Of a DNA stretch of 64,000 nt, positions 1 through 64,000 are shown one piece after another. The notes beneath the pieces were generated by a model. The model saw nothing but the letters and a program-made list of their open reading frames with translations. It was not told the origin of the DNA and ran no database searches. The stretch is from Flavobacteriaceae bacterium. Its GTDB lineage: Bacteria; Bacteroidota; Bacteroidia; Flavobacteriales; Flavobacteriaceae. Within the stretch, counting starts at the first letter, position 1, and each line of letters opens with the position of its first letter. The stretch spans positions 1 to 64,000 of the forward strand of contig PKEA01000071.1 of NCBI GenBank assembly GCA_002862805.1, in the 5' to 3' direction. A program made the translations under genes and the position numbers.

Positions 1-198
1 GCCTAATACATCAAAAATTTCTACCTTCTTGTCTAATGAAGATTTAGAGGTAATATAAATTTTACCAGAATTTACAGGATTTGGGTAAATTGTTAATCCT
101 TCAATAGTAGGTTCCTGCGATTTATTTACTTGTGAATATCCTTCAAAAGCAAATAAAACTGAAAAAATTAAAATAGTATAAAAGTATTTTTTTATCAT
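1..198 (-). CDS. small secreted protein with T9SS type A sorting domain (3' end outside window)
   Basis: The frame starts at ATG 198 (a second in-frame ATG lies at 204) and is still open at base 1, so the C-terminus is missing. Residues 1-23 form a signal peptide (MIKKYF..., hydrophobic core, GYSQ cleavage region). After only about 12 residues comes IYPNPVNSGKIYI followed by KVEIFDVLG, the hallmark of the type IX secretion type A C-terminal sorting domain. The product would therefore be little more than a signal peptide plus a sorting domain, probably around 100 residues. The passenger function is unknown. Confidence 0.72.
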   Translation of the reverse strand, partial: MIKKYFYTILIFSVLFAFEGYSQVNKSQEPTIEGLTIYPNPVNSGKIYITSKSSLDKKVEIFDVLG

Positions 199-261
199 TC
201 GCATAGTTATATGATGTAAAGATAATCATTTTTTAAATATAATTACAAAAATGATACCAAT

Positions 262-291
262 AAAAAAACCCTAACGAATTAGGGCTTTTTT
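262..291 (-). terminator. intrinsic terminator of the lipoprotein/TonB receptor operon
   Basis: A six-base-pair stem CCCTAA/TTAGGG with a CGAA tetraloop is flanked by an A-run on the left and a T-run on the right. Read on the minus strand, the stem is followed by seven T. It lies just beyond the stop at 310. Confidence 0.8.
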
Positions 292-309
292 GTTGAAAAG
301 TATATGTTT

Positions 310-1470
310 TTATAAACCTGTTGTCCAGCCTTGTGCCCATGTAGGCACTCCTGTTCCGTTTCCAGCTCCAGTTGCGGTTGTAGTTTCTGTATAAGCATTA
401 GTAACGTCTACAGTTGCTCCAGCAGTATTTTTACCTTTTGAAAGATTTGTAATATTGCTAAAAGTTACATTAGTTACTTTTAAATCTGTTGGGATAAACG
501 CGATTGTTTGGTCATGCTCAATATTTAGTCCTGTAAGAAAGTTGTCTAATACAACGTTTGACATGATTGATTTTGTTCCTCTTCTTAATTTAATTGCATC
601 TGGTTCGCTTCCTTGATCTCCAAGACCAATTAATGTCATGTTGTTTATTGTAGGATTAGCAATTGGAGTAGCATCAAAATTTGCTTCTAAATTGTCAGCT
701 TCAATTCCTCTGTTTCCAATATTGTTTCCTAATTTACCATACCAGTAATTGTTAGTTCCAGACCATCCTTCAGTCCAATCAAATTGATCATCTTCGTTAT
801 AAGTTGATACGATATAAGATGTGTTTACTGTTCCTCCAAAAAACTCAACACCATCATCTGAACTTCTGTAAAATTGAACATATTCTATAATAGTTCCAGA
901 ACCTACACCAAATAATGAAAGCGCATTAAATTCTTTATTAGCATTGTATATTGCTCCAGAATATTCAATTCTTAAATATCTGATAGTTCCTGAATTGTCG
1001 TTTGGATTTGTTCCTCCATAAGTTAAGCCTGAAACTTCAGCAGAAGCAGAAGTTGCGCTATTTATAGGAGCTTTTCCACAAATTACTAATCCTCCCCAAT
1101 CTCCAGGTGCTGGACTTCCGTTTGCACTTGTCATAACTACAGGGTCAGTAGAAGTTCCATTTACATATATTTTTCCACCTTGAGCAACAACGATATAAGC
1201 CGATGTTCCACCTGTAGCTTCAATTCTTGTTCCTGCAGGAATAGTTAAACTTGCATCTTCTTGAATAGTTAAAGGACCTGTTAATTTGTAAATTGTGTTT
1301 GCTTGTAAAGAAACATTGGTAAAAATATTTCCTTGAAAATCATTTGGATCAATTGTGCTTGTATTGCTGTTGTTTCCAGAAACGTTGTCTCCTTCTTCTA
1401 CTGTAATACAACTTGTAGCAAGTAATGATGTCATTACTATAAAGCTAAATAATTTTACAATTTTTTTCAT
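310..1470 (-). CDS. surface lipoprotein partner of the upstream TonB receptor
   Basis: A 386-residue protein with a lipoprotein signal: hydrophobic residues 4-17, then LLATSC with the lipid cysteine at position 21. The mature part is rich in Gly, Asn, Thr and Ser, and contains the phrase GDWGGLVICGKAPIN around residues 120-136. That phrase is typical of Bacteroidota lipoproteins encoded next to TonB receptors; the repetitive sequence suggests a parallel beta-helix (inference). It follows the TonB receptor gene by 27 bp on the same strand, so the two should be one transcript. Given the PhoB/PhoR-like regulators next door, a role in phosphate or organophosphate capture is plausible but not shown. 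Confidence 0.7.
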   Translation of the reverse strand: MKKIVKLFSFIVMTSLLATSCITVEEGDNVSGNNSNTSTIDPNDFQGNIFTNVSLQANTIYKLTGPLTIQEDASLTIPAGTRIEATGGTSAYIVVAQGGKIYVNGTSTDPVVMTSANGSPAPGDWGGLVICGKAPINSATSASAEVSGLTYGGTNPNDNSGTIRYLRIEYSGAIYNANKEFNALSLFGVGSGTIIEYVQFYRSSDDGVEFFGGTVNTSYIVSTYNEDDQFDWTEGWSGTNNYWYGKLGNNIGNRGIEADNLEANFDATPIANPTINNMTLIGLGDQGSEPDAIKLRRGTKSIMSNVVLDNFLTGLNIEHDQTIAFIPTDLKVTNVTFSNITNLSKGKNTAGATVDVTNAYTETTTATGAGNGTGVPTWAQGWTTGL

Positions 1471-1497
1471 TTTAGTTGTTTTTTAGTTGTGGTAATG

Positions 1498-4257
1498 TTA
1501 AAATTTATAATTAAGTGATAAGCTTGTGTTTATACCTTTTTTAAAGGATTGAATTGTAATATCGCTATTTGGGTTTTCCTGAACCATTTTAAAATCAGGA
1601 TTTAATAAGTTTTTAGCAGATAATCCAATACCTAGGTTTTTAGTCAATTTAGATTTTAAGATAAAGTCAAGAGAACCAATAGACTTTTCAACAATATTTC
1701 CTCTTCCTTGAGTTCCAATGGCATAAATTTTATCTGAATAAGTAGAGTAAGCAATTGTAGCCATTAAGTTAGTTTCTGTTTTTTTCCATTCTTTAAGAAA
1801 AGTAACATCCGCATTTATTAATAAATCTGATGCTCCAGAAAACGATGTGTTTTTTTCAGTAAAAGTGGTATTAAATGCAGTTTCGTTTGCTACTTTATCA
1901 TTGTCTAATTCCTGATTAGTGTACATGTATGAAATGTTTAATCCTCCAGAAATGTTATTGTTTATAGTTTCATTACTTCTGTTATAAAGTATTTTTTTAC
2001 CTTCAAATTCAATTCCTGCAGCGTAACCCCAATCTCCAGTATTTACATAAGAAATATCGTTACTTGATGATGCGATAGTAACTTCGTTCATTGGGTTTTG
2101 AATATATTTACCAAAACCAGTTACTGCTATTACTTCTTCATTTTTAGGAAAATATTCCCATTTTAAGTCAAAGTTGTAATCATCTGAAGGATATAAATCT
2201 TTATTACCAATTTTTTGTTGGTTTATTTCTTCGTAGATAAATGGAGCCGTTTCTTTAAATTGAGGTAAAGTATAAGTTTTACTTGCGCCAAATCTTAAGT
2301 TTTGTTTGTCGTTAAGTTCATATTTTGCAGTAACATTTGGTAACACTCCTACTTTTGTAAAGTAGTTTTTGTCTCCAATAGGATCTACTTGAGTTTGCCA
2401 TTCTACGCTTTGGTAAATTTGATCAGAACGAAGTCCAACTACAGCGAAGAATTTTTTTGAAAATTGATATTCTACAGATCCAAAAGCACTACTTATAAAT
2501 TGTAGCCCTGAATATGTTTGTGGATTTAAAGCGTTTGGACTATTAACACCTCCATTATAAGTATTAATTGTAAAGTATCCGTTATTAAAGTTTGTTTCGT
2601 TGAAATAGGCATCAATATTATTTGGGTCTATGATTGTTGTAGTTGCGCCAGGAGTTAAAGCATTAATTTTAAAGTTAAACTGAGTAGCTTCAAAATCTCT
2701 AGATTTATATTTTCCATTATAACCAATAGTTATTTTTCCTTTAAATTCATCTTCTTTTTTCGCAAATTTATAATCTCCAGAAAGGCTTACGGCATATTCG
2801 TCTTCAGTTAGCTTCTGGTAATATCTTTGATTATCTGAAGCAGAGTTATTAGCAATTACAAAGTCATTTGTGCTATTTCTTTTAAGAGTGTTTGTAGTTC
2901 TATCTGGCATATCTCCTTTTACTTGGTTGTATGAGATTCCCCAGTTTGCAGAATATCTATCTTTATATTTGTGCTCACCAAGCAATTGGTTTATAAAAAT
3001 AGAGTTTTTAATGTATTCATTTCTTCTTATAAAACCATCTTCTTGAGTAACATCGGCAACAAAACCATTGTATTCTTTTAGTGATTGAGATGATGAATTG
3101 ATAAATACACTATTGTATTTTATTTTATGATTGTTGTTAATTTTAAATCCTAAATTAAATAAGCCTGTAGTATTAGTATTGTAACCAAAAGATTCATATT
3201 TGTTAAAATCTTTAGTAGCAACTCCTTCAGCGTTTACAGATCTTGCTATTCCGTTTTTGATTGCAGTATATTCATTGTCAAATGAAACAGAAGCAAATAA
3301 ACTTAATCTACTAACTTCCCCTAAATTAAACCGTTTTCCTCCAGCTAAGCTTAAACCAGAAGCCCATGGAGATTCTTTATGTGGATTTAAACTATTCTCA
3401 AAATTATAACTTGATAATACATTTGAAGGTACACTTGAATTGTGAAAGCCTAAAAATGAAGGGCCGTCTTGTAATCTGAAATTTTTATTTGATACTGCAT
3501 TTGTGTTAATGGCAGATTTTAATCCAAATGCTAAAAATCCTGAGCCATTATAATCTTTAGACATTATGTCTATGTTTCCACCTGCAAAATCACCATACAT
3601 TCTACTGTTATATACTTTGTCAATAGAAACGTATTCAACAATATCTGTAGAGAAAATACCTAAATCTATATTCTTTTTTTCAGGGTCGTTTGAAGGAATA
3701 GGAAGTCCATTCATAGAAGTAGAATTGTATCTATCTCCAAGACCTCTAACATAAATACTTCCAGAACCTTCTTGTTTTGAGATTCCTGTTGTTTTTGTTA
3801 CTGCTGCTGCAACGTCACTAACTCCTTTTTTAGAAAGTTCCTGTGCTCCAATACTTTGTTTAATTTCAACAGATTTTTGTTGTTCATTTAATAAAGCAGA
3901 TTCACTTTCTTTAGAAACGGTATGTACCACCACCACATCATTTAATTGAACACCACTTGCTTCAAGAGTATGGTTAATGGTTACAGTTTGATTTGCTTTT
4001 AACGTAAAAGGGAACTCTTTAGTTTCATAACCAAGATAGTTTACAATTAAAGTATAGCTTCCTGGTTTAAGTGATATTGAGTATTTCCCAAAATCATCTG
4101 TAGAAGTCCCTATAGTTGTTCCTTTAATAAGAACGTTTGCAAAAACTAAAGGTTCATTGTCATATTCTTTGTCTAAAATAGTTCCGGTTACTCTACCATT
4201 TTGAGAAAACCCTATTAGACTAAATAATAAAAATAATAGTAACGAATTGAATTTCAT
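1498..4257 (-). CDS. TonB-dependent receptor with N-terminal carboxypeptidase-regulatory-like domain
   Basis: A 919-residue outer-membrane receptor. I start it at ATG 4257 (MKFNSLLLFLLFSLIGFSQ), because this gives a proper signal peptide; the ATG nine codons upstream does not. Order: signal peptide, a CarboxypepD-like beta domain (about residues 22-100), a plug domain carrying SIYVRGLGDRYN and LPIPSNDPEKK, then a 22-strand-type barrel ending in an aromatic-terminated strand (SLSLNYKF). It forms an operon with the lipoprotein downstream and is divergent from the PhoB/PhoR-like pair. The substrate is unknown; phosphate-starvation control is inferred from the repeat array upstream. Confidence 0.88.
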   Translation of the reverse strand: MKFNSLLLFLLFSLIGFSQNGRVTGTILDKEYDNEPLVFANVLIKGTTIGTSTDDFGKYSISLKPGSYTLIVNYLGYETKEFPFTLKANQTVTINHTLEASGVQLNDVVVVHTVSKESESALLNEQQKSVEIKQSIGAQELSKKGVSDVAAAVTKTTGISKQEGSGSIYVRGLGDRYNSTSMNGLPIPSNDPEKKNIDLGIFSTDIVEYVSIDKVYNSRMYGDFAGGNIDIMSKDYNGSGFLAFGLKSAINTNAVSNKNFRLQDGPSFLGFHNSSVPSNVLSSYNFENSLNPHKESPWASGLSLAGGKRFNLGEVSRLSLFASVSFDNEYTAIKNGIARSVNAEGVATKDFNKYESFGYNTNTTGLFNLGFKINNNHKIKYNSVFINSSSQSLKEYNGFVADVTQEDGFIRRNEYIKNSIFINQLLGEHKYKDRYSANWGISYNQVKGDMPDRTTNTLKRNSTNDFVIANNSASDNQRYYQKLTEDEYAVSLSGDYKFAKKEDEFKGKITIGYNGKYKSRDFEATQFNFKINALTPGATTTIIDPNNIDAYFNETNFNNGYFTINTYNGGVNSPNALNPQTYSGLQFISSAFGSVEYQFSKKFFAVVGLRSDQIYQSVEWQTQVDPIGDKNYFTKVGVLPNVTAKYELNDKQNLRFGASKTYTLPQFKETAPFIYEEINQQKIGNKDLYPSDDYNFDLKWEYFPKNEEVIAVTGFGKYIQNPMNEVTIASSSNDISYVNTGDWGYAAGIEFEGKKILYNRSNETINNNISGGLNISYMYTNQELDNDKVANETAFNTTFTEKNTSFSGASDLLINADVTFLKEWKKTETNLMATIAYSTYSDKIYAIGTQGRGNIVEKSIGSLDFILKSKLTKNLGIGLSAKNLLNPDFKMVQENPNSDITIQSFKKGINTSLSLNYKF

Positions 4258-4300
4258 GTTGTGTTGTTCTAAATTTTGATGCAAAGAAACCGCGAGAAAA

Positions 4301-4358
4301 TTAACAGACTGTTAACGTCGTGTTATGCTTGTATGTAAAAAGTGTTATTAAAATGTTA
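4301..4358. promoter_or_regulatory. 11-bp-phased TGTTA repeat array, candidate Pho-box-like operator
   Basis: TGTTA occurs at 4310, 4321, 4343 and 4354, all in the same 11-bp phase; the register at 4332 holds a degenerate TATGTA. The left end also makes an inverted repeat TTAACA-GAC-TGTTAA (4301-4315). OmpR/PhoB-type regulators bind head-to-tail as dimers to 11-bp direct repeats, so this is the expected architecture for the PhoB-like regulator encoded 80 bp to the right. On the minus strand a -7-like TTTCTTTG (4282-4289) for the TonB receptor lies about 12 bp beyond the array, which would place the array where a -33 element normally sits. Confidence 0.55.
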
Positions 4359-4371
4359 TGACATTAAATAA

Positions 4372-4401
4372 TTGTTAAGTGAATTATTTACTTATATTTT
4401 G
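4372..4401 (+). promoter_or_regulatory. possible promoter of the phoB/phoR-like operon
   Basis: TTG at 4372-4374 is followed after 18 bases by TATATTTTG (4393-4401), one base longer than the Bacteroidota -7 consensus TAnnTTTG. The predicted start would be about 30 bases upstream of ATG 4437. The fit is imperfect. Confidence 0.35.
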
Positions 4402-4436
4402 TTTTATCTTTACTAACTGAAACTTAATTTAAAGAA

Positions 4437-5120
4437 ATGAATAATCAAGAAATTACGATTTTATTAGTAGATGATGAACCAGATATATTAGAAATTGTAG
4501 GTTATAATTTATCTCAAGAAGGTTATAAGATTATTACAGCTTCAAATGGTAAAGAGGCTGTTTCAACTGCAAAAAAAGAAACTCCACAATTAATAATTAT
4601 GGATGTAATGATGCCAGAAATGGACGGTATAGAAGCTTGTGAAAAAATTAGACAAGTTCCCGAGTTACAAAATACAATCATTACTTTTTTAACAGCTCGT
4701 TCAGAAGATTATTCTCAAATGGCAGGGTTTGATGCAGGAGCTGATGATTATATCTCAAAACCTATCAAGCCAAGAATTTTAGTTAGTAAAGTAAAAGCGT
4801 TATTGAGAAGAGTCAAGGATAATGCTGAAGTTTCGGATATTTTAAATGTTGGCGGAATAGAAATAAATAGAGAAGAATATAAAATTGTAAAGGAAGGTGA
4901 AGAAATTTCTTTGCCAAGAAAAGAGTTTGAATTATTCTACTTACTAGCAACAAAACCAGGAAAGGTTTTTACAAGAGAAGAAATTTTAGATAAAGTTTGG
5001 GGCAATGAAGTTATTGTGGGAGGAAGAACTATTGATGTTCATATTAGAAAGCTTAGAGAGAAAATTGGAGATGAGTTTTTTAAAACCATAAAAGGAGTAG
5101 GTTATAAAATTGAATTTTAA
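4437..5120 (+). CDS. OmpR/PhoB-family response regulator
   Basis: A 227-residue two-domain regulator. The receiver domain (1-120) has acidic pocket residues D12-D13, phospho-acceptor D56 in IIMDVMMPEMDG, switch threonine T85 and lysine K107 in SKP. The winged-helix DNA-binding domain (about 130-227) ends with the recognition-helix and wing sequence GRTIDVHIRKLREKIG...IKGVGYKIEF typical of PhoB. The stop codon overlaps the kinase start by one base (TAATG), so the pair is translationally coupled. It is divergent from a TonB receptor operon with an 11-bp repeat array between them. Whether it is the true PhoB of the organism cannot be proved here. Confidence 0.9.
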   Translation: MNNQEITILLVDDEPDILEIVGYNLSQEGYKIITASNGKEAVSTAKKETPQLIIMDVMMPEMDGIEACEKIRQVPELQNTIITFLTARSEDYSQMAGFDAGADDYISKPIKPRILVSKVKALLRRVKDNAEVSDILNVGGIEINREEYKIVKEGEEISLPRKEFELFYLLATKPGKVFTREEILDKVWGNEVIVGGRTIDVHIRKLREKIGDEFFKTIKGVGYKIEF

Positions 5121-6163
5121 TGAGTTTTAATTTTAAAAAATCATATAAATTTGCTACTTTTTCAGCTATTTTCATTAGCTTGTTTTTATTAATCTTATTT
5201 TTGTTTTTTCATTTTTTTATTGCAGAAATAAGCTTTCATCTTATCTTTTTTATTGTTTTTTCATCGTTTATTTTTTCTTTTTTTGCTCTTCAGTATAGAG
5301 TTGAAAAATTTATATATCAAAGAGTAAAAAAAATATACGATGATGTTTCTTTATTAGAAACAAGCTCTTTTAGAAATCAATCTATAACCACGGATATGGC
5401 AACTTTAACTAAAGAGGTTCAAAAGTTTGCAAAAGATAAAAAACTCGAAATAGAAACGTTGAAAATTCGAGAAGAGTATAGAAGAGAGTTTTTAGGAAAT
5501 GTTTCTCATGAATTAAAAACTCCTTTATTTACAGTTCAGGGCTATTTATTAACATTGTTAGATGGAGCAATGGACGATAAAAATATTCGAAAAAAATATT
5601 TACAAAGAGCAGAAAAAGGTGTAGAAAGGCTTATTTATATTGTAAAAGACTTAGATATGATAACAAAGTTAGAAACAGGCGATTTAAACCTTGATCTTTC
5701 TGAATTTGATATTATTGAAGTCATTCAAAATGTTTTTGATTTACTCGAAATGAGAGCTGCTAAAAAAAATATCACACTTACTTTTGATACTAAATATAAA
5801 GAAAAAATAGTGGTTTTTGCAGATCAAGAAAAAATTCAACAAGTGGTTACTAATTTGGTTATGAACTCTATTAAATATGGTAAAGAAAAAGGTACTACAG
5901 AAGTTAGTGTTGAAAATTTAGTAAATAATAAGGTTATCGTTAGGATTACTGATAATGGGGAAGGAATTGAAAAGAAACATATTTCAAGACTTTTTGAACG
6001 CTTTTATAGAGTAGATAAAAGTGGAGCAAGAAGCGAAGGTGGTTCAGGACTTGGATTAGCTATTGTAAAACATATTGTAGAAGGACATAATGAGAAAATT
6101 TACATAGAAAGTGAATTTGGAGTAGGTTCTGAGTTTTCATTTACTTTAGAAAAGGTCAAATAA
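5120..6163 (+). CDS. membrane sensor histidine kinase, PhoR-like
   Basis: A 347-residue kinase. Two adjacent membrane spans (about 11-33 and 38-57) have almost no periplasmic loop, as in PhoR-type kinases that sense through membrane or cytoplasmic partners. A short linker leads to the HisKA box FLGNVSHELKTPLF with phospho-histidine H130. The HATPase domain shows the N box (VTNLVMNSIKYG), G1 box DNGEGI, F box RLFERFYRVD and G2 box GGSGLGLAIVKHIV. The cognate regulator lies immediately upstream. The last 18 bases overlap, tail to tail, the end of the glycosyltransferase gene on the other strand. Confidence 0.9.
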   Translation: MSFNFKKSYKFATFSAIFISLFLLILFLFFHFFIAEISFHLIFFIVFSSFIFSFFALQYRVEKFIYQRVKKIYDDVSLLETSSFRNQSITTDMATLTKEVQKFAKDKKLEIETLKIREEYRREFLGNVSHELKTPLFTVQGYLLTLLDGAMDDKNIRKKYLQRAEKGVERLIYIVKDLDMITKLETGDLNLDLSEFDIIEVIQNVFDLLEMRAAKKNITLTFDTKYKEKIVVFADQEKIQQVVTNLVMNSIKYGKEKGTTEVSVENLVNNKVIVRITDNGEGIEKKHISRLFERFYRVDKSGARSEGGSGLGLAIVKHIVEGHNEKIYIESEFGVGSEFSFTLEKVK

Positions 6164-7189
6164 TTCTTTCCAAGTTATTTTTTTACTATAATTTGTAAAA
6201 CCTTTGTATAATTCAATTTCATCTAATTTTTTAATTGTAAAATCTTCTTGTTTGCAAGAAGGTATAATTCCTTCTTTTTTGAATTTTTTAGCTAAATATT
6301 CTTGTTCATATTGCCCAGGGGTTGCAATGAAAAATGCTTTCTTATTTAGTTTTGCTAAGTCCATAACAGTAGTGTAACCAGAACGACATAATATATGATT
6401 ACTTTCATTAAAAGTGGTTTGTAATTCTCTGCTGTTCATGAAGTTGTAGTAAGTAATGTTGTTTTTAACTTCTTTAATTTGTTTTTTTTCAACTACCCCT
6501 TTAATGAAAATTACTTTTTTAGGGTATTTTTCTAATTCTAAAATTATTTTTTCTTCTAAAATGGTTCGTTGAGGTTCTGGACCAGATAATAAAACCATTA
6601 AATCATAAACAGTTGGCATTGGTTTTTTGCATAATCTACTTAAAGGGCCAATGTATTTTACATTTTTAATCAATTCTGTAGGATGGCCAAGTTTTCCTGA
6701 TAAATTGGGGCTGGTTTCTACATCAGGAACCCAGCATTCATCGAATTTTTGAATGTATTTCTTGTGCAATATTGTAGTTAGCCATGAAGTACTTCCTGTT
6801 AAAACATTTAACTGATGCGTAATAAACACAGAAGGAACTTCTTTTGAAAAAACACCTAATCTATTATCAGAAATAATTCCGTCAAAATGATAAGCGCTTA
6901 TTATTTTAGCTACTGTTTTTTGCTCGTTCTGAATTGCTGAAATAATTTTAGGAATTTGAGCAATCATTTTCCATTTAAAATTTCTTCCTTTTTGAGCATA
7001 TTGAATGTTATAGGAAGGAAGTTCAAATGAAATTAGTTTTGGGAATTCTTTTTTTAATAATTCTAAAGCAACTCCATCAGATGCAATTACAGGTTCAAAA
7101 CCATTATCAATTAACCCATTAATTATAGGAATGCATCTTGTGGCATGACCAAGTCCCCAGTTTAAAGGAGCAACTAATATTTTTTTCAT
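6146..7189 (-). CDS. MurG-like glycosyltransferase family protein
   Basis: A 347-residue GT-B fold protein. It begins MKKILVAPLNWGLGHATRC, where the glycine-rich GLGHATR loop resembles the N-terminal loop of MurG and related family 28 transferases. The C-terminal half contains VLLSGPEPQRTILE and later CRSGYTTVMDLAKLNKKAFFIATPGQYEQEYLA, the typical nucleotide-sugar binding region. It is encoded 21 bp after an LpxH-like phosphoesterase gene on the same strand, a pairing that suggests envelope lipid or polysaccharide work (inference). It is not MurG itself, which would sit in the dcw cluster. The acceptor is unknown. Confidence 0.8.
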   Translation of the reverse strand: MKKILVAPLNWGLGHATRCIPIINGLIDNGFEPVIASDGVALELLKKEFPKLISFELPSYNIQYAQKGRNFKWKMIAQIPKIISAIQNEQKTVAKIISAYHFDGIISDNRLGVFSKEVPSVFITHQLNVLTGSTSWLTTILHKKYIQKFDECWVPDVETSPNLSGKLGHPTELIKNVKYIGPLSRLCKKPMPTVYDLMVLLSGPEPQRTILEEKIILELEKYPKKVIFIKGVVEKKQIKEVKNNITYYNFMNSRELQTTFNESNHILCRSGYTTVMDLAKLNKKAFFIATPGQYEQEYLAKKFKKEGIIPSCKQEDFTIKKLDEIELYKGFTNYSKKITWKELFDLF

Positions 7190-7210
7190 GTATTGGAGTT
7201 CTTTACAAAA

Positions 7211-8029
7211 TTAATTCTTTAAAACAGAAATAAATTGTTCCGCTAATTTATTTTCATATTCAAAAGTTTCTTCTTCCGCTTCTACTTTATGTAATTCATG
7301 TTTATACAGCTTCCATTTTTTGTTATTGTATTCAAGGGCGGTTAAATTTTCAATCCAGTCACCAGAATTTAAATATAATGTTTTCCCTTTATCATTTTCT
7401 ACAACTTCCATTTTTGGTTCGTGAATATGTCCGCATATTACATAGTCATAGTTGTTTTCAATGGCTAATTCGGTACAAACATTTTCAAAGTTGGTAATGA
7501 ATTTTACCGCCGATTTTACATTGTTTTTTATCTTTTTGGATAATGAATAAGGTTCTTTTTTCATTTTAGCCAAAACCCAATTAATAAATCGATTTATCAA
7601 AATTAACATGTCATAACCCCAACCGCCTAATTTTGCTAACCATTTTGCATGTGTAATTGAAGCATCGAAAACATCACCATGAAATATCCATGCTTTTTTT
7701 CCATCTAAATCTAAAACTAATTTGTTAAGTAAACTTAGGTTTCCAAGATGCAAATCGGAAAACTTTCTTAAAAACTCATCATGATTACCTGTTAAGTAAT
7801 ACACCTTTGTTCCTTTAGAGCTCATTGAAATTATTTTTTTTATAACTTTCAAATGATCTTTAGGAAAATAAGATTTTCTAAATTGCCAAATATCAATAAT
7901 ATCTCCGTTTAGAATAAGCGTTTTAGGTTTAATAGAAGACAAATATTCTAATAATTCCTTTGCATGACAACCATAAGTACCTAAATGCACATCGGAAATT
8001 ACAGCAAGTTCTACTTTTCGTTTCTTCAC
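7211..8029 (-). CDS. UDP-2,3-diacylglucosamine diphosphatase-like metallophosphoesterase (LpxH-type)
   Basis: A 272-residue calcineurin-like phosphoesterase. The metal ligands are visible in order: D13 and H15 (ISDVHLG), D43 (LNGDIIDIW), N82-H83 (TGNHDEF), a histidine in IFHGDVFD, and CGHIHEPK. The insert region WQFRKSYFP and the overall length match LpxH-type hydrolases that cleave UDP-2,3-diacylglucosamine in lipid A synthesis. It heads a two-gene operon with the MurG-like transferase. Other substrates are possible, since Bacteroidota often carry several paralogues of this family. Confidence 0.82.
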   Translation of the reverse strand: MKKRKVELAVISDVHLGTYGCHAKELLEYLSSIKPKTLILNGDIIDIWQFRKSYFPKDHLKVIKKIISMSSKGTKVYYLTGNHDEFLRKFSDLHLGNLSLLNKLVLDLDGKKAWIFHGDVFDASITHAKWLAKLGGWGYDMLILINRFINWVLAKMKKEPYSLSKKIKNNVKSAVKFITNFENVCTELAIENNYDYVICGHIHEPKMEVVENDKGKTLYLNSGDWIENLTALEYNNKKWKLYKHELHKVEAEEETFEYENKLAEQFISVLKN

Positions 8030-8106
8030 TAGAATAAATTTTTACAAAAAAAGAGATTTTTATACTTTATAAGGTTACATAAATATTATCAAAACTTTAT
8101 TTTTAG

Positions 8107-8114
8107 TAGTTTTG
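8107..8114 (+). promoter_or_regulatory. -7 element of trmB promoter
   Basis: TAGTTTTG matches TAnnTTTG and sits 17 bases before the GTG start at 8131. No clear TTTG is seen at the expected -33 distance, so only the -7 box is called. Confidence 0.45.
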
Positions 8115-8130
8115 CCAAAAATAAATTGAA

Positions 8131-8805
8131 GTGGGAAGCAAAAATAAATTAAAGCGATTTAAAGAAAACGAAACATTTGCAAACGTTTTTCAACCAACAA
8201 GAGAAGAAGTAGTGGGAGGAACATTTCCTTTAAAAGGAAAGTGGAGATCAGATTTTTTTAAAAATGACAATCCAGTTGTTTTAGAATTAGGCTGTGGAAA
8301 AGGAGAATATTCTGTTGGCCTGGCTAAATTAAATCCCAACAAAAATTTTATTGGTATCGATATAAAAGGGGCTCGTTTTTGGCGTGGAGCTAAAACGGCT
8401 ATTGAAGACAGCATGAATAATGTTGCCTTTTTGCGAACTCAAATTGAACTTATTGAGCATTGTTTTGCTAAAGATGAGGTTGATGAAATTTGGATTACTT
8501 TCCCAGATCCACAAATAAAATACAAGCGTACTAAGCATAGAATGACAAATGCAGAATTTCTAGAAAACTATAAAAAAGTTTTAAAACCAAACGGATTAAT
8601 GCATTTAAAAACAGATAGTGAATTTATGCACGGATATACTCTTGGTTTGTTACACGGAGCAGGTCATGAAGTTATTTATGCTAATCATAATGTGTATAAA
8701 AATGAAGGTGCACCAAAAGAAGTTACAAGTATTCAAACCTTTTATGAAGGTCAATATTTAGAAATTAACAAAGCAATTACGTATATTCAATTTCGTATTA
8801 AGTAA
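8131..8805 (+). CDS. trmB: tRNA (guanine-N7)-methyltransferase
   Basis: A 224-residue SAM-dependent methyltransferase that makes m7G46 in tRNA. SAM-binding motif I is LELGCGKGEYSVGLA (about residues 51-65) and motif II is FIGIDIKGARFWRGAK. The TrmB signature WITFPDPQIKYKRTKHR is followed by the conserved block FLENYKKVLKPNG, and the C-terminus ends in a beta strand, ITYIQFRIK. The start is GTG at 8131; no ATG lies nearby in frame, and the first residues MGSKNKLKRFKENETF match the usual family N-terminus. Confidence 0.95.
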   Translation: MGSKNKLKRFKENETFANVFQPTREEVVGGTFPLKGKWRSDFFKNDNPVVLELGCGKGEYSVGLAKLNPNKNFIGIDIKGARFWRGAKTAIEDSMNNVAFLRTQIELIEHCFAKDEVDEIWITFPDPQIKYKRTKHRMTNAEFLENYKKVLKPNGLMHLKTDSEFMHGYTLGLLHGAGHEVIYANHNVYKNEGAPKEVTSIQTFYEGQYLEINKAITYIQFRIK

Positions 8806-8860
8806 TAAAAGTTACCTTATAGCAGAAAAGCATCATATAAATTTGTAATAAAACAATGAA

Positions 8861-9487
8861 ATGGGATTAATAGCAGATTTTATAGCAGGATATTTAGTGG
8901 CTTTTGCAGGTTTTTTTGCGCCTGGAATGCTAAATGTTTTAGCGGCTAAAATAAGTATTACCGAAAGTAAAAGAGCGGCATTATTATTTATTTTCGGGAC
9001 TCTAACAATTGTTTTGTTGCAAGCTTTTACGGGTGTTTATTTCGCTAAATTTTTAGATAGTCATCCTAGTGTTAGTGATACTTTAAAGAAATTTGGTACT
9101 GTAATTTTTGTAATTCTTACAATTGCTTTTTTACTTAAAGGTTTTCAAACCAAAAAACCTAAGAAAGAGATTGAGATAAAATCAAAACAGAATCGTTATG
9201 TTTACGGACTTATGATGGGGAGTTTTAATATGTTTGCAATTCCATTTTTTGCCATTTCTAGTTTAACTTTAGCGTCAAAAGATCTTTTTGATTTTTCATT
9301 AACTTCAATAATTGTATTTTCAATTGCAGCTGTTTTAGGAACATTTACTATTTTCTACAGCTATGCCGTTTTTTTTAAAAAGATAGAAAATAAAGTAGAT
9401 GTTTTGATTAATAATATTTATTTTATTCTAGCGGGTTTTACGGGTTTTGTGGCAATTATTTCTATTTACAAAATGATCAACGCTTAA
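8861..9487 (+). CDS. LysE-type transporter family membrane protein
   Basis: A 208-residue protein with about six hydrophobic spans. The N-terminal FAGFFAPGMLNVLAAKISI fits the LysE/RhtB family pattern of a proline-glycine-rich first helix followed by a small-residue loop. Such proteins usually export amino acids or related small molecules; the substrate is not predictable here. The stop is 3 bp before the TTG start of the alkyltransferase-like gene, so the two are likely co-transcribed, though no functional link is evident. Confidence 0.75.
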   Translation: MGLIADFIAGYLVAFAGFFAPGMLNVLAAKISITESKRAALLFIFGTLTIVLLQAFTGVYFAKFLDSHPSVSDTLKKFGTVIFVILTIAFLLKGFQTKKPKKEIEIKSKQNRYVYGLMMGSFNMFAIPFFAISSLTLASKDLFDFSLTSIIVFSIAAVLGTFTIFYSYAVFFKKIENKVDVLINNIYFILAGFTGFVAIISIYKMINA

Positions 9488-9490
9488 CGA

Positions 9491-9832
9491 TTGATAAAAA
9501 AGAACCCAAATAACGAAAATTTCTTCGAACGTGTTTACGAAATTGCACGTCAAATTCCTTACGGAAAAGTCACTTCTTATGGTACAATTGCAAAAGCATT
9601 AGGTGCTGCTCGTTCTGCAAGAATGGTAGGTTGGGCAATGAATGCTTCGCATAATAGGGAAGATGTTCCTGCGCACAGAGTCGTAAATCGACTAGGTCTT
9701 TTGTCTGGAAAGCACCATTTTGATGGAACAAATTTAATGCAACAATTATTAGAATCTGAAGGTGTAGAAGTGGTTGATAACCAAATTGTCGATTTCCAAA
9801 AATATTATTGGGAGCCAGATATTAATTCTTAG
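9491..9832 (+). CDS. alkyltransferase-like protein (MGMT family without catalytic cysteine)
   Basis: A 113-residue DNA-binding domain of the O6-alkylguanine methyltransferase family. The helix-turn-helix part is present (IPYGKVTSYGTIAKALG, then ARMVGWAMN with the arginine-finger region). Where active enzymes have PCHR, this protein has PAHRVVNRLG, so it cannot transfer alkyl groups. Known ATL proteins of this kind flip and flag alkylated guanines for nucleotide excision repair. The start must be TTG at 9491, because the next in-frame ATG lies inside the conserved domain. It follows a LysE-type gene by 3 bp. Confidence 0.88.
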   Translation: MIKKNPNNENFFERVYEIARQIPYGKVTSYGTIAKALGAARSARMVGWAMNASHNREDVPAHRVVNRLGLLSGKHHFDGTNLMQQLLESEGVEVVDNQIVDFQKYYWEPDINS

Positions 9833-9907
9833 GAACCTGACTTATAAGGATGTAATTTTTACAAAACTTTACAACTTGTAACTTTATTACATTACAACTA
9901 TATTCTT

Positions 9908-9915
9908 TATCTTTG
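9908..9915 (+). promoter_or_regulatory. -7 element upstream of the mrp-nifU operon
   Basis: TATCTTTG is a full match to TAnnTTTG and is followed by GCAATC, a frequent start-site context in this window. It lies 52 bases upstream of ATG 9968. No well-spaced TTTG was found for the -33 position. Confidence 0.45.
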
Positions 9916-9967
9916 CAATCTTAAATCAGTTTAAATAAAGTTAATACAACTTTCAAGTTATAGATAT

Positions 9968-11110
9968 ATGAAGTTAGATAGAAAAGAAATATTAAAGGCA
10001 TTAGAAACTATTTCTGTTGCTGGAGAAGGAAAAAATATGGTCGAAAGTGGTGCGGTTCAAAACGTAATCACTTTTGGAGATGAAGTAGTAGTAGATCTTA
10101 CATTGGCAACACCTGCTTTGCATATTAAAAAAAGAGCTGAAGTTGATATTATGAAAGTAATACATGAAAAAGTGTATGAAAAAGCAAAAGTAAAAGTAAA
10201 TATAAAAATTGAAGCTCCAGAAAAACCAGAAATTCCAAATCAAATTAAAGGGAAAGCAATTCCTGGAATAAGTAATATTATTGCTGTTTCTTCAGGTAAA
10301 GGTGGAGTTGGAAAGTCTACAGTTACTGCAAACTTGGCAGTTACTTTGGCAAATATGGGTTTCAAAGTTGGTGTTTTAGATGCTGATATTTACGGGCCAT
10401 CAATGCCAATAATGTTTGATGTTGAGCAAGCAAAGCCAACATCGGTAGAAATTGATGGAAAATCAAAAATGCAACCGGTTCAAAGTTATGGTGTAGAAAT
10501 TCTTTCTATAGGATTTTTCACAAAACCAGACCAAGCGGTTATTTGGCGTGGACCAATGGCTGCAAAGGCTTTAAATCAAATGATTTTTGATGCCAATTGG
10601 GGTGAAATTGATTTTATGTTAATAGATTTGCCACCAGGAACAGGAGATATTCATCTTTCAATTATGCAATCGTTACCTATTACAGGAGCTGTAGTTGTAA
10701 GTACACCTCAAGCGGTTGCCTTGGCAGATGCTAAAAAAGGTGTTGCCATGTTTGCTAATGAAAGTATCAATGTTCCGGTTTTAGGAATTATTGAAAACAT
10801 GTCTTATTTTACACCAGAAGAATTACCGAATAATAAATATTATATCTTTGGAAAAGAAGGCGCACGCAATTTAGCACAAGATTTAGAAGTTCCGTTTTTA
10901 GGAGAAATTCCATTAGTTCAAAGTATTCGTGAAGCAGGAGACTATGGTCGTCCAGCAGCTTTACAAACAGCTTCACCAATTGAAAGAGCTTTTGAAGAAT
11001 TAGCAAGAAACGTTGTTGCCGAAACGGTAAGTAGAAATGAAACATTACCACCATCTGAAGCAATAAAAATAACAACAATGGCAGGTTGCTCTGCGGTTAA
11101 AGGAAAATAA
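9968..11110 (+). CDS. Mrp/NBP35-family P-loop ATPase, iron-sulfur carrier
   Basis: A 380-residue protein, also called ApbC. An N-terminal DUF59/MIP18-like domain (1-85) is followed by a deviant Walker A motif SSGKGGVGKST (109-118), the DADIYGPSMP switch and LIDLPPGTGD. It would deliver Fe-S clusters to apoproteins. The usual C-terminal CxxC cluster site is not present at the expected place: the motif reads ENMSYFTPEELPNNKYYIFG, with prolines and no cysteines. I recall this as common in Bacteroidota Mrp. The nifU-domain gene begins one base after the stop, supporting an Fe-S assembly role. Confidence 0.92.
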   Translation: MKLDRKEILKALETISVAGEGKNMVESGAVQNVITFGDEVVVDLTLATPALHIKKRAEVDIMKVIHEKVYEKAKVKVNIKIEAPEKPEIPNQIKGKAIPGISNIIAVSSGKGGVGKSTVTANLAVTLANMGFKVGVLDADIYGPSMPIMFDVEQAKPTSVEIDGKSKMQPVQSYGVEILSIGFFTKPDQAVIWRGPMAAKALNQMIFDANWGEIDFMLIDLPPGTGDIHLSIMQSLPITGAVVVSTPQAVALADAKKGVAMFANESINVPVLGIIENMSYFTPEELPNNKYYIFGKEGARNLAQDLEVPFLGEIPLVQSIREAGDYGRPAALQTASPIERAFEELARNVVAETVSRNETLPPSEAIKITTMAGCSAVKGK

Positions 11111-11111
11111 G

Positions 11112-11351
11112 ATGAATAAAGAAGAAATTGTAATTGGTGTTGAAAAAGCTTTAGATGAAATCCGCCCTTTTTTAAAATCAGATGGTGGAGATATTTCACT
11201 TATTGAAATTATAGACGATAAACACGTAAAAGTTCGTTTAGAAGGTGCTTGTACAAGTTGTAGTTTAAGTATTAGTACTATGAAAGCAGGTGTAGAAACT
11301 ACAATTAAAAAATTTGTTCCTCAAATTGAGACCGTAGAAAATATTGCTTAA
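11112..11351 (+). CDS. NifU C-terminal-domain protein, Fe-S scaffold
   Basis: A 79-residue protein equal to the NifU C-terminal domain alone, as in NfuA-like carriers. It has DEIRPFLKSDGGDISL and the cluster-binding ACTSCSLSISTMK motif with C47 and C50. It binds a 4Fe-4S cluster as a dimer and passes it on. Its gene follows mrp by one base, so both should be translated from one message and act in the same cluster-transfer step. Confidence 0.93.
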   Translation: MNKEEIVIGVEKALDEIRPFLKSDGGDISLIEIIDDKHVKVRLEGACTSCSLSISTMKAGVETTIKKFVPQIETVENIA

Positions 11352-11360
11352 TTTTTTTAG

Positions 11361-11376
11361 TATGACAAAAGTCATA
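11361..11376. promoter_or_regulatory. palindrome upstream of ferredoxin reductase, possible operator
   Basis: TATGAC-AAAA-GTCATA is a perfect six-base inverted repeat with a four-base spacer, the geometry of Crp/Fnr-family sites. A -7-like CAACTTTG lies at 11398-11405, so the palindrome would sit around the -33 region of the reductase promoter. No T-run follows, which argues against a terminator. Confidence 0.35.
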
Positions 11377-11432
11377 TTAAAAAAGAGTAATATTTTACAA
11401 CTTTGCAGCATCAATTTTTCAACTTATAAAAA

Positions 11433-12485
11433 ATGATTGAAACAGATATATTAATAATTGGTGGAGGTCCAACAGGACTTTTTACCGTTTTTGAAGCAGG
11501 ATTATTACAATTAAAATGTCATATTATTGACGCTTTGCCTCAGCCAGGAGGGCAATTAGCTGAATTATATCCAAAAAAACCAATATTTGATATTCCAGGT
11601 TATCCAGAAGTTTTAGCAGGTGATTTGGTAACCAATTTAATGGAACAAATTAAACAATTTAAACCAGGTTTTACGTTGTCACAAACTGCAGAAACTATTG
11701 ATAAATTAGAAGATGGTACTTTTATTGTTACTACAAATAAAGGGGTAAAACATCATGCCAAAGCGGTTGCAATAGCAGGGGGATTAGGTACTTTTTCACC
11801 AAGAAAACCTCAATTAGAAAATATTGAATTCTATGAAGAAAAAGGAGTAGAGTATTTTGTAAAAGATCCTGAATTGTTTAGAGATAAAAAAATCGTTATT
11901 GCTGGTGGAGGAGATTCTGCTTTAGACTGGAGTGTTTTCTTGTCAGATGTTGCTTCTTCAGTTACTTTAGTCCACAGAAGAAACGAATTTAGAGGAGCTT
12001 TAGATTCTGTAGAAAAAGTACAAGAATTAAAAAAATTAGGTAAAATTAACTTAATTACTCCAGCAGAAGTTGTTGCCGTTCATGGTGAAAATCATATTGA
12101 AGCCTTAACATTAGAAAACGAAGGTGTTCAACAAAAAATAGAAACTGATTTCTTTATTCCACTTTTTGGATTGACTCCAAAACTAGGAGCCATTGCCAAT
12201 TGGGGATTAGAAATTGAGAAAAACGCTATCAAAGTAAACAACGCTTTAGATTATCAAACCAACATCGACGGAATTTATGCCATTGGTGATGTAAATACGT
12301 ATCCAGGAAAATTAAAATTGATTCTTTGTGGTTTTCACGAAGCAACGTTAATGTGTCAAAGTGTTTATAATAGAATCAATCCAGGAAAACGTTATGTGTT
12401 AAAATACACAACAGTTTCAGGAGTTGATGGTTTTGATGGAACAAGAAAAGAAGCTGAAAAAGCAGTGGTTAAATCAATCGACTAA
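11433..12485 (+). CDS. ferredoxin--NADP+ reductase, thioredoxin-reductase-like type
   Basis: A 350-residue flavoprotein. The FAD-binding GGGPTGLFTVFEAGLLQ is at the N-terminus, and the NAD(P)-binding GGGDSALDW loop with VTLVHRRNEFRG is in the middle (about 160-190). The C-terminal FAD signature is GIYAIGDVNTYPGK. There is no CxxC redox pair, so it is not a thioredoxin reductase but fits the YumC-type ferredoxin/flavodoxin reductase group. A 2Fe-2S ferredoxin gene overlaps its stop by one base, which identifies the likely redox partner. Confidence 0.9.
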   Translation: MIETDILIIGGGPTGLFTVFEAGLLQLKCHIIDALPQPGGQLAELYPKKPIFDIPGYPEVLAGDLVTNLMEQIKQFKPGFTLSQTAETIDKLEDGTFIVTTNKGVKHHAKAVAIAGGLGTFSPRKPQLENIEFYEEKGVEYFVKDPELFRDKKIVIAGGGDSALDWSVFLSDVASSVTLVHRRNEFRGALDSVEKVQELKKLGKINLITPAEVVAVHGENHIEALTLENEGVQQKIETDFFIPLFGLTPKLGAIANWGLEIEKNAIKVNNALDYQTNIDGIYAIGDVNTYPGKLKLILCGFHEATLMCQSVYNRINPGKRYVLKYTTVSGVDGFDGTRKEAEKAVVKSID

Positions 12486-12814
12486 TGACTGACGTTACAA
12501 TATTTATCACCGATAGAAATGGAGTTAAACATGAGGTTTTAGCACCAACAGACATGAACATGAATGTTATGGAACTAATTCGCTCTTATGAATTAGCAGA
12601 AGAAGGAACAGTAGGTGTTTGCGGTGGAATGGCTATGTGTGCCTCATGTCAATGTTATGTTTTGAATGATGTTTTAAAAACAGAACGCAATGATGATGAA
12701 GAAGCAATGCTGTCAGAAGCTTATCATGTAAAAGAGAATAGTAGGTTAGGTTGCCAAATTCATATTGATGAAAATCTTGACGGTCTCGAAATTGAAATTG
12801 CACCAGAACAATAA
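12485..12814 (+). CDS. adrenodoxin-type 2Fe-2S ferredoxin
   Basis: A 109-residue ferredoxin with cluster ligands C46, C52 and C55 in VCGGMAMCASCQCYV and the fourth ligand C90 in SRLGCQIH. The spacing is that of ISC/adrenodoxin-type ferredoxins, and the acidic helix DDEEAMLSEAY is the usual partner-docking surface. The start codon overlaps the reductase stop (TAATG), so electrons probably pass from NADPH through that reductase to this protein. Likely acceptors, such as Fe-S assembly or an oxygenase, are not encoded here. Confidence 0.93.
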   Translation: MTDVTIFITDRNGVKHEVLAPTDMNMNVMELIRSYELAEEGTVGVCGGMAMCASCQCYVLNDVLKTERNDDEEAMLSEAYHVKENSRLGCQIHIDENLDGLEIEIAPEQ

Positions 12815-12820
12815 AAACAA

Positions 12821-12850
12821 AAAAGCGAGATGAATTCATCTCGCTTTTTT
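12821..12850. terminator. bidirectional intrinsic terminator
   Basis: A long perfect palindrome, AAAAGCGAGATGAA mirrored around GAATTC, has A-runs on the left and T-runs on the right. It separates the convergent ferredoxin and small-protein genes and can serve both. Confidence 0.9.
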
Positions 12851-13198
12851 TTAGTTTAAATGTATTGGGTAATCTATATCAGTCATAGAAAGATATTCCT
12901 TAGGCTTTGTAATATCTAGTAAAACCAAAAGTTCAAAAACTTCAAATCGTTCCAACAAGATCATAAAGTTAGTTTGCAAAGTGGGTATCGGAATCTTCTT
13001 TTTGTAAATAGAGTTTTCATATTCTTTTTCCCAATAATCACAATCAATATTTTTTAAATACATAAACAAACTATCTAATTCTTCAGGGGTTAGATTGAAG
13101 TTTAAATTTTTATAAGAAAGTTGATAGGCTTTTAATTTGGCACAATATACCAAAAAACCATTTCTATTTTTCGTTAAGTATTTAAAATGATTACACAT
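12851..13198 (-). CDS. small conserved Bacteroidota protein (possibly DUF6686)
   Basis: A 115-residue soluble protein starting MCNHFKYLTKNRNGFLVYC. It has no signal peptide and contains LNFNLTPEELDSLFMYL, DYWEKEYENS and IPIPTLQTNFMILL. I associate this pattern with a small family found mainly in Bacteroidota, tentatively DUF6686, but the family name is from memory. It starts 5 bp after the DUF6607 gene stop and is probably co-transcribed with it, linking it to the haem/iron locus. No function can be read from the sequence. Confidence 0.7.
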   Translation of the reverse strand: MCNHFKYLTKNRNGFLVYCAKLKAYQLSYKNLNFNLTPEELDSLFMYLKNIDCDYWEKEYENSIYKKKIPIPTLQTNFMILLERFEVFELLVLLDITKPKEYLSMTDIDYPIHLN

Positions 13199-13203
13199 GA
13201 TTT

Positions 13204-14094
13204 TTATTTTACAAATGAATCGATAATTTTATCGGTTTCTGCTTTACTTGCTGTTGGTTTTAAGTCAAATAAGTGCATAAATAAAGGCTTTTTATCTACA
13301 CTACTTTCTAAATTAATGTCTTTGTCAGCATCAAATACTGATTGCCATTTGGTTCTTACATTTTTCCAAAGTGCTCCATTTTCTTTCCACCAGTTTTGAG
13401 CAGCTTTACATTTAGAATCTTCAACTTTTACATATAAATCTAATCCTTTTTCTTGAGCTAATTCAGTGTCATTTCCCTTGTCATCACGAACTAATTTTCT
13501 GTTGTCTTGTTCGTGTAACCAACCATAATCCGTTATTTCATGAATGTTTCTTCTTTCCATAACATTATAGTCATTTCTTATGGTGTGTTCTCTTCTTGGT
13601 AAAGGAGCATCGGTAACATTCATCCAATAATCTTTTCCATCTTTATGAATCCAAGTTCCTGTTCCTTCATATCTTGGACTATCATCCACTTGATATACTT
13701 TTTGTGTCCATTGTCCTTTCACATCTTTAGGATTTAATTTTTCATACTTCCAAGTTTTGTCTTTAAAGAACTGATAAAATTCTTTGTTTTCAAACATCCA
13801 ATCTTGTCTCCAATGTTTAATAATCATTTCATCATTTACAATTAATAAATGCTGTAAAACCAATTTATTTGGTGAATCCTCTACTAGTTCAACCCATTCT
13901 AAAGCATGGTCTTTTTTTGTCGGTGAAGCTTTGTAAGTTGAGTCTTTGGTAGTTTGAAAAGTTTCCGTAAAATTAAATTCTACTTCATAACAACCACACA
14001 TTTTTTTAATAGACGTAATGTCTTTTTGTTTGTCTTGTGCGTAACCAGCAGATAATGAAATTGTTGCTAATAAAAGAGCAAATGTTTTTTTCAT
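13204..14094 (-). CDS. DUF6607-family secreted protein of the haem/iron uptake locus
   Basis: A 296-residue protein with a clear signal peptide (MKKTFALLLATISLSAGYAQ). The mature N-terminus MCGCYEVEFNFTETFQ, followed by many Trp and Asp residues (WRQDWMF, GTWIHKDGKDYWMNVTDAPLPRRE), is what I recall for DUF6607. It is divergently transcribed from a TonB receptor and HmuY gene, with 113 bp between the starts and a shared TTTAGAAT motif. A periplasmic or surface role in haem/iron handling is inferred from position only. Confidence 0.72.
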   Translation of the reverse strand: MKKTFALLLATISLSAGYAQDKQKDITSIKKMCGCYEVEFNFTETFQTTKDSTYKASPTKKDHALEWVELVEDSPNKLVLQHLLIVNDEMIIKHWRQDWMFENKEFYQFFKDKTWKYEKLNPKDVKGQWTQKVYQVDDSPRYEGTGTWIHKDGKDYWMNVTDAPLPRREHTIRNDYNVMERRNIHEITDYGWLHEQDNRKLVRDDKGNDTELAQEKGLDLYVKVEDSKCKAAQNWWKENGALWKNVRTKWQSVFDADKDINLESSVDKKPLFMHLFDLKPTASKAETDKIIDSFVK

Positions 14095-14142
14095 GATATT
14101 GTTTTTAGTTTAAATATTTCTGGTACAAAAATATTAAATTAA

Positions 14143-14174
14143 TTTAGAATAAATAAAAATAACATATATATTTG
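14143..14174 (+). promoter_or_regulatory. promoter of the haem receptor operon with overlapping TTTAGAAT motif
   Basis: TATATTTG (14167-14174) is a perfect -7 box; 20 bases upstream, TTTAG (14143) occupies the -33 position as part of TTTAGAAT (14143-14150). The reverse complement ATTCTAAA occurs at 14198-14205, just before ATG 14208. The pair may be half sites for an iron-responsive repressor; that is inference. Confidence 0.5.
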
Positions 14175-14207
14175 CACAAATAAATTTATTAAGACCAATT
14201 CTAAATA

Positions 14208-16319
14208 ATGAAAAATTTACTGTTTCTTTTCTTTTTCATCACTTTTTCAAACTTAATTTTTTCTCAAGAAATAAATGTTGATTCCTTAAAAATTAACCAG
14301 TTAAACGAAGTGGTTTTAACAGCTCAGATTGAACCTCAATCTTTAAAAAAATCAGTTCATAATGTAAAGGTTATTTCAGCAGAAGATATAGCAAACTTAG
14401 GAGCAAATAATTTAGGCGATATTTTAAATCAATACATAAACATAACCGTAAGACCAAGTAGTAGTTCTGGTAAATCAACCGTCTCTATGTTTGGTTTAGA
14501 TGGTGGATATTTTAAAATTTTGGTGGATAACGTGCCTTTAGTAAACGAAAATGGATTAGGAAATAACACTGATTTATCCCAAATTAACTTAAATGACATT
14601 GAGCAAATTGAAATTATTGAAGGTTCAATGGGCGTTACACATGGAGCAAATGCTGTTTCTGGAGTTTTAAATATCATTACAAAAAAATCTACTAAAGAAA
14701 AATGGAACATAACTGCAACGGTTCAAGAAGAAACGGTTGGAAAAGAATTTGCTCTTTTTGAGGAAGGAAGACATATTCAAAACCTGAAAATTTCTCACAA
14801 TATAAACGACAATTGGTTTGTGAATTTGGGTTCTAATAGAAATGATTTCAAAGGTTTTTTAGGAGACAGAAACGGAAAAGACTACACTATTAACGATGGA
14901 ACTCGTGGGTATAATTGGTTGCCAAAAGAACAATGGCAAAACAATGCGTTACTATCGTATAAAAAAAATCAATTTAGAGTATTTTACAAATTTGAATGGC
15001 TTGATGAAGTAATAGATTTTTATGGTTCTGCCGCACAATCGGGTTTTAATACGCAATATGGTTCTTATAAGTATGGCGATGATGAAAGGTATTATTCCAC
15101 AAGATTTTACCATCATTTAAATGCTGTAGGAAAACTTTATAATCAACTAAATTATAACATTTCCTTTTCGCATCAGTATCAAAAAAGAGAAGTTGAAGCT
15201 TATCGATATAATATTTCTGATGATGTTGAATTAAATAATTCCAAACAAAAAGACCAATCGATGGAAGTTTTCTATTCTATTGGAACGTTAAGTAACTTTT
15301 TTAAAACCAAAAAAGTTGATTTTCAATTAGGTTATGAAGCTGTAAAAAATAATGGGTTTGCAATTGTTGACGAAGAAGATAATCAGAAAAAAAACGTTTA
15401 TAAAAACATTGATAATATAGATTTTTTTGCCATTTCTGAAATCAACGTATCAGAATCATTTTCTGTTAGACCTGGAGCAAGATATTCTTTTCAATCTTTA
15501 TTCGAAAATCAATATGCGATTTCGTTAGGAAACCGATTATTACTTCCTAAAAGATATGAAGTTAGAGCTTCAATTGGAAAATCATATAGAACACCAACGT
15601 TTAATGAACTTTATACTCAAATTATTTTTGACGGACATTATTTTGTGGGGAACGAAGATTTAATTCCAGAAACCAGTACTTCTTATGAAGCAAGCATAAA
15701 AAAACGATTTGATTTAACTCAAAAAGTAGACTTAAAATCAAATTTTAATGTGAGTTATCTAAATGTTGATGATAGAATTACAAGTGCTTTAACAGGTTTT
15801 GAAGGAGCAACTCCTATTTATGAATACATCAACATCAGTAAGTTTAAAAGTATAAATTTTGCCTTATCCAATGCTATTCAATCTGAAAATTGGAAGTTTT
15901 CTTTAGGTGGTTCTTTAACAGGAATCTCAAGAACAATAGAAAATTTAGAATTCGTGTCAGATGATGAATTTTTATACAATTTTAATCTGAATTCAAGCAT
16001 TTCATATACAGTTCCTAAATGGAAAACTACCTTTTCAACTTACTATAAATTCACAGGAAAAACGCAACAGTATTTATCGACTACTGATGGCTATGTTTTG
16101 TCAGAAATTGAACCTTATAGTTGGTTAGATGCATCGACAAGAAAACTATTTTATAACGATAGAATAGAACTTACTATTGGAGCTAGAAATCTTTTAGACA
16201 TAAATAACGTAAACCAATCCAACCTAAATCAAGGAGCTGGACATGCTGTTTCTTCTCAAGTTTTATTGGCCTACGGAAGAAGTTATTTTTTAAAATTAAC
16301 CTATAATTTAAATTTTTAA
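14208..16319 (+). CDS. TonB-dependent receptor, probable haem receptor (HmuR-like)
   Basis: A 703-residue outer-membrane receptor. A signal peptide (1-20, ending FSNLIFSQ) is followed by a TonB-box-like stretch NEVVLTAQ, a plug domain (about 40-160: ISAEDIANLGANNLGD, IEIIEGSMGVTHGANAVSGVLNIITKKS) and a barrel with SIGKSYRTPTFNELYT, ending FLKLTYNLNF. There is no CarboxypepD domain. An HmuY-family lipoprotein gene follows after 20 bp, which is why haem is the favoured ligand. The receptor itself does not show a diagnostic haem motif that I can point to with certainty. Confidence 0.85.
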   Translation: MKNLLFLFFFITFSNLIFSQEINVDSLKINQLNEVVLTAQIEPQSLKKSVHNVKVISAEDIANLGANNLGDILNQYINITVRPSSSSGKSTVSMFGLDGGYFKILVDNVPLVNENGLGNNTDLSQINLNDIEQIEIIEGSMGVTHGANAVSGVLNIITKKSTKEKWNITATVQEETVGKEFALFEEGRHIQNLKISHNINDNWFVNLGSNRNDFKGFLGDRNGKDYTINDGTRGYNWLPKEQWQNNALLSYKKNQFRVFYKFEWLDEVIDFYGSAAQSGFNTQYGSYKYGDDERYYSTRFYHHLNAVGKLYNQLNYNISFSHQYQKREVEAYRYNISDDVELNNSKQKDQSMEVFYSIGTLSNFFKTKKVDFQLGYEAVKNNGFAIVDEEDNQKKNVYKNIDNIDFFAISEINVSESFSVRPGARYSFQSLFENQYAISLGNRLLLPKRYEVRASIGKSYRTPTFNELYTQIIFDGHYFVGNEDLIPETSTSYEASIKKRFDLTQKVDLKSNFNVSYLNVDDRITSALTGFEGATPIYEYINISKFKSINFALSNAIQSENWKFSLGGSLTGISRTIENLEFVSDDEFLYNFNLNSSISYTVPKWKTTFSTYYKFTGKTQQYLSTTDGYVLSEIEPYSWLDASTRKLFYNDRIELTIGARNLLDINNVNQSNLNQGAGHAVSSQVLLAYGRSYFLKLTYNLNF

Positions 16320-16339
16320 TAACCATAAATATAATAATC

Positions 16340-17440
16340 ATGAAAAAACAATTTTACATTTTATCATTAATAACGCTCGTCTTTACATCATGTTCTAGTG
16401 ATGATTCTAATTCCTCAGCAACAACTAATATTGTTGAAGAAGCTGTAGTGTCACCATTATTAGGTGGGCCAAATCAACAAAATCAAGTATATATTGATTT
16501 AAGTTCTAATCAACAGACAGCAATTTCAAGAGATTCATGGGATTTAGGGTTTTCTACAGGAAGTGATTTTAGAGTTATCATAAACGGTTCTATAAAAATG
16601 GCTGTTAAACAAACAACTTCTACAGATATATCAGAAGTTCAAAATGAAGATAGTGCTGTAGCAGTTGGTTATTCAACCTATTCAACAATGGGTTATGTTG
16701 ATAATCCAACGGGTATTTTACAAGGAGCTGGCTCTGGAGAAGGAACAGCAATTGCAGAAATTTCATCAAATAATGATGATAACAAAGTTTATTTAGTGAA
16801 TTTAGGATACGAAGTTGGAACAACGACTCCAATAGTTGGTTCTGTTTCTACTGATGGAGCTGCTCGTGGTTGGAAAAAAATTAGAATCACTAAACAAGGC
16901 AACGATTATGTTTTGCAATATGCTGATTTAAATGCTACAACGGCTCAATCTGTTACCATTTCAAAAAATACAGATTACAGTTTTGTATTTGTAAGTTTAG
17001 ACAATGGACAAACAGTAAATGTGCAACCAAAGAAAAATCAATGGGATTTAAATTTCACAGGATTTACTAATTATTATCCTTTTGGAGCTTCAAGCATTAC
17101 TTATTATTTTTCAGACTTTGTGGCTACAAATATGTTAGGAGGAACACAAGTTTATGAAGTTTTAGCTACTGATGCTAATCAAACAGCAATAGAATTTGAA
17201 AACTTTTTAGCAACTGATATTAACGATACAAATTTCTCTACTTCATTGACCGATCAAAGAGTTATAGGGGCAAATTGGAGAAATGGTGGTGGACCAAGTT
17301 CTTTACCAAGTATAAAAGACGATCGTTTTTATGTAGTGAAAGATGTTGAAGGCAATCTTTATAAACTTAGATTCTTAGCCTTAACAAACGATGCTGGAGA
17401 AAGAGGTTATCCAGTTTTTGAATATAAAATTTTGAACTAA
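16340..17440 (+). CDS. HmuY-family haem-binding lipoprotein
   Basis: A 366-residue lipoprotein with lipobox FTSC and lipid cysteine C18, followed by SSDDSNSS. The HmuY features are QVYIDLSSNQQTAISRDSWDLGFSTGSDF (about 50-78), repeated later as NQWDLNFTG, and the C-terminal FYVVKDVEGNLYKLRFLAL. HmuY proteins capture haem at the cell surface and hand it to a TonB receptor, here the gene just upstream. At 366 residues it is longer than the classical Porphyromonas protein. Ligand residues cannot be assigned without a structure-based alignment. Confidence 0.85.
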   Translation: MKKQFYILSLITLVFTSCSSDDSNSSATTNIVEEAVVSPLLGGPNQQNQVYIDLSSNQQTAISRDSWDLGFSTGSDFRVIINGSIKMAVKQTTSTDISEVQNEDSAVAVGYSTYSTMGYVDNPTGILQGAGSGEGTAIAEISSNNDDNKVYLVNLGYEVGTTTPIVGSVSTDGAARGWKKIRITKQGNDYVLQYADLNATTAQSVTISKNTDYSFVFVSLDNGQTVNVQPKKNQWDLNFTGFTNYYPFGASSITYYFSDFVATNMLGGTQVYEVLATDANQTAIEFENFLATDINDTNFSTSLTDQRVIGANWRNGGGPSSLPSIKDDRFYVVKDVEGNLYKLRFLALTNDAGERGYPVFEYKILN

Positions 17441-17460
17441 TATTATTTTTAAAACAAAAC

Positions 17461-17489
17461 AAAAAGCGAGATTTTAAATCTCGCTTTTT
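17461..17489. terminator. bidirectional intrinsic terminator
   Basis: AAAAAGCGAGATTT is mirrored by AAATCTCGCTTTTT, with T-rich continuation on both strands. It lies between the convergent HmuY and DUF3050 genes. Confidence 0.9.
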
Positions 17490-17492
17490 GTT

Positions 17493-18275
17493 TTAATGAA
17501 CTAATTCTTTTTTATGGATTTGCTCCTCAATAGCGTTCCATAATAATATTCTCTTTTCTAATGCTAAAATAGAAACTGTTTTTACTTCTTGCCATTTTTT
17601 ATCATCATTACCGCATAATTCATCTATCATTTTCATTGCCATTGGTCCGTGTTCGTCAGCGTCTAATTCAATATGTCTTTCAAAATAATAAATTAGCTTT
17701 GATAAATCAACATCTGGAAAATTAGCTTGAAATTTTTTCAGTATAGCGGTAAAAATTTCCGGTATTAAATCCTCTCTTCCAAAAGTAAATGCAGCCGCTA
17801 TTTGATGTGTTTCGCCTTCTTCAATGACTCTAAAAGTAAAGTCTAAAAACTCTTTTACATTGGTATGTAGTTCACTTTGTTTAATGGAAACAAAAATATT
17901 TCTTGTTTCAACAACATCATGTAAGAAGTTTTCAATAGGAGTTGTGTTAGCGCCACAAGCTTTCATGGCGTCAATATACAATTCATAATGACTCTTTCTA
18001 TTTCCATCTAAATCAATATCGGTTTCTTCTGCAACTACAATCTCGTTTATTAAATAGCGAGTTTCAGGATTCCCAACAGGAATCCATGGAGTTGTTGTGC
18101 AAGTAAGTTTACTTTGCAAAGCTTTTAAGAGCGACATAAAATCCCATACGGCAAATACATGATTTTCTAAGAAACAACGTAGGTCGTCAATTGTTTTTAT
18201 TTCATTATATAAAGAATGATTTAATAATTCATCTTTATATTTTTGAATGCTTTGGTTAATAGTTTGGGTTTTCAT
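17493..18275 (-). CDS. DUF3050 protein, haem-oxygenase-like helical fold
   Basis: A 260-residue, largely helical soluble protein matching DUF3050 as I know it: FLENHVFAVWDFMSLLKALQ, TPWIPVGNPETRYLINEIV, EETDIDLDG and near the end FERHIELDADEHGPMA. The E-x6-type acidic clusters and the final H-x2-LDADEH motif look like metal ligands, as in haem-oxygenase-like diiron oxidases (inference). It stands alone with its own terminator, next to the haem locus but on the opposite strand. The substrate is unknown. Confidence 0.78.
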   Translation of the reverse strand: MKTQTINQSIQKYKDELLNHSLYNEIKTIDDLRCFLENHVFAVWDFMSLLKALQSKLTCTTTPWIPVGNPETRYLINEIVVAEETDIDLDGNRKSHYELYIDAMKACGANTTPIENFLHDVVETRNIFVSIKQSELHTNVKEFLDFTFRVIEEGETHQIAAAFTFGREDLIPEIFTAILKKFQANFPDVDLSKLIYYFERHIELDADEHGPMAMKMIDELCGNDDKKWQEVKTVSILALEKRILLWNAIEEQIHKKELVH

Positions 18276-18343
18276 AACTGTATGTTTTAATATATTTACG
18301 AAATCTATTTAAATTTAGATTTGCAAATAGTGTTCCAAAAATA

Positions 18344-18374
18344 AAAATGCTTCGTTAGATAACGAAGCATTTTG
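18344..18374 (-). terminator. intrinsic terminator of the acyl-CoA dehydrogenase gene
   Basis: AAAATGCTTCGTTA and TAACGAAGCATTTT form a 14-bp stem around a short GA loop. On the minus strand it ends in T-rich sequence and lies 24 bases past the stop at 18398. Confidence 0.85.
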
Positions 18375-18397
18375 TATAAATTTTATCTATTGTTTAA

Positions 18398-19576
18398 TTA
18401 TTTGAATGCAGGGAAACCTGTTACATCCATACCTGTAATTAATAAATGGATATCATGAGTTCCTTCATATGTAATTACAGATTCTAAATTCATCATATGA
18501 CGCATAATAGAATATTCACCAGTAATTCCCATTCCGCCAAGCATTTGTCTTGCTTCACGAGCTATGTGAATTGCCATATCCACATTGTTTCTTTTGGCCA
18601 TAGAAATTTGTGCAGAAGTAGCTCTACCTTCATTTCTTAAAACACCAAGTCTCCAAGTTAATAATTGTGCTTTAGTGATTTCAGTAATCATTTCGGCTAA
18701 TTTCTTTTGTTGTAATTGAGTTGCTCCAATTGGTTTGTCAAATTGAATACGCTCTTTAGAATATCTTAAAGCTGTGTCGTAACAATCCATTGCGGCACCA
18801 ATAGCTCCCCAAGCAATACCATAACGAGCAGAATCTAAACAACCAAGTGGTGCTCCTAATCCAGATTTGTTTGGCAATAAATTTTCTTTAGGAACTTTTA
18901 CATTATCAAAAATTAATTCTCCCGTTGCAGAAGCACGAAGTGACCATTTATTATGTGTTTCAGGAGTAGAAAATCCTTCCATTCCTCTTTCTACAATAAG
19001 ACCGTGAATTCTTCCTTCTTCATTTTTAGCCCAAACTACAGCAATGTCAGCAAAAGGCGCATTCGAAATCCACATTTTTGCACCATTTAATAGATAATGG
19101 TCGCCCATATCTTTAAAATTAGTAGTCATTCCACCAGGATTTGATCCATGGTCTGGTTCTGTTAAACCAAAACAACCAATAAATTCTCCAGTAGCTAATT
19201 TTGGTAAATATTTCATTCTTTGCTCTTCGTTTCCATATTTCCAAATTGGATACATTACTAATGAAGATTGAACAGACGAAGTAGAACGAACACCAGAATC
19301 ACCTCTTTCAATTTCTTGCATAATTAAACCATAAGAAATTTGGTCTAATCCTGCGCCACCATATTCTTCAGGAATATAAGGTCCAAATCCGCCAATTTCA
19401 CCCAAACCTTTTACAATTTGTTTTGGAAATTCAGCTTTTTGAGCATATTCTTCAATAATTGGAGATACTTCTTTTTTAACCCATGCGCGAGCAGCGTCAC
19501 GAACTAACTTATGTTCATCAGACAATAAATCGTCTAAAAGGTAATAATCAGGTGATTGAAATAAATCTGGTTTCAT
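18398..19576 (-). CDS. acyl-CoA dehydrogenase, glutaryl-CoA dehydrogenase type
   Basis: A 392-residue flavoenzyme. The family features are CFGLTEPDHGSNPGGM (FAD and substrate region, about 135-150), WISNAPFADIAVVWAKNEEG, SARYGIAWGAIGAAMDCYD, and MLGGMGITGEYSIMRHMMNLE. Near the C-terminus, YEGTHDIH carries the catalytic glutamate in the context found in glutaryl-CoA dehydrogenases. The enzyme would oxidise and decarboxylate glutaryl-CoA to crotonyl-CoA in lysine/tryptophan breakdown. No other pathway genes are adjacent; it appears monocistronic. Confidence 0.9.
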   Translation of the reverse strand: MKPDLFQSPDYYLLDDLLSDEHKLVRDAARAWVKKEVSPIIEEYAQKAEFPKQIVKGLGEIGGFGPYIPEEYGGAGLDQISYGLIMQEIERGDSGVRSTSSVQSSLVMYPIWKYGNEEQRMKYLPKLATGEFIGCFGLTEPDHGSNPGGMTTNFKDMGDHYLLNGAKMWISNAPFADIAVVWAKNEEGRIHGLIVERGMEGFSTPETHNKWSLRASATGELIFDNVKVPKENLLPNKSGLGAPLGCLDSARYGIAWGAIGAAMDCYDTALRYSKERIQFDKPIGATQLQQKKLAEMITEITKAQLLTWRLGVLRNEGRATSAQISMAKRNNVDMAIHIAREARQMLGGMGITGEYSIMRHMMNLESVITYEGTHDIHLLITGMDVTGFPAFK

Positions 19577-19697
19577 GTTTTTATCATTATGATTGTAACG
19601 TAGTTATGCGTTGCAATCTGTTTTTCGAATGACAAAAGTAAGTAAACATTTTTAACAAATCAATGAACAGATGTTATATTTTAACAATAAAAAAATA

Positions 19698-20408
19698 TTA
19701 CATTTTTAAATAGAATTCTTTTGTTAATTGAATATATTCTTGGGTGTATTGATGTCTAGTAACTTCAATGATTAATTCGTCTTCAATTGTAATTTGTTCG
19801 TCCCATGTAAAGGCTAGTAAACTTCTTTTTAATTCTGAATTAGGTGTACCTTTAACTCTAGTTATTTTAAAAGGGTGTAAGTGAAATTGTTTTGCTATTT
19901 GAATGAATTTTTCTTCTTCTTTGCAAGGTATAATTACTGAAAAAACACCAAATTCATTTAATAAGTTTGCAGCACTATCTATTAATTTTTCAAAAGGTAA
20001 TGCGTCTTGAAATCGTGCTACATTTCTTTTTTCTGTATCGGATTTATATTCATCAGTATAAAATGGAGGGTTTGAAATAATTAAATCATATGATTCATCT
20101 TCCATTTCCTCAACAAACTCATCTAAACCTGCGTGGTAGCAAAATAGACGGTCGCCCCAGTTGCTGTTTTCAAAATTTTGTACACATTGTTCATATGCCT
20201 CTTCGTCGATTTCAATAGCGTCAATTTGCTCAGCTAAAGTTCTTTGAGCAAGCATTAAAGAGAGTACTCCTGTACCAGAACCAATATCTAAAACACTAAA
20301 AATGTTTTTGGGAATTGGTGACCATGCTCCAAGTAAAACGGCATCGGTGCCAATTTTCATAGCGCAACGATCCTGATGTATGGTAAATTGTTTGAAATAA
20401 AACGACAT
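19698..20408 (-). CDS. tRNA1(Val) (adenine(37)-N6)-methyltransferase-like protein
   Basis: A 236-residue SAM-dependent N6-adenine methyltransferase of the TrmN6/YfiC group. It has FYFKQFTIHQDRCAMKIGTDAVLLGAW at the start, motif I VLDIGSGTGVLSLMLA, an acidic motif II (DAIEIDEEAYEQ) and the catalytic NPPF in LIISNPPFYTDE. The tail is rich in acidic and aromatic residues as usual. It is the third gene of an rpsP-rimM-trmN6 operon, 11 bp after rimM, in keeping with a translation-apparatus role. Confidence 0.9.
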   Translation of the reverse strand: MSFYFKQFTIHQDRCAMKIGTDAVLLGAWSPIPKNIFSVLDIGSGTGVLSLMLAQRTLAEQIDAIEIDEEAYEQCVQNFENSNWGDRLFCYHAGLDEFVEEMEDESYDLIISNPPFYTDEYKSDTEKRNVARFQDALPFEKLIDSAANLLNEFGVFSVIIPCKEEEKFIQIAKQFHLHPFKITRVKGTPNSELKRSLLAFTWDEQITIEDELIIEVTRHQYTQEYIQLTKEFYLKM

Positions 20409-20419
20409 GATATTTAGAT

Positions 20420-20947
20420 TTAACCTAAGTATAAATCAACGAGTCCTTCAGGTGTGTTAAGGTAAATTGTTTTATTTTCTCGATCTATTTTAACAATAAA
20501 ATGATCAATTAAGGGTACTAATATCTCTGTTTTTCCTTTTAAAATTTCAAATAAAGGTTGAGCGTTACTGTCGTTAATACGTTGAATGACACCAATATCT
20601 CCTAGACGAGTATCTTGAACGGTAAAGCCTTCAACTTCATGATAATAAAACTTATTACCTTCAAGTTTAGGTAAAAAAGAAAGAGGGAGATATAAGTGGC
20701 AATTCATAATTGCATCTGCATCTTCTTCACATGTAAAGTCTTCAAATTTAATTCTTAAGAATTTGCTTTTGTGAATATGACTTTTTTCAATAAAAAATGG
20801 AACCAGTGTTTTGTTTAATTCAACAAAAACTGATTCCAAATTTTCATAAATTTCGGGTTCGTCAGTATCTAAAAAAGCTAGTACTTCGCCCTTAAAACTA
20901 AATTTTTTTGCAATTTTGCCTAAATAAAAGCATTCATCTATACGCAT
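20420..20947 (-). CDS. rimM: ribosome maturation factor RimM
   Basis: A 175-residue two-domain protein. The N-terminal RimM barrel begins MRIDECFYLGKIAKKFSFKGEVLAFLDTDEPE, and the C-terminal PRC-barrel part contains VQDTRLGDIGVIQRINDSNAQPLFEI and ILVPLIDHFIVKIDRENKTIYLNTPEGL. It assists assembly of the 30S head around S19 and S13. It starts 15 bp after rpsP, the classical rpsP-rimM arrangement. Confidence 0.95.
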   Translation of the reverse strand: MRIDECFYLGKIAKKFSFKGEVLAFLDTDEPEIYENLESVFVELNKTLVPFFIEKSHIHKSKFLRIKFEDFTCEEDADAIMNCHLYLPLSFLPKLEGNKFYYHEVEGFTVQDTRLGDIGVIQRINDSNAQPLFEILKGKTEILVPLIDHFIVKIDRENKTIYLNTPEGLVDLYLG

Positions 20948-20962
20948 TATTGCACTTTTAAA

Positions 20963-21493
20963 TTAAGCTTCTGTTTCTTCGTTGTTTTCTTCAACTGCTG
21001 GAGCTTCTTCTGTAGCTGTTTCAGCAACTTCTTCAGCTTTTAAAGCTTCAGCTTGAGCTGCTTTACGCTTTTCATTCGCTTCTTCTTCAGCTTTTAAAGC
21101 TTTGGCTTTAGCATCTGCTTGCGCTTTGCTTAATCCGTCTTTTTTAGAATCAACTTTTCCAGCTTTTTCTTCAACCCATTTAGTGAATTTCGCATCTGCT
21201 TGCTCTTGCGTTAAAGCACCTTTTCTTACTCCACCATCTAAATGGTGTTTCAATAAAGCACCTTTATAAGAAAGAATAGCTCTTGCTGTATCAGTTGGTT
21301 GAGCACCATTGTGTAACCATTGAACAGCGCTATCAACATTTAAGTCAATAGTTGCAGGGTTTGTGTTTGGATTGTAAGTTCCTATCTTGTCTAAGAATTT
21401 ACCATCTCTTTTTGAACGTGCATCAGCTGCTACGATCCAGTAAAAAGGTTTCCCTTTTTTACCGTGTCTTTGTAATCTAATTTTTACTGACAT
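20963..21493 (-). CDS. rpsP: 30S ribosomal protein S16 with acidic/alanine-rich C-terminal extension
   Basis: A 176-residue protein. The S16 core (about 1-80) is clear: SVKIRLQRHGKKGKPFYWIV, DARSKRDGKFLDKIGTYNPN and WLHNGAQPTDTARAIL. Ordinary S16 is near 80-90 residues; the remaining half is a Lys/Ala/Glu-rich, probably helical or disordered tail (AKALKAEEEANEKRKAAQAE, ending EEAPAVEENNEETEA). Such tails are common in Bacteroidota S16. First gene of the rpsP-rimM-trmN6 operon. Confidence 0.95.
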   Translation of the reverse strand: MSVKIRLQRHGKKGKPFYWIVAADARSKRDGKFLDKIGTYNPNTNPATIDLNVDSAVQWLHNGAQPTDTARAILSYKGALLKHHLDGGVRKGALTQEQADAKFTKWVEEKAGKVDSKKDGLSKAQADAKAKALKAEEEANEKRKAAQAEALKAEEVAETATEEAPAVEENNEETEA

Positions 21494-21512
21494 AATCTAA
21501 TGATTAAATTTT

Positions 21513-21550
21513 GAGGTTCACGACCTCAGTTAATTAAGTCTGCAAAGATA
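21513..21550 (-). promoter_or_regulatory. rpsP promoter -7 element and leader hairpin
   Basis: On the minus strand TATCTTTG (21543-21550) is a perfect -7 box, followed by GCAG. In the leader, GAGGT-CGTGA-ACCTC (21513-21527) forms a five-base-pair hairpin 20 bases before the rpsP ATG. The hairpin could serve feedback control, but it is short. No -33 element is evident. Confidence 0.45.
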
Positions 21551-21647
21551 TAAAATTTATATTTACTTAGTAGTCATATTAAAAAAAATATTTTTCTACT
21601 ATTTGCATTATATTTAGATTAAAAAAATTATTTTTGTTAATTGAATT

Positions 21648-22367
21648 ATGAAAACTATCAAAAAAATGAAAAACATACTTTATTTATTTCTTACTACGCT
21701 AATTTTGTCAAGTTGTACAAACGATATTGAAACAAATACTCCAGCATTTCAAGCGAAGTTTAATGACGCTACTTGGAGAGCAAAAGACGCAAGGGTTTCT
21801 TTGGATACGGATGGTAGTTTTGTTATTACGGCTTACACTCAATATGAAACTGTAGTATTGAGGGCTTCTGCAGCTGAAATTGGTACTTATGTTTTAGGTA
21901 CAACAAATCAAGATAATTATGTTTCTTATGATTTTGATGGTGAAGGAATTGTTTCGAGTTATGATACCTCGTTGAATGCCGGCCCTGCATATAAAATTTC
22001 TAATATTGTTAATTCAGGAACAGGTTATACAAATTCAAATAATTCTCAAACTGTACCTGTTACAGGTTCAGGTTCAGGATTAAAGCTTGCTATTGTAACT
22101 AATCCAAATGGAAATATAACTGAAGTATCTATTGTTTCTAGAGGGAATGGTTATGTTGCAGGCGATGTAGTAAGCGTTATAGGAGGAGATAATAATGCAA
22201 CAGTTAGAATTTTAAATGTGCAACAAAGTAATGGTGAAATCGTTATTGAAAAAATTGAAAACGGTACTTTTACAGGAACATTTAAATTCAATGCAGTAAA
22301 TTCTGACGGGGAAGTTGTTACCTTTTCAGATGGAGTTTTTTATAAAGTAAGTGGAGCTGGTTTGTAA
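21648..22367 (+). CDS. DUF6252-like lipoprotein with a glycine-rich insert
   Basis: A 239-residue lipoprotein with lipobox LSSC and lipid cysteine C23. The flanks resemble DUF6252: AFQAKFNDATWRAKDARVSL at the start and TFTGTFKFNAVNSDGEVVTF near the end. Between them, residues about 115-190 form a module with SGTGYTNSNNS, GSGSGLKLAIVTNPNG, RGNGYVAGDVVSVIGG and ATVRIL, a GxGY repeat style often seen in phage structural and marine secreted proteins. A start at ATG 21666 is equally possible. The function is unknown. Confidence 0.65.
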   Translation: MKTIKKMKNILYLFLTTLILSSCTNDIETNTPAFQAKFNDATWRAKDARVSLDTDGSFVITAYTQYETVVLRASAAEIGTYVLGTTNQDNYVSYDFDGEGIVSSYDTSLNAGPAYKISNIVNSGTGYTNSNNSQTVPVTGSGSGLKLAIVTNPNGNITEVSIVSRGNGYVAGDVVSVIGGDNNATVRILNVQQSNGEIVIEKIENGTFTGTFKFNAVNSDGEVVTFSDGVFYKVSGAGL

Positions 22368-22382
22368 TAAAATAAAATAATA

Positions 22383-22420
22383 AAAAAAGCCGTTTTGATC
22401 TTTTCAAAACGGCTTTTTTT
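22383..22420 (+). terminator. intrinsic terminator
   Basis: AAGCCGTTTTGA and TCAAAACGGCTT pair around TCTT and are followed by a T-run. It lies 16 bases after the lipoprotein stop. Confidence 0.88.
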
Positions 22421-22524
22421 ATATTCTGTTGATAACTAAAATTGTGATGCATTTTTTTATAATGTATTTTTGTTTTGTTGAGTTTTTCAACTCATTTATT
22501 GCTTAACGCTAAATAATCAATTCA

Positions 22525-25500
22525 ATGTATTTAATTTTTGATACCGAAACCACCGGATTACCTCGTAGTTGGTCTGCTCCAATAACAGATACAGATAATT
22601 GGCCAAGATGTATACAAATTGCATGGCAATTGCATGACGAAATGGGTAATCTTATTGATCATGAAGATTATTTGGTAAAGCCAGAAGGTTTTAATATTCC
22701 TTATGATGCAGAACGTATTCATGGTATTTCTACTGAATTGGCTATGGAGCAAGGGATTGCATTGAGTGAAGTTCTTGAAAAATTCAACATAGCATTGTCT
22801 AAAACGAAGTTTATTGTTGGTCAAAATCTAGGATTTGATGTCAATATTATGGGTTGTGAGTTTCATAGAATGAATGTACAGTCCAAAATGAATGAAATTC
22901 CGGTTTTAGATACTTGTACCGAAGTTACAGCTTCATTATTACAACTTCCTGGAGGTAGAGGAGGTAAATTTAAATTACCAACGTTAACGGAATTACACGA
23001 ATATTTATTCAATGTGCCTTTTTCAGAGGCGCATAATGCAACTGCCGATGTTGAGGCAACTACTCGTTGTTTTTTAGAGCTGATTAAACGTGAAGTTTTT
23101 ACCAAGGAAGAACTTGATGTAACACCTGATTATTTCACTCGATTTAAAGAACATAATCCTAAAGAAATACAACTTGTAGGATTAAAACACATCAACTTAA
23201 AAGCAGCTTCTGAGCAAATCAGAAAAAAGATGCAAAAAGCTGAGCAAGAAAATGCACAAGCTTCTATTTCAGATTCTGATATTGAAGATTTGAAAGAAGC
23301 AAAGTTTGCGCATCTTCATAATCACACACAATTTTCTGTACTGCAATCTACTATTGGAATTCCTGATTTGGTTTCTGCCGCAGCAAAAAACAAAATGAAT
23401 GCAGTTGCAATGACAGATACTGCTAACATGATGGGAGCTTTTCATTTCGTAAGTGCAGTCATGAATCATAATAAAGCTGCAAAAGCTAAGATTGAAGCTG
23501 CAATAGAAAATGGCGAAGAACCAACCGATAATGAAATAAAACCTATTGTAGGTTGTGAATATAATATTTGTGAAAATCATTTAGACAAAACTAAGAAGGA
23601 CAATGGATATCAAGTTGTTCTTTTGGCAAAGAATAAAAAGGGATATCATAATTTGGCAAAAATGTCTTCTATCGCTTTTACAGAAGGTTTTTATTATGTG
23701 CCTAGAATTGATAGAAATGTAATTGAAAAATACAAAGAAGACATCATGGTTTTGTCTGGGAATTTATACGGAGAAATTCCAAGTAAAATTCTTAATATTG
23801 GAGAAAACCAAGCTGAGGAAGCATTAATTTGGTGGAAAGAACAATTTGGAGATGATTTTTACCTCGAAATTATGCGCCATAATCAAGAAGATGAAAATCG
23901 TGTTAATAAAACATTGATTGAGTTTTCTCAAAAGCATAATATAAAGTTGGTTGCAACTAACAATACCTATTATGTAAATAAAGAAGATGCTAATGCGCAC
24001 GACATTTTATTGTGTGTAAAAGATGGCGAAAAACAAGCAACACCTATAGGTAGAGGTAGAGGTTATCGATACGGATTACCAAATCAAGAATATTATTTCA
24101 AGTCGCAAGAAGAGATGAAAAAGCTTTTTGCTGATTTACCAGATGCAATTACTAACATTCAAGAAATTGTAGATAAAGTAGAGGTTTATTCTCTTTACAG
24201 AGATGTATTACTTCCAAAATATGATATTCCAAATGAGTTTTTAGATGCAGAAGATGAAAAAGACGGAGGAGTAAGAGGTGAAAACGCATATTTAAAACAT
24301 TTAACTTTTGAAGGAGCAAAAAGAAGATATGGCGAAATAACTCCTGAAATTCAAGAACGGGTAGATTTTGAATTATTAACCATTTCCAATTCGGGTTATC
24401 CGGGTTATTTTTTAATTGTACAAGATTTTATTGCAGAAGCCAGAAAGATGGATGTTTCTGTTGGTCCAGGTCGTGGTTCTGCTGCGGGTTCTGTAGTAGC
24501 TTATTGCTTAGGAATTACAAACATCGATCCTATTAAGTACGATTTACTTTTTGAGCGTTTCCTTAATCCTGATCGTGTGTCGATGCCCGATATTGATATT
24601 GATTTTGATGATGAAGGTCGTGGCCGCGTAATGGATTATGTAATTAATAAATATGGAGCTAATCAAGTTGCTCAAATCATTACTTACGGTAAAATGGCAA
24701 CGAAATCAGCTATTCGAGATACAGCTCGTGTTTTAGATTTGCCATTATTTGAAGCCGATAGAATCGCAAAATTAATTCCAGGAATGATGCCTTCAAAATG
24801 GAATTTGGCACGTTTTATTGCAGAAGATGAATCTGAAGTTAAGAAAGCATTGCGTTCTGAAGAGTTTGAGAAAGTACAAGAATTAATTGCTATTGCAAAT
24901 GGTGAAGATTTGGCAGGAGAAACCATTCAGCAAGCAAAAATATTAGAAGGCTCTTTACGAAATACAGGAGTTCATGCTTGTGGAGTAATCATAACACCTT
25001 CAGATATTACTAATTTCGTTCCGGTTACTACCGCAAAAGATTCTGATTTGTACCTTACCCAATTTGACAACTCGGTAGCGGAAAGCGCAGGTTTGTTAAA
25101 AATGGACTTTTTAGGTTTAAAAACCTTAACCTTAATTAAGGATACGGTTAAACTTGTTAAGTACAGAAACGGAATTACTTTAGATCCTGATACTTTTCCT
25201 ATTGACGACCAAAAAACGTATGAATTATTCCAAAGAGGTGAAACGGTTGGTATTTTCCAATATGAATCTCCTGGAATGCAAAAATACATGAAAGAATTAA
25301 AGCCAACAGTTTTTGGAGATTTAATTGCAATGAATGCATTATATCGTCCAGGGCCATTGGAATATATACCATCATTCGTAAAGCGTAAAAATGGTGAAGA
25401 AGAAATAAAATACGATTTAGATGCTTGTGAAGAGTATTTAAAAGAGACCTATGGAATTACTGTCTATCAAGAGCAAGTAATGCTTCTTTCTCAAAAGTTG

Positions 25501-27036
25501 GCTGATTTTACAAAAGGTGAGGCAGATGTATTGCGTAAGGCAATGGGTAAAAAGCAAAAAGATGTTCTTGATAAAATGAAACCTAAGTTTGTAGAACAGG
25601 CTTCTGCAAAAGGGCATGATGCTACAATTCTAGAAAAAATTTGGAAAGATTGGGAAGCATTTGCAAGTTATGCCTTCAATAAATCACATTCTACTTGTTA
25701 TGCTTGGATTGCTTATCAAACCGCTTATTTAAAAGCGCACTATCCTGCTGAGTATATGGCTGCTGTACTTTCGAATAATATGAATGATATTAAGCAAGTT
25801 TCTTTCTTTATGGAAGAATGTAAACGAATGGGGTTGCAGGTTTTAGGTCCAGATGTAAATGAATCGTATTATAAATTTACGGTTAATGAAAACTATGCAG
25901 TTCGTTTTGGAATGGGTGCTATAAAAGGAGTAGGAGCTAATGCTGTTGATACAATAGTTCAAAATAGAAAAGACGGAAAATACAAATCTATTTTTGATGT
26001 GGCTAAGAAAATTGATTTAAGAGCAGCCAATAAAAAAGCATTTGAAAGTTTGGCTTTAGCTGGAGGCTTTGATGGTTTTGGGGATACACATAGAGCGCAA
26101 TATTTTCATGATGAAGGCGATGGAATTACTTTCTTAGAAAAAGCAGTTAAGTACGGTGCTAAGTTTCAGGAAAATGAAAATTCATCACAAGTAAGTTTGT
26201 TTGGTGATGCTTCTGAGGTGCAAATTCCAGAACCAATTGTTCCGCCTTGTGAAGAGTGGAATACCATGGAAAAATTAGCCAAAGAAAAAGAAGTAGTTGG
26301 TATTTATATTTCGGGCCATCCGCTTGACGATTATAAATACGAAATGAAATATTTTTGCAATACTAAATTGGAACAATTAAAAGATTTAAATTCTTTGGTT
26401 GGTAAAAATGTTAGTATTGGTGGAATCATTACAAAAATTGAGCACAGAGTTTCTAAAAACGGCAAAGGATGGGCTATGTTTACTTTAGAAGGTTATGATG
26501 AAAGTTATGATTTTAGAATATTTGGAGAAGAGTATTTAAAGTTTCGTCATTTCCTAATTCAGAATAATTTTACATTTATGAAAGTAATTGTAAAAGAAGG
26601 ATGGACAAATGCGGAAGGTAAAAAAGGTGATCCAAGAATGCAATTTGTTGCAGTACAATATTTGCAAGATGTTTTAACCACATTTGCTAAAAAGCTAATT
26701 CTCCAATTTAATATTACCGATTTATCTGAAAACCTAATTCACGCACTTCAAGATTTGTTTTCAAGAGCAAAAGGAGACAATCAAGTTACTATGGAAGTAA
26801 TGGAATTACAAAAAGTAAAACGTATGGTTGCTAGTGAAGTGGTAGTAGAAAGTGAAGAAGATGAAGTTTTAGACAATGATGATGAATCAACTGAAAATGC
26901 TGTTTTAGAAACGGAAATTGAAGAAATTCAAGTGGTAACGAAGTTGGTAATGCCAAGTAGAAAGTTGAAAATTAAAATTTCAAATGAATTGCTTCAAGAA
27001 TTAGAAAACATGCAAATTAACTTTAAATTGAATTAA
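22525..27036 (+). CDS. dnaE: DNA polymerase III alpha subunit with N-terminal DEDDh exonuclease
   Basis: A 1503-residue replicative polymerase. Residues 1-190 are an epsilon-like 3'-5' exonuclease with all five catalytic residues visible: D6 and E8 (FDTETTG), D105 (NLGFDVNI), H170 and D175 ([10 protein letters not shown]). A linker leads to a PHP domain starting [14 protein letters not shown] (about 261). The polymerase core has [23 protein letters not shown] and the catalytic aspartates near 689-693 ([14 protein letters not shown]). The OB/tau-binding tail contains ISGHPLDDY and [21 protein letters not shown]. The fused exonuclease suggests proofreading in cis. It is about 340 residues longer than E. 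coli DnaE. Confidence 0.96.
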   Translation: [1503 protein letters not shown]

Positions 27037-27100
27037 TGTAATGTAGCTAACAATCTCTTTGGGCTTAATTATTGACCTTTGTGTCAAATAAAAAGAAACT

Positions 27101-27676
27101 ATGAAAAATATTTTAAAAACTGTAATCCTTTTGTTTTCTTCTGTTTCATTTGCGCAAATAGCAGATAAAGCAGAAAATGTAAGTCCGTTATTAATTGGGG
27201 AAAAAATCCCAGATGTTATCCTACATGACACTAATGGTAAAGAAGTAAAAACCAGTAATATTTTAGCCCAAAAAACTGTTCTTGTGGTGTATCGTGGCGG
27301 TTGGTGTCCTTATTGTAATTCACAATTAGCCGATATACAAGAAATTGAAAATGACATTATAGCTTTAGGTTATCAAGTGGTAGCTGTAAGTCCTGATGCG
27401 CCAAGTTTTCTAAAACAAACATTAGATAAAAAAGAATTAAAGTATAGTTTGTATTCAGATAGTGAAGGTGTTTTTGCACAAGCAGTTGGTATTGCATTTG
27501 CACGAGAGAAGCCAAAATTAGATAAATACTCAGAAGGTAAAAACCCTGGTTTTCTTCCTGTTCCAACAGTTTATGTTTTAAATGACAAACAAGAAATTGA
27601 ATTTATGTATATTAACCCAAATTATAGTACTCGTTTAAAAGGAAATGTATTATTATCAGTTTTAAAAGCGCTGTAA
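27101..27676 (+). CDS. secreted peroxiredoxin-like (AhpC/TSA family) protein
   Basis: A 191-residue thioredoxin-fold protein. The N-terminal signal peptide is MKNILKTVILLFSSVSFAQ. The active-site region VLVVYRGGWCPYCNSQLADIQ carries a CxxC pair in the peroxidatic helix position, followed by IALGYQVVAVSPDAPSFLKQT and a late cis-proline context FLPVPTVYVLN. This suggests a periplasmic thiol peroxidase or disulfide reductase. It sits between dnaE and trxA in the same direction, but trxA has its own promoter. Confidence 0.82.
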   Translation: MKNILKTVILLFSSVSFAQIADKAENVSPLLIGEKIPDVILHDTNGKEVKTSNILAQKTVLVVYRGGWCPYCNSQLADIQEIENDIIALGYQVVAVSPDAPSFLKQTLDKKELKYSLYSDSEGVFAQAVGIAFAREKPKLDKYSEGKNPGFLPVPTVYVLNDKQEIEFMYINPNYSTRLKGNVLLSVLKAL

Positions 27677-27720
27677 TATCATTTTTTAAAATAGAACTAT
27701 AGTTAAAAGCAATCTAATTA

Positions 27721-27753
27721 TTTGTATTCCTAAAAAATAAATAGTTATTTTTG
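27721..27753 (+). promoter_or_regulatory. trxA promoter
   Basis: TTTG at 27721-27724 and TATTTTTG at 27746-27753 are separated by 21 bases, matching the Bacteroidota pattern. The predicted start lies about 28 bases upstream of ATG 27788. Confidence 0.6.
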
Positions 27754-27787
27754 TTTCAATAAATAAACAACATTAAAGTTAAAAGAT

Positions 27788-28105
27788 ATGGCATTAGCAA
27801 TTACAGATGCTACTTTTGAAGAAGTAGTATTAAAATCAGATAAACCAGTAGTAGTAGATTTTTGGGCAGCTTGGTGTGGACCATGTAGAATGGTTGGGCC
27901 AGTTATCGATGAGGTTTCTGCAGACTATGAAGGAAAAGCAGTAGTAGGAAAAGTTGACGTAGATGCAAACCAAGAATTTGCTGCAAAATACGGCGTTAGA
28001 AACATTCCTACGGTATTAATTTTTCAAAACGGAGAAGTAGTAGGTCGTCAAGTTGGAGTTGCTCCAAAGAAAACATATACAGATGCTATCGACGCATTAT
28101 TGTAA
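27788..28105 (+). CDS. trxA: thioredoxin
   Basis: A 105-residue canonical thioredoxin. Redox cysteines C30 and C33 lie in WAAWCGPCRMVGP, preceded by the buried aspartate in VVVDFWAAW and followed by the cis-proline NIPTVLIF. There is no signal peptide, so it is a cytoplasmic disulfide reductant. It has its own promoter and a strong terminator and appears monocistronic. Confidence 0.97.
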   Translation: MALAITDATFEEVVLKSDKPVVVDFWAAWCGPCRMVGPVIDEVSADYEGKAVVGKVDVDANQEFAAKYGVRNIPTVLIFQNGEVVGRQVGVAPKKTYTDAIDALL

Positions 28106-28132
28106 TAAAAAATCAAATTGAAAAAGAGAATG

Positions 28133-28158
28133 AAGCCCAGCGAAAGTTGGGCTTTTTT
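28133..28158 (+). terminator. intrinsic terminator of trxA
   Basis: AAGCCCAGC-GAAA-GTTGGGCTT with a GNRA-type loop and a following T-run, 27 bases after the trxA stop. Confidence 0.9.
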
Positions 28159-28160
28159 TA

Positions 28161-28262
28161 TGAAGCGAAAGTTTTAGTATTTCTTGTAAATGTAATTCCT
28201 GCTTTCGCTGCTATCTTGTTTCGCTTCGCTTCACAAGGATAATCGCTCTATCAGGGCTAAAT
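28161..28262. repeat. REP-like intergenic palindromic element
   Basis: TGAAGCGAAA (28161-28170) is the inverse of part of TTTCGCTTCGCTTCA (28219-28233). The core runs from TTCCTGCTTTCGCTGCTATC to AATCGCTCTATCAGGGCTA, with complementary ends CCTG/CAGG and inner arms TTGT/ACAA. I associate this layout with a family of dispersed intergenic elements in Flavobacterium genomes. It fills most of the gap between trxA and the DUF58 gene; only one copy is in this window. Confidence 0.5.
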
Positions 28263-28330
28263 AGTTGTTTTTGGAACCTTTTGTGTACTTTTAATTTCCA
28301 AATCATTTAATCTTTTAATACATTTGAGAG

Positions 28331-29257
28331 ATGAAGATTGAAAACCAAATCCAAAAAATATCTAGCTTTAAGCATCTTGAACTCTTGGCTAAACAAGTGG
28401 TTGAAGGTTTTATTTCCGGAATGCATAAAAGTCCGTTTCATGGTTTTTCTGCTGAGTTTGCCGAACATAAAATTTACAATCCTGGCGAAAGTACCAAGCA
28501 TATCGATTGGAAATTATTTGCAAAAACCGATCGACTTTATACAAAACGCTATGAAGAAGAAACCAACATGCGTTGTCATTTAATTATCGATAACTCATCT
28601 TCTATGCATTATCCGGTTTTAAAGGCAAATCAAGGCTTTTATGAAAGTAAAATTGGTTTTTCTGTCTTGGCTTCTGCAGTTTTAATGAATTTACTCAAAA
28701 AACAACGTGATGCTGTTGGTTTAAGTGTTTATTCAAACGAATATGAATATTACGCACCAGAAAAAGGAAGTGAACGCCATCATCGTATGCTTTTAGATAA
28801 GTTAGAATTGGTTTTAGAGAACCCAAAACAATCAAAAAACACTGACACGGTTGCTTATTTGCATCAAATTGCCGAAAAAATGCACCGTCGTTCCATGGTG
28901 GTTTTGTTTACAGATATGTTTCAAAGTGCTAACGAAGAAGAAATTTTCAAAGCACTTCAACATTTAAAACATAACAAACATAAAGTAATTGTATTTCATG
29001 TTTATGATGAAAAATCAGAACTTAAATTAGAATATGACGGTGTTCCAAGAAAGTTTATTGATGTTGAAACAGGCGAAACGGTTAATTTATACACAGAGCA
29101 AACCAAAGAAATTTATGAAAAAGAAGTAAATTCTTTCTTTAAGAAAATAGAAAACAATTGCATGCAGTATAAAATTCAGTACGTTCCTGTTGCAGTAGGT
29201 GAAAATTTTGAAAAAATTATGACAACATATTTAGTTGAAAAACAAAGGTTTGGCTAA
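28331..29257 (+). CDS. DUF58 domain protein with vWA-like fold
   Basis: A 308-residue cytoplasmic protein. The DUF58 signature is EFAEHKIYNPGESTKHIDWKLFAKTDRLYTKRYEEE (about residues 42-80), followed directly by the vWA metal site LIIDNSSSMHYP (DxSxS). Later blocks are RRSMVVLFTDMFQS and KHKVIVFHVYDEKSEL. DUF58 proteins usually work with a MoxR-type AAA ATPase encoded nearby; none is adjacent here. An overlapping frame from 28338 in another register is only a shadow of this gene. Confidence 0.9.
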   Translation: MKIENQIQKISSFKHLELLAKQVVEGFISGMHKSPFHGFSAEFAEHKIYNPGESTKHIDWKLFAKTDRLYTKRYEEETNMRCHLIIDNSSSMHYPVLKANQGFYESKIGFSVLASAVLMNLLKKQRDAVGLSVYSNEYEYYAPEKGSERHHRMLLDKLELVLENPKQSKNTDTVAYLHQIAEKMHRRSMVVLFTDMFQSANEEEIFKALQHLKHNKHKVIVFHVYDEKSELKLEYDGVPRKFIDVETGETVNLYTEQTKEIYEKEVNSFFKKIENNCMQYKIQYVPVAVGENFEKIMTTYLVEKQRFG

Positions 29258-29293
29258 TTTTAAAAAAAAAGATTAAACTTTTTTAAAAAAAGG

Positions 29294-29324
29294 TTTGGAA
29301 TATTAAAATTCCGTCCTATATTTG
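29294..29324 (+). promoter_or_regulatory. strong promoter of the first tRNA-Asp
   Basis: TTTGG (29294-29298), an 18-base spacer and TATATTTG (29317-29324) form a near-ideal Bacteroidota promoter. It ends about 19 bases before the mature tRNA start, so the 5' leader would be very short. Confidence 0.85.
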
Positions 29325-29342
29325 CACTCGCAATCAAGCAAC

Positions 29343-29416
29343 GGTCTGGTAGTTCAGCTGGTTAGAATACCTGCCTGTCACGCAGGGGGTCGCGGGTTCG
29401 AGTCCCGTCCAGACCG
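29343..29416 (+). tRNA. tRNA-Asp (anticodon GTC), copy 1
   Basis: A 74-nt cloverleaf. The acceptor stem GGTCTGG pairs with CCAGACC and discriminator G. The D arm contains AGCTGGTTAGAAT, the anticodon arm is CCTGC-CTGTCAC-GCAGG with GTC, and the T arm contains GGGTTCGAGTCCC. CCA is not encoded. It is preceded by a strong promoter and followed by a terminator hairpin. Confidence 0.97.
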
Positions 29417-29429
29417 CAAGATTGGGGAG

Positions 29430-29456
29430 AGCACTTCAGAAATGAGGTGCTTTTTT
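29430..29456 (+). terminator. terminator after tRNA-Asp copy 1
   Basis: AGCACTTC and GAGGTGCT pair around AGAAAT and are followed by six T. An outer ATTGGG/CCCAAT pair brackets the hairpin. Confidence 0.85.
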
Positions 29457-29537
29457 GCCCAATAAAAGCATCAAAAGCAGTTGTGTTGTTTACGCTACGA
29501 CTTTGTAACTCGTAGCAGGTTTAGTAGTTAGACCAAT

Positions 29538-29586
29538 GAAAAGCTTTCCATGTATTCTGATTTATCAGAATTTGGATGGCTTTTTT
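29538..29586 (+). terminator. second long hairpin of unit 1
   Basis: An imperfect stem joins AAAAGCTTTCCAT with GGATGGCTTTT, with an inner perfect stem ATTCTGAT/ATCAGAAT and a T-run. It looks like a second terminator, or the 3' end of a small RNA starting near the CTACGA palindrome. Confidence 0.6.
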
Positions 29587-29588
29587 GA

Positions 29589-29667
29589 TAAAGTTCTTAA
29601 GTAAATTGTACAGTTCAATACTTTGTATTGTAAAGTAGAATTGAAAACATATAAAATAATTAGCGCA
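29589..29667. other. spacer between the two tRNA-Asp units
   Basis: AT-rich, no coding frame of note. It holds the palindrome CAATAC-TTT-GTATTG (29616-29630). No full TTTG/TAnnTTTG promoter is seen here, unlike before copy 1. Confidence 0.6.
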
Positions 29668-29741
29668 GGTCTGGTAGTTCAGCTGGTTAGAATACCTGCC
29701 TGTCACGCAGGGGGTCGCGGGTTCGAGTCCCGTCCAGACCG
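29668..29741 (+). tRNA. tRNA-Asp (anticodon GTC), copy 2
   Basis: Identical over all 74 bases to copy 1, with the same GTC anticodon, arms and discriminator G. No canonical promoter precedes it, and two terminator-like hairpins separate it from the copy 1 promoter, so how it is transcribed is unclear. Confidence 0.97.
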
Positions 29742-29754
29742 CTAAATTGGGAAG

Positions 29755-29781
29755 AGCACTTCAGAAATGAGGTGCTTTTTT
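29755..29781 (+). terminator. terminator after tRNA-Asp copy 2
   Basis: Same AGCACTTC/GAGGTGCT stem and six-T tail as after copy 1. Confidence 0.85.
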
Positions 29782-29862
29782 GCCCAATAAAAATATTAAA
29801 GATAGTTGTGTTGTTTACGCTACGACTTTGTAACTCGTAGCTGGTTTAGTAGTTAGACCAAT

Positions 29863-29911
29863 GAAAAGCTTTCCATGTATTCTGATTTATCAGGATTTGG
29901 ATGGCTTTTTT
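29863..29911 (+). terminator. second long hairpin of unit 2
   Basis: Same design as in unit 1. The inner stem is ATTCTGAT/ATCAGGAT, with one substitution that leaves a G-T pair, and the T-run is kept. Confidence 0.6.
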
Positions 29912-30024
29912 GATTTTAGAGAGTTTTTCTAAATTTATAAACATATTCTGTAACTTCTCTTTCTTTTTTTATAAAAAGGATTAATTTTAGCTTTGATTAT
30001 TATATAAATTGGAAAATTATTAAA

Positions 30025-30459
30025 ATGAAAAAACTATATTATCTGTTGATGGTTTCTTTAGTATTGGGATGTGTATCCTTTCACAACAATAGTAAATCAT
30101 ATAACACAGATGATCATGATATTTTATTAGTAAAAAGTTTAGTAGATACAATTTTTCAAAAGGAAAAATTACTTAATCGATATTTAAAATTTAATGAAAG
30201 TGATATCATTTATATTAAGGCGGATACTAATCTAGGTGTCAATAAAAAATGGAATAAGTTGATTGATAAAGGAAAATATAAAATTGTAATTGTTGATACA
30301 ACTAACAAACATTATTTTAAATTTTTAAAACTTAAGATACAGAAAAATACTTTTGAGATAGAAATGATTTCTGAGTCAACAGGTAATATGATTAATGGGA
30401 AGGCTAAATTAAGAGGTCATGTCTGGGATTTAAAAGAGATAAGTTCTGGAATAAGATAA
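30025..30459 (+). CDS. small lipoprotein of unknown function
   Basis: A 144-residue protein with a short signal and lipobox VLGC (lipid cysteine at 16). The mature part is Lys/Asn/Asp-rich, with YKIVIVDTTNKHYFKFLKLKI and SESTGNMINGKAKLRGHVWDLKEI suggesting a small beta-rich domain. I do not recognise the family. It stands alone after the tRNA units; the facing DUF456 gene is convergent. Confidence 0.65.
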   Translation: MKKLYYLLMVSLVLGCVSFHNNSKSYNTDDHDILLVKSLVDTIFQKEKLLNRYLKFNESDIIYIKADTNLGVNKKWNKLIDKGKYKIVIVDTTNKHYFKFLKLKIQKNTFEIEMISESTGNMINGKAKLRGHVWDLKEISSGIR

Positions 30460-30484
30460 TTTATTAAAGTTAGTGATGAGCTTT

Positions 30485-30982
30485 CTAAAACCAAACATCC
30501 CAATTTTCCCAAACCAAACTGATAAACAAGCCTAAATAAGCAAAACAAACCACAAGTTTTATAAAAGTTCCGGCAAGGAACCCTAAAAACGAACCCGTTG
30601 CGGCTTTTAACGCTCTGTTTTGATCTTTCTTGTCGTAAATAAGTTCTCCAATAAGTGCGCCAACAAAAGCTCCAATGATAAATCCTATTGGCGGAAAAAA
30701 TAAACCTATTATTAAACCAATATTGGTTCCCCAAATACCATATTTACTGCCGCCAAATCGTTTTGTGCCTTTTGCAGGAATGATGTAATCTAATACAGCT
30801 ACAAAAAGCGCTATAAAAAGGGTTACACCTAAAACCCAATAGTTAATTTCAATTCCATTTGTAAGGTATAATAACAATAATCCAACCCAACTGATAGGCG
30901 GTCCCGGTAAAACAGGTAAAAAACTACCAAGTATGCCAATAATCATAAAGCAAAAACCGGTTATTAATAAAAAGTATTCCAT
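30485..30982 (-). CDS. DUF456 membrane protein
   Basis: A 165-residue, very hydrophobic protein with about four membrane spans and many glycine-rich helices (GILGSFLPVLPGPPISWVG, GPP loop, GLIIGLFFPPIGFIIGAFVGALIGE). This is the DUF456 pattern, including YIIPAKGTKRFGGSKYGIWG in the central loop. The function is unknown. It is divergent from the TonB-C-like lipoprotein gene to its right. Confidence 0.88.
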   Translation of the reverse strand: MEYFLLITGFCFMIIGILGSFLPVLPGPPISWVGLLLLYLTNGIEINYWVLGVTLFIALFVAVLDYIIPAKGTKRFGGSKYGIWGTNIGLIIGLFFPPIGFIIGAFVGALIGELIYDKKDQNRALKAATGSFLGFLAGTFIKLVVCFAYLGLFISLVWENWDVWF

Positions 30983-31040
30983 AAATTATTTCTATTTTTG
31001 GCAATGAATGTTTACAAATTTAATTGTTATTCAAAATTAA

Positions 31041-31520
31041 ATGTATAAAAAGCTAAGTTTATTTTTTGTTTTTCTTGTGGTTTCTTGTCAATATTTTGAT
31101 GCAAAAGCACCAGATGAAAACGTATTGTTGCAAGAAGAATTGAAAAAAATCAATTGGTCGGAAGTGGATCAATATCCAAGTATTTTTCAATGTGATACAA
31201 TTCAAGATGTGGTAATTCAAAAACAATGTTTTTTCGACAATTTAATTCAAATCATTCAAGAACGAATAGGGGTTGATACTATTCAAATGATGTATCCAAA
31301 AGCAGATACTATTGATGTAAAAGTTACTATTAATGCCGATTCAACACTTAAATTTGAAGCTCAACAACCAAACGACAGTATTACTTACGATTTCGTAAAA
31401 ATAGATAGTATTTTAAAGAATAGGTTAGCTGATTTTCCAAAGGTTGAACCAGCAATTAAAAGAGGAATTAAAGTAAAAACACAATTTATAGTTCCTGTAA
31501 TAATTAAAGTTACGGAGTAA
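31041..31520 (+). CDS. lipoprotein with TonB-C-like C-terminus
   Basis: A 159-residue protein with signal and lipobox VVSC (lipid cysteine at 16). The C-terminal ADFPKVEPAIKRGIKVKTQF followed by IVPVIIKV resembles the end of TonB C-terminal domains, where a PA-x-K-x-G-x-V strand leads to a final beta strand. The N-terminal half contains two cysteines (FQCDTIQ, KQCFFDN) that might pair. The full TonB-C fold is not obvious, so this is only a resemblance. Confidence 0.6.
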   Translation: MYKKLSLFFVFLVVSCQYFDAKAPDENVLLQEELKKINWSEVDQYPSIFQCDTIQDVVIQKQCFFDNLIQIIQERIGVDTIQMMYPKADTIDVKVTINADSTLKFEAQQPNDSITYDFVKIDSILKNRLADFPKVEPAIKRGIKVKTQFIVPVIIKVTE

Positions 31521-31521
31521 T

Positions 31522-32631
31522 TTATTTTTTAAATGTTCTGCCTTTCCATTCATACTTTCCAAAAAGTGCATACAAAGCAACTGAAGAACTAAAAAACGGA
31601 TACAAAAGCGAACTTGCCAATATCCAATTCAGTTTTGTTTTAAAGAAACGAGCTGTTTTTAGAAGAAGTATCAAATCAATCAAAAATTTACTTCCTATAA
31701 AAAGCATAAAATAGTTTTGGTCTAGCGTGCCTAACACCCAAAACCCAAAACCCAAAACCCAAAACAAATTTGTAACAAAAACAATTAGAGCAAGTGTTTT
31801 TCCGAAAACAGAAGAATAACCTGTGCTTTTTGCAGCCCAACGAACGCGCTGCATAAAAAGTTTTTCCCAAGTGTTAACCGTTTGTGTAGCAACTATACTT
31901 TTAGAATCATATAAAAATCCAACAGATTTAAGTTCTTTTAAAACAGCTTTTTGCAGCAAAAAAACATCGTCTCCGCTTGCTATGTTTTCATTTCCTTCAA
32001 AACCATTTAATTCTTGGAAAAATGCTTTCGAATAAGTAAAATTTGCGCCATTACACATAAACGGTTTCTCTATTCCAAAACTGCCTATAGTCGCACCTTG
32101 TAAACTCATAAAGTCTAAGGTTTGAAAAGCGGCTAAAAAGCCTTTTTTGGGTAAATAAGTTACGCCAGCGGCAATCATTTTTAGATGGCTATTTTGAATA
32201 TAATTGTCAATAGAAAGCAACCAATCTTTTTGAACTAAACAATCGGCATCAGTGGTAATAATCCAATCGTTTTTAGCAATTTCAATCGCAGTTTCTATTG
32301 CATCTTTCTTTGGAGAATTACTTTTTCGAATATTCTTTATAATTGTTATGTTCATGTCACTTCGAGCGGAGTCGAGAAGTCTAAATTCATCTTCCGATTC
32401 ATCATCCACTAAAATAACTTCAAATAATTCCTTAGGGTAATTCAATTTCGAGATAGAATGCAATAATTTGGGTAAATTTTCTGCTTCATTTCGAAAAGGA
32501 ACAACAATTGAAAAAGTAGTTTTAGGAACCAAAATTTCGGAATCAATTTGCTTCAATTTGGTAAAACCAAACACTAAAGTCGCTATAGTAAAAACGTAAA
32601 CAATTAATAGTATAAAAACAACAGCAATCAT
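31522..32631 (-). CDS. membrane-anchored GT2 family glycosyltransferase
   Basis: A 369-residue GT-A enzyme. A membrane span (1-22) precedes FSIVVPFRNEAENLPKLLHSI and FEVILVDDESEDE, then the DAD nucleotide-sugar/metal motif WIITTDADCLVQKDW (about 128), ASGDDVFLLQKAV and QRVRWAAKS (the QxxRW-like motif of processive enzymes), and C-terminal spans. Two oddities lie inside: residues of FRLLDSARSDMNI are encoded by a palindromic repeat, and NLFWVLGFGFWVLG is encoded by four heptamers. The stop side lies 1 bp from the upstream convergent gene. The gene overlaps its flippase-like neighbour by 4 bp. Confidence 0.85.
   Translation of the reverse strand: MIAVVFILLIVYVFTIATLVFGFTKLKQIDSEILVPKTTFSIVVPFRNEAENLPKLLHSISKLNYPKELFEVILVDDESEDEFRLLDSARSDMNITIIKNIRKSNSPKKDAIETAIEIAKNDWIITTDADCLVQKDWLLSIDNYIQNSHLKMIAAGVTYLPKKGFLAAFQTLDFMSLQGATIGSFGIEKPFMCNGANFTYSKAFFQELNGFEGNENIASGDDVFLLQKAVLKELKSVGFLYDSKSIVATQTVNTWEKLFMQRVRWAAKSTGYSSVFGKTLALIVFVTNLFWVLGFGFWVLGTLDQNYFMLFIGSKFLIDLILLLKTARFFKTKLNWILASSLLYPFFSSSVALYALFGKYEWKGRTFKK
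31737..31764. repeat. heptanucleotide repeat (CCCAAAA)x4 inside the GT2 gene
   Basis: Four perfect CCCAAAA units (TTTTGGG on the coding strand) lie in the region encoding about residues 290-299. A gain or loss of one unit shifts the frame; the shifted frame stops at 31688, about 20 codons later. Confidence 0.9.
32355..32382. repeat. palindromic dispersed repeat embedded in the GT2 coding sequence
   Basis: The string GTCACTTCGAGCGGAGTCGA followed by GAAGTC matches, from memory, a dispersed intergenic repeat frequent in Flavobacteriaceae. Here it is read through in frame as LLDSARSD, between the VDDESEDE motif and the conserved NITIIKN segment. Confidence 0.55.
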
Positions 32632-33545
32632 TCTTTGTTTGGTTTAAATTGTAAAACAAAATAACTTCCAATTATAACGGGCAGTACCAAATTGAAAATC
32701 CACATTAACGATGTAATTGCAATAATTTTCCAACTTTCAACTCCAATTAAACCAAATAAATATACAGCAACACTGCCTTTTATAGCAACATCCATTAAAT
32801 GTATACTCGGAATGATTGATGCTAATAGATACATGCTAAAAATAGTTCCAAAAGCGATTTCAAAAGGAATGCTAATATCAAAAATCAACAATAAGAAGTA
32901 AAATTGAGTAGAAAAAACCAAATAACGCAATACTGAAAATAGTAAGTTTTTTCTATGAAATGCAAATGAAAAAGAAGCAATTTTTTGAACTAATTTTTGA
33001 ATGGAGAAACCATAAATTTCAACATTCTTAAAAAGAAAAAGAAGCAAAGTACTGCCAATTAAAACTCCAAAAATAAACCAATTTGAAACTTGAAGATTTA
33101 AGTCAATTATGAAAATTCCAATAACTCCAAAAAAAGTGGTAACAAGCATTTGACTGCTGTTTCCGATAAAATTTAGTAAGACAATTTGTTTACTGTTCTC
33201 TTTTGTAAAATATAAAACTTTGGCTCCATATTCTCCAATTCGATTAGGTGTAAAAATAGATGCTGTGAGCGACCCTAAACTTTGTTTCATTGCTTCAAAA
33301 AAAGTAATTTCTTTAAAGGAAGAAACTAAATGTTTCCATTTAAATATCTCCAATGTCCAATTGATTGTTGAAAAACCTAATAAAAAAAGAATGGATTGAA
33401 TCGATAAATATTTAGAAATTATTTTCCAATGCAAACTTTTTTCTTCTTGAAGTTGGTTGTAAATATAAAACAAAGCCATACTTACAATCAAAAGTTTGAC
33501 GGTAACTAAAAGGAATTGTTTAGCTTTGTGATTAATTGAATTCAT
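32628..33545 (-). CDS. lysylphosphatidylglycerol synthase TM-region-like (UPF0104) membrane protein
   Basis: A 305-residue protein with about eight membrane spans. It contains FTPNRIGEYGAKVLYFTKE, the characteristic P-x-R-x-GE cytoplasmic motif of this family, and SIIPSIHLMDVAIKGSVAVYLF near the end. Family members act as lipid flippases or putative glycan/lipid transporters. The coupled GT2 gene (4-bp overlap) suggests synthesis or translocation of a glycolipid. Its start lies only 54 bp from the ruvC start, on the other side of an AAACTTT repeat. Confidence 0.82.
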   Translation of the reverse strand: MNSINHKAKQFLLVTVKLLIVSMALFYIYNQLQEEKSLHWKIISKYLSIQSILFLLGFSTINWTLEIFKWKHLVSSFKEITFFEAMKQSLGSLTASIFTPNRIGEYGAKVLYFTKENSKQIVLLNFIGNSSQMLVTTFFGVIGIFIIDLNLQVSNWFIFGVLIGSTLLLFLFKNVEIYGFSIQKLVQKIASFSFAFHRKNLLFSVLRYLVFSTQFYFLLLIFDISIPFEIAFGTIFSMYLLASIIPSIHLMDVAIKGSVAVYLFGLIGVESWKIIAITSLMWIFNLVLPVIIGSYFVLQFKPNKE

Positions 33546-33559
33546 TATCGCAAAGTAAC

Positions 33560-33587
33560 AAACTTTAAACTTTAAACTTTAAACTTT
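33560..33587. repeat. heptanucleotide repeat (AAACTTT)x4 between divergent genes
   Basis: Four perfect AAACTTT units, followed by a partial fifth, lie between the start of the flippase-like gene (33545) and the TTG of ruvC (33600). They occupy most of the shared 54-bp region, so copy-number change would alter leader or promoter spacing of both genes. Confidence 0.88.
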
Positions 33588-33599
33588 TAAACTAAAATT

Positions 33600-34154
33600 T
33601 TGGCAAACGAACGCATCATATTAGGAATAGATCCGGGAACAACCATAATGGGTTTTGGTTTGATAAAAGTCGTGAATAAAAAAATGGAGTTTATTCAGCT
33701 AAATGAATTGCAGTTGAATAAACTCGACAATCATTATCAAAAGCTAAAGCATATTTTTGAACGTACCATTGAGCTTATCGACACACATCATCCTGATGAA
33801 ATTGCAATTGAAGCGCCGTTTTTTGGAAAAAATGTACAATCGATGTTAAAGTTAGGAAGAGCACAAGGTGTTGCTATGGCAGCCGGACTTTCGAGAGATA
33901 TTCCCATTACAGAATACGAACCTAAGAAGATAAAAATGGCCATTACCGGAAACGGAAATGCCAGTAAAGAGCAAGTTGCCAAAATGCTCCAACAATTATT
34001 AGGCTTAAAAACCTTACCCAAAAACCTCGATTCAACCGATGGTTTAGCAGCAGCAGTCTGTCATTTCTTCAATTCAGGAAGAATAGAGGTGGGAAAAAGT
34101 TATTCAGGTTGGGATGCTTTTGTAAAACAAAATGAATCACGTGTAAAAAAATAA
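33600..34154 (+). CDS. ruvC: Holliday junction resolvase RuvC
   Basis: A 184-residue endonuclease. The four acidic catalytic residues appear in the expected blocks: [15 protein letters not shown] (first Asp), [25 protein letters not shown] (Glu), a central acidic block, and [13 protein letters not shown] (last Asp). It resolves Holliday junctions with RuvAB. The start is TTG at 33600 ([12 protein letters not shown]...); no earlier or close ATG fits. It stands alone and not with ruvAB. Confidence 0.95.
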
Positions 34155-34244
34155 ATTTGTATTAAATTTTATTTTTGATGAATAATATTTTTTTTTTTAG
34201 AAACTAAATGTTTGTAGATTTACTAAAATTATAACCAATATTTT

Positions 34245-35117
34245 ATGAAAAAAATTTTATTATTAGTTGTTTCAACTTTTATGCTGTCATGTTCTTCAAG
34301 TGATAGTGATTCCTCTTCAGTTAATGAATATTTTAACTTAAATTATGAAGGGTCGACAGTAAATGTTACTCAGTTTCAAGCTCAAAGGAGCGAACAGATG
34401 ATTGCAGTTACTGCAGTGGCTGATGATGGATTAGGAATTAGCTTTGAAATTAATGAATTAGGTGATATTGGGAATATACATACATATCCTACTTCTTCAA
34501 GTTCTTCAGCTATTTATGATTTGTTTTCTAGTTATAGAAATTTTCCTTCGCACTATTTCACACTAAATTTAATTGAGTTAGATAGTCAACAGAAAACTGT
34601 TGAAGTGAGTTTTTCAGGTGATTTGCAGGAAGACCAATATTCATTAGGCGGGAATACAGTTCAAATAGAAGGAAGTTTTAAAGTTAGATATACAGATGTT
34701 CAGCCAGAGGTTAGTAATTTGGGCTTTCGAGCTAATTTAGGAAGTAATGCATTTATGAGTGCAATTAGCGACCAATCAGGAGGTTTTTTTAGCGGAAGCG
34801 ATTTAGCTATAACATATTATAACAATAGCGAATACACTTTAACTTTAAATACTAATCACGATAATACTTCAACAGGAACATATAATTTTAACAGTGGTTC
34901 ATCAGTGAATAATGTTGTATTATCAAAATTTGACGTTACTTCTGAAGAGTATATTAATTATATGACATCTGGTACTTTAATTATTACAGAAAAAATTGTA
35001 GGTTTTCAATTTACAGTTGTTAAAGGAACTTTTAGTTTTACTGCAACTAACCCAAATGATTCAAGTCAAATAACTGTATCAAATGGAGATTTTGTTTCTT
35101 CATATATTAATTATTAA
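34245..35117 (+). CDS. lipoprotein of unknown function, two DUF6252-like halves
   Basis: A 290-residue lipoprotein with lipobox MLSC (lipid cysteine at 16) and a serine-rich linker (SSSDSDSSSV). Each half ends in a similar strand pair: VQIEGSFKVRYTDV in the first and FTVVKGTFSFTATNPNDSSQ then ISNGDF-like TVSNGDFVSSYIN in the second. This resembles DUF6252-type proteins with a repeated beta domain, but the match is by eye only. It has its own terminator. Confidence 0.6.
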   Translation: MKKILLLVVSTFMLSCSSSDSDSSSVNEYFNLNYEGSTVNVTQFQAQRSEQMIAVTAVADDGLGISFEINELGDIGNIHTYPTSSSSSAIYDLFSSYRNFPSHYFTLNLIELDSQQKTVEVSFSGDLQEDQYSLGGNTVQIEGSFKVRYTDVQPEVSNLGFRANLGSNAFMSAISDQSGGFFSGSDLAITYYNNSEYTLTLNTNHDNTSTGTYNFNSGSSVNNVVLSKFDVTSEEYINYMTSGTLIITEKIVGFQFTVVKGTFSFTATNPNDSSQITVSNGDFVSSYINY

Positions 35118-35136
35118 TTTTTAGACAAATAATTAT

Positions 35137-35167
35137 AAAAAAGCTGTTGTTTTCAACAGCTTTTTTA
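35137..35167 (+). terminator. intrinsic terminator
   Basis: AAAAAAGCTGTTG and CAACAGCTTTTTT pair around TTTT, 20 bases after the lipoprotein stop and 11 bases before hemW. Confidence 0.9.
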
Positions 35168-35177
35168 ATTTTGTAAT

Positions 35178-36311
35178 ATGAGCGGAATCTACATTCATAT
35201 CCCTTTTTGCAAGCAAGCATGTCATTATTGCGATTTTCATTTTTCTACTTCCTTAAAGAAAAAAGACGAAATGGTTTTAGCTTTGGCCAAAGAGATTAGC
35301 TTGCGTAAAAGTGAATCTCAAAATGAAGAAGTAGAAACCATTTATTTTGGTGGCGGAACACCGAGTATTTTATCAACTGAAGATTTGAAGTTTTTAATTG
35401 ATGCCGTTTACCAAAACTATAAAGTAATAAAAAACCCAGAAATTACGGTTGAAGCCAATCCAGATGACTTAACAGAAGAACGAATTGTTGAATTGTTAAA
35501 AAATAAAATCAATCGTTTATCTATAGGAATTCAATCTTTTTTTGAAGATGATTTGCAGCTGATGAATCGCGCACACAATTCAGATGAAGCTTCAAATTGT
35601 TTAAAAATTGCCACACAATATTTCGATAATATTTCATTGGATTTAATTTACGGAATTCCTGGATCGAGTAACGAAAAATGGCAACAAAATATAGATAAAG
35701 CGCTTTCTTTTGGAATCAATCATATTTCGAGTTATGCTTTAACGGTTGAACCAAAAACAGCTTTGGATAAATTCATCAAAAAAGGAATCATCAAACAACC
35801 AGACGATGAAGCCGCTCAAGAGCAATTTCATATTTTGGTAGAAACTTTACAAGAAAATGGATTTGTACATTACGAATTGTCCAATTTTGGTAAACCCGAT
35901 TATTTTTCTAAAAATAATTCGAGTTATTGGTTGGGTAAAAAATACATAGGAATTGGACCTTCGGCACACAGTTACGATGGAGTAAACAGAGGTTGGAATG
36001 TTTCTAATAATTCCATTTATATAAAATCAATTCAAGAAAATAAAGTGCCAATTGAAATCGAAAAACTTACGATAACAGACCGTTATAATGAATATATAAT
36101 GACAGGTTTACGAACGATTTGGGGTGTTTCATTAGAAAGAATTGAAAAGGATTTTGGAAAATTCTATCTTGATTATTTAAATAAAGAAGTAAAGCGTTTT
36201 TTAGAGGATGACTTATTATTTATTGAAGAAAATGTACTTAGAGCAACTAAAAAAGGAAAGTTTTTGTGCGATGGAATTGCATCAGACTTATTTTTAGTAA
36301 ATTTGGATTAA
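35178..36311 (+). CDS. hemW: radical SAM family heme chaperone HemW
   Basis: A 377-residue radical SAM protein. The cluster motif is IHIPFCKQACHYCDFHF (CxxxCxxC, about residues 9-17), followed by ETIYFGGGTPSIL and VEANPDDLTEERI, then ISLDLIYGIPG. The HemW C-terminal block contains HYELSNFGKPDYFSKNNSSYW and GIGPSAHSYDG. HemW inserts haem into respiratory proteins and lacks coproporphyrinogen oxidase activity; older annotation calls it oxygen-independent coproporphyrinogen oxidase. Its start follows a terminator by 11 bp. Confidence 0.92.
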   Translation: MSGIYIHIPFCKQACHYCDFHFSTSLKKKDEMVLALAKEISLRKSESQNEEVETIYFGGGTPSILSTEDLKFLIDAVYQNYKVIKNPEITVEANPDDLTEERIVELLKNKINRLSIGIQSFFEDDLQLMNRAHNSDEASNCLKIATQYFDNISLDLIYGIPGSSNEKWQQNIDKALSFGINHISSYALTVEPKTALDKFIKKGIIKQPDDEAAQEQFHILVETLQENGFVHYELSNFGKPDYFSKNNSSYWLGKKYIGIGPSAHSYDGVNRGWNVSNNSIYIKSIQENKVPIEIEKLTITDRYNEYIMTGLRTIWGVSLERIEKDFGKFYLDYLNKEVKRFLEDDLLFIEENVLRATKKGKFLCDGIASDLFLVNLD

Positions 36312-36315
36312 AATC

Positions 36316-36400
36316 GAACGTAGGTAAAACGGATGCAAGCAACGCAGATAATGAGATCTGTAAAATCCACGTTTGGAAATCTGTAAAATCCGCGTTCCAT
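36316..36400. repeat. short dispersed-type repeat block
   Basis: The 18-mer ATCTGTAAAATCC(A/G)CGTT occurs at 36356-36373 and again at 36379-36396, after AACGCAGATAATGAG. This ATCTGTAAAATCCGCG motif resembles dispersed intergenic repeats seen in many Flavobacteriaceae. It fills the whole gap between hemW and the cyclase gene and ends 2 bp from the ATG. Confidence 0.6.
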
Positions 36401-36401
36401 T

Positions 36402-37163
36402 ATGAAAGCAACAATCAATAACATACAAATCGACTTATCAAAACCATTAGATATTTCAATTCCGCTAACGAATAACGAACAAAATCCCATTGCTTGGTAT
36501 CAAAGTACACCAATTATAAAACCCGTTAAAGATGGCGATTGGATTGGAAAAGTTTCTGAAGGAAAATCTTCTACAAATTTCAATAACATTTTCTTCAATC
36601 CGCATGCACACGGAACACATACGGAATGTTTAGGACACATTACAAGAGATTTTTACAGTATCAATCAATGTTTAAAGCAGTTTTTCTTTACTGCCGAAGT
36701 TATTTCGGTTCAACCGAAAGCAATTGGAGAAGACTTAGTCATTACCAAAGAACAAATTGAAAAAGCTATAAACGGGAAATCTACTGAAGCGATTATTATT
36801 CGAACTTTACCAAATTTAGAAACTAAAAAACATCTCAATTATTCCAATACAAATCCGGCTTATTTAGCTGAAGAAGCAGCAATTTATATTCGTGAACTTG
36901 GCATCCAACATTTATTAATCGATTTACCAAGTGTTGATAAAGAGCACGATGGGGGAGCTTTGTTGGCTCATAAAGCATTTTGGAATGTAAAAAATGTAAA
37001 CAAATTAAATGCAGATGCTCGAATGAATTGCACCATTACAGAAATGATTTATATAGACAATTCTATTTCAGATGGGAGTTATTTCTTAAACTTACAAATT
37101 GCGTCGTTTGAAAATGATGCGAGTCCTAGTAAACCTGTTTTATATAAGATTATTGATTTTTGA
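36402..37163 (+). CDS. cyclase family protein (kynurenine formamidase-like)
   Basis: A 253-residue metal hydrolase-type protein. The metal-binding motif is FFNPHAHGTHTECLGHIT (HxHGTHxE-type, about residues 67-84), with a downstream LLIDLPSVDKEHDGGALLAHKAFW region as in the cyclase/KynB family. Family members hydrolyse N-formylkynurenine or cyclise polyketides; the substrate here is unknown. It is not accompanied by kynurenine pathway genes. The YjbR gene follows after 49 bp. Confidence 0.82.
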   Translation: MKATINNIQIDLSKPLDISIPLTNNEQNPIAWYQSTPIIKPVKDGDWIGKVSEGKSSTNFNNIFFNPHAHGTHTECLGHITRDFYSINQCLKQFFFTAEVISVQPKAIGEDLVITKEQIEKAINGKSTEAIIIRTLPNLETKKHLNYSNTNPAYLAEEAAIYIRELGIQHLLIDLPSVDKEHDGGALLAHKAFWNVKNVNKLNADARMNCTITEMIYIDNSISDGSYFLNLQIASFENDASPSKPVLYKIIDF

Positions 37164-37212
37164 ATTCAGATTTCAGAATTTCATAAATCTAAAATCGTTA
37201 ATCATAAATCAC

Positions 37213-37572
37213 ATGAACATTCAACAACTATATGAATTTTGTCATTCTAAAAAAGGAGTAACTGAGCATTTTCCTTTTGATGAAGATACTTTAGTGTTTA
37301 AAGTGGGAGGTAAAATGTTTTGTTTAGCCTCATTAAAAAAATTTGAAGAAGGAGAACCTTTTTTAAATTTAAAGTGTAATCCTGAAAAAGCTATAGAATT
37401 GCGAGAAAAATATGAGTCTATAAAACCAGGTTATCACATGAGTAAAATACATTGGAACAGTGTTTATTTAAATAAAGAGCTTCCGAATAAAATTATTATT
37501 GAATTAATTAATGATTCGTATGAGTTAGTTTTTATGAGTTTAACTAAAAAATCACGCGAAAGTATTGTATAG
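37213..37572 (+). CDS. MmcQ/YjbR family protein
   Basis: A 119-residue CyaY-like-fold protein. I start at ATG 37213 (MNIQQLYEFCHSKKGVTEHFPFDEDTLVFKV), since the upstream extension of the frame overlaps the cyclase gene and has no family similarity. The motif KMFCLASL and the C-terminal NKELPNKIIIELINDSYELVFMSL are typical. Some members bind DNA; the biological role is unclear. Confidence 0.9.
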   Translation: MNIQQLYEFCHSKKGVTEHFPFDEDTLVFKVGGKMFCLASLKKFEEGEPFLNLKCNPEKAIELREKYESIKPGYHMSKIHWNSVYLNKELPNKIIIELINDSYELVFMSLTKKSRESIV

Positions 37573-37737
37573 ATTACACCTTTAACAATTAGTACATTTT
37601 TTCTACTAATACCAAATAGGAATTTTACAATTATATAATAAAAATAATTAATAATCAATAGTTGATATGTAACTTTTTTTGTAAAATATTTAAAATTATA
37701 GATATAATATTGCGGTATTAATAACCTAACTATTTTT

Positions 37738-38682
37738 ATGAAAAAAATTATTTTATCAGTTGTATCATTATTAATGATACTTTCTTGTAGCAGCGATGAT
37801 AGTTCTGCTACTAAAGGAGATGTTGCACCTGTTGCACATAGAGGTTGTGCTTCTCATGATGTTTTAGAAAGACAATTAAGAGACGATCCTAAATTGGCTG
37901 AAAGAATGGCAAATTTTGAAATTGAAGCCGAAAAATTCATTCAACAAGGGAAAATTGTGAACGGAGTTTTAGAGATTCCAGTTGTTTTCAATGTTTTGTA
38001 TAGAACATCAGCTGAAAACATTTCGCAAGCTCAATTACAGTCTCAAATTGATGTTTTAAACAAGGATTTTGCTGGAACTAACACTGATTATAATTCTAGT
38101 AACCCTTACAATAGCGTTAGAGGTGCTTTAAATGTAAAATTTGTATTAGATGCTATTTATAGAAAATCAACTACAAAAACTACGTGGGGAACTTCTGATG
38201 CAATGAAAAAAACTTCAACAGGAGGAATAGCTCCTACATCTCCAACTACAAAATTGAACTATTGGGTTTGTACAATAGGCGGTGGAATATTGGGTTATGC
38301 TCAGTTCCCTGGAGGTGCTTCTGCTACTGATGGTGTTGTAATTGATTCTAAATATACAGGTACTACAGGTACTGCAACGTATCCATTTAACTTAGGAAGA
38401 ACAGCAACTCATGAAATCGGACACTGGATGAATTTACGTCACATTTGGGGCGATGCAACATGTGGAAATGATTTGGTTTCGGATACTCCTACTCATAATG
38501 CTGCTAACTCTGGAGTTCCTGCAGTTGGTCACAGAAGTACTTGTTCTGGTACACCACTAGAAATGTATATGAACTATATGGATTATACAGATGATAGAGG
38601 AATGTATATGTTCTCTAGCGGACAAGCTTCTAGAATGGCGGCTGTTTTTGCTACAACTGGGCCAAGAGCTTCATTTAGATAG
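37738..38682 (+). CDS. M43-type (pappalysin-like) zinc metalloprotease lipoprotein
   Basis: A 314-residue secreted protease with lipobox LSC (cysteine at 17) and SSDDSS linker. The zinc-binding motif ATHEIGHWMNLRHIWGD gives HExxHxxxxxH, and MNYMDYTDDRGMYMFS supplies the metzincin Met-turn. The central NVLYRTSAENISQAQLQSQI and DFAGTN block matches M43B proteases. Two to four cysteines (TCGND, RSTCSG) may form disulfides. It probably acts at the cell surface on proteins. It has its own terminator. Confidence 0.9.
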   Translation: MKKIILSVVSLLMILSCSSDDSSATKGDVAPVAHRGCASHDVLERQLRDDPKLAERMANFEIEAEKFIQQGKIVNGVLEIPVVFNVLYRTSAENISQAQLQSQIDVLNKDFAGTNTDYNSSNPYNSVRGALNVKFVLDAIYRKSTTKTTWGTSDAMKKTSTGGIAPTSPTTKLNYWVCTIGGGILGYAQFPGGASATDGVVIDSKYTGTTGTATYPFNLGRTATHEIGHWMNLRHIWGDATCGNDLVSDTPTHNAANSGVPAVGHRSTCSGTPLEMYMNYMDYTDDRGMYMFSSGQASRMAAVFATTGPRASFR

Positions 38683-38700
38683 TATTACAAATGTTTATAT

Positions 38701-38732
38701 AAAGCCGTTTAATTTTAATTAAGCGGCTTTTT
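38701..38732 (+). terminator. intrinsic terminator of the protease gene
   Basis: AAAGCCGTTTAATT and AATTAAGCGGCTTT pair with one mismatch and end in a T-run, 18 bases after the stop. Confidence 0.85.
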
Positions 38733-38798
38733 CTATTAAAAAAAATAGTAAAATAATGAATTTTGATAGTACATTTGTAAACGAAATAAACGTTAATC

Positions 38799-39512
38799 AT
38801 GCTTGAAAATTTAAAAAATATTTTAAACGAAGACCAAGATCCAAAAGCAATTGAAAAAATTGCTTTAAAATTGGAAAACCTAATAATGTCTAATGAAGAA
38901 GTAGGTTATATTGCAGTTCAAAAAAAACCTGCTGTAACCATTTTTCCTGATAGTATTGTTGTTACCAACAAAAGAATTATTCTGTGTAAACCTAAGAATT
39001 TAGGTTTCTCTATGGAATTTATTGATTACGATTGGGACGATATTGCTGGTTCGTTTGTAAAAGAAGGAATTTTAGGTTCTGATTTTACTTTTTCAACAAA
39101 AACAGATTTGACGCATACGGTTGATTATTTACCAAAAAATCAGGCTCGAAAATTATATACTTATGCTAAAGAGCAATTGGATTTGTTGAAAAACCCAATT
39201 CAATCTAAACCTGTTGTTGAAACTGCTATTCCTTTGAATGTAATTGAGGAAGAAAATAAAACAGTTGATGAGGTGGAAGAAGTTGTTGCAGAGGAAGTAA
39301 CTAATTTTGCAGAAATTGTTCCTAAAGTAGAATCTTACGAAACGTATGAAGAAGTAAAAGAGGAAATGAGCTCTAATGAAAAAGAATTAGTGGATTTATC
39401 TAAAGATGAATTGTTTGAAAAATTGCAGAATTATAAAAAATTACTAGACAACGGACTTATTTTACAAGCAGAATATGATGCTTTGAAAAAAGAGGTTTTA
39501 AGTAAAATGTAA
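38799..39512 (+). CDS. PH-domain protein with C-terminal SHOCT motif
   Basis: A 237-residue cytoplasmic protein. Residues about 25-125 form a bacterial PH-like domain (IFPDSIVVTNKRIILCKP, DYDWDDIAGSFVKEGILG). A Glu/Val-rich linker (140-195) follows. The end, LSKDELFEKLQNYKKLLDNG followed by LILQAEYDALKKEVLSKM, is a SHOCT oligomerisation motif. The function is unknown; PH-SHOCT proteins are often membrane-associated regulators or scaffolds. Confidence 0.83.
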   Translation: MLENLKNILNEDQDPKAIEKIALKLENLIMSNEEVGYIAVQKKPAVTIFPDSIVVTNKRIILCKPKNLGFSMEFIDYDWDDIAGSFVKEGILGSDFTFSTKTDLTHTVDYLPKNQARKLYTYAKEQLDLLKNPIQSKPVVETAIPLNVIEEENKTVDEVEEVVAEEVTNFAEIVPKVESYETYEEVKEEMSSNEKELVDLSKDELFEKLQNYKKLLDNGLILQAEYDALKKEVLSKM

Positions 39513-39527
39513 TTTCAACATATAATT

Positions 39528-39560
39528 AAAAGAGCGATAAATTATTTATCGCTCTTTTTT
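39528..39560. terminator. bidirectional intrinsic terminator
   Basis: AAAAGAGCGATAAAT is mirrored by ATTTATCGCTCTTTT, with T-runs on both strands, between convergent PH/SHOCT and DUF4407 genes. Confidence 0.9.
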
Positions 39561-39561
39561 A

Positions 39562-40662
39562 TTATAATGATCTTTTCTGTTTTTCTACAAAGCCATCTGC
39601 TTGTAGTTCTAGCAATTCAATAGCGCGTTTCTTTTTATAGTTATAAAGCTCTTTATCTTCTTTTATATCTGAGTAAACTTTGTCGTAAATTTCCGCATCG
39701 GTTTTGCGTTGCAACTCACTTTGGTATTTATTTTGTGAAATCATACTTAAAACAGCCATTTCGGCATCTTCTTGTTTGAAATCGAATTCACCTTTTGGAG
39801 ACAATAATTTAGCAATGATTGGTGAAGTTTCAATAGCTAAAAACAAAAGCATTATGAATAAGGAAGGAAGTAATGGTAATTTGTTTAAAGCGTTAATCCG
39901 CGCCATTAAACCATCAAAACCTTCAATTATAGGTTGTGTTTCAGTGACTTTTTTATCTAAATCAGCTTGTAGTGTTTTGGCTTTTGTTTCTAATTCTGTA
40001 ATTTTAGCTTGATTAGTGGTTTTTAAAACAGCTAAATCTTGTAAACTAGCGTCATGTTTTTCTCTTTTTTCTTTGTAAACCGCACCTTTTCCTAGTTTTT
40101 TGGTTCCAGCAGTTCCTTCTGCTTCAGTAATATAAACAGCATATAAATCGTTTACTTCTTTTTCTTTTTTAGTAATGTCCGATTTTAAACTGTCAATTTG
40201 TGCTTTGTTCTTTTCTAAATCGCTCTGAAAATAATTTGCAACTTGCTTTTTATTGGCAAGCATCATTTCGTTTTTCTCTTTCAATAAAACCGTGTTGATT
40301 TCTTTTTCAAAAATTTTAATTTCTAAAGGTTTTGAGATGACAATAGCAATAATAATAGCTAAAGCAATTCGAGGAGTTGCTTGTTTAAATTCGCTCCAAA
40401 AAGAATCTCTTTTTTTGATGGTAGAAACAATAAAACGGTCTAAATTAAAAATAAGCAAACCCCAAACGAGTCCGAATGCCATTGCTATATAGGCATTATC
40501 GAAAACGGTAAAAAGAGCATAACTTGAGGCTATAAAAGCCATAACTGCGGTGAAGAAAACGGTTGCGCCTATACCAGCGTACTTGTTTTGTTCGCCATTT
40601 GAGCAAGAATTGATGAGGTTCTTATCTGCTCCCGAACAAAGGATGAAGAAGTTTTTTAACAT
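39562..40662 (-). CDS. DUF4407 membrane protein
   Basis: A 366-residue protein. The N-terminal MLKNFFILCSGADKNLINSC is followed by three membrane spans (about 30-110) with NLDRFIVSTIKKRDSFWSEFKQATPRI. A long coiled coil (about 125-245; KEKEVNDLYAVYI..., KTLQADLDKKVTE) comes next, then another span (LFIMLLFLAIETSPIIAKLL) and a charged tail. This is the DUF4407 architecture. The function is unknown; a membrane-anchored periplasmic or cytoplasmic coiled coil suggests a structural role. Confidence 0.9.
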   Translation of the reverse strand: MLKNFFILCSGADKNLINSCSNGEQNKYAGIGATVFFTAVMAFIASSYALFTVFDNAYIAMAFGLVWGLLIFNLDRFIVSTIKKRDSFWSEFKQATPRIALAIIIAIVISKPLEIKIFEKEINTVLLKEKNEMMLANKKQVANYFQSDLEKNKAQIDSLKSDITKKEKEVNDLYAVYITEAEGTAGTKKLGKGAVYKEKREKHDASLQDLAVLKTTNQAKITELETKAKTLQADLDKKVTETQPIIEGFDGLMARINALNKLPLLPSLFIMLLFLAIETSPIIAKLLSPKGEFDFKQEDAEMAVLSMISQNKYQSELQRKTDAEIYDKVYSDIKEDKELYNYKKKRAIELLELQADGFVEKQKRSL

Positions 40663-40803
40663 GATGATTGATTTTGATGATGATATTTATTTGTACAAAA
40701 ATAAGGTGAAATGTTTCACTTTGTTGTTAAAATATTGGTAATTAAATTTTTAGGCTTTTGCATTGGTGAAAAATGCAACCTATGTGACAATGCTCAAAAA
40801 CAA

Positions 40804-40834
40804 AAAACCCTCACATTTCTGTAAGGGTTTGTTT
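40804..40834 (-). terminator. intrinsic terminator of ahcY
   Basis: On the minus strand AAACCCTTAC and GTGAGGGTTT pair around AGAAAT, followed by a T-run. It lies past the ahcY stop at 40871. Confidence 0.75.
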
Positions 40835-40841
40835 ATGTTTT

Positions 40842-40868
40842 GAGATGCTGAAATAAATTCAGCATGAC
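40842..40868. repeat. TGCTGAA...TTCAGCA dispersed palindrome
   Basis: GATGCTGAAATAAATTCAGC followed by ATGACA is an inverted repeat (ATGCTGAA/TTCAGCAT). I associate it with a dispersed palindrome of Bacteroidota and other bacteria. It sits between ahcY and its terminator. Confidence 0.6.
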
Positions 40869-40870
40869 AA

Positions 40871-42187
40871 TTAATATCTATAATATTCTGGTTTGAATGG
40901 TCCTTCTACAGCAACACCAATGTATTTCGCTTGGTCTTCACGTAAAATTTCTAATTCAACGCCTAATTTTGCTAAGTGTAAAGCAGCTACTTTTTCGTCT
41001 AAGTGTTTTGGTAACATGTACACTTCGTTTTTATATGCAGCAGAATTAGTCCAAAGTTCAATTTGAGCTAATGTTTGGTTTGTAAATGAATTACTCATTA
41101 CAAAACTTGGGTGACCGGTAGCACAACCTAAGTTTACTAAACGTCCTTCAGCTAAAATAATAATATCTTTTCCGTTGATAGTATACTTATCTACTTGAGG
41201 TTTAATTTCATTTTTAGTTGCACCATGCGTTTTGTTTAACCAAGCCATGTCAATTTCGTTATCGAAATGTCCAATGTTACAAACGATAGTTTTGTCTTTC
41301 ATTTTCTCAAAGTGAGAACCTAAAATAATATCTTTATTACCTGTAGTTGTAATGATTATATCTGCATTTCCTACAACTGTATCCAATCGTTTAACTTCAT
41401 AACCATCCATTGCAGCTTGTAAAGCACAAATTGGGTCAATTTCAGTAACCGTTACAATTGAACCTGCACCTCTAAAAGAAGCCGCAGTACCTTTTCCAAC
41501 ATCTCCGTAACCACAAACAACTACTCTTTTACCAGCTAACATAATATCAGTAGCTCTTCTTACAGCATCTACTGCAGATTCTTTACAACCATATTTGTTA
41601 TCAAATTTAGATTTAGTAACCGAATCATTTACGTTAATTGCAGGCATGTGTAACGTTCCGTTTTTCATTCTTTCGTATAAACGGTGAACTCCTGTAGTTG
41701 TTTCTTCAGATAAACCTTTAATGTCAGCAATTAGTTCAGGGAAACGGTCAAAAACCATATTCGTTAAATCACCACCATCATCTAAAATCATGTTTAATGG
41801 TTTTCTGTCTTCACCAAACCATAAAGTTTGCTCAATACACCAATCAAATTCTTCGTCACTTAAGCCTTTCCAAGCATAAACTGGAATTCCAGCAGCAGCA
41901 ATAGCAGCAGCAGCATGATCTTGAGTTGAAAAAATATTACAAGAAGACCAAGTAACATCAGCACCAAGAGCAACTAAAGTTTCAATTAATACAGCAGTTT
42001 GAATAGTCATGTGTAAACATCCAGCAATACGTGCTCCTTTTAAAGGTTGGCTTGCTCCATATTCAGCTCTAAGAGCCATTAAACCTGGCATTTCAGCTTC
42101 AGCTAATTCAATTTCTTTTCTTCCCCAGTCTGCCAAAGTAATATCTTTTACTTTATACGGCACATAAGTTGTTGTATTTGAACTCAT
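40871..42187 (-). CDS. ahcY: adenosylhomocysteinase
   Basis: A 438-residue enzyme that splits S-adenosylhomocysteine into adenosine and homocysteine. The order is [39 protein letters not shown], the NAD-binding [29 protein letters not shown], then GHFDNEIDM and the C-terminal [13 protein letters not shown] with [20 protein letters not shown]. The length and C-terminal Tyr-rich end are standard. Monocistronic with its own promoter and terminator. Confidence 0.98.
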
Positions 42188-42222
42188 CTATTATTGTATA
42201 TTTGTATTATTAAATAAGAGTG

Positions 42223-42230
42223 CAAAGGTA
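42223..42230 (-). promoter_or_regulatory. ahcY promoter -7 element
   Basis: On the minus strand TACCTTTG is a perfect TAnnTTTG followed by GCACTC, about 36 bases before ATG 42187. No TTG is found at the -33 distance. Confidence 0.55.
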
Positions 42231-42317
42231 CTAATTTCATTTTTAATTTTTTAATAAAACACCTTATTTTATGAAATGTTTAATAAGGTAATGCTTTGAA
42301 TTTCAACCTTATATTTA

Positions 42318-42947
42318 ATGTCTTTTTATAAAAAAATACAAGTAAATCCCTTAACTTCAGTCCTTATTTGGAAAATTGAAGAAGATTTTAATGAACTGTT
42401 TCGTCAAATTAAATTAAAGGACATTTCATTAGCTAGGCTAGAACGAATGAAATCTGAAAGCCATCAAAAAGGGTTTTTGAGCATTCGACATTTGCTGAAA
42501 GTTGCTGGTTATTCTGACTTTGATTTGTTTTATGATGAAGATGGAAAACCGCACTTAACAGATGGAAAGCAAATTTCTATAACACATTCCAATAATTTTT
42601 CGGCTATTATTGTTGGTAATCAAAATGTAGGAATTGATATAGAGTTGCAAAGAGAAAAAATTACAAGAATTGCTGATAAATTTGTAGAGCATGAATTTGA
42701 TTATTTGAATAAAGAATCAGTAGAATATATAAAAAAACTAACTGTAATTTGGGGAGCCAAAGAAGCAAAGTATAAAATGTGTAATTCTAGAAGTTTAAGT
42801 TTTAAAGACGACATGAAAGTATTTTCGTTTGATTTAGCAGATGGAAAAGGAAAGGCTTCTGTGCAACAAAATAAATTTGAGAAAGAATTTAATTTTTTCT
42901 TCGAAGAGTTTGAAGGATTTACGTTGGTTTATGCGTTAGAAAAATAG
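42318..42947 (+). CDS. 4'-phosphopantetheinyl transferase superfamily protein
   Basis: A 209-residue enzyme that attaches phosphopantetheine to carrier proteins. The motifs are VGIDIELQREKI (first Mg ligands), FVEHEFDYLNK and the catalytic VIWGAKEAKYKM. An upstream HLTDGKQISITHSNNF block matches Sfp-type enzymes. It starts a compact run with GGGPS (gap 1 bp), pnuC, DUF4301 and arfB, though no synthase cluster is nearby. Confidence 0.9.
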   Translation: MSFYKKIQVNPLTSVLIWKIEEDFNELFRQIKLKDISLARLERMKSESHQKGFLSIRHLLKVAGYSDFDLFYDEDGKPHLTDGKQISITHSNNFSAIIVGNQNVGIDIELQREKITRIADKFVEHEFDYLNKESVEYIKKLTVIWGAKEAKYKMCNSRSLSFKDDMKVFSFDLADGKGKASVQQNKFEKEFNFFFEEFEGFTLVYALEK

Positions 42948-42948
42948 T

Positions 42949-43668
42949 ATGAAAGAGTTATATACAAATATTGTACAAGCCAAAAATGAGAACAGTAAGT
43001 TACTTGCTATTTTATTAGATCCTGAGAAACTTTCGATTTCAGATGTTAAAAATTTATGTAAAAAGATAAACGAATCTCCTGCGACGCATATATTTATAGG
43101 AGGAAGTACTTATAACGGAAATCATTTAGACGGATTAATTAAAGAAATTAAACAATGCGTAGATTTGCCTTTGTTCTTATTTCCTGGAGATTATAAACAA
43201 ATTTCAGCTGAAGCCGATGCTATTTTATTTCTTAGTTTATTATCAGGAAGAAATGCTGATTATTTAATTGAGCATCAAGTTAATGCCGTTCCTGTATTAG
43301 AGAAAACTAAATTGGAAATTATCCCAACAGGCTATTTGTTAATTGAAAGTGGAATAGAGACAGCTGTTGAACGTGTAAGTAATACCAAACCATTAGATCG
43401 AAATAATATTAATTACGTTTGTCAAACCGCTAAAGCAGGTGAATTATTAGGTAATAAATTAATCTATTTAGAAGCAGGAAGCGGAGCAAAACTAGCTGTG
43501 TCTTTAGAAATGATTGAACAGGTTGCTCAATCAATTCAAATTCCGTTAATTGTTGGTGGTGGAATTCGTTCTAAAAAAGAAATTAATGATGCTTTTAATG
43601 CTGGAGCAGATATGGTAGTAATTGGAACTGCTTTTGAAAACGATAATACTTTTTTTGAATTATGTTAG
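42949..43668 (+). CDS. geranylgeranylglyceryl/heptaprenylglyceryl phosphate synthase (GGGPS family)
   Basis: A 239-residue TIM-barrel prenyltransferase. Recognisable blocks are LLAILLDPEKLSI, THIFIGGSTYNG, LPLFLFPGDYKQI, ADAILFLSLLSGRNADYLI, IYLEAGSGAK and IVGGGIRSKKEINDAF with ADMVVIGTAFE. It joins sn-glycerol-1-phosphate to a polyprenyl diphosphate by an ether bond, the archaeal-type lipid step. I recall that a Flavobacterium johnsoniae member has been characterised. The physiological lipid in Bacteroidota is still not well explained. It is coupled to pnuC by a 7-bp overlap. Confidence 0.92.
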   Translation: MKELYTNIVQAKNENSKLLAILLDPEKLSISDVKNLCKKINESPATHIFIGGSTYNGNHLDGLIKEIKQCVDLPLFLFPGDYKQISAEADAILFLSLLSGRNADYLIEHQVNAVPVLEKTKLEIIPTGYLLIESGIETAVERVSNTKPLDRNNINYVCQTAKAGELLGNKLIYLEAGSGAKLAVSLEMIEQVAQSIQIPLIVGGGIRSKKEINDAFNAGADMVVIGTAFENDNTFFELC

Positions 43669-44276
43669 AGTTTTTGTTTTCTCAATACAGCGATTATGCT
43701 ACTGTTGATATTTTCTTAGAGATTATTGCGGTATTGTTTGGTTTAATTAGTGTGTTCTATGCTAAGAGCAATAATGTTTTAGTATATCCAACGGGATTAG
43801 TAAGTACAATAATTTATGTTTATTTATTAAATAAATGGGACTTAGTAGGCGATATGCTTATTAACGGTTATTATACTACTATGAGTATTTATGGATGGTT
43901 TCTTTGGACAAGAAAAAATGATAATCAAATAGAATATCCCATATCATGGACTACTAAAAAAGAAAAAGTAAATGCTTTTCTTATTTTTATAGTAACAATT
44001 CTTTTTGTAATATTGGTTTATCATTGGTTTGATAAATTTAAGGATTGGACTGCATATGTAGACACTTTTACTACTGGAATTTTCTTTTTAGGAATGTGGC
44101 TTATGGCTAAACGTAAAATTGAAAATTGGCTGCTTTGGATCGTAGGTGATTTTATTTCTATTCCATTGTACTTTTACAAAGGCTTTACATTTTCAAGTTT
44201 ACAATTTTTAATATTTACAATAATTGCCACTTTTGGTTTTTTAGAATGGAAGAAAATTTTACAGAAAGAGACATAA
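43662..44276 (+). CDS. pnuC: nicotinamide riboside transporter PnuC
   Basis: A 204-residue membrane protein with about seven spans. PnuC features are VLVYPTGLVSTIIYVYLLNKWDLVGDM, INGYYTTMSIYGWFLWTRK and the late WLLWIVGDFISIPLYFYKGFTFSSLQF. It imports nicotinamide riboside by facilitated diffusion, normally driven by an intracellular kinase of the NadR/NrtR type. No such kinase gene is adjacent here. The gene overlaps GGGPS by 7 bp and DUF4301 by 31 bp. Confidence 0.9.
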   Translation: MLEFLFSQYSDYATVDIFLEIIAVLFGLISVFYAKSNNVLVYPTGLVSTIIYVYLLNKWDLVGDMLINGYYTTMSIYGWFLWTRKNDNQIEYPISWTTKKEKVNAFLIFIVTILFVILVYHWFDKFKDWTAYVDTFTTGIFFLGMWLMAKRKIENWLLWIVGDFISIPLYFYKGFTFSSLQFLIFTIIATFGFLEWKKILQKET

Positions 44277-45781
44277 AATATATTCAAGAAAGAGGTAATT
44301 CATTAGATAAAATAAAGCAACAATTGTTTTGTTTTAAAAATGGAATTCCAATGATTAATCTTGTTAAACCGGCTGTTGTTGGTGACGGTATATTGTCTTT
44401 AAGTCAAAAAAAAGTAGAAGAATATACTTCTTTTTTTGATAATCATAATACAGAATATACTATAGAAAAATTTGTTCCGGCATCAGGAGCTGCTTCAAGA
44501 ATGTTTAAATTTCTTATGGAGTTTCTTGCTGCTTTTGATTTAAAAAAAGACACCATAAATAGTTATATAAATAAAAGCAAAAATAAAGATTTAGCTCTGT
44601 TTATTTATGGATTAAAAAATCTTCCTTTTTACGAAGAATTAAAATCAAAAACTATTGAATTAAATTCAAGTTATTCTAGCTTAACAAGTGACCTAAAAAC
44701 ATATTTATTGATAAAGACTTTGTTAAGTGAAAATGGTTTAAATTATGCCCAAAAACCAAAGGGGATTTTACCATTTCACATAAATAAATCGAGAATTATT
44801 ACTCCTATTGAAGAGAATATTATTGAGGCAAGTTTTTATAAAAAAGAAGGTGTAAAAACAAAAATTCATTTTACCATAACGGAAGAGTTTCAAAATGAAT
44901 TTGAAGCGATAACAAATCAATTCAATGAATTTGAAATTAATTTTTCTTATCAAAACTCAAGTTCAGATACTGTGGCAGTAAACCTTGATAATTCTTTATT
45001 TCGTTTAGAAGACAATTCTTTGTTCTTTAGGCCTGGTGGACATGGAGCTTTAATTGATAATTTAAATGAATTAAAATCAGATTTTATTTTTTTAAAAAAT
45101 ATTGATAATGTAGCTCAAAATAACAGAAAAATAATTTCTAATTACAAGAAGGTTTTAGGAGCAATTATTATAAAAACTCAAAATAGAGTTTTTGAGTTTT
45201 TAAATGATTTAGAAAATAAAGAACTTTCAGAAAATGATTTTGAAGAATTAATATCTTTTACTGAAAATGATTTGTCGTTTCCGTTACCTGAAGATTTTAA
45301 ACATTTTAAAAAATCGTATAAGATTGAATATTTAATGAAGGTTTTAAATAGGCCTATTCGAGTATGTGGAATGGTTAAAAACGAAGGTGAACCTGGTGGT
45401 GGACCTTTCTGGGTAAAAGATGAAAAAGGAAGACAGACACTTCAAATAGTAGAGTCTTCTCAAATTAATATGCTCGACGAAAATCAGATCAATATTGTAA
45501 AATCAGCTACGCATTTTAATCCTGTGGATATAGTTTGTGCAGTATATAATTATAAAGGGAGAAAATTTAATTTAGTTGATTATATTGATCATAATGCAGC
45601 ATTTATTGCAGAAAAAACCAAGAACGGAAAACCAATTAAAGCATTTGAGCTTCCAGGTTTATGGAATGGAGCAATGGCAAAATGGACTACCATTTTTGTT
45701 GAGGTTCCATTGGAAACTTTTAATCCTGTAAAAACAGTAAACGATTTATTAAAGCCTGCTCATCAACCATTAAATGAATAA
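44246..45781 (+). CDS. DUF4301 family protein
   Basis: A 511-residue soluble protein. Characteristic stretches are FTERDIKYIQERGNSLDKIK, FVPASGAASRMFKFLMEFL, FFRPGGHGALIDNLNEL, ICGMVKN-like RVCGMVKNEGEPGGGPFWVK and FELPGLWNGAMAKWTTIFVEVP. These fit DUF4301 as I recall it; the PASGAASRMF and GGHGALIDNLN motifs look like nucleotide-sugar pyrophosphorylase-like loops (inference). It begins inside the last 31 bp of pnuC and overlaps arfB by 8 bp. The function is not known. Confidence 0.82.
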   Translation: MEENFTERDIKYIQERGNSLDKIKQQLFCFKNGIPMINLVKPAVVGDGILSLSQKKVEEYTSFFDNHNTEYTIEKFVPASGAASRMFKFLMEFLAAFDLKKDTINSYINKSKNKDLALFIYGLKNLPFYEELKSKTIELNSSYSSLTSDLKTYLLIKTLLSENGLNYAQKPKGILPFHINKSRIITPIEENIIEASFYKKEGVKTKIHFTITEEFQNEFEAITNQFNEFEINFSYQNSSSDTVAVNLDNSLFRLEDNSLFFRPGGHGALIDNLNELKSDFIFLKNIDNVAQNNRKIISNYKKVLGAIIIKTQNRVFEFLNDLENKELSENDFEELISFTENDLSFPLPEDFKHFKKSYKIEYLMKVLNRPIRVCGMVKNEGEPGGGPFWVKDEKGRQTLQIVESSQINMLDENQINIVKSATHFNPVDIVCAVYNYKGRKFNLVDYIDHNAAFIAEKTKNGKPIKAFELPGLWNGAMAKWTTIFVEVPLETFNPVKTVNDLLKPAHQPLNE

Positions 45782-46175
45782 AGAAAAATTACTTTTAGAA
45801 TTAGATTTTAAAGCGGTAAGAAGTAGTGGTGCTGGTGGTCAAAATGTAAATAAAGTGTCTTCAAAAGTTGTTCTAACATTTGACTTAGAAAATTCTTTAG
45901 GTATTTCTGATGAGGAGAAAGAATTGTTAAAACAAAAACTCTCTTCAAAATTAACTCAGAATAATGTTCTTATTTTAAACTGTGATGAAGATAGAAGTCA
46001 AGTAAAAAACAAATCAATTGTAATAAAACGATTTTTATCTATAATTGAAAAAGGACTTCATAAACCAAAAATTAGAAGAGCAACCAAAACACCACGAAGC
46101 GTTAAAGAAAGAAGGCTTAATACTAAGAAAATAATGAGCGCTTTAAAGCAAAATCGTAAAAAGCCTAATTTTTAA
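45774..46175 (+). CDS. arfB: alternative ribosome-rescue aminoacyl-tRNA hydrolase ArfB
   Basis: A 133-residue RF1-like hydrolase. The catalytic GGQ (residues 21-23) lies in SSGAGGQNVNKVSSKV. The basic C-terminal tail PKIRRATKTPRSVKERRLNTKKIMSALKQNRKKP is the part that enters the mRNA channel of stalled ribosomes. It is too short to be a full release factor. It is the last gene of the run and overlaps the DUF4301 gene by 8 bp. Confidence 0.93.
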   Translation: MNKEKLLLELDFKAVRSSGAGGQNVNKVSSKVVLTFDLENSLGISDEEKELLKQKLSSKLTQNNVLILNCDEDRSQVKNKSIVIKRFLSIIEKGLHKPKIRRATKTPRSVKERRLNTKKIMSALKQNRKKPNF

Positions 46176-46184
46176 ACAAATTAA

Positions 46185-46214
46185 TTGAAATTTTAAACTA
46201 AAGTAGTACTTTTG
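46185..46214 (+). promoter_or_regulatory. promoter of the TPP-riboswitch-controlled receptor gene
   Basis: TTG (46185-46187), a 19-base spacer and TACTTTTG (46207-46214) match the Bacteroidota consensus well. The predicted start falls right at the riboswitch 5' end. Confidence 0.75.
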
Positions 46215-46220
46215 CATCGT

Positions 46221-46323
46221 CTCAAAGGGGTGCTCTAAATAACGAGCTGAGATTATACCCATAGAACCTGGGCAGGTAATGCTGCCAAGGAAAATGACAA
46301 AATACCAATGTGCACGTTGGTAT
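46221..46323 (+). promoter_or_regulatory. TPP riboswitch (THI element) with expression platform
   Basis: The aptamer contains the conserved AAGGGGTGCTC, CGAGCTGAGATTATACCC, GAACCTGGGCAGGTAATGCT and GCCAAGGAAAATGA segments in the THI-box order (46226-46296). It is followed by a hairpin ATACCAA-N8-TTGGTAT (46302-46323) that may form the switch, and the receptor ATG is 73 bases further on. It binds thiamine pyrophosphate and should repress the receptor when TPP is abundant. Confidence 0.95.
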
Positions 46324-46396
46324 AAGTCTGTGTAATACAAATTTAATTTTAAAAAAGAAGAATAATTACCCCTTTTATTCGTAACTAATTTTACGA

Positions 46397-48571
46397 ATGA
46401 AAACTTTATTCAACAACAAACAAACTAAACAAGTTTTAAGACTAAGTCTTTTTTCTTTGTGCTTTTCTCATTTCTCTTTTGCACAAGAACAACCTATAGA
46501 TTCTTTAAAGGTTAATAATCTTAAAGAGGTAACTGTTTCTTCGGTTAGAGCTACAGAAAAAACGCCTATTACTTTTTCAAATGTTTCTAAAGAACAAATT
46601 GAACCAAGAAATTTAGGACAAGATATTCCGGTACTTCTAAATTACTTACCATCAGTTGTTACTACTACTGATGCTGGAAACGGAGTAGGTTATACGTCTA
46701 TGCGAGTTCGTGGTTCAGATGGTTCAAGAATTAATGTAACATTAAATGGTATTCCGTTTAATGACAGTGAAAGTCACGGAACATTTTTTGTGAATTTACC
46801 TGATTTTGCTTCGTCTTTAGAAAGCGTTCAATTACAAAGAGGTGTCGGTACATCAACTAATGGACCTGGTGCATTTGGTGCGAGTTTAAATATGGAAACG
46901 AAATCGTATAAAGAGCATTCTCATGCTGAAATTTCAAATTCAGTTGGAAGTTTTGGTACAAGAAAACACACATTAGCTTTTGGAACAGGTTTACATAATA
47001 ATTTAGAGTTTAATGGAAGAGTTTCTCAAATTGCTTCTGATGGTTATATTGATAGAGCTTCATCGAACATGTTTGGGTATTTTTTCAATACTAATTATGT
47101 CAAAGAAAATACATTGATAAAATTTATTGCTTTCGGTGGTAAAGAAAAAACGTATCAATCTTGGAACGGTTTAGAAGATTTAGACAAGTTAGAGAATGAT
47201 AGAACTTATAATTCTGCAGGATTGTATTTTGACGAATTTGGTAACGAACAATTTTATGATGACGAAACCGATAATTATTGGCAAAATCACTTTCAATTGC
47301 ATTGGTCTGAAAAATGGTCTGAAAAATGGAACTCTAATTTAGCATTGCACTATACTCTTGGTAAAGGATATTTTAAGCAATATAAAGAAGATGAAAATTT
47401 TTCTGATTATGGACTGAGTGATTATGGAAGTAATTCTATAACAGATTTAATTAGAAAAAGATGGTTGGATAATGATTTCTTTGGGGCTACATATTCTTTA
47501 AATTATTTATCTAATAAAACAGATATATTAGCAGGTGGTGCGGCAAACAGATATTTAGGTAAACATTATGGAGAAGTGGTTTGGACACAATATTACGTGC
47601 CTTCAAATAATAGATATTACGATACATATGGAAATAAAGATGATGTAAACGTGTATGTGAAACTATCTCAAGGTATAGGTGTTAAGTTTAACATTTTTAC
47701 CGATTTGCAATATAGATTGGTTTATTATCAAGCAAGTGGCGTTCAAGCAACTGATGTTAATGATACTTTTAGATTTTTTAACCCTAAAATTGGTGCTAAT
47801 TATAAAATTAATCTTTCAAATTCTGTTTATGCCTATGCAGGTGTTGCAAATAAAGAACCCAGAAGAGATGATTATGAAAATGAAAGCACTAAGCCAGAAA
47901 GGTTAATTGATATTGAGTTAGGTTGGAAGTATAATTCAAGTAAAGTTAAAGTAAACGCAAATCTGTTTTATATGGATTATAAAGATCAATTAGTAATGAC
48001 AGGAGCTTTAAATAATGTGGGGGCTCCAATATTTACAAATAGTGGGAAAAGTTACCGTTATGGTTTAGAAATTGATGCTGTAGTAAAAATCCTTGATAAT
48101 TTATTGTTTCAGCCAAATGTAACTTTCAGCCAAAATAAAAATCAAGATTTTTATTTTCAAAGAGATGGTGTTTTAACTAATTTAGGTAACACAAATATTG
48201 CCTTTTCTCCAGAAATTATAAGTGGAGGTAATATTACATTCTTGCCAGTTAAGAATTTGCAAATTTCAGCACTTGGTAAGTTCGTTGGGAAACAATATAT
48301 GGGAAATATAGACTCTGAAAACTCTACTCTTTCGGATTATACTGTTTTGGATTTCAATGCAAATTATGATTGGAAGGTTAATAAAGGAATAAAGTCAATT
48401 GTATTTTCAGCTTTAGTAAATAATGTACTTAATAGAAAATATGAATCAAATGGTTATTTCTACACATATGATGATACATGGAGTGGGCCAGGAACAACTA
48501 CAATTGAAGGAACAGGTTATTATCCTCAAGCAGGGATAAACTTCCTTCTAGGAATGGCTTTGAAATTCTAA
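46397..48571 (+). CDS. TonB-dependent receptor under TPP riboswitch, probable thiamine uptake receptor
   Basis: A 724-residue outer-membrane receptor with signal peptide (ends FSHFSFAQ), a plug with VTVSSVRATEKTPITFSNVS, VGYTSMRVRGSDGSRINVTL and SVQLQRGVGTSTNGPGAFGA, and a barrel ending AGINFLLGMALKF. The substrate is inferred from the TPP riboswitch in its leader: thiamine or a phosphorylated form or precursor. Thiamine-regulated receptors of this type are known from comparative genomics of Bacteroidota. No inner-membrane thiamine transporter gene is adjacent. Confidence 0.9.
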   Translation: MKTLFNNKQTKQVLRLSLFSLCFSHFSFAQEQPIDSLKVNNLKEVTVSSVRATEKTPITFSNVSKEQIEPRNLGQDIPVLLNYLPSVVTTTDAGNGVGYTSMRVRGSDGSRINVTLNGIPFNDSESHGTFFVNLPDFASSLESVQLQRGVGTSTNGPGAFGASLNMETKSYKEHSHAEISNSVGSFGTRKHTLAFGTGLHNNLEFNGRVSQIASDGYIDRASSNMFGYFFNTNYVKENTLIKFIAFGGKEKTYQSWNGLEDLDKLENDRTYNSAGLYFDEFGNEQFYDDETDNYWQNHFQLHWSEKWSEKWNSNLALHYTLGKGYFKQYKEDENFSDYGLSDYGSNSITDLIRKRWLDNDFFGATYSLNYLSNKTDILAGGAANRYLGKHYGEVVWTQYYVPSNNRYYDTYGNKDDVNVYVKLSQGIGVKFNIFTDLQYRLVYYQASGVQATDVNDTFRFFNPKIGANYKINLSNSVYAYAGVANKEPRRDDYENESTKPERLIDIELGWKYNSSKVKVNANLFYMDYKDQLVMTGALNNVGAPIFTNSGKSYRYGLEIDAVVKILDNLLFQPNVTFSQNKNQDFYFQRDGVLTNLGNTNIAFSPEIISGGNITFLPVKNLQISALGKFVGKQYMGNIDSENSTLSDYTVLDFNANYDWKVNKGIKSIVFSALVNNVLNRKYESNGYFYTYDDTWSGPGTTTIEGTGYYPQAGINFLLGMALKF

Positions 48572-48595
48572 AATTGTTCAGTTAAGTTTAAAGTT

Positions 48596-48625
48596 AAACC
48601 CTGTAAGATTTTTTTACAGGGTTTT
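48596..48625 (+). terminator. intrinsic terminator of the thiamine receptor gene
   Basis: AAACCCTGTAA and TTACAGGGTTTT pair around GATTTTT. The right arm ends at the stop of the convergent lipoprotein gene. Confidence 0.88.
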
Positions 48626-49049
48626 AATTGTAAATTCTTAGACTTGTAGAGTTTATTTTTTCAACTCTATATTTTTTCATTGAATATTGTTGTCCTTCTG
48701 CCTGACCGTTAAAAAAACTATACTGAGCACTATCACAAGAACATAAAGCCTTAATACCGTTTATAGACATAGTAGAACAACTACTTAAAGCTTGATTAGG
48801 ACATGCAGCTTCATATGCAACATAATTTTCATTACCAGTATTAAAAACAAAAATTCCTCTAATGCCAGCTCCTGCAGTATTAACATAAATAGCATTTGCT
48901 GTGTATAATACCTGACTATATTGAGGTAAATTTAAATTTAATGTAGTTGAAAAGCTATAATTTGGCAGATAAGGGTTGTTGTTGTCAAAAGAATCTTCAC
49001 TACAGCCAAATAAAAGAGGCAATAAAATAAGTAATAAGTGTTTTTTCAT
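48624..49049 (-). CDS. degenerate Rieske-like lipoprotein
   Basis: A 141-residue lipoprotein with lipobox FGC (cysteine at 16). The core resembles a Rieske domain, with the first cluster-loop region YEAACPNQ (C83, then N85 where a ligand His is expected) and the second LCSCDSAQYSFFNGQAEG (C103, C105, with Asp/Ser where the second His would be). Cysteines at 83, 91, 103 and 105 are present but both ligand histidines are missing. A 2Fe-2S Rieske cluster is thus unlikely; the fold may be kept for another role. Confidence 0.6.
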   Translation of the reverse strand: MKKHLLLILLPLLFGCSEDSFDNNNPYLPNYSFSTTLNLNLPQYSQVLYTANAIYVNTAGAGIRGIFVFNTGNENYVAYEAACPNQALSSCSTMSINGIKALCSCDSAQYSFFNGQAEGQQYSMKKYRVEKINSTSLRIYN

Positions 49050-49117
49050 AATTACAAATTTAAATTAATTTTAATAAAGTAATTGAGATGCAGAATATAA
49101 TTTCAAAATTATTTTAG

Positions 49118-49153
49118 TATCTTTGTTACAAGGAATCCCATTTATGTGGGATT
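49118..49153 (+). promoter_or_regulatory. greA promoter -7 element and leader hairpin
   Basis: TATCTTTG (49118-49125) is a full -7 match. Directly after the predicted start, GAATCCCA-TTTA-TGGGATTC-like arms (49133-49153) form a stable hairpin followed by TTTCTATTTTT, which looks like an attenuator or leader terminator before ATG 49181. Confidence 0.5.
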
Positions 49154-49180
49154 CTTTCTATTTTTATAAACGATGAAGTT

Positions 49181-49657
49181 ATGAGTAAAGTATCATATTA
49201 TACGGCAGAAGGGTTAAAAAAATTAAGAGATGAATTAGATCACTTAAAAAGTATTGAGCGCCCTAAAGCTTCACAGGATATTGCAGACGCAAGAGACAAA
49301 GGTGATTTGTCTGAAAATGCAGAGTACGACGCAGCAAAGGAAGCACAAGGGTTATTGGAGATGAAAATTTCTAAAATGGAAGAAGTTGTGGCTAATGCAA
49401 GATTAATTGATGAATCGCAATTGGATCTTTCAAAAGTTCTTGTTTTGTCAACGGTTAAAATTAAAAATCAAGTTAACGGTATGGAAATGATCTATACTTT
49501 AGTTGCTGAAAGTGAAGCGGATTTAAAAACAGGGAAAATCTCTGTAACTTCTCCTATTGGAAAAGGTTTGTTAGGAAAAAGTGTTGGAGATGTTGCTGAA
49601 ATAAGTGTTCCAAATGGAGTTATTAAGTTTGATATTGTTGAAATTACAAGAAACTAA
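49181..49657 (+). CDS. greA: transcription elongation factor GreA
   Basis: A 158-residue factor that rescues backtracked RNA polymerase. The N-terminal coiled coil (about 1-75) contains YTAEGLKKLRDELDHLK and the tip acidic pair in DARDKGDLSENAEYDAAKE; the C-terminal FKBP-like domain contains SEADLKTGKISVTSPIGKGLLGKSVGD. The HIT-family gene starts 3 bp after the stop. A hairpin in the leader might regulate it. Confidence 0.97.
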   Translation: MSKVSYYTAEGLKKLRDELDHLKSIERPKASQDIADARDKGDLSENAEYDAAKEAQGLLEMKISKMEEVVANARLIDESQLDLSKVLVLSTVKIKNQVNGMEMIYTLVAESEADLKTGKISVTSPIGKGLLGKSVGDVAEISVPNGVIKFDIVEITRN

Positions 49658-49660
49658 ATT

Positions 49661-50050
49661 ATGGCAAGTATTTTTACTAAAATTGTAAACGGAGAAATCC
49701 CATGTTATAAAATTGCTGAAGATGAAAATTTTCTAGCTTTTTTAGACGTAAACCCTAATGCAAAAGGGCATGCACTTTGTATTCCAAAACAAGAAATCAA
49801 TAAGATTTTTGATATGGAAGAAGATTTGTACATGGGTTTAATGGCTTTTTCTAGAAAAGTAGCAAAAGCACTTGAAAAAACAATTGAATGTAAAAGAATT
49901 GGTGTTGCTGTTGTAGGTTTAGAAGTGCCACACGTTCATGTTCATTTAATTCCACTACAAGATATGGATGATATGCGTTTTCAGCGAAAAGTAACACTTA
50001 AAACTGAAGAATTTGAAGATATCGCAAATAGAATAGCAGAAAATATGTAA
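49661..50050 (+). CDS. HIT family protein
   Basis: A 129-residue histidine-triad nucleotide hydrolase. The HVHVHLIPL triad (about 105-113) carries the nucleophilic histidine, with FLDVNPNAKGHALCIPKQE upstream. It acts on AMP-linked dinucleotides or adenylated intermediates. It is co-transcribed with greA (3-bp gap) and followed by a terminator. Confidence 0.95.
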   Translation: MASIFTKIVNGEIPCYKIAEDENFLAFLDVNPNAKGHALCIPKQEINKIFDMEEDLYMGLMAFSRKVAKALEKTIECKRIGVAVVGLEVPHVHVHLIPLQDMDDMRFQRKVTLKTEEFEDIANRIAENM

Positions 50051-50054
50051 CTTA

Positions 50055-50080
50055 AATCCTGAAATTTTTCAGGATTTTTT
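50055..50080 (+). terminator. intrinsic terminator of greA-HIT
   Basis: AATCCTGAAA and TTTCAGGATT pair around TTT, followed by a T-run. Confidence 0.88.
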
Positions 50081-50093
50081 ATTTTAATCAATT

Positions 50094-51452
50094 ATGGAAA
50101 CTATTTTTAAAAGACAACAAGATTTTTTTAATACTAATCAAACAAAAAATATTGAGTTTAGAAAAAAGCAATTAAAAAAATTAAAAACTGTTTTGTTAAA
50201 CAATAATTCCTTGCTAAATGAGGCTATTTTTAAAGATTTTAAAAAATCAGCTTTTGAAAATTATACCACAGAAATTAGCTTGCTTATTCATGAGATTGAC
50301 TTGGCGTTAAGTGGTTTGTCTTCTTGGTCAAAAAGAAAAAAGGTAGCAACAAATTTCGCAAATTTCCCTGCTAAATCATATATTATACCAGAACCTTTAG
50401 GTACAGTCTTAGTAATAGGTGCTTGGAATTACCCTATTCAATTGTCTATTGCGCCTGTAATTGCTGCTATTGCTGCAGGAAACACCATTGTTTTAAAACC
50501 AAGCGAGATAGCTTCTCACGTAAGTAAAGCCTTAGCAAAATTGATAAATTTTAACTTTGAAGAAAATTATTTTCATGTGGTTGAAGGCGGAATAGCTGAA
50601 ACTACAGAATTATTACATTTTAAATTCGATAAAATATTTTTTACAGGAAGTTCAACTGTTGGTAAAATTGTATATCAGGCTGCTGCAAAAAATTTAATTC
50701 CAGTTACTTTAGAGTTAGGTGGAAAAAGCCCAACAATTGTAGCTAAAGATGCTAATTTAAAGATGGCTGTAAAACGTATTGTTTGGGCAAAATTTTTAAA
50801 TGCAGGTCAAACCTGCATTGCTCCAGATTATATTTTTGTAGATGAATCTATTGAAAAGCACTTTTTAGAATTATTAAAACTAGAAATTGTAAAAGCCAAT
50901 TATAGTATACAAAATGATAATTATGTTCAAATTATTAACGATAAAAATGTGCAACGTTTGACAAGGTTAATTAATACAGATAAAGTTTTTTTTGGAGGAC
51001 AAGTACATGAAAAAGAACGACTTATTGAGCCTACAGTAATGCATAATTGTACGTTTAATGATCTAGTTATGCAAGAAGAAATTTTTGGACCTATATTGCC
51101 AGTGATTAAGTATACAAATATTAATGAAGTAATAGTAAAGATTAAATCTTTGCCAAAACCATTATCTTGTTATGTTTTTACAGAGAGTAATTCAGTTAAA
51201 AATACTGTTTTAAATGAAATTTCCTTTGGAGGAGGGGCCGTTAATGATGCTATTATGCATATTTCTAATTCTAATTTACCTTTTGGAGGAGTTGGAAATA
51301 GTGGTATGGGAAGTTATCATAGTAAATATGGTTTTGATACTTTTTCTCATTATAAAAGTATTTTAGACAAACCTACTTGGCTAGAGTTTAATTTTAAATA
51401 TTCACCTTATACTAATTTAAAGAAGAAGCTTATAAAGTTATTGTTAGGTTAA
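50094..51452 (+). CDS. aldehyde dehydrogenase (class 3-like)
   Basis: A 452-residue NAD(P)-dependent enzyme. Motifs in order: GAWNYPIQLSIAPVIAAIAAGNTIVLKPSE, FFTGSSTVGKIVYQAAA, the catalytic glutamate in TLELGGKSPTIV, and the catalytic cysteine in NAGQTCIAPDY. The tail (PFGGVGNSGMGSYHSKYGFDTFSHYK) and length match the short class 3 family. It oxidises aliphatic or aromatic aldehydes, the exact substrate unknown. Its end overlaps the orphan kinase gene by 4 bp, tail to tail. Confidence 0.94.
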   Translation: METIFKRQQDFFNTNQTKNIEFRKKQLKKLKTVLLNNNSLLNEAIFKDFKKSAFENYTTEISLLIHEIDLALSGLSSWSKRKKVATNFANFPAKSYIIPEPLGTVLVIGAWNYPIQLSIAPVIAAIAAGNTIVLKPSEIASHVSKALAKLINFNFEENYFHVVEGGIAETTELLHFKFDKIFFTGSSTVGKIVYQAAAKNLIPVTLELGGKSPTIVAKDANLKMAVKRIVWAKFLNAGQTCIAPDYIFVDESIEKHFLELLKLEIVKANYSIQNDNYVQIINDKNVQRLTRLINTDKVFFGGQVHEKERLIEPTVMHNCTFNDLVMQEEIFGPILPVIKYTNINEVIVKIKSLPKPLSCYVFTESNSVKNTVLNEISFGGGAVNDAIMHISNSNLPFGGVGNSGMGSYHSKYGFDTFSHYKSILDKPTWLEFNFKYSPYTNLKKKLIKLLLG

Positions 51453-52597
51453 GGTTTTTTAAAACTTAACTGCATAGTAGTGCCTTTTCCAATTTCAGAT
51501 TGAGCTACTTTTATTCTTCCTTTATGGTATTCTTGTACAATTCTTTTGGTTAAAGACAAACCTAATCCCCAACCTCTTTTTTTGGTTGTAAAGCCAGGTT
51601 CAAATACTTTGTTGAATTGATTTTTTGGAATTCCTTTGCCAGAATCTTTAATTCTAAGTTTTACTATATTATTTGATTCTTCAATTGTTATATCTAATTT
51701 TCCTTTTCCTTTCATTGCGTCAATTGCATTTTTAACTAAATTTTCAATAGTCCAACTGTGTAAGGCTGGGTTCAATTCAATGTAAATAGGTTCTTTAGGA
51801 ACTTTAATAGTGAAAACAACTTGTTTTGATGTTCTAGATTTTAAATATTCAATTGAATTCAAAGTTTCTTCAATAAAATCTTTTTTCTCTAATATAGGTT
51901 CCGAACCAATTTTAGAAAAACGATCGGTTATTGTTTGTAATCGGTTAATATCTTTTTCAATTTCAGATAACGTACTTTCTTCTATGTTTTCCATTTTTAA
52001 GAGTTCAAGCCAGCCGATTAATGAAGATAAAGGAGTTCCTATTTGATGAGCCGTTTCTTTTGCCATTCCTGCCCATAATTTATTTTGAGTTGCCATTTTT
52101 GTAGCTCTGTAAAAGTTATAAACAACAGCTCCAAATAAAATAATGATTAACAAAAGTGCAATAGGATAGTATTTTAATTTATTTAATAATGAAGAATTGC
52201 CATAATAAAGCAACTGGTAATTATTTTCAGAAAGCTCCATTTTAATAGGTTCATTTTCTGTTTTTAATGTTTTTAACAAGTTAGATAAGGCAATACTGTC
52301 TGCTTGAACTTCTTCATCAATATTGTTAGAATTGATTATTTTATTTTCGCTATTTGTTAGAATCATTGGACTTGATGAGTTCGCGCTAATTATCTGAAGA
52401 GGTAATTCTACTTCGGTATTTTCATTAGCATTTACTAATGTTTTTTGTGCAGTTGCCCACAATTCCATTTTGGTTCTTTCTTCAACTTTAAAAATTTGAA
52501 AAAAGTTATAGGTATTCCATAAAATTAGAATAACAATAAAAAAAGAGGCTAATATGATGAACCAACGTGAAATATTTCGCTTTTCGGAAAACTGCAT
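51449..52597 (-). CDS. orphan sensor histidine kinase with periplasmic sensor domain
   Basis: A 382-residue kinase. Spans at about 12-29 and 144-163 enclose a periplasmic domain of roughly 110 residues. There is no HAMP. The phospho-acceptor H184 lies in AKETAHQIGTPLSSLIGWLE, the HQIGTPL variant frequent in Bacteroidota kinases. The HATPase domain has WTIENLVKNAIDAM, KDSGKGIPKNQFNKVFEPGF and RGWGLGLSLTKRIV. No response regulator is adjacent. The stimulus is unknown. Confidence 0.9.
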   Translation of the reverse strand: MQFSEKRNISRWFIILASFFIVILILWNTYNFFQIFKVEERTKMELWATAQKTLVNANENTEVELPLQIISANSSSPMILTNSENKIINSNNIDEEVQADSIALSNLLKTLKTENEPIKMELSENNYQLLYYGNSSLLNKLKYYPIALLLIIILFGAVVYNFYRATKMATQNKLWAGMAKETAHQIGTPLSSLIGWLELLKMENIEESTLSEIEKDINRLQTITDRFSKIGSEPILEKKDFIEETLNSIEYLKSRTSKQVVFTIKVPKEPIYIELNPALHSWTIENLVKNAIDAMKGKGKLDITIEESNNIVKLRIKDSGKGIPKNQFNKVFEPGFTTKKRGWGLGLSLTKRIVQEYHKGRIKVAQSEIGKGTTMQLSFKKP

Positions 52598-52690
52598 AAA
52601 TAGAATTTGTTAGTAAAAATACTAAAATTGTATCAACTTATACGCTTCTAAATTATTTCAAAAAAGTATCTTTGTAAAAACTTTATTAAC

Positions 52691-53566
52691 ATGTTGTCAA
52701 TCAATCCAAAAGAAATAGAACCAGCAAAACTGCAAAGTTATTTGCAAAGTGCAGTTGCACCAAGACCTATTGCGTTTGCTAGTACACTTGATGAAAATGG
52801 TACGCCAAATTTATCTCCTTTTAGTTTTTTTAATGTATTCAGTTCAAATCCACCTATATTGATATTTTCTCCTGCAAGAAGGGTTAGAAATAATACAGTT
52901 AAACATACATTAATAAATGTTCAGAATACAAAAGAAGTTGTAATAAACATAGTTAATTATGATATTGTACAACAAATGTCTCTTTCAAGTACAGAATATC
53001 CAGATGGCGTAAATGAATTTGAAAAGTCAGGGTTAACAATGGTTGCTTCAGATGTTGTAAAACCATTTAGAGTTGCTGAAAGTCCGGTTCAGTTTGAATG
53101 CAAGGTAAACGATATTATTGCGCTTGGGAATCAAGGTGGAGCAGGGAATTTGGTTATTTGTGAAGTAGTTAAAATACATATTCATGAAGCGGTTTTAGAT
53201 GCTAATGGTATGATTGATCAACATAAAATTGATTTGGTTGCAAGAATGGGTGCCAACTGGTACTCTCGTTCAAATGTAGGTATGTTTGAGGTTGAAAAAC
53301 CATTATCTACTTTAGGAATTGGAGTTGATAATGTTCCAGATTTTGTAAAACAAAGCTCAATCTTTAATGGTAATGATTTAGGGAAGTTAGGAAATATTGA
53401 AGCTATTCCTACAGAAGAAGAAATTGCTATATTTGTAAAAGAAAATTTTGAGATAAAAGGAATTTTAAGTGCTGATGATGCTCAAAAGCAATTGAAAAAA
53501 GCAAAAGAATATTTAGATAATAACGAAGTGCTAACCGCTTGGAAAGTGCTTTTAGCAAAACAATAA
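52691..53566 (+). CDS. flavin reductase family protein
   Basis: A 291-residue FMN-binding split-barrel protein. Motifs: AVAPRPIAFASTLDENGTPN, SPFSFFNVFSSNPPILIFSPARR, and FECKVNDIIALGNQGGAGNLVICEVVKIHI, as in the flavin reductase/DIM6-like family. The long C-terminal tail (about 220-291, ending LTAWKVLLAKQ) extends beyond the usual domain. It may reduce free flavin for a partner oxygenase that is not encoded here. DUF3127 follows after 12 bp. Confidence 0.88.
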   Translation: MLSINPKEIEPAKLQSYLQSAVAPRPIAFASTLDENGTPNLSPFSFFNVFSSNPPILIFSPARRVRNNTVKHTLINVQNTKEVVINIVNYDIVQQMSLSSTEYPDGVNEFEKSGLTMVASDVVKPFRVAESPVQFECKVNDIIALGNQGGAGNLVICEVVKIHIHEAVLDANGMIDQHKIDLVARMGANWYSRSNVGMFEVEKPLSTLGIGVDNVPDFVKQSSIFNGNDLGKLGNIEAIPTEEEIAIFVKENFEIKGILSADDAQKQLKKAKEYLDNNEVLTAWKVLLAKQ

Positions 53567-53578
53567 ATTAATAGTAAG

Positions 53579-53953
53579 ATGGAAGTAACAGGAAAGATTA
53601 AATTGATTAATGATGTACAACAAATTAGTGCTTCATTTAAGAAAAGAGAATTAGTAGTGACTACTGAAGAGCAATATCCTCAAATGATAATGATTGAGTT
53701 TACTCAAGATAAATGTGATTTATTAAACAATTATAATGTTGGGGAACCAGTTAAAGTCTCAATTAACTTAAGAGGAAGAGAATGGATTAATCCACAAGGT
53801 GAAGCGAAGTATTTCAACTCTATTCAAGGATGGAGAATTGAAAAATTAGCAGCGCAAGCGCCTTCAGGAAATGTACCGCCAATGCCAGCTGCTGATGCTT
53901 TTGAACCAGCAACTAATTTTAATGAAGAAGAACACGACGATTTACCTTTCTAA
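53579..53953 (+). CDS. DUF3127 protein with SSB-like acidic tail
   Basis: A 124-residue protein whose core (about 1-95) reads VTGKIKLINDVQQISASFKK, MIMIEFTQDKCDLLNNYNVG and VSINLRGREWINPQGEAKY, fitting the DUF3127 family and an OB-fold (inference). The linker (97-115) is Ala/Pro-rich, and the last residues are EEEHDDLPF. Single-stranded DNA-binding proteins end in DDDIPF, a tail that recruits replication and repair enzymes, so the layout of core, flexible linker and tip mimics SSB. It is coupled to the flavin reductase by 12 bp. Confidence 0.85.
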   Translation: MEVTGKIKLINDVQQISASFKKRELVVTTEEQYPQMIMIEFTQDKCDLLNNYNVGEPVKVSINLRGREWINPQGEAKYFNSIQGWRIEKLAAQAPSGNVPPMPAADAFEPATNFNEEEHDDLPF

Positions 53954-53975
53954 TATTTAGAAGTTTTAATTTAGA

Positions 53976-54017
53976 AGTCAGAAATTTGATGTTTATTAAT
54001 TTTCTGACTTTTTTTGT
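53976..54017 (+). terminator. intrinsic terminator
   Basis: AAGTCAGAAA and TTTCTGACTT pair around a 19-base AT-rich loop, ending in a T-run. It lies between DUF3127 and aat. Confidence 0.75.
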
Positions 54018-54051
54018 AGTTATTTTTTGAAATTGTCATTGAAATTGAAAA

Positions 54052-54687
54052 ATGTATTTCCTAACTAAAGAACTTTATTTTCCACCTGTAGAAGAAACTT
54101 CACCTGAAGGCATTTTGGCTGTTGGCGGAGATTTGTCGCCAGAGCGGTTAATGTTGGCTTATAAAAGCGGTATTTTTCCTTGGTTTGAAGATGATGAACC
54201 TATTTTATGGTGGTCTCCAGAAGAACGCATGGTATTGTTTTTCGATGATTTGAAAATTTCAAAAAGCATGCGTAGTATTTTAAAGAAAAATGAATTTAAA
54301 ATTACTTTTAATAAAGACTTTAAAGCGGTAATTACCAATTGTCAACAAGCAAAAAGAGTTGGTCAAAACGGAACTTGGATTACCGATGACATGATAAATG
54401 CCTATTGTAAATTACATGAGTTAGGTTATGCAAAATCTGTAGAGGTTTGGAAGAACGAAGAACTCGTTGGTGGTTTATACGGAATAGACTTAGGTGATGT
54501 TTTTTGTGGTGAAAGTATGTTTTCTAAAGTTTCAAACGCTAGTAAAGTTGCTTTTATAACACTGGCTCAAAAGCTAGAAAAAGCAAATTATAAATTAATA
54601 GATTGCCAAGTGCATAATAGTCATTTAGAAAGTCTGGGTTGTGTAGAAATTAACCGTGAAGAGTTTATGGCAATTTTGAAGTTTTAA
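54052..54687 (+). CDS. aat: leucyl/phenylalanyl-tRNA--protein transferase
   Basis: A 211-residue transferase of the N-degron pathway. Motifs: FPPVEETSPEGILAVGGDLS, YKSGIFPWFEDDEPILWWSP, GTWITDDMINAYCKLHELGYA, GGLYGIDLGDVFCGESMFSK and a C-terminal LIDCQVHNSHLESLG. It adds Leu or Phe to N-terminal Lys/Arg for ClpAP degradation. It is monocistronic and convergent with the VF530 gene. Confidence 0.96.
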   Translation: MYFLTKELYFPPVEETSPEGILAVGGDLSPERLMLAYKSGIFPWFEDDEPILWWSPEERMVLFFDDLKISKSMRSILKKNEFKITFNKDFKAVITNCQQAKRVGQNGTWITDDMINAYCKLHELGYAKSVEVWKNEELVGGLYGIDLGDVFCGESMFSKVSNASKVAFITLAQKLEKANYKLIDCQVHNSHLESLGCVEINREEFMAILKF

Positions 54688-54692
54688 ATTAT

Positions 54693-54905
54693 TTAAAACT
54701 TCTTCAAACTTCTAATATACAATTCTTCTACTTTTTTTCTCGCCCAATCGGTTTTTCGTAAAAAAGTTAAACTCGATTTTACAGACGGATTCTCTTTAAA
54801 ACATTTTATGTTTATCAATTCTCCTAAAGTATCAAATCCGTAAAAGTCGACCAGTTGTTCTACAATAGTTTTTAAAGATTTTCCGTGTAATGGATCGTTA
54901 CTCAT
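54693..54905 (-). CDS. VF530-family DNA-binding protein
   Basis: A 70-residue protein. I start at ATG 54905 ([23 protein letters not shown]) because that is the conserved VF530 start; a longer upstream frame overlaps tag. The conserved [20 protein letters not shown] and [18 protein letters not shown] are present. The family binds DNA; its role is unclear. It starts 1 bp after tag, so the two share a message. Confidence 0.93.
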
Positions 54906-54906
54906 T

Positions 54907-55470
54907 TTAATTATTTTTTCGGGTGAAACAATCCACAACATGGTCGTTTACCATTCCTGTGGCTTGCATGTGTGCGTAAATTACAGTTGAACCTACAAAC
55001 TTGAAACCGCGTTTTTTTAAATCTTTACTCAACGCATCTGAAAGTGGAGTAGTTGCTGGAACATCTTTTAAAGTTTGTGGTTTGTTGTCAATAGGTTTTC
55101 CATCAACAAAAGCCCAAATGTATTTTGAAAAACTTCCAAATTCTTCCTGTATTTTTATAAACGCTTGCGCATTGCTTACCGCAGATTTTATTTTCAACTG
55201 ATTTCTAATGATTCCGGTGTCTTCAATTAAAATATGAAGTTTCTTATCGTTATAAGCAGCAACTTTCTTTACATCAAATTGATCAAAAGCTTTTCTAAAA
55301 TTCTCTCTTTTTTTAAGAATGGTATGCCAGCTTAGACCTGCTTGAAATGTTTCTAAAATTAGAAATTCAAATAACGTTGCATCGTTATAAACAGGTTTTC
55401 CCCATTCGTTATCATGATAATTTCTATATAAATCATCTTTTTCGCACCAAGCACATCTGTTTTTATTCAT
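54907..55470 (-). CDS. tag: DNA-3-methyladenine glycosylase I
   Basis: A 187-residue repair glycosylase. From ATG 55470 it begins [20 protein letters not shown]; the zinc-binding Cys and His residues are in CAWC and the C-terminal [17 protein letters not shown]. The core blocks are [20 protein letters not shown] and [17 protein letters not shown]. It removes 3-methyladenine from DNA. The start lies 4 bp after the TraB/GumN stop; a start 3 bp earlier (55473) is equally possible. Confidence 0.95.
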
Positions 55471-55474
55471 CATA

Positions 55475-58400
55475 CTAATATTCTTCATATTCTTCAACAT
55501 ATTCTAAAGCATCACTTAGTTTTCCATGTGTTACTCTTATGTGGTCTTCATTTAAAGATTCGTCAATTTTCTTTTTTATAATTTCATCAATTTCATCTTC
55601 TTCTAAATAACTTTGATCGCCCAAAACCTGAAAAGCATTTGTAACTAAATTATCATTATTGGTAACAAAAGCAATTCCGGTAATTTTTTCTTTATTGTAA
55701 TTATAAGAATCGTTGCTAATTGATGTTTTTTTGAAGAAGTAGTATTTAATATCAGTGCTATTAAATCTCATTTTCTTAGTTGAATAAATTGACAAAGAAT
55801 CTTTTTTAGGATCAATACTTTCAAAATAGTTTATGGCAGATTTTGCAATATCTTCACTATTAAAGTTATTAATTAACTCTCTTTGCTTTGTATGATAAAG
55901 CATTTGAATTCCTCTAAATTTAATTTTCGGATTTGCTAGAATCTTTAAAGCTAACGAATTTTCAATATGCTTGTCATTTTTTAACTGAAGTTTTGCAATT
56001 GCTAAATCTATTTCATCAATTTCTAAATCTCTTGCTTTATTAAACAATTCTGCAATTGTTTTTTCTTTTTTAAATGAATATAATATGTTTAAATAATCTT
56101 CTAAGTCAGATGTAGGTGCATAGTTGTCATAAGAGTTTTCATCTTCATTTTTAATTAACTGTTTGTTTTTCCAACTGGTAAGTCTTTTTACTTCTAATTT
56201 TGCATTGGTTAAAAGCATTTTTTTGAATGACTTTAGTTTTTTAGAGTTTACCATTTCATTGCTAATTAATTGATTTGTAAATTCAATTATTGGACTATGG
56301 TATTCTTGTATGCTATAAAATTGAAATATATCTGGAAATAAAACTTGACTATTTTCTAAATCAGTTTCAAAATAGTTAAATAATCCTTTTATCTCATAAC
56401 TATTGTCTGATATGGGTAAATCGTATTCTAAAAGCGACAAAATCTTTTTGTAAGCTTCTTTGCTTTCTTGAAAAGTTAATGCTCTTAAAACAGATAATTG
56501 TAATACTGTATTTACGTTTGGTTTCTTGTAAACGCTCTCTAAAAACGGAATTACTTTTGGAGATTTTACTCTTCCTAATTTTTCATATAAGTCACCTAAA
56601 ATTTCAGTTTCGTCATTGTTGAATTTAAAATTAGATAAGAAATATTGAAATTTTTGTAAATCTTGTTCTTTTAAAGTCAAATAATGGATAGATTTTAGAG
56701 CTGAAAATCTAATGCTATCATGTGAACTCATGGCGTCGTTCATGAAAACTTCCAGTTTATTGTCAAAAACACTGTTTTTATAAACTGTATCTAAAAGTGT
56801 AAAAGAATTAAATGTTTTTTCAATGAATGAATTTTCATTTTTATACTCCTTATTTACTAATGTTTTTAAAACATAAAAAGTTCCATCCCTAAAAACGGCT
56901 TTATACTTTATAGCTTGTTTTGAGTTTTCTTTTGAAACCAAAGCATTAAACGTACTAATTTTTGTTTTATAATCGGTTTCTATGTTTTCAGAAATAATAG
57001 TTAATTTTGGTTCGTTTTTTTTATTTCTAAAAACAATATCATCCCATCTTGAAGCTGCGAAATTAGAATGTGAATCATTATTCTCTATTACATCTAGTAC
57101 GCTTATATGTTCATTATCTTCATTAGTTTCTGTTGAATTTTTTCTGGTTATTAATTTTCTATAATTTTTCCAAATGGAATCAATACTAACCTCGCTTTCG
57201 TATTTGTGATATTGGTTGTAGTTTAATTCTATTAAATTTCCTGTAGAAGACAAGAATTCATAATTTTTATAAGTTGAAGTAAAGTAATTTTTTTTCTTAG
57301 TAGAATTATAATATTTCTTTTCAGTAATAAAATCTAAATGTTGGTTTTGTTTTTTTGGAATTTCTATTTTAAATTGAGCAACAGTGTCTTTGAAAGTTCT
57401 GTATTCTTCATTGTTTAATGTTGGTTTAAATAGGAATGAGTTGAAAAATTTATTGGTATTTTCTTTACTTGCATTTATTGTTCCAAGCAAATAGTATTTA
57501 TTTCCTTTCATTAATGTTTTTAATTCTATTTTCTTATCACCAATTGTTGATTTTGATGTAAAATAGAAATTCTCATTATTAAAATGAGTATTAGTTGAGT
57601 CTAAATTATGCTGATTGTAAAATTCATATTGAATTCTTTTTAATTCAAATTTTGAGTCTTCAAGGTTATAATTGTCTTGCAGTGTTTTTTCAATTAAGAC
57701 GTAATGAGCATCCTCTTTTTTATCATAGGCAACTATTTTCATATCGTCATTGCCTTTTAAGTCTGATTTGTTACCAGAAAAGCTATAGTATGCTGGAACT
57801 TGAACTTGGTAACTTCCTTTTAATGGATTAATTATTTCCCAAGAGTCACCGTTCTCTTTTAATGCTATTTTAGAATAAATTTCTTCTTCAAAAATGCGCA
57901 CGTATTCACCCTCGCCACCCATCATTACTGAGATAATTTCGATAGGAGTTATGTAATAACGGTAATGCTGTGCGTTTCCTGTTTTAGTTTTGTTTTTGAT
58001 GTCATAAACTAAATAATTTTTTTCAGTATATGATTTTTTCGAGATAATTTCTCCAGGTATATTTTCGTAGAATAAACTATCTAATGTTTTAGGGTTAAAG
58101 GTTTTGTTGTTTTTGTTTAAAAAATCGTTTAGATAAGTTCTTTTAAAGTTAATATAACCTCCATTTGCTAAATCTGGAGACTCTACATTCTTATCAGATT
58201 CTAAAACCACATCAAAAACTGGAAAAGTTATCATTCCATCTGCAGTAGTTTTTAGTTTCAGTTCTGGTTTTATAAAGTTGTCTTCTATTTTCTTTTTTAA
58301 TGCTTTCCCTTTTTCAGTATAATTATCAAAAATAGGAGTGACTTTGTATCCTTTTTCGCGAAGCATTTCAATTACCCCTTTTTTTCCTGGTAAATGAGCT

Positions 58401-59167
58401 GCACCAATAGCACTAAACAAGCTTCCTTGCTTCATGTTAATTTCCATATTGGTGACCATTTCGATATTTCTATCGAATAATAAAGCTTTTAAATAACTTT
58501 TTGGAGATGATAAAACAGTTAGTGAATCTATCATGTCCAAGTCTTTTTCTCTATAAAAGTCTACTAGTGCTTCGTTGTAAGGTTTATTTTTTAATATTTT
58601 TAAAATGGCTTGATAGTTTTTTTCTACTTCAGAATTATCCATTTCGGCTTCTGCTTTCATAATGTTAATTGTAGAAGTTTTAACATCTTCAAGACCAATC
58701 GTTTTTTTATTATATTTTCTTCCCGTCCTATAAATAAACATATCTAAATAGGTTTCTTCTTGGTATTCTTTATTTGTTTCGTTTGTTCGAGACAATAGGC
58801 CAATTAAATTGTAATTAGTACTCTGAAATAAAGAATATAGCTCATCTCTTTTTAACGGTGTTAAATAAAAATTGGTATAAAAAGCGTTGTTTTTTCTATA
58901 TTTACTATAGAAACTGAATAAATCAAATAATTCGGTCCAGGTTCTTGGTTCACTCTCATTTGCAATTATGTCAGCATTTAGTAAGTGGGAGTAAAATGCG
59001 TCAGATAAGTGATAAGAAACTTTTTCACTTACGTGCATTGTACCATATATATAAGAGTTTTTTTGTAAGCCATTTCCGCTTACCTCCCATAATAAACTTT
59101 GGTATTTTTTTTCTTGTGCAAATGAAGTGAAGTAAAATAAACTAAAAAAGAAGATGTATTTTTTCAA
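55475..59167 (-). CDS. large TraB/GumN family protein with HEAT-like C-terminal region
   Basis: A 1230-residue secreted protein. After a signal peptide (1-17) comes a TraB/GumN domain (about 20-290) with SLLWEVSGNGLQKNSYIYGTMH, NADIIANESEPRTW and FSAIGAAHLPGKKGVIEMLREKGYKV, including the GxxH and GAAHLPG hallmarks. Ordinary members are near 280-300 residues. The remaining 900 residues have repeated beta-rich segments (300-800) and then helical HEAT-like repeats (850-1100), with an acidic tail. The metal-protease-like activity proposed for TraB proteins cannot be tested from sequence. Monocistronic; the gene ends 4 bp from tag. Confidence 0.83.
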   Translation of the reverse strand: MKKYIFFFSLFYFTSFAQEKKYQSLLWEVSGNGLQKNSYIYGTMHVSEKVSYHLSDAFYSHLLNADIIANESEPRTWTELFDLFSFYSKYRKNNAFYTNFYLTPLKRDELYSLFQSTNYNLIGLLSRTNETNKEYQEETYLDMFIYRTGRKYNKKTIGLEDVKTSTINIMKAEAEMDNSEVEKNYQAILKILKNKPYNEALVDFYREKDLDMIDSLTVLSSPKSYLKALLFDRNIEMVTNMEINMKQGSLFSAIGAAHLPGKKGVIEMLREKGYKVTPIFDNYTEKGKALKKKIEDNFIKPELKLKTTADGMITFPVFDVVLESDKNVESPDLANGGYINFKRTYLNDFLNKNNKTFNPKTLDSLFYENIPGEIISKKSYTEKNYLVYDIKNKTKTGNAQHYRYYITPIEIISVMMGGEGEYVRIFEEEIYSKIALKENGDSWEIINPLKGSYQVQVPAYYSFSGNKSDLKGNDDMKIVAYDKKEDAHYVLIEKTLQDNYNLEDSKFELKRIQYEFYNQHNLDSTNTHFNNENFYFTSKSTIGDKKIELKTLMKGNKYYLLGTINASKENTNKFFNSFLFKPTLNNEEYRTFKDTVAQFKIEIPKKQNQHLDFITEKKYYNSTKKKNYFTSTYKNYEFLSSTGNLIELNYNQYHKYESEVSIDSIWKNYRKLITRKNSTETNEDNEHISVLDVIENNDSHSNFAASRWDDIVFRNKKNEPKLTIISENIETDYKTKISTFNALVSKENSKQAIKYKAVFRDGTFYVLKTLVNKEYKNENSFIEKTFNSFTLLDTVYKNSVFDNKLEVFMNDAMSSHDSIRFSALKSIHYLTLKEQDLQKFQYFLSNFKFNNDETEILGDLYEKLGRVKSPKVIPFLESVYKKPNVNTVLQLSVLRALTFQESKEAYKKILSLLEYDLPISDNSYEIKGLFNYFETDLENSQVLFPDIFQFYSIQEYHSPIIEFTNQLISNEMVNSKKLKSFKKMLLTNAKLEVKRLTSWKNKQLIKNEDENSYDNYAPTSDLEDYLNILYSFKKEKTIAELFNKARDLEIDEIDLAIAKLQLKNDKHIENSLALKILANPKIKFRGIQMLYHTKQRELINNFNSEDIAKSAINYFESIDPKKDSLSIYSTKKMRFNSTDIKYYFFKKTSISNDSYNYNKEKITGIAFVTNNDNLVTNAFQVLGDQSYLEEDEIDEIIKKKIDESLNEDHIRVTHGKLSDALEYVEEYEEY

Positions 59168-59229
59168 GAATTATATTTTTTGAATTGTTTCTTTCAAATA
59201 TACAATTTGTTTTATTGTGTTGTAAAAAA

Positions 59230-59263
59230 TAAGCCTTAATTCTAAAAAAAGAATTAAGGCTTA
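59230..59263 (-). terminator. intrinsic terminator of rpsB-tsf
   Basis: AAGCCTTAATTC and GAATTAAGGCTT pair around a run of A. On the minus strand this is followed by T-rich sequence, 23 bases past the tsf stop. Confidence 0.85.
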
Positions 59264-59285
59264 AATGTCTTCAATTATTAAGATA

Positions 59286-60107
59286 TTATCCTAAAGCAAC
59301 TCTTTTAAATCCTGTAACTGTTAAACCTGAATCTACAGATTTTACATAACCAGCAACATTCATTGAGCCATCTTTAATATAATCTTGGTTTACCAAAGTG
59401 TTGTCTTTGTAAAAACGTTGAATTTTTCCTTTAGAAATGTTGTCTAACATTGCTTCTGGTTTACCTTCAGCTCTTAATTGCTCTTTTGCAATTTCGATTT
59501 CTTTTTCAATGATTGCAGCATCAACACCATCTTCGTTTAATGCGATTGGGTTCATTGCAGCAGCTTGCATTGCAACGTTTTTAGCAGCTTCATCAGCTCC
59601 TTCAACATTTGCAGATAAAGAAACTAAAGTAGCTATTTTTCCAGCGTGTACATATGCTCCAACGAAAGCACCTTCTAAACGCTCAAAAGCACCAACTTCA
59701 ATTTTCTCACCAATAACACCTGTTTGCTCAATTAACTTTTCTGAAACAGTAATTCCATTAAAATCTGAAGCTAATAATTCTTCTTTAGTTGAAAATTTTA
59801 ACGCTTGATTAGCTATTTCTGTTGCTAATTTTACAAATGAATCATTTTTTCCTACGAAGTCAGTTTCGCAATTTAATGTAATTGCAACACCTGCAGTGTT
59901 ATCTGTGTTTAAAACAGCGACTGCAGCACCTTCAGTAGATTCTCTATCTGAACGATTTGCGGCAACTTTTTGACCTTTTTTACGAAGGTTTTCGATAGCT
60001 AAATCAAAATCACCATTAGCTTCAACTAATGCTTTTTTGCAATCCATCATACCAGCACCTGTAGCTGTTCTTAATTTATTTACGTCTGCAGCAGTAATAT
60101 TTGCCAT
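59286..60107 (-). CDS. tsf: elongation factor Ts
   Basis: A 273-residue nucleotide exchange factor for EF-Tu. The N-terminal UBA-like module has VNKLRTATGAGMMDCKKALVEANGDFDLAIENLRKKG; the core contains LNCETDFVGKND and AMQAAAMNPIAL, ending VDSGLTVTGFKRVALG. It follows rpsB on the same strand with a 110-bp gap holding a long inverted repeat. Confidence 0.97.
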   Translation of the reverse strand: MANITAADVNKLRTATGAGMMDCKKALVEANGDFDLAIENLRKKGQKVAANRSDRESTEGAAVAVLNTDNTAGVAITLNCETDFVGKNDSFVKLATEIANQALKFSTKEELLASDFNGITVSEKLIEQTGVIGEKIEVGAFERLEGAFVGAYVHAGKIATLVSLSANVEGADEAAKNVAMQAAAMNPIALNEDGVDAAIIEKEIEIAKEQLRAEGKPEAMLDNISKGKIQRFYKDNTLVNQDYIKDGSMNVAGYVKSVDSGLTVTGFKRVALG

Positions 60108-60127
60108 AACTTTTATTTTATTTTAAA

Positions 60128-60210
60128 TTATAAAATTCCAAAAAGCAAATTCCATTTTATTTTAAACTAAATCTAAAATTGATGTTGGAATTTGCTTTTG
60201 GAATTTATAA
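60128..60210. promoter_or_regulatory. long inverted repeat between rpsB and tsf
   Basis: Left arm 60128-60154 (TTATAAAATTCCAAAAAGCA then AATTCCA) pairs with right arm 60186-60210 (TGGAATTTGC then TTTTGGAATTTATAA) across a 31-base loop, with one bulge. On the minus strand it lies between rpsB and tsf and could set their relative levels by partial termination or RNA processing. Confidence 0.7.
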
Positions 60211-60217
60211 AGATTTA

Positions 60218-60979
60218 TTATTCTTTTGTTTCAGCAGTTTCTTTTTTAGGAGCAGCTTCTTTAGGAGCAACTTCTTCATCTTTTTCCGCTTTTCTGTCAG
60301 AAAGACCTTCAATGATAGCGTTGCTTACATGAGAAAGAATTTTATCGATTGATTTAGAAGCATCATCATTTGATGGAATTACAAAGTCAATTGGACGTGG
60401 ATCCGAGTTTGTATCAACCATTGCAAAAACTGGAATGTTTAACTTTTGCGCTTCTTTAATTGCGATGTGTTCTGCTTTAACGTCTACTACAAATAATGCA
60501 GCAGGTAATCTTGACATATCTGCGATAGAACCTAAGTTTTTTTCTAATTTAGCACGTAAACGATCTACTTGTAAACGTTCTTTTTTAGATAAAGTTAAGA
60601 ATGTACCATCTTTTTTCATTCTATCAATAGAAGCCATTTTTTTAACAGCTTTTCTAATAGTAACGAAGTTAGTTAACATTCCACCAGGCCATCTTTCAGT
60701 GATGTAAGGCATGTTACAAGCAGCAGCTTTCTCAGCTACGATATCTTTAGCTTGTTTTTTGGTAGCTACGAAAAGTACTTTTCTACCAGATGCAGCAATT
60801 TTTTTCAAAGCTTCATTAGCTTCTTCAATTTTAGCAGCAGTTTTGTATAAGTTTATGATATGGATCCCATTACGCTCCATATAAATGTAAGGAGCCATGT
60901 TTGGATCCCATTTACGAGTCATGTGTCCGAAATGTACACCAGCCTCTAATAAGTCTTTAACTTCTATGTTGTTTGCCAT
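60218..60979 (-). CDS. rpsB: 30S ribosomal protein S2
   Basis: A 253-residue protein starting at ATG 60979 (MANNIEVKDLLEAGVHFGHM), the standard S2 N-terminus; an upstream in-frame ATG at 61018 lies in the structured leader. The core blocks are HFGHMTRKWDPNMAPYIY, FVATKKQAKDIVAEKAAACN, ITERWPGGMLTN and IPVFAMVDTNSDP. The C-terminal tail is Lys/Glu/Ala-rich (PKEAAPKKETAETKE), as in other Bacteroidota. First gene of the rpsB-tsf unit. Confidence 0.97.
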   Translation of the reverse strand: MANNIEVKDLLEAGVHFGHMTRKWDPNMAPYIYMERNGIHIINLYKTAAKIEEANEALKKIAASGRKVLFVATKKQAKDIVAEKAAACNMPYITERWPGGMLTNFVTIRKAVKKMASIDRMKKDGTFLTLSKKERLQVDRLRAKLEKNLGSIADMSRLPAALFVVDVKAEHIAIKEAQKLNIPVFAMVDTNSDPRPIDFVIPSNDDASKSIDKILSHVSNAIIEGLSDRKAEKDEEVAPKEAAPKKETAETKE

Positions 60980-61004
60980 TTTGTAATAGTTTACGTTCCG
61001 TTGA

Positions 61005-61083
61005 TTAGCAATTTTCAAGTAGTTACTTGCGTTAGTCTTGAAAATTTAGATGCTAAACTAATTCCCTTTTTAATTAAAGGAAT
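61005..61083 (-). promoter_or_regulatory. structured RNA leader of rpsB
   Basis: On the minus strand TTAGCA and TGCTAA (outer stem) enclose TTTTCAAG and CTTGAAAA (inner stem), all perfect pairs within 61005-61056, with an internal loop of TCTAAA on one side only. A second hairpin (ATTCC...GGAAT arms) lies at 61061-61083. The structure ends about 25 bases before the rpsB start, a good position for autogenous control. Confidence 0.55.
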
Positions 61084-61125
61084 ATCGACAACTGTGTTTT
61101 AAATTCAATTTTATTTGTAAAAATT

Positions 61126-61150
61126 TGGTTGAAAAAAAAATCAAACCAAT
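61126..61150 (-). terminator. terminator-like hairpin after rpsI
   Basis: On the minus strand TTGGTTTGA and TCAACCAA pair around a T-run, followed by ATTTTT. It lies just past the rpsI stop at 61159. Confidence 0.65.
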
Positions 61151-61158
61151 TCGAAATA

Positions 61159-61545
61159 TTAACGTTTCGAGAATTGGAATTTTTTTCTTGCTTTTTTCTG
61201 ACCGAATTTTTTACGTTCTACCATTCTAGGATCTCTTGTAAGTAATCCTTCTGGTTTTAATACAGATCTGTTTTCAGCATCTACTTCACACATAACGCGT
61301 GCTAATGCCATTCTTACAGCTTCTGCTTGTCCTGTTGAACCACCTCCGTAAACATTTACTTTAACGTCAAAGTTTTCTGCATTTTCTGTCATTGCTAACG
61401 GCTGCATAACTTTATATTGTAAAGTAGCTGTTGGGAAATAAGTTGTAAATTCTTTTTTGTTTACTGTGATTTTTCCTGTTCCTTCTGAAACATAAACACG
61501 AGCAACTGCGGTTTTTCTTCTACCGATTTTGTGAATAGTTCCCAT
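61159..61545 (-). CDS. rpsI: 30S ribosomal protein S9
   Basis: A 128-residue protein with GRRKTAVARVYVSEGTGKIT, NVYGGGSTGQAEAVRMALAR and the basic C-terminal tail RKKFGQKKARKKFQFSKR that reaches the P-site tRNA. Its start overlaps the rplM stop by one base, the classical rplM-rpsI operon. Confidence 0.98.
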   Translation of the reverse strand: MGTIHKIGRRKTAVARVYVSEGTGKITVNKKEFTTYFPTATLQYKVMQPLAMTENAENFDVKVNVYGGGSTGQAEAVRMALARVMCEVDAENRSVLKPEGLLTRDPRMVERKKFGQKKARKKFQFSKR

Positions 61546-62000
61546 TACTTAAGATCGTTTAGATTAACAGTTCTAGGTTTTTGAGCTCCGTGTGTATGCT
61601 CAGCACCTACAAATACATTTAAATTGCGGAATAATTCAGCACCTATTTTGTTTTTAGGTAACATTCCTTTTACAGCTTTCTCTACTAATAATGCAGGGTT
61701 TTTGTCTTGCATAACTTTAGCAGTTAAACTTCTTTGTCCTCCAGGATAACCAGTGTGGCGAATGTAAGTTTTCTCCTCTAATTTGTTACCTGTAAGGTTA
61801 ATTTTTTCTGCGTTGATAACGATAATGTTATCTCCACAGTCCACGTGTGGTGTAAAACTTGGTTTGTACTTACCTCTTAAAAGCATTGCAACTTTTGAAG
61901 CAAGACGACCTAAGTTGTGACCTTCAGCATCTACAACAAGCCATTCTTTTTGAACGGTCCCTTTGTTTACTGACACAGTCTTGTAGCTTAATGCGTCCAT
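61545..62000 (-). CDS. rplM: 50S ribosomal protein L13
   Basis: A 151-residue protein. Conserved blocks are WLVVDAEGHNLGRLASKVAMLLRGK, CGDNIIVINAEKINLTGNK, HTGYPGGQRS and KGMLPKNKIGAELFRNLNVFVG. First gene of the rplM-rpsI operon with a well-formed promoter upstream. Confidence 0.98.
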   Translation of the reverse strand: MDALSYKTVSVNKGTVQKEWLVVDAEGHNLGRLASKVAMLLRGKYKPSFTPHVDCGDNIIVINAEKINLTGNKLEEKTYIRHTGYPGGQRSLTAKVMQDKNPALLVEKAVKGMLPKNKIGAELFRNLNVFVGAEHTHGAQKPRTVNLNDLK

Positions 62001-62026
62001 AATTTTATTTTAATTAAACATTCCAT

Positions 62027-62074
62027 TCCCAATTAAGGGAGTGCAAAAGTACAATTAATTATTTGATATACAAA
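62027..62074 (-). promoter_or_regulatory. rplM-rpsI promoter and leader hairpin
   Basis: On the minus strand TTTG (62071-62074), a 19-base spacer and TACTTTTG (62044-62051) match the Bacteroidota consensus. Just after the predicted start, TCCC-TTAATT-GGGA (62027-62040) can form a small hairpin in the leader. Confidence 0.75.
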
Positions 62075-62120
62075 TGCCAATTGCAATAATTTATACAAGT
62101 TTTGTTTCGTGTAATTGACT

Positions 62121-63428
62121 TTATTCTTTTATAAAATTAAATTTTTGCCCTCCTTGGTGTAGTATAAATGAATTTTCACCAAACTCTATTTCAATTCTAG
62201 CCGCTTGAAAGACAAATGTGTTTTCATTTTTTTGAGTCAATGGAAAAGAACTTTGACCTGTAGCTTGAGCTAATAACTCTCCGTCTTTTTCAAAAATTGT
62301 AATTTTTAAAGGAATATCTTTAGAAGAATAAACTCCAGAAATTGCTTTAATTTTTTCTGGATTTATTTTTTCAAAACTTGGAAATGGAAATGGCATTTTA
62401 TAATACATACTTAATATACCTATCATAATGTCATTTCGGTTAAAGTTATCTCCATTTACAATTAATGAAATTCCAACTTTTTCCGATGGATAATAACCAA
62501 CTACAGAACGAAAACTTTCAATTCCGCCAGTGTGACCATAAAATTTTCTTTCGCCAAAAGGCATTTGCATTAATGCTTTACCATAGCTGTCTTTTAGTTC
62601 TTTCATACTTTCTAATGAACTTTTTTTGACTAGTTTACCTTCAAATAGTTCATATAAAAAAGCAGTTAAGTCATTTGGAGTTGAAATCACGGCTCCAGCT
62701 GCATAGGCAATATCATTTTTCCATTCTTCATACTTTTGCCATTTTGCGCCATCAAATAAATAAGAAAAACTCTCTTTTTTTGAGATATTGACTTGTTCGG
62801 TAGGATAATAAGTGTTTTGTAAACCAATTTTTTTAACGATACGGTTTTCTATATTCTCGGCATAAGATTTTTTTGTAATTGTTTCAATAATGCTACCTAA
62901 TAAATAATAATTGGAGTTACTATATTCAAACTTAGTATTTGGTTCTGCAATTGATTTATAGTTTACAATTTTATTTATAATAGTTTGCTTTAAATCAGGT
63001 GAATCTAATTCTTCTTGGGTAAGTGAATCTTGATTGATGTAATCTTTTATTCCTGATCTATGATGTAATAAATCTTCGATTGAAATTTTATCTGCATTTT
63101 CAAGTTTTGGAAAAAATTTTGTTAGTTTGGTTTCTAATCTTAACTTTTTTTCCTCAATCAATTGCATTGTCATTACAGCCGTAAAAATTTTTGTAATTGA
63201 ACCTACTTTATATTTAGTAGTATTGTCTGCTTTAACTTTTTGATCAGCATCTGCAAATCCATATCCTTTTGAAAAAACGACTTTATCGCCTTCACGAATT
63301 GAAATAGAGCCCATGAATTTTTCATTTTTATTTAGATAATTCAATAAACTATCAATTTTATGGTAACGATTTTGCGCAACTAAACTTGTTGAAAATGCTA
63401 AAACAAATAATAAAAGTATTTTTTTCAT
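62121..63428 (-). CDS. serine hydrolase (beta-lactamase/penicillin-binding-protein-like, class C fold)
   Basis: A 435-residue secreted protein with signal peptide (MKKILLLFVLAFSTSLVAQ). The catalytic SxxK is in KVGSITKIFTAVM (about residue 76), YxN in FEYSNSNYYLLGSII, and the third motif is FYGHTGGIESF. A C-terminal beta domain (about 340-435) follows, as in many esterase/D-aminopeptidase-like members. It may act as an esterase, peptidase or in cell-wall turnover; beta-lactamase activity is not implied. The SdpI-family gene is 31 bp upstream on the same strand. Confidence 0.9.
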   Translation of the reverse strand: MKKILLLFVLAFSTSLVAQNRYHKIDSLLNYLNKNEKFMGSISIREGDKVVFSKGYGFADADQKVKADNTTKYKVGSITKIFTAVMTMQLIEEKKLRLETKLTKFFPKLENADKISIEDLLHHRSGIKDYINQDSLTQEELDSPDLKQTIINKIVNYKSIAEPNTKFEYSNSNYYLLGSIIETITKKSYAENIENRIVKKIGLQNTYYPTEQVNISKKESFSYLFDGAKWQKYEEWKNDIAYAAGAVISTPNDLTAFLYELFEGKLVKKSSLESMKELKDSYGKALMQMPFGERKFYGHTGGIESFRSVVGYYPSEKVGISLIVNGDNFNRNDIMIGILSMYYKMPFPFPSFEKINPEKIKAISGVYSSKDIPLKITIFEKDGELLAQATGQSSFPLTQKNENTFVFQAARIEIEFGENSFILHQGGQKFNFIKE

Positions 63429-63459
63429 GATTTTTTTATTTTATTAGAGGTTTCTGTTT

Positions 63460-64000
63460 TTATTTTGTTACAGATATTTTTTTAAATTCTAAATAAGAGT
63501 AAATAACGGGAACAATAGTTATTATTGCCGTGATTCCTAAAAAAGTATAAACTTGAATTTTATTTGGAAGTACAAAGGTCAATGCCATAAAAATTCCGCC
63601 AATAAACCACATTTTACCTCCTAAAAGATGTGTTTTTTTCCAAACTTCTTCGTTTTCTAAAGTCCAAGGTGTTTTTATACCAATAAAATAATTTGGCTTT
63701 ATGGTTTTAAAATAGTTTCCTAAAAAAGCGAAGAATAAACCAATTATAACAAATAATAATTGCGGATTACTATTTTTTTGTTGTGCACTATATAGAATAA
63801 AAATGGCTAAGCCAGACATGAAAACGGTCAATGCCATTCTTAATGTATTGAGTTTGTTTCCCATGTTTTGTAATTTACCTTTTGGATCAATTTTTGGGAT
63901 TATTAAAAATACAAAATAGGTTATTCCTACAAGCATGACTAACATTAGGACTAATTCTTTTTTATCTCCATAACGATCTATTTCGCCAGCACCATTCCAA
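63460..64000 (-). CDS. SdpI/YhfL-family membrane protein, 5' end outside window
   Basis: The frame stays open upstream of ATG 63945 to the window edge, and those extra residues read WNGAGEIDRYGDKKELVL, the DUF1648 signature of SdpI-family proteins; so the gene continues beyond 64000. The rest has about five membrane spans, with NYFIGIKTPWTLENEEVWKKTHLLGGKMWF, the SdpI C-terminal motif. Such proteins act as immunity proteins or signal transducers in Bacillus; here the role is unknown. It is probably co-transcribed with the serine hydrolase. Confidence 0.85.
   Translation of the reverse strand, partial: WNGAGEIDRYGDKKELVLMLVMLVGITYFVFLIIPKIDPKGKLQNMGNKLNTLRMALTVFMSGLAIFILYSAQQKNSNPQLLFVIIGLFFAFLGNYFKTIKPNYFIGIKTPWTLENEEVWKKTHLLGGKMWFIGGIFMALTFVLPNKIQVYTFLGITAIITIVPVIYSYLEFKKISVTK

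Follow-up and report, generated by a model that had tools for sequence, protein, structure and literature searches.

In a 64,000-nucleotide stretch of DNA from a Flavobacteriaceae bacterium (the window), a regularly spaced run of TGTTA words lies in the intergenic span (positions 4258-4436) between a gene for a TonB-dependent receptor, whose ATG lies at 4257, and an oppositely oriented gene for a PhoB-like response regulator, whose ATG lies at 4437. Which of these two genes does the array serve, and which protein binds it? Bacteroidota are major recyclers of phosphorus in soil, water and the gut, and their Pho regulon is known by expression, while a binding word for it was not found in the literature searched. 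The genes of the locus are as follows.

Positions 310 to 1470, minus strand: lipoprotein following the receptor, part of the target operon; an open reading frame without a Pfam match.
Positions 1498 to 4257, minus strand: TonB-dependent receptor, the target gene (CarboxypepD_reg-like, Plug and barrel domains by Pfam).
Positions 4437 to 5120, plus strand: PhoB-like response regulator, the presumed binder (Response_reg, PF00072; Trans_reg_C, PF00486).
Positions 5120 to 6163, plus strand: PhoR-like histidine kinase (HisKA and HATPase_c; best models PnpS and PhoR, both below their cut-offs).

The regulator combines the receiver and winged-helix domains expected of a PhoB, and its two best NCBIfam models are PhoB (TIGR02154, 217.4 bits) and Bacteroides-type PhoB (NF053854, 209.4 bits). 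Neither score reaches the curated cut-off (296.2 and 270 bits, respectively), nor does that of the kinase against PhoR (TIGR02966, 234.6 versus 334.2 bits), and a PDB sequence search with the regulator returned general OmpR-family relatives.

Direct reading of the window places TGTTA at 4310, 4321, 4343 and 4354 and a degenerate TATGT at 4332, all in a single 11-bp register; a further TGTTA at 4373 lies outside it. Homopolymers excluded, TGTTA, counted from 4310, is the sole 5-mer of the window to fill four or more of five successive steps at a period of 10, 11 or 12. In 200 dinucleotide shuffles of the window the phased count rose to three of five at most (two shuffles) and never to the four of five of the real sequence (0/200). 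The phased units that an earlier, sequence-only reading of this DNA had listed are real. The two-unit word TGTTA-N6-TGTTA is weak evidence by itself, since its two occurrences in the window, both inside the array, compare with a shuffle mean of 0.49 and with at least two occurrences in 10 of 100 shuffles. A simple tandem repeat was rejected because the units have only their core in common. To the five units of the earlier list, all of which stand, a sixth in-register unit must be added on the receptor side. Written in the coding direction of the receptor, the units are these.

Positions 4299 to 4304, minus strand: unit 0, the promoter-proximal hexamer, TTAATT (AATTAA on the plus strand); weak, 11 bp before 4310, gapless in relatives.
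Positions 4310 to 4315, minus strand: unit 1, TTAACA; by direct reading, a conserved unit in relatives.
Positions 4321 to 4326, minus strand: unit 2, ATAACA; by direct reading and from the profile of relatives.
Positions 4332 to 4337, minus strand: unit 3, degenerate, TACATA; the weakest unit in relatives too.
Positions 4343 to 4348, minus strand: unit 4, ATAACA; by direct reading and from the profile of relatives.
Positions 4354 to 4359, minus strand: unit 5, ATAACA; adjoins the conserved block nearest phoB (about 4363-4378).

The same arrangement is seen upstream of phoB in relatives. Our sample comprised 80 phoB upstream regions (79 loci and the window), taken from the best 80 loci encoding near relatives of the regulator, the majority of them named Flavobacterium; one locus with only 60 bp of upstream sequence (L086) was left out of the lag, profile and receptor-linkage counts. 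Pairs of plus-strand TGTTA concentrate at lags of 11 (29 pairs), 33 (31) and 44 (42), as against 11 at lag 19, seven each at lags 16, 30 and 47, and at most three at every lag for minus-strand pairs; lag 22 yields only four because units 3 and 4 are seldom exact TGTTA. Of the 80 regions, 59 (window included) score above 40 against a gapless profile made of seven 11-bp blocks, among which the block of unit 3 carries the lowest information (4.5 bits). The expectation that the phasing would persist at this locus in relatives was thereby borne out.

These regions also indicate which promoter the array addresses. Among the 59 well-fitting sequences (the 21 scoring 40 or less were left out of the gap counts for -7 elements), 58, the window included, carry GCAAA, or TTTGC in the coding sense, on the receptor side, L087 being the one without it, and the gap from unit 0 to GCAAA is 13 bp in 55 of the 58, 12 bp in one and 14 bp in two. 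Measured along the receptor's coding strand, the start of the proximal hexamer is therefore 19 bp ahead of TTTG (in the window, first T at 4304 and TTTG at 4285), a tetranucleotide that forms part of the TAnnTTTG element located at -12 to -5 in Flavobacterium psychrophilum promoters (PMC9723704). On the other side, the candidate -7 element of phoB lies anywhere from 23 to 42 bp from the end of the array in 57 of the 59 sequences, with clusters at 23-24 and 31.

Positions 4282 to 4289, minus strand: predicted -7 element of the receptor operon, TTTCTTTG (compare TAnnTTTG); its TTTG is 19 bp past the start of the proximal hexamer.
Positions 4405 to 4412, plus strand: predicted -7 element of phoB, TATCTTTA; its distance to the array end varies among loci.

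The word of the array is TTAACA-N5 on the minus strand, pointing to the TonB receptor/lipoprotein operon. The window array accordingly shows the tandem 11-bp direct repeats of a Pho box, in a single orientation and at a helically fixed distance from the promoter (13 bp from unit 0 to GCAAA in those 55 of 58 receptor sequences; 19 + 11n bp to TTTG before the other genes described below). The sequence-only reading had proposed promoter-proximal, Pho-box-like 11-bp repeats tied to the receptor/lipoprotein operon, which agrees with these results; its strand does not, the spacing being fixed to the receptor promoter and the word running toward it.

Presence of the array also follows presence of the receptor gene, which adjoins phoB in 66 of the 80 loci. 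Of the 66 loci with an adjacent receptor, 65 reach a four-unit score of 8 or more; of the 13 without one, 4 do so (Fisher p 3e-8, for sequences that are not phylogenetically independent). The exceptions are L055, which has the receptor gene and lacks the array, and L080, L102, L042 and L092, which have an array-like score and no adjacent receptor by tblastn; in L102, only short minus-strand ORFs adjoin phoB. Between the array and the phoB promoter stands a further conserved block, TTAAATTAnnGTTAA (4363-4378 in the window, with counterparts in L023 to L102), kept, by a slightly looser pattern, in 49 of the 66 receptor loci versus 5 of the 13 loci without an adjacent receptor.

Expression data exist for a locus of closely similar order, the PhoBR locus of Flavobacterium johnsoniae (Fjoh_0541-0549), which shares with the window the succession of glycosyltransferase, PhoR, PhoB, TonB-dependent receptor and lipoprotein genes, and differs in an OprP porin gene placed between glycosyltransferase and PhoR (PMC8115612). 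On phosphate (Pi) depletion, log2 changes of 8.02 and 9.91 are reported there for the receptor Fjoh_0545 and the lipoprotein Fjoh_0546, whose counterparts the window genes are by gene order and annotation, together with 5.42 for the glycosyltransferase, 3.06 for PhoB and 0.76 for PhoR (adjusted p 0.056); the porin Fjoh_0542 was not induced (-1.3, adjusted p 0.25) (PMC8115612). This lack of porin induction speaks against a Pho box reading, in that a box precedes porins of this type in relatives. Induction by Pi depletion is thus known for the like-ordered F. johnsoniae operon, and bears on the window by analogy. The terms "Pho box" and "binding site" occur nowhere in the main text of that paper.

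Positions 4299-4359 very probably constitute a Pho box array of six 11-bp half-sites (TTAACA-N5), belonging mainly to the minus-strand receptor/lipoprotein promoter and putatively bound by PhoB. For the binder, its phosphorylation and its mode of activation we infer the following scheme. In Pi shortage the kinase encoded at 5120-6163 would phosphorylate the PhoB-like regulator encoded at 4437-5120, of which up to three head-to-tail dimers could then occupy the six half-sites. On a sigma-A promoter with the predicted -7 element TTTCTTTG, the proximal half-site would span about -27 to -22 and its neighbour about -38 to -33; these positions would put the activator in the place of the -33 element, where it may recruit RNA polymerase.

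A reading compatible with this one, to which we give somewhat less than an even chance, is that the single array controls both divergent promoters. Receptor and phoB are both Pi-induced in F. johnsoniae (PMC8115612), and units 4 and 5 as well as TTAAATTAnnGTTAA lie near phoB and are conserved, all of which would suit an influence on that side; against it, the geometry from the array to the phoB promoter is not fixed in the way that the receptor geometry is.

If the receptor-pointing array is a Pho box, it should recur before phosphate genes at other loci, and in relatives it does. PhoU matches were obtained in 17 of 61 genomes (18 rows); leaving out a second copy in G002 and a partial copy in G046 gave 16 pst-phoU regions, of which one (L185) was incomplete. 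In each of the 15 usable regions, one or more phased arrays carry TTAACA on the operon's coding strand; these arrays were chosen by score, so that their presence is partly selected, while orientation and TTTG offset are unselected. High-scoring regions in the opposite orientation also occur in three pst loci (L184, 6997-7327; L187, 1011-1488; L189, 7522-7728). Across 21 arrays (pst, together with porin, DUF47 and TonB-dependent receptor word matches) the offset from the last hexamer to TTTG is 19 in 18 and 30 in two, the remaining one (L209) having TTTA at 18; three of the 21 also have a further TTTG or TTTA nearby. In eight of nine additional arrays TTTG stands at 41, each time within TAnnTTTG, and a rule of 19 + 11n fits all but two of the 30 arrays. 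Arrays with TTTG at 41 bp (19 + 22) are seen as second arrays within the pst operons of L176, L180, L181, L183, L184, L187, L188 and L190, which suggests a separate promoter class.

Promoters of PlcP genes (30 loci among the matches listed in 61 genomes; PhoX-family loci were left out of our comparisons) show the same period: in the receptor-type orientation the three-unit value is 6.50 at period 11 versus 1.5-3.7 at the other periods from 7 to 16, a signal absent in the opposite orientation, and the TTTG offset equals 8 modulo 11 in 17 of 35 cases. A three-unit word, TGTTAA-N5-TGTTAA-N6-RTTA, was searched in 101 genomes of the genus and had 40 matches in 36 of them, against 7 for its reversed-pattern control. 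Sixteen of the 30 listed word loci share one geometry, in the opposite orientation, before a gene that in the one case scanned (L192) encodes a TetR regulator; the site of L192 and the 15 like loci is probably a different operator, and without these 16 the count is 24 versus 7. Nine other neighbouring genes were scanned and comprised four OprO/P-type porins, one DUF47 (PhoU_div) protein, two TonB receptors, a response regulator beside one of those receptors and an AMP-binding enzyme. A search of 100 genomes for exact fourfold GTTA, by comparison, yielded a pair of overlapping matches in a single genome, apparently a local repeat, versus three control matches in another.

A sequence-only model built on 46 gapless sites (R1) extends this survey. 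For model building, 4 of the 59 receptor sites were skipped on account of a different gap, and 26 of the remaining 55 entered set A1. The window array belongs to the training set, which makes its own R1 E-value of 8e-6 circular. Searched over 41 genomes with no shuffled control, R1 returned 125 rows at E of 0.05 or less, the best 74 of which (E up to 0.0036) were classified. Within those best 74, 29 precede the phoB-adjacent receptor gene (the window array among them) and 10 an OprO/P-type porin gene, replaced in L257 and L265 by a 443-aa gene that has no Pfam match and adjoins the kinase gene; seven lie in pst regions (four with a PstS-type Pfam match, three by position); nine precede DUF47, two PHO4 and one PlcP genes; and one precedes another TonB receptor. 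The other 15 have no phosphate gene, some of these neighbourhoods being unscanned. Once the receptor class and 10 of the porin/pst rows (the training set or its kind) are removed, 20 of 35 rows still precede phosphate-type genes.

Four of those 15 rows, in three loci, precede aspS, and one lies 190 bp before an ABC gene. The aspS matches (L287, L300 and L310, in three genomes) are 109-651 bp from the gene. In five further genomes (L302, L304, L305, L306 and L308), the first 1.1 kb or so after the R1 match, in its reading direction, contains no gene start, and these matches may represent one unrecognised feature.

The element thus occupies, in relatives, the position before phosphate-regulon genes that is expected of a Pho box, and the enrichment there that the sequence-only reading had predicted is found with the word as corrected above. 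The array is real, phased, uniformly oriented, set at a fixed spacing, linked to the receptor gene and recurrent before the phosphate genes of relatives; together with the induction in F. johnsoniae, this indicates a Pho-box-like array, most likely the putative target of the adjacent PhoB.

Direct repeats of 11 bp are generic for the OmpR family, and the array might be bound by another of its members (an ArcA-like or redox/envelope regulator, for example) in place of the adjacent PhoB. A case in point is the regulator called PhoP in Riemerella anatipestifer, a relative of the flavobacteria, whose DAP-seq motif TTTAACA (PMC9603813; also given in PMC5399024) has the same core as the window array, is reported to be ArcA-like, and marks mostly membrane and redox genes and mostly not phosphate genes; the accessible text of that report does not describe the motif as an 11-bp array with promoter spacing (PMC9603813). 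We consider this alternative unlikely, given that like-spaced arrays stand before pst, OprO/P porin and DUF47 genes, that R1 matches precede PHO4 and PlcP genes, and that the regulator gene itself adjoins the array. Within the phylum, PhoB of Bacteroides fragilis binds the pstC promoter in an EMSA with a 512-bp fragment, a likeness in that a Bacteroidota PhoB acts on a pst promoter; the portion of the report available gives no word for the site (PMC3547664).

An array belonging to phoB alone was rejected, because the fixed spacing is that to the receptor side, the distance to the phoB -7 element varies and the array is linked to the receptor gene. A milder form, in which the array serves mainly phoB autoregulation and the receptor operon is under other control, could appeal to the plus-strand TGTTA, which reads toward phoB, to the induction of F. 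johnsoniae phoB by log2 3.06 (PMC8115612), to the block nearest phoB, which 5 of the 13 loci lacking an adjacent receptor also retain, and to the Riemerella regulator, which binds upstream of its own operon (PMC9603813). We hold it to be very improbable: the spacing is fixed to the -7 element of the receptor and not to that of phoB, independent phosphate promoters use the receptor-pointing orientation, and 9 of the 13 loci that lack an adjacent receptor have the array in weak form or not at all.

Compared with known systems, the preferred reading of 4299-4359 as a receptor-operon Pho box has clear precedents. The PhoP box of Bacillus subtilis consists of TTAACA-like repeats, so that its hexamer and 11-bp repeat look like those of the window, in another phylum and sigma factor context. 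The E. coli Pho box stands about 10 bp before the -10 element; in the window the corresponding gap to the TAnnTTTG-type element is 9 bp. With the E. coli box, two 11-nt direct repeats with the core CTGTCAT (PMC4415409), the array has in common head-to-tail 11-bp repeats, a core that ends in CA in the direction of transcription (CTGTCA and TTAACA, respectively) and a promoter-proximal position, whereas its TTAACA word, a TAnnTTTG -7 element instead of TATAAT and the number of units, up to six, set it apart. The array is a variant of the known Pho box, and what is useful in it is a general word with its promoter geometry. Our literature search, which left many subscription papers outside its coverage, returned no paper defining a Bacteroidota Pho-box word, or TTAACA with PhoP.

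In the window's own genome (2.67 Mb, 97.5% complete), TGTTA-N6-TGTTA, which the sequence-only reading had offered as a Pho-box word, shows no enrichment (22 matches, intergenic ones among them, versus 21 for the reversed-pattern control), so that it carries information only where several units stand together at the promoter spacing; fourfold GTTA with up to two mismatches likewise gave 10 matches versus 15 in the control. This genome yielded no match to PhoU, PhoX or DUF47, and the 3.4 kb locus of its one OprO/P-type porin match lacks an exact two-unit site, so that the test of enrichment rests on relatives. The genome accordingly has a PhoBR-like pair while lacking PhoU and DUF47 matches. That the array is a chance repeat in AT-rich intergenic DNA, as the genome-wide parity of the two-unit word with its control might suggest, has negligible probability, the phased count having been reached in 0 of 200 shuffles and the phase being kept in 59 of 80 sequences.

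How far the word reaches beyond these relatives was gauged with a second model (R2), which was built from 20 pst, porin and DUF47 sites and none of the receptor class, and run on 41 genomes of the phylum, again with no shuffled control. Fourteen genomes yielded 23 rows at E of 0.01 or less, and 19 of these rows lie outside the genus. Seven of these 19 adjoin phosphate-type genes (PstS-type, Porin_O_P, DUF47, a BPD_transp_1 permease, a metallophosphoesterase and two Na/Pi cotransporters with a PhoU domain), five adjoin either a CarboxypepD_reg-domain gene (four rows, in three of which the gene also has a receptor plug domain) or another porin gene (one row), and seven have no recognisable target. 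Word and spacing probably recur beyond the genus, and the R2 matches, a small sample without a shuffled control, suggest a phylum-wide box. We lean, with some reserve, toward a general promoter rule for Bacteroidota, in which two to six TTAACA-N5 half-sites precede the promoter and the last in-phase hexamer starts 19 (+ 11n) bp before the TTTG of TAnnTTTG. If it is true, phosphate regulons of Bacteroidota, including TonB receptors of unknown function, could be read from sequence. Where a word comes with fixed promoter geometry, phosphate-regulated genes can be predicted; at the present locus, it connects phosphorus uptake with an uncharacterised TonB receptor and lipoprotein.

With default filters R2 does not call the window array, which reaches only 8.7 bits (E 0.0099) when a 5.5 kb stretch is searched with filters off. 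Across the 80 loci R2 recognises the receptor-side arrays weakly, its strong matches lying downstream of the kinase gene, most of them without annotation. On this evidence the receptor boxes form a divergent subtype, whose link with the other boxes lies less in their letters than in phase, orientation and spacing. One array, in L331, has an unusually long run of phased TAA units before a gene without a Pfam match, in a genome from another family of the same class.

The sole R2 match in the window under default filters (8070-8104, E 0.016) falls beyond the kinase gene, at a second and weaker site.

Positions 8045 to 8089, minus strand: Pho-box-like site with hexamers at 8089-8084 and 8078-8073 and TTTG at 8048-8045.

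Its offset from hexamer to TTTG is 30 (19 + 11), and it precedes a PlcP-like gene (7211-8029) and the glycosyltransferase gene (6146-7189), both assigned by Pfam. In F. johnsoniae PlcP and glycosyltransferase are lipid remodelling genes, and an orphan PlcP rises by log2 8.59 on Pi depletion (PMC8115612); putative Pho boxes have also been marked in plcP gene clusters of marine bacteria (PMC4796936).
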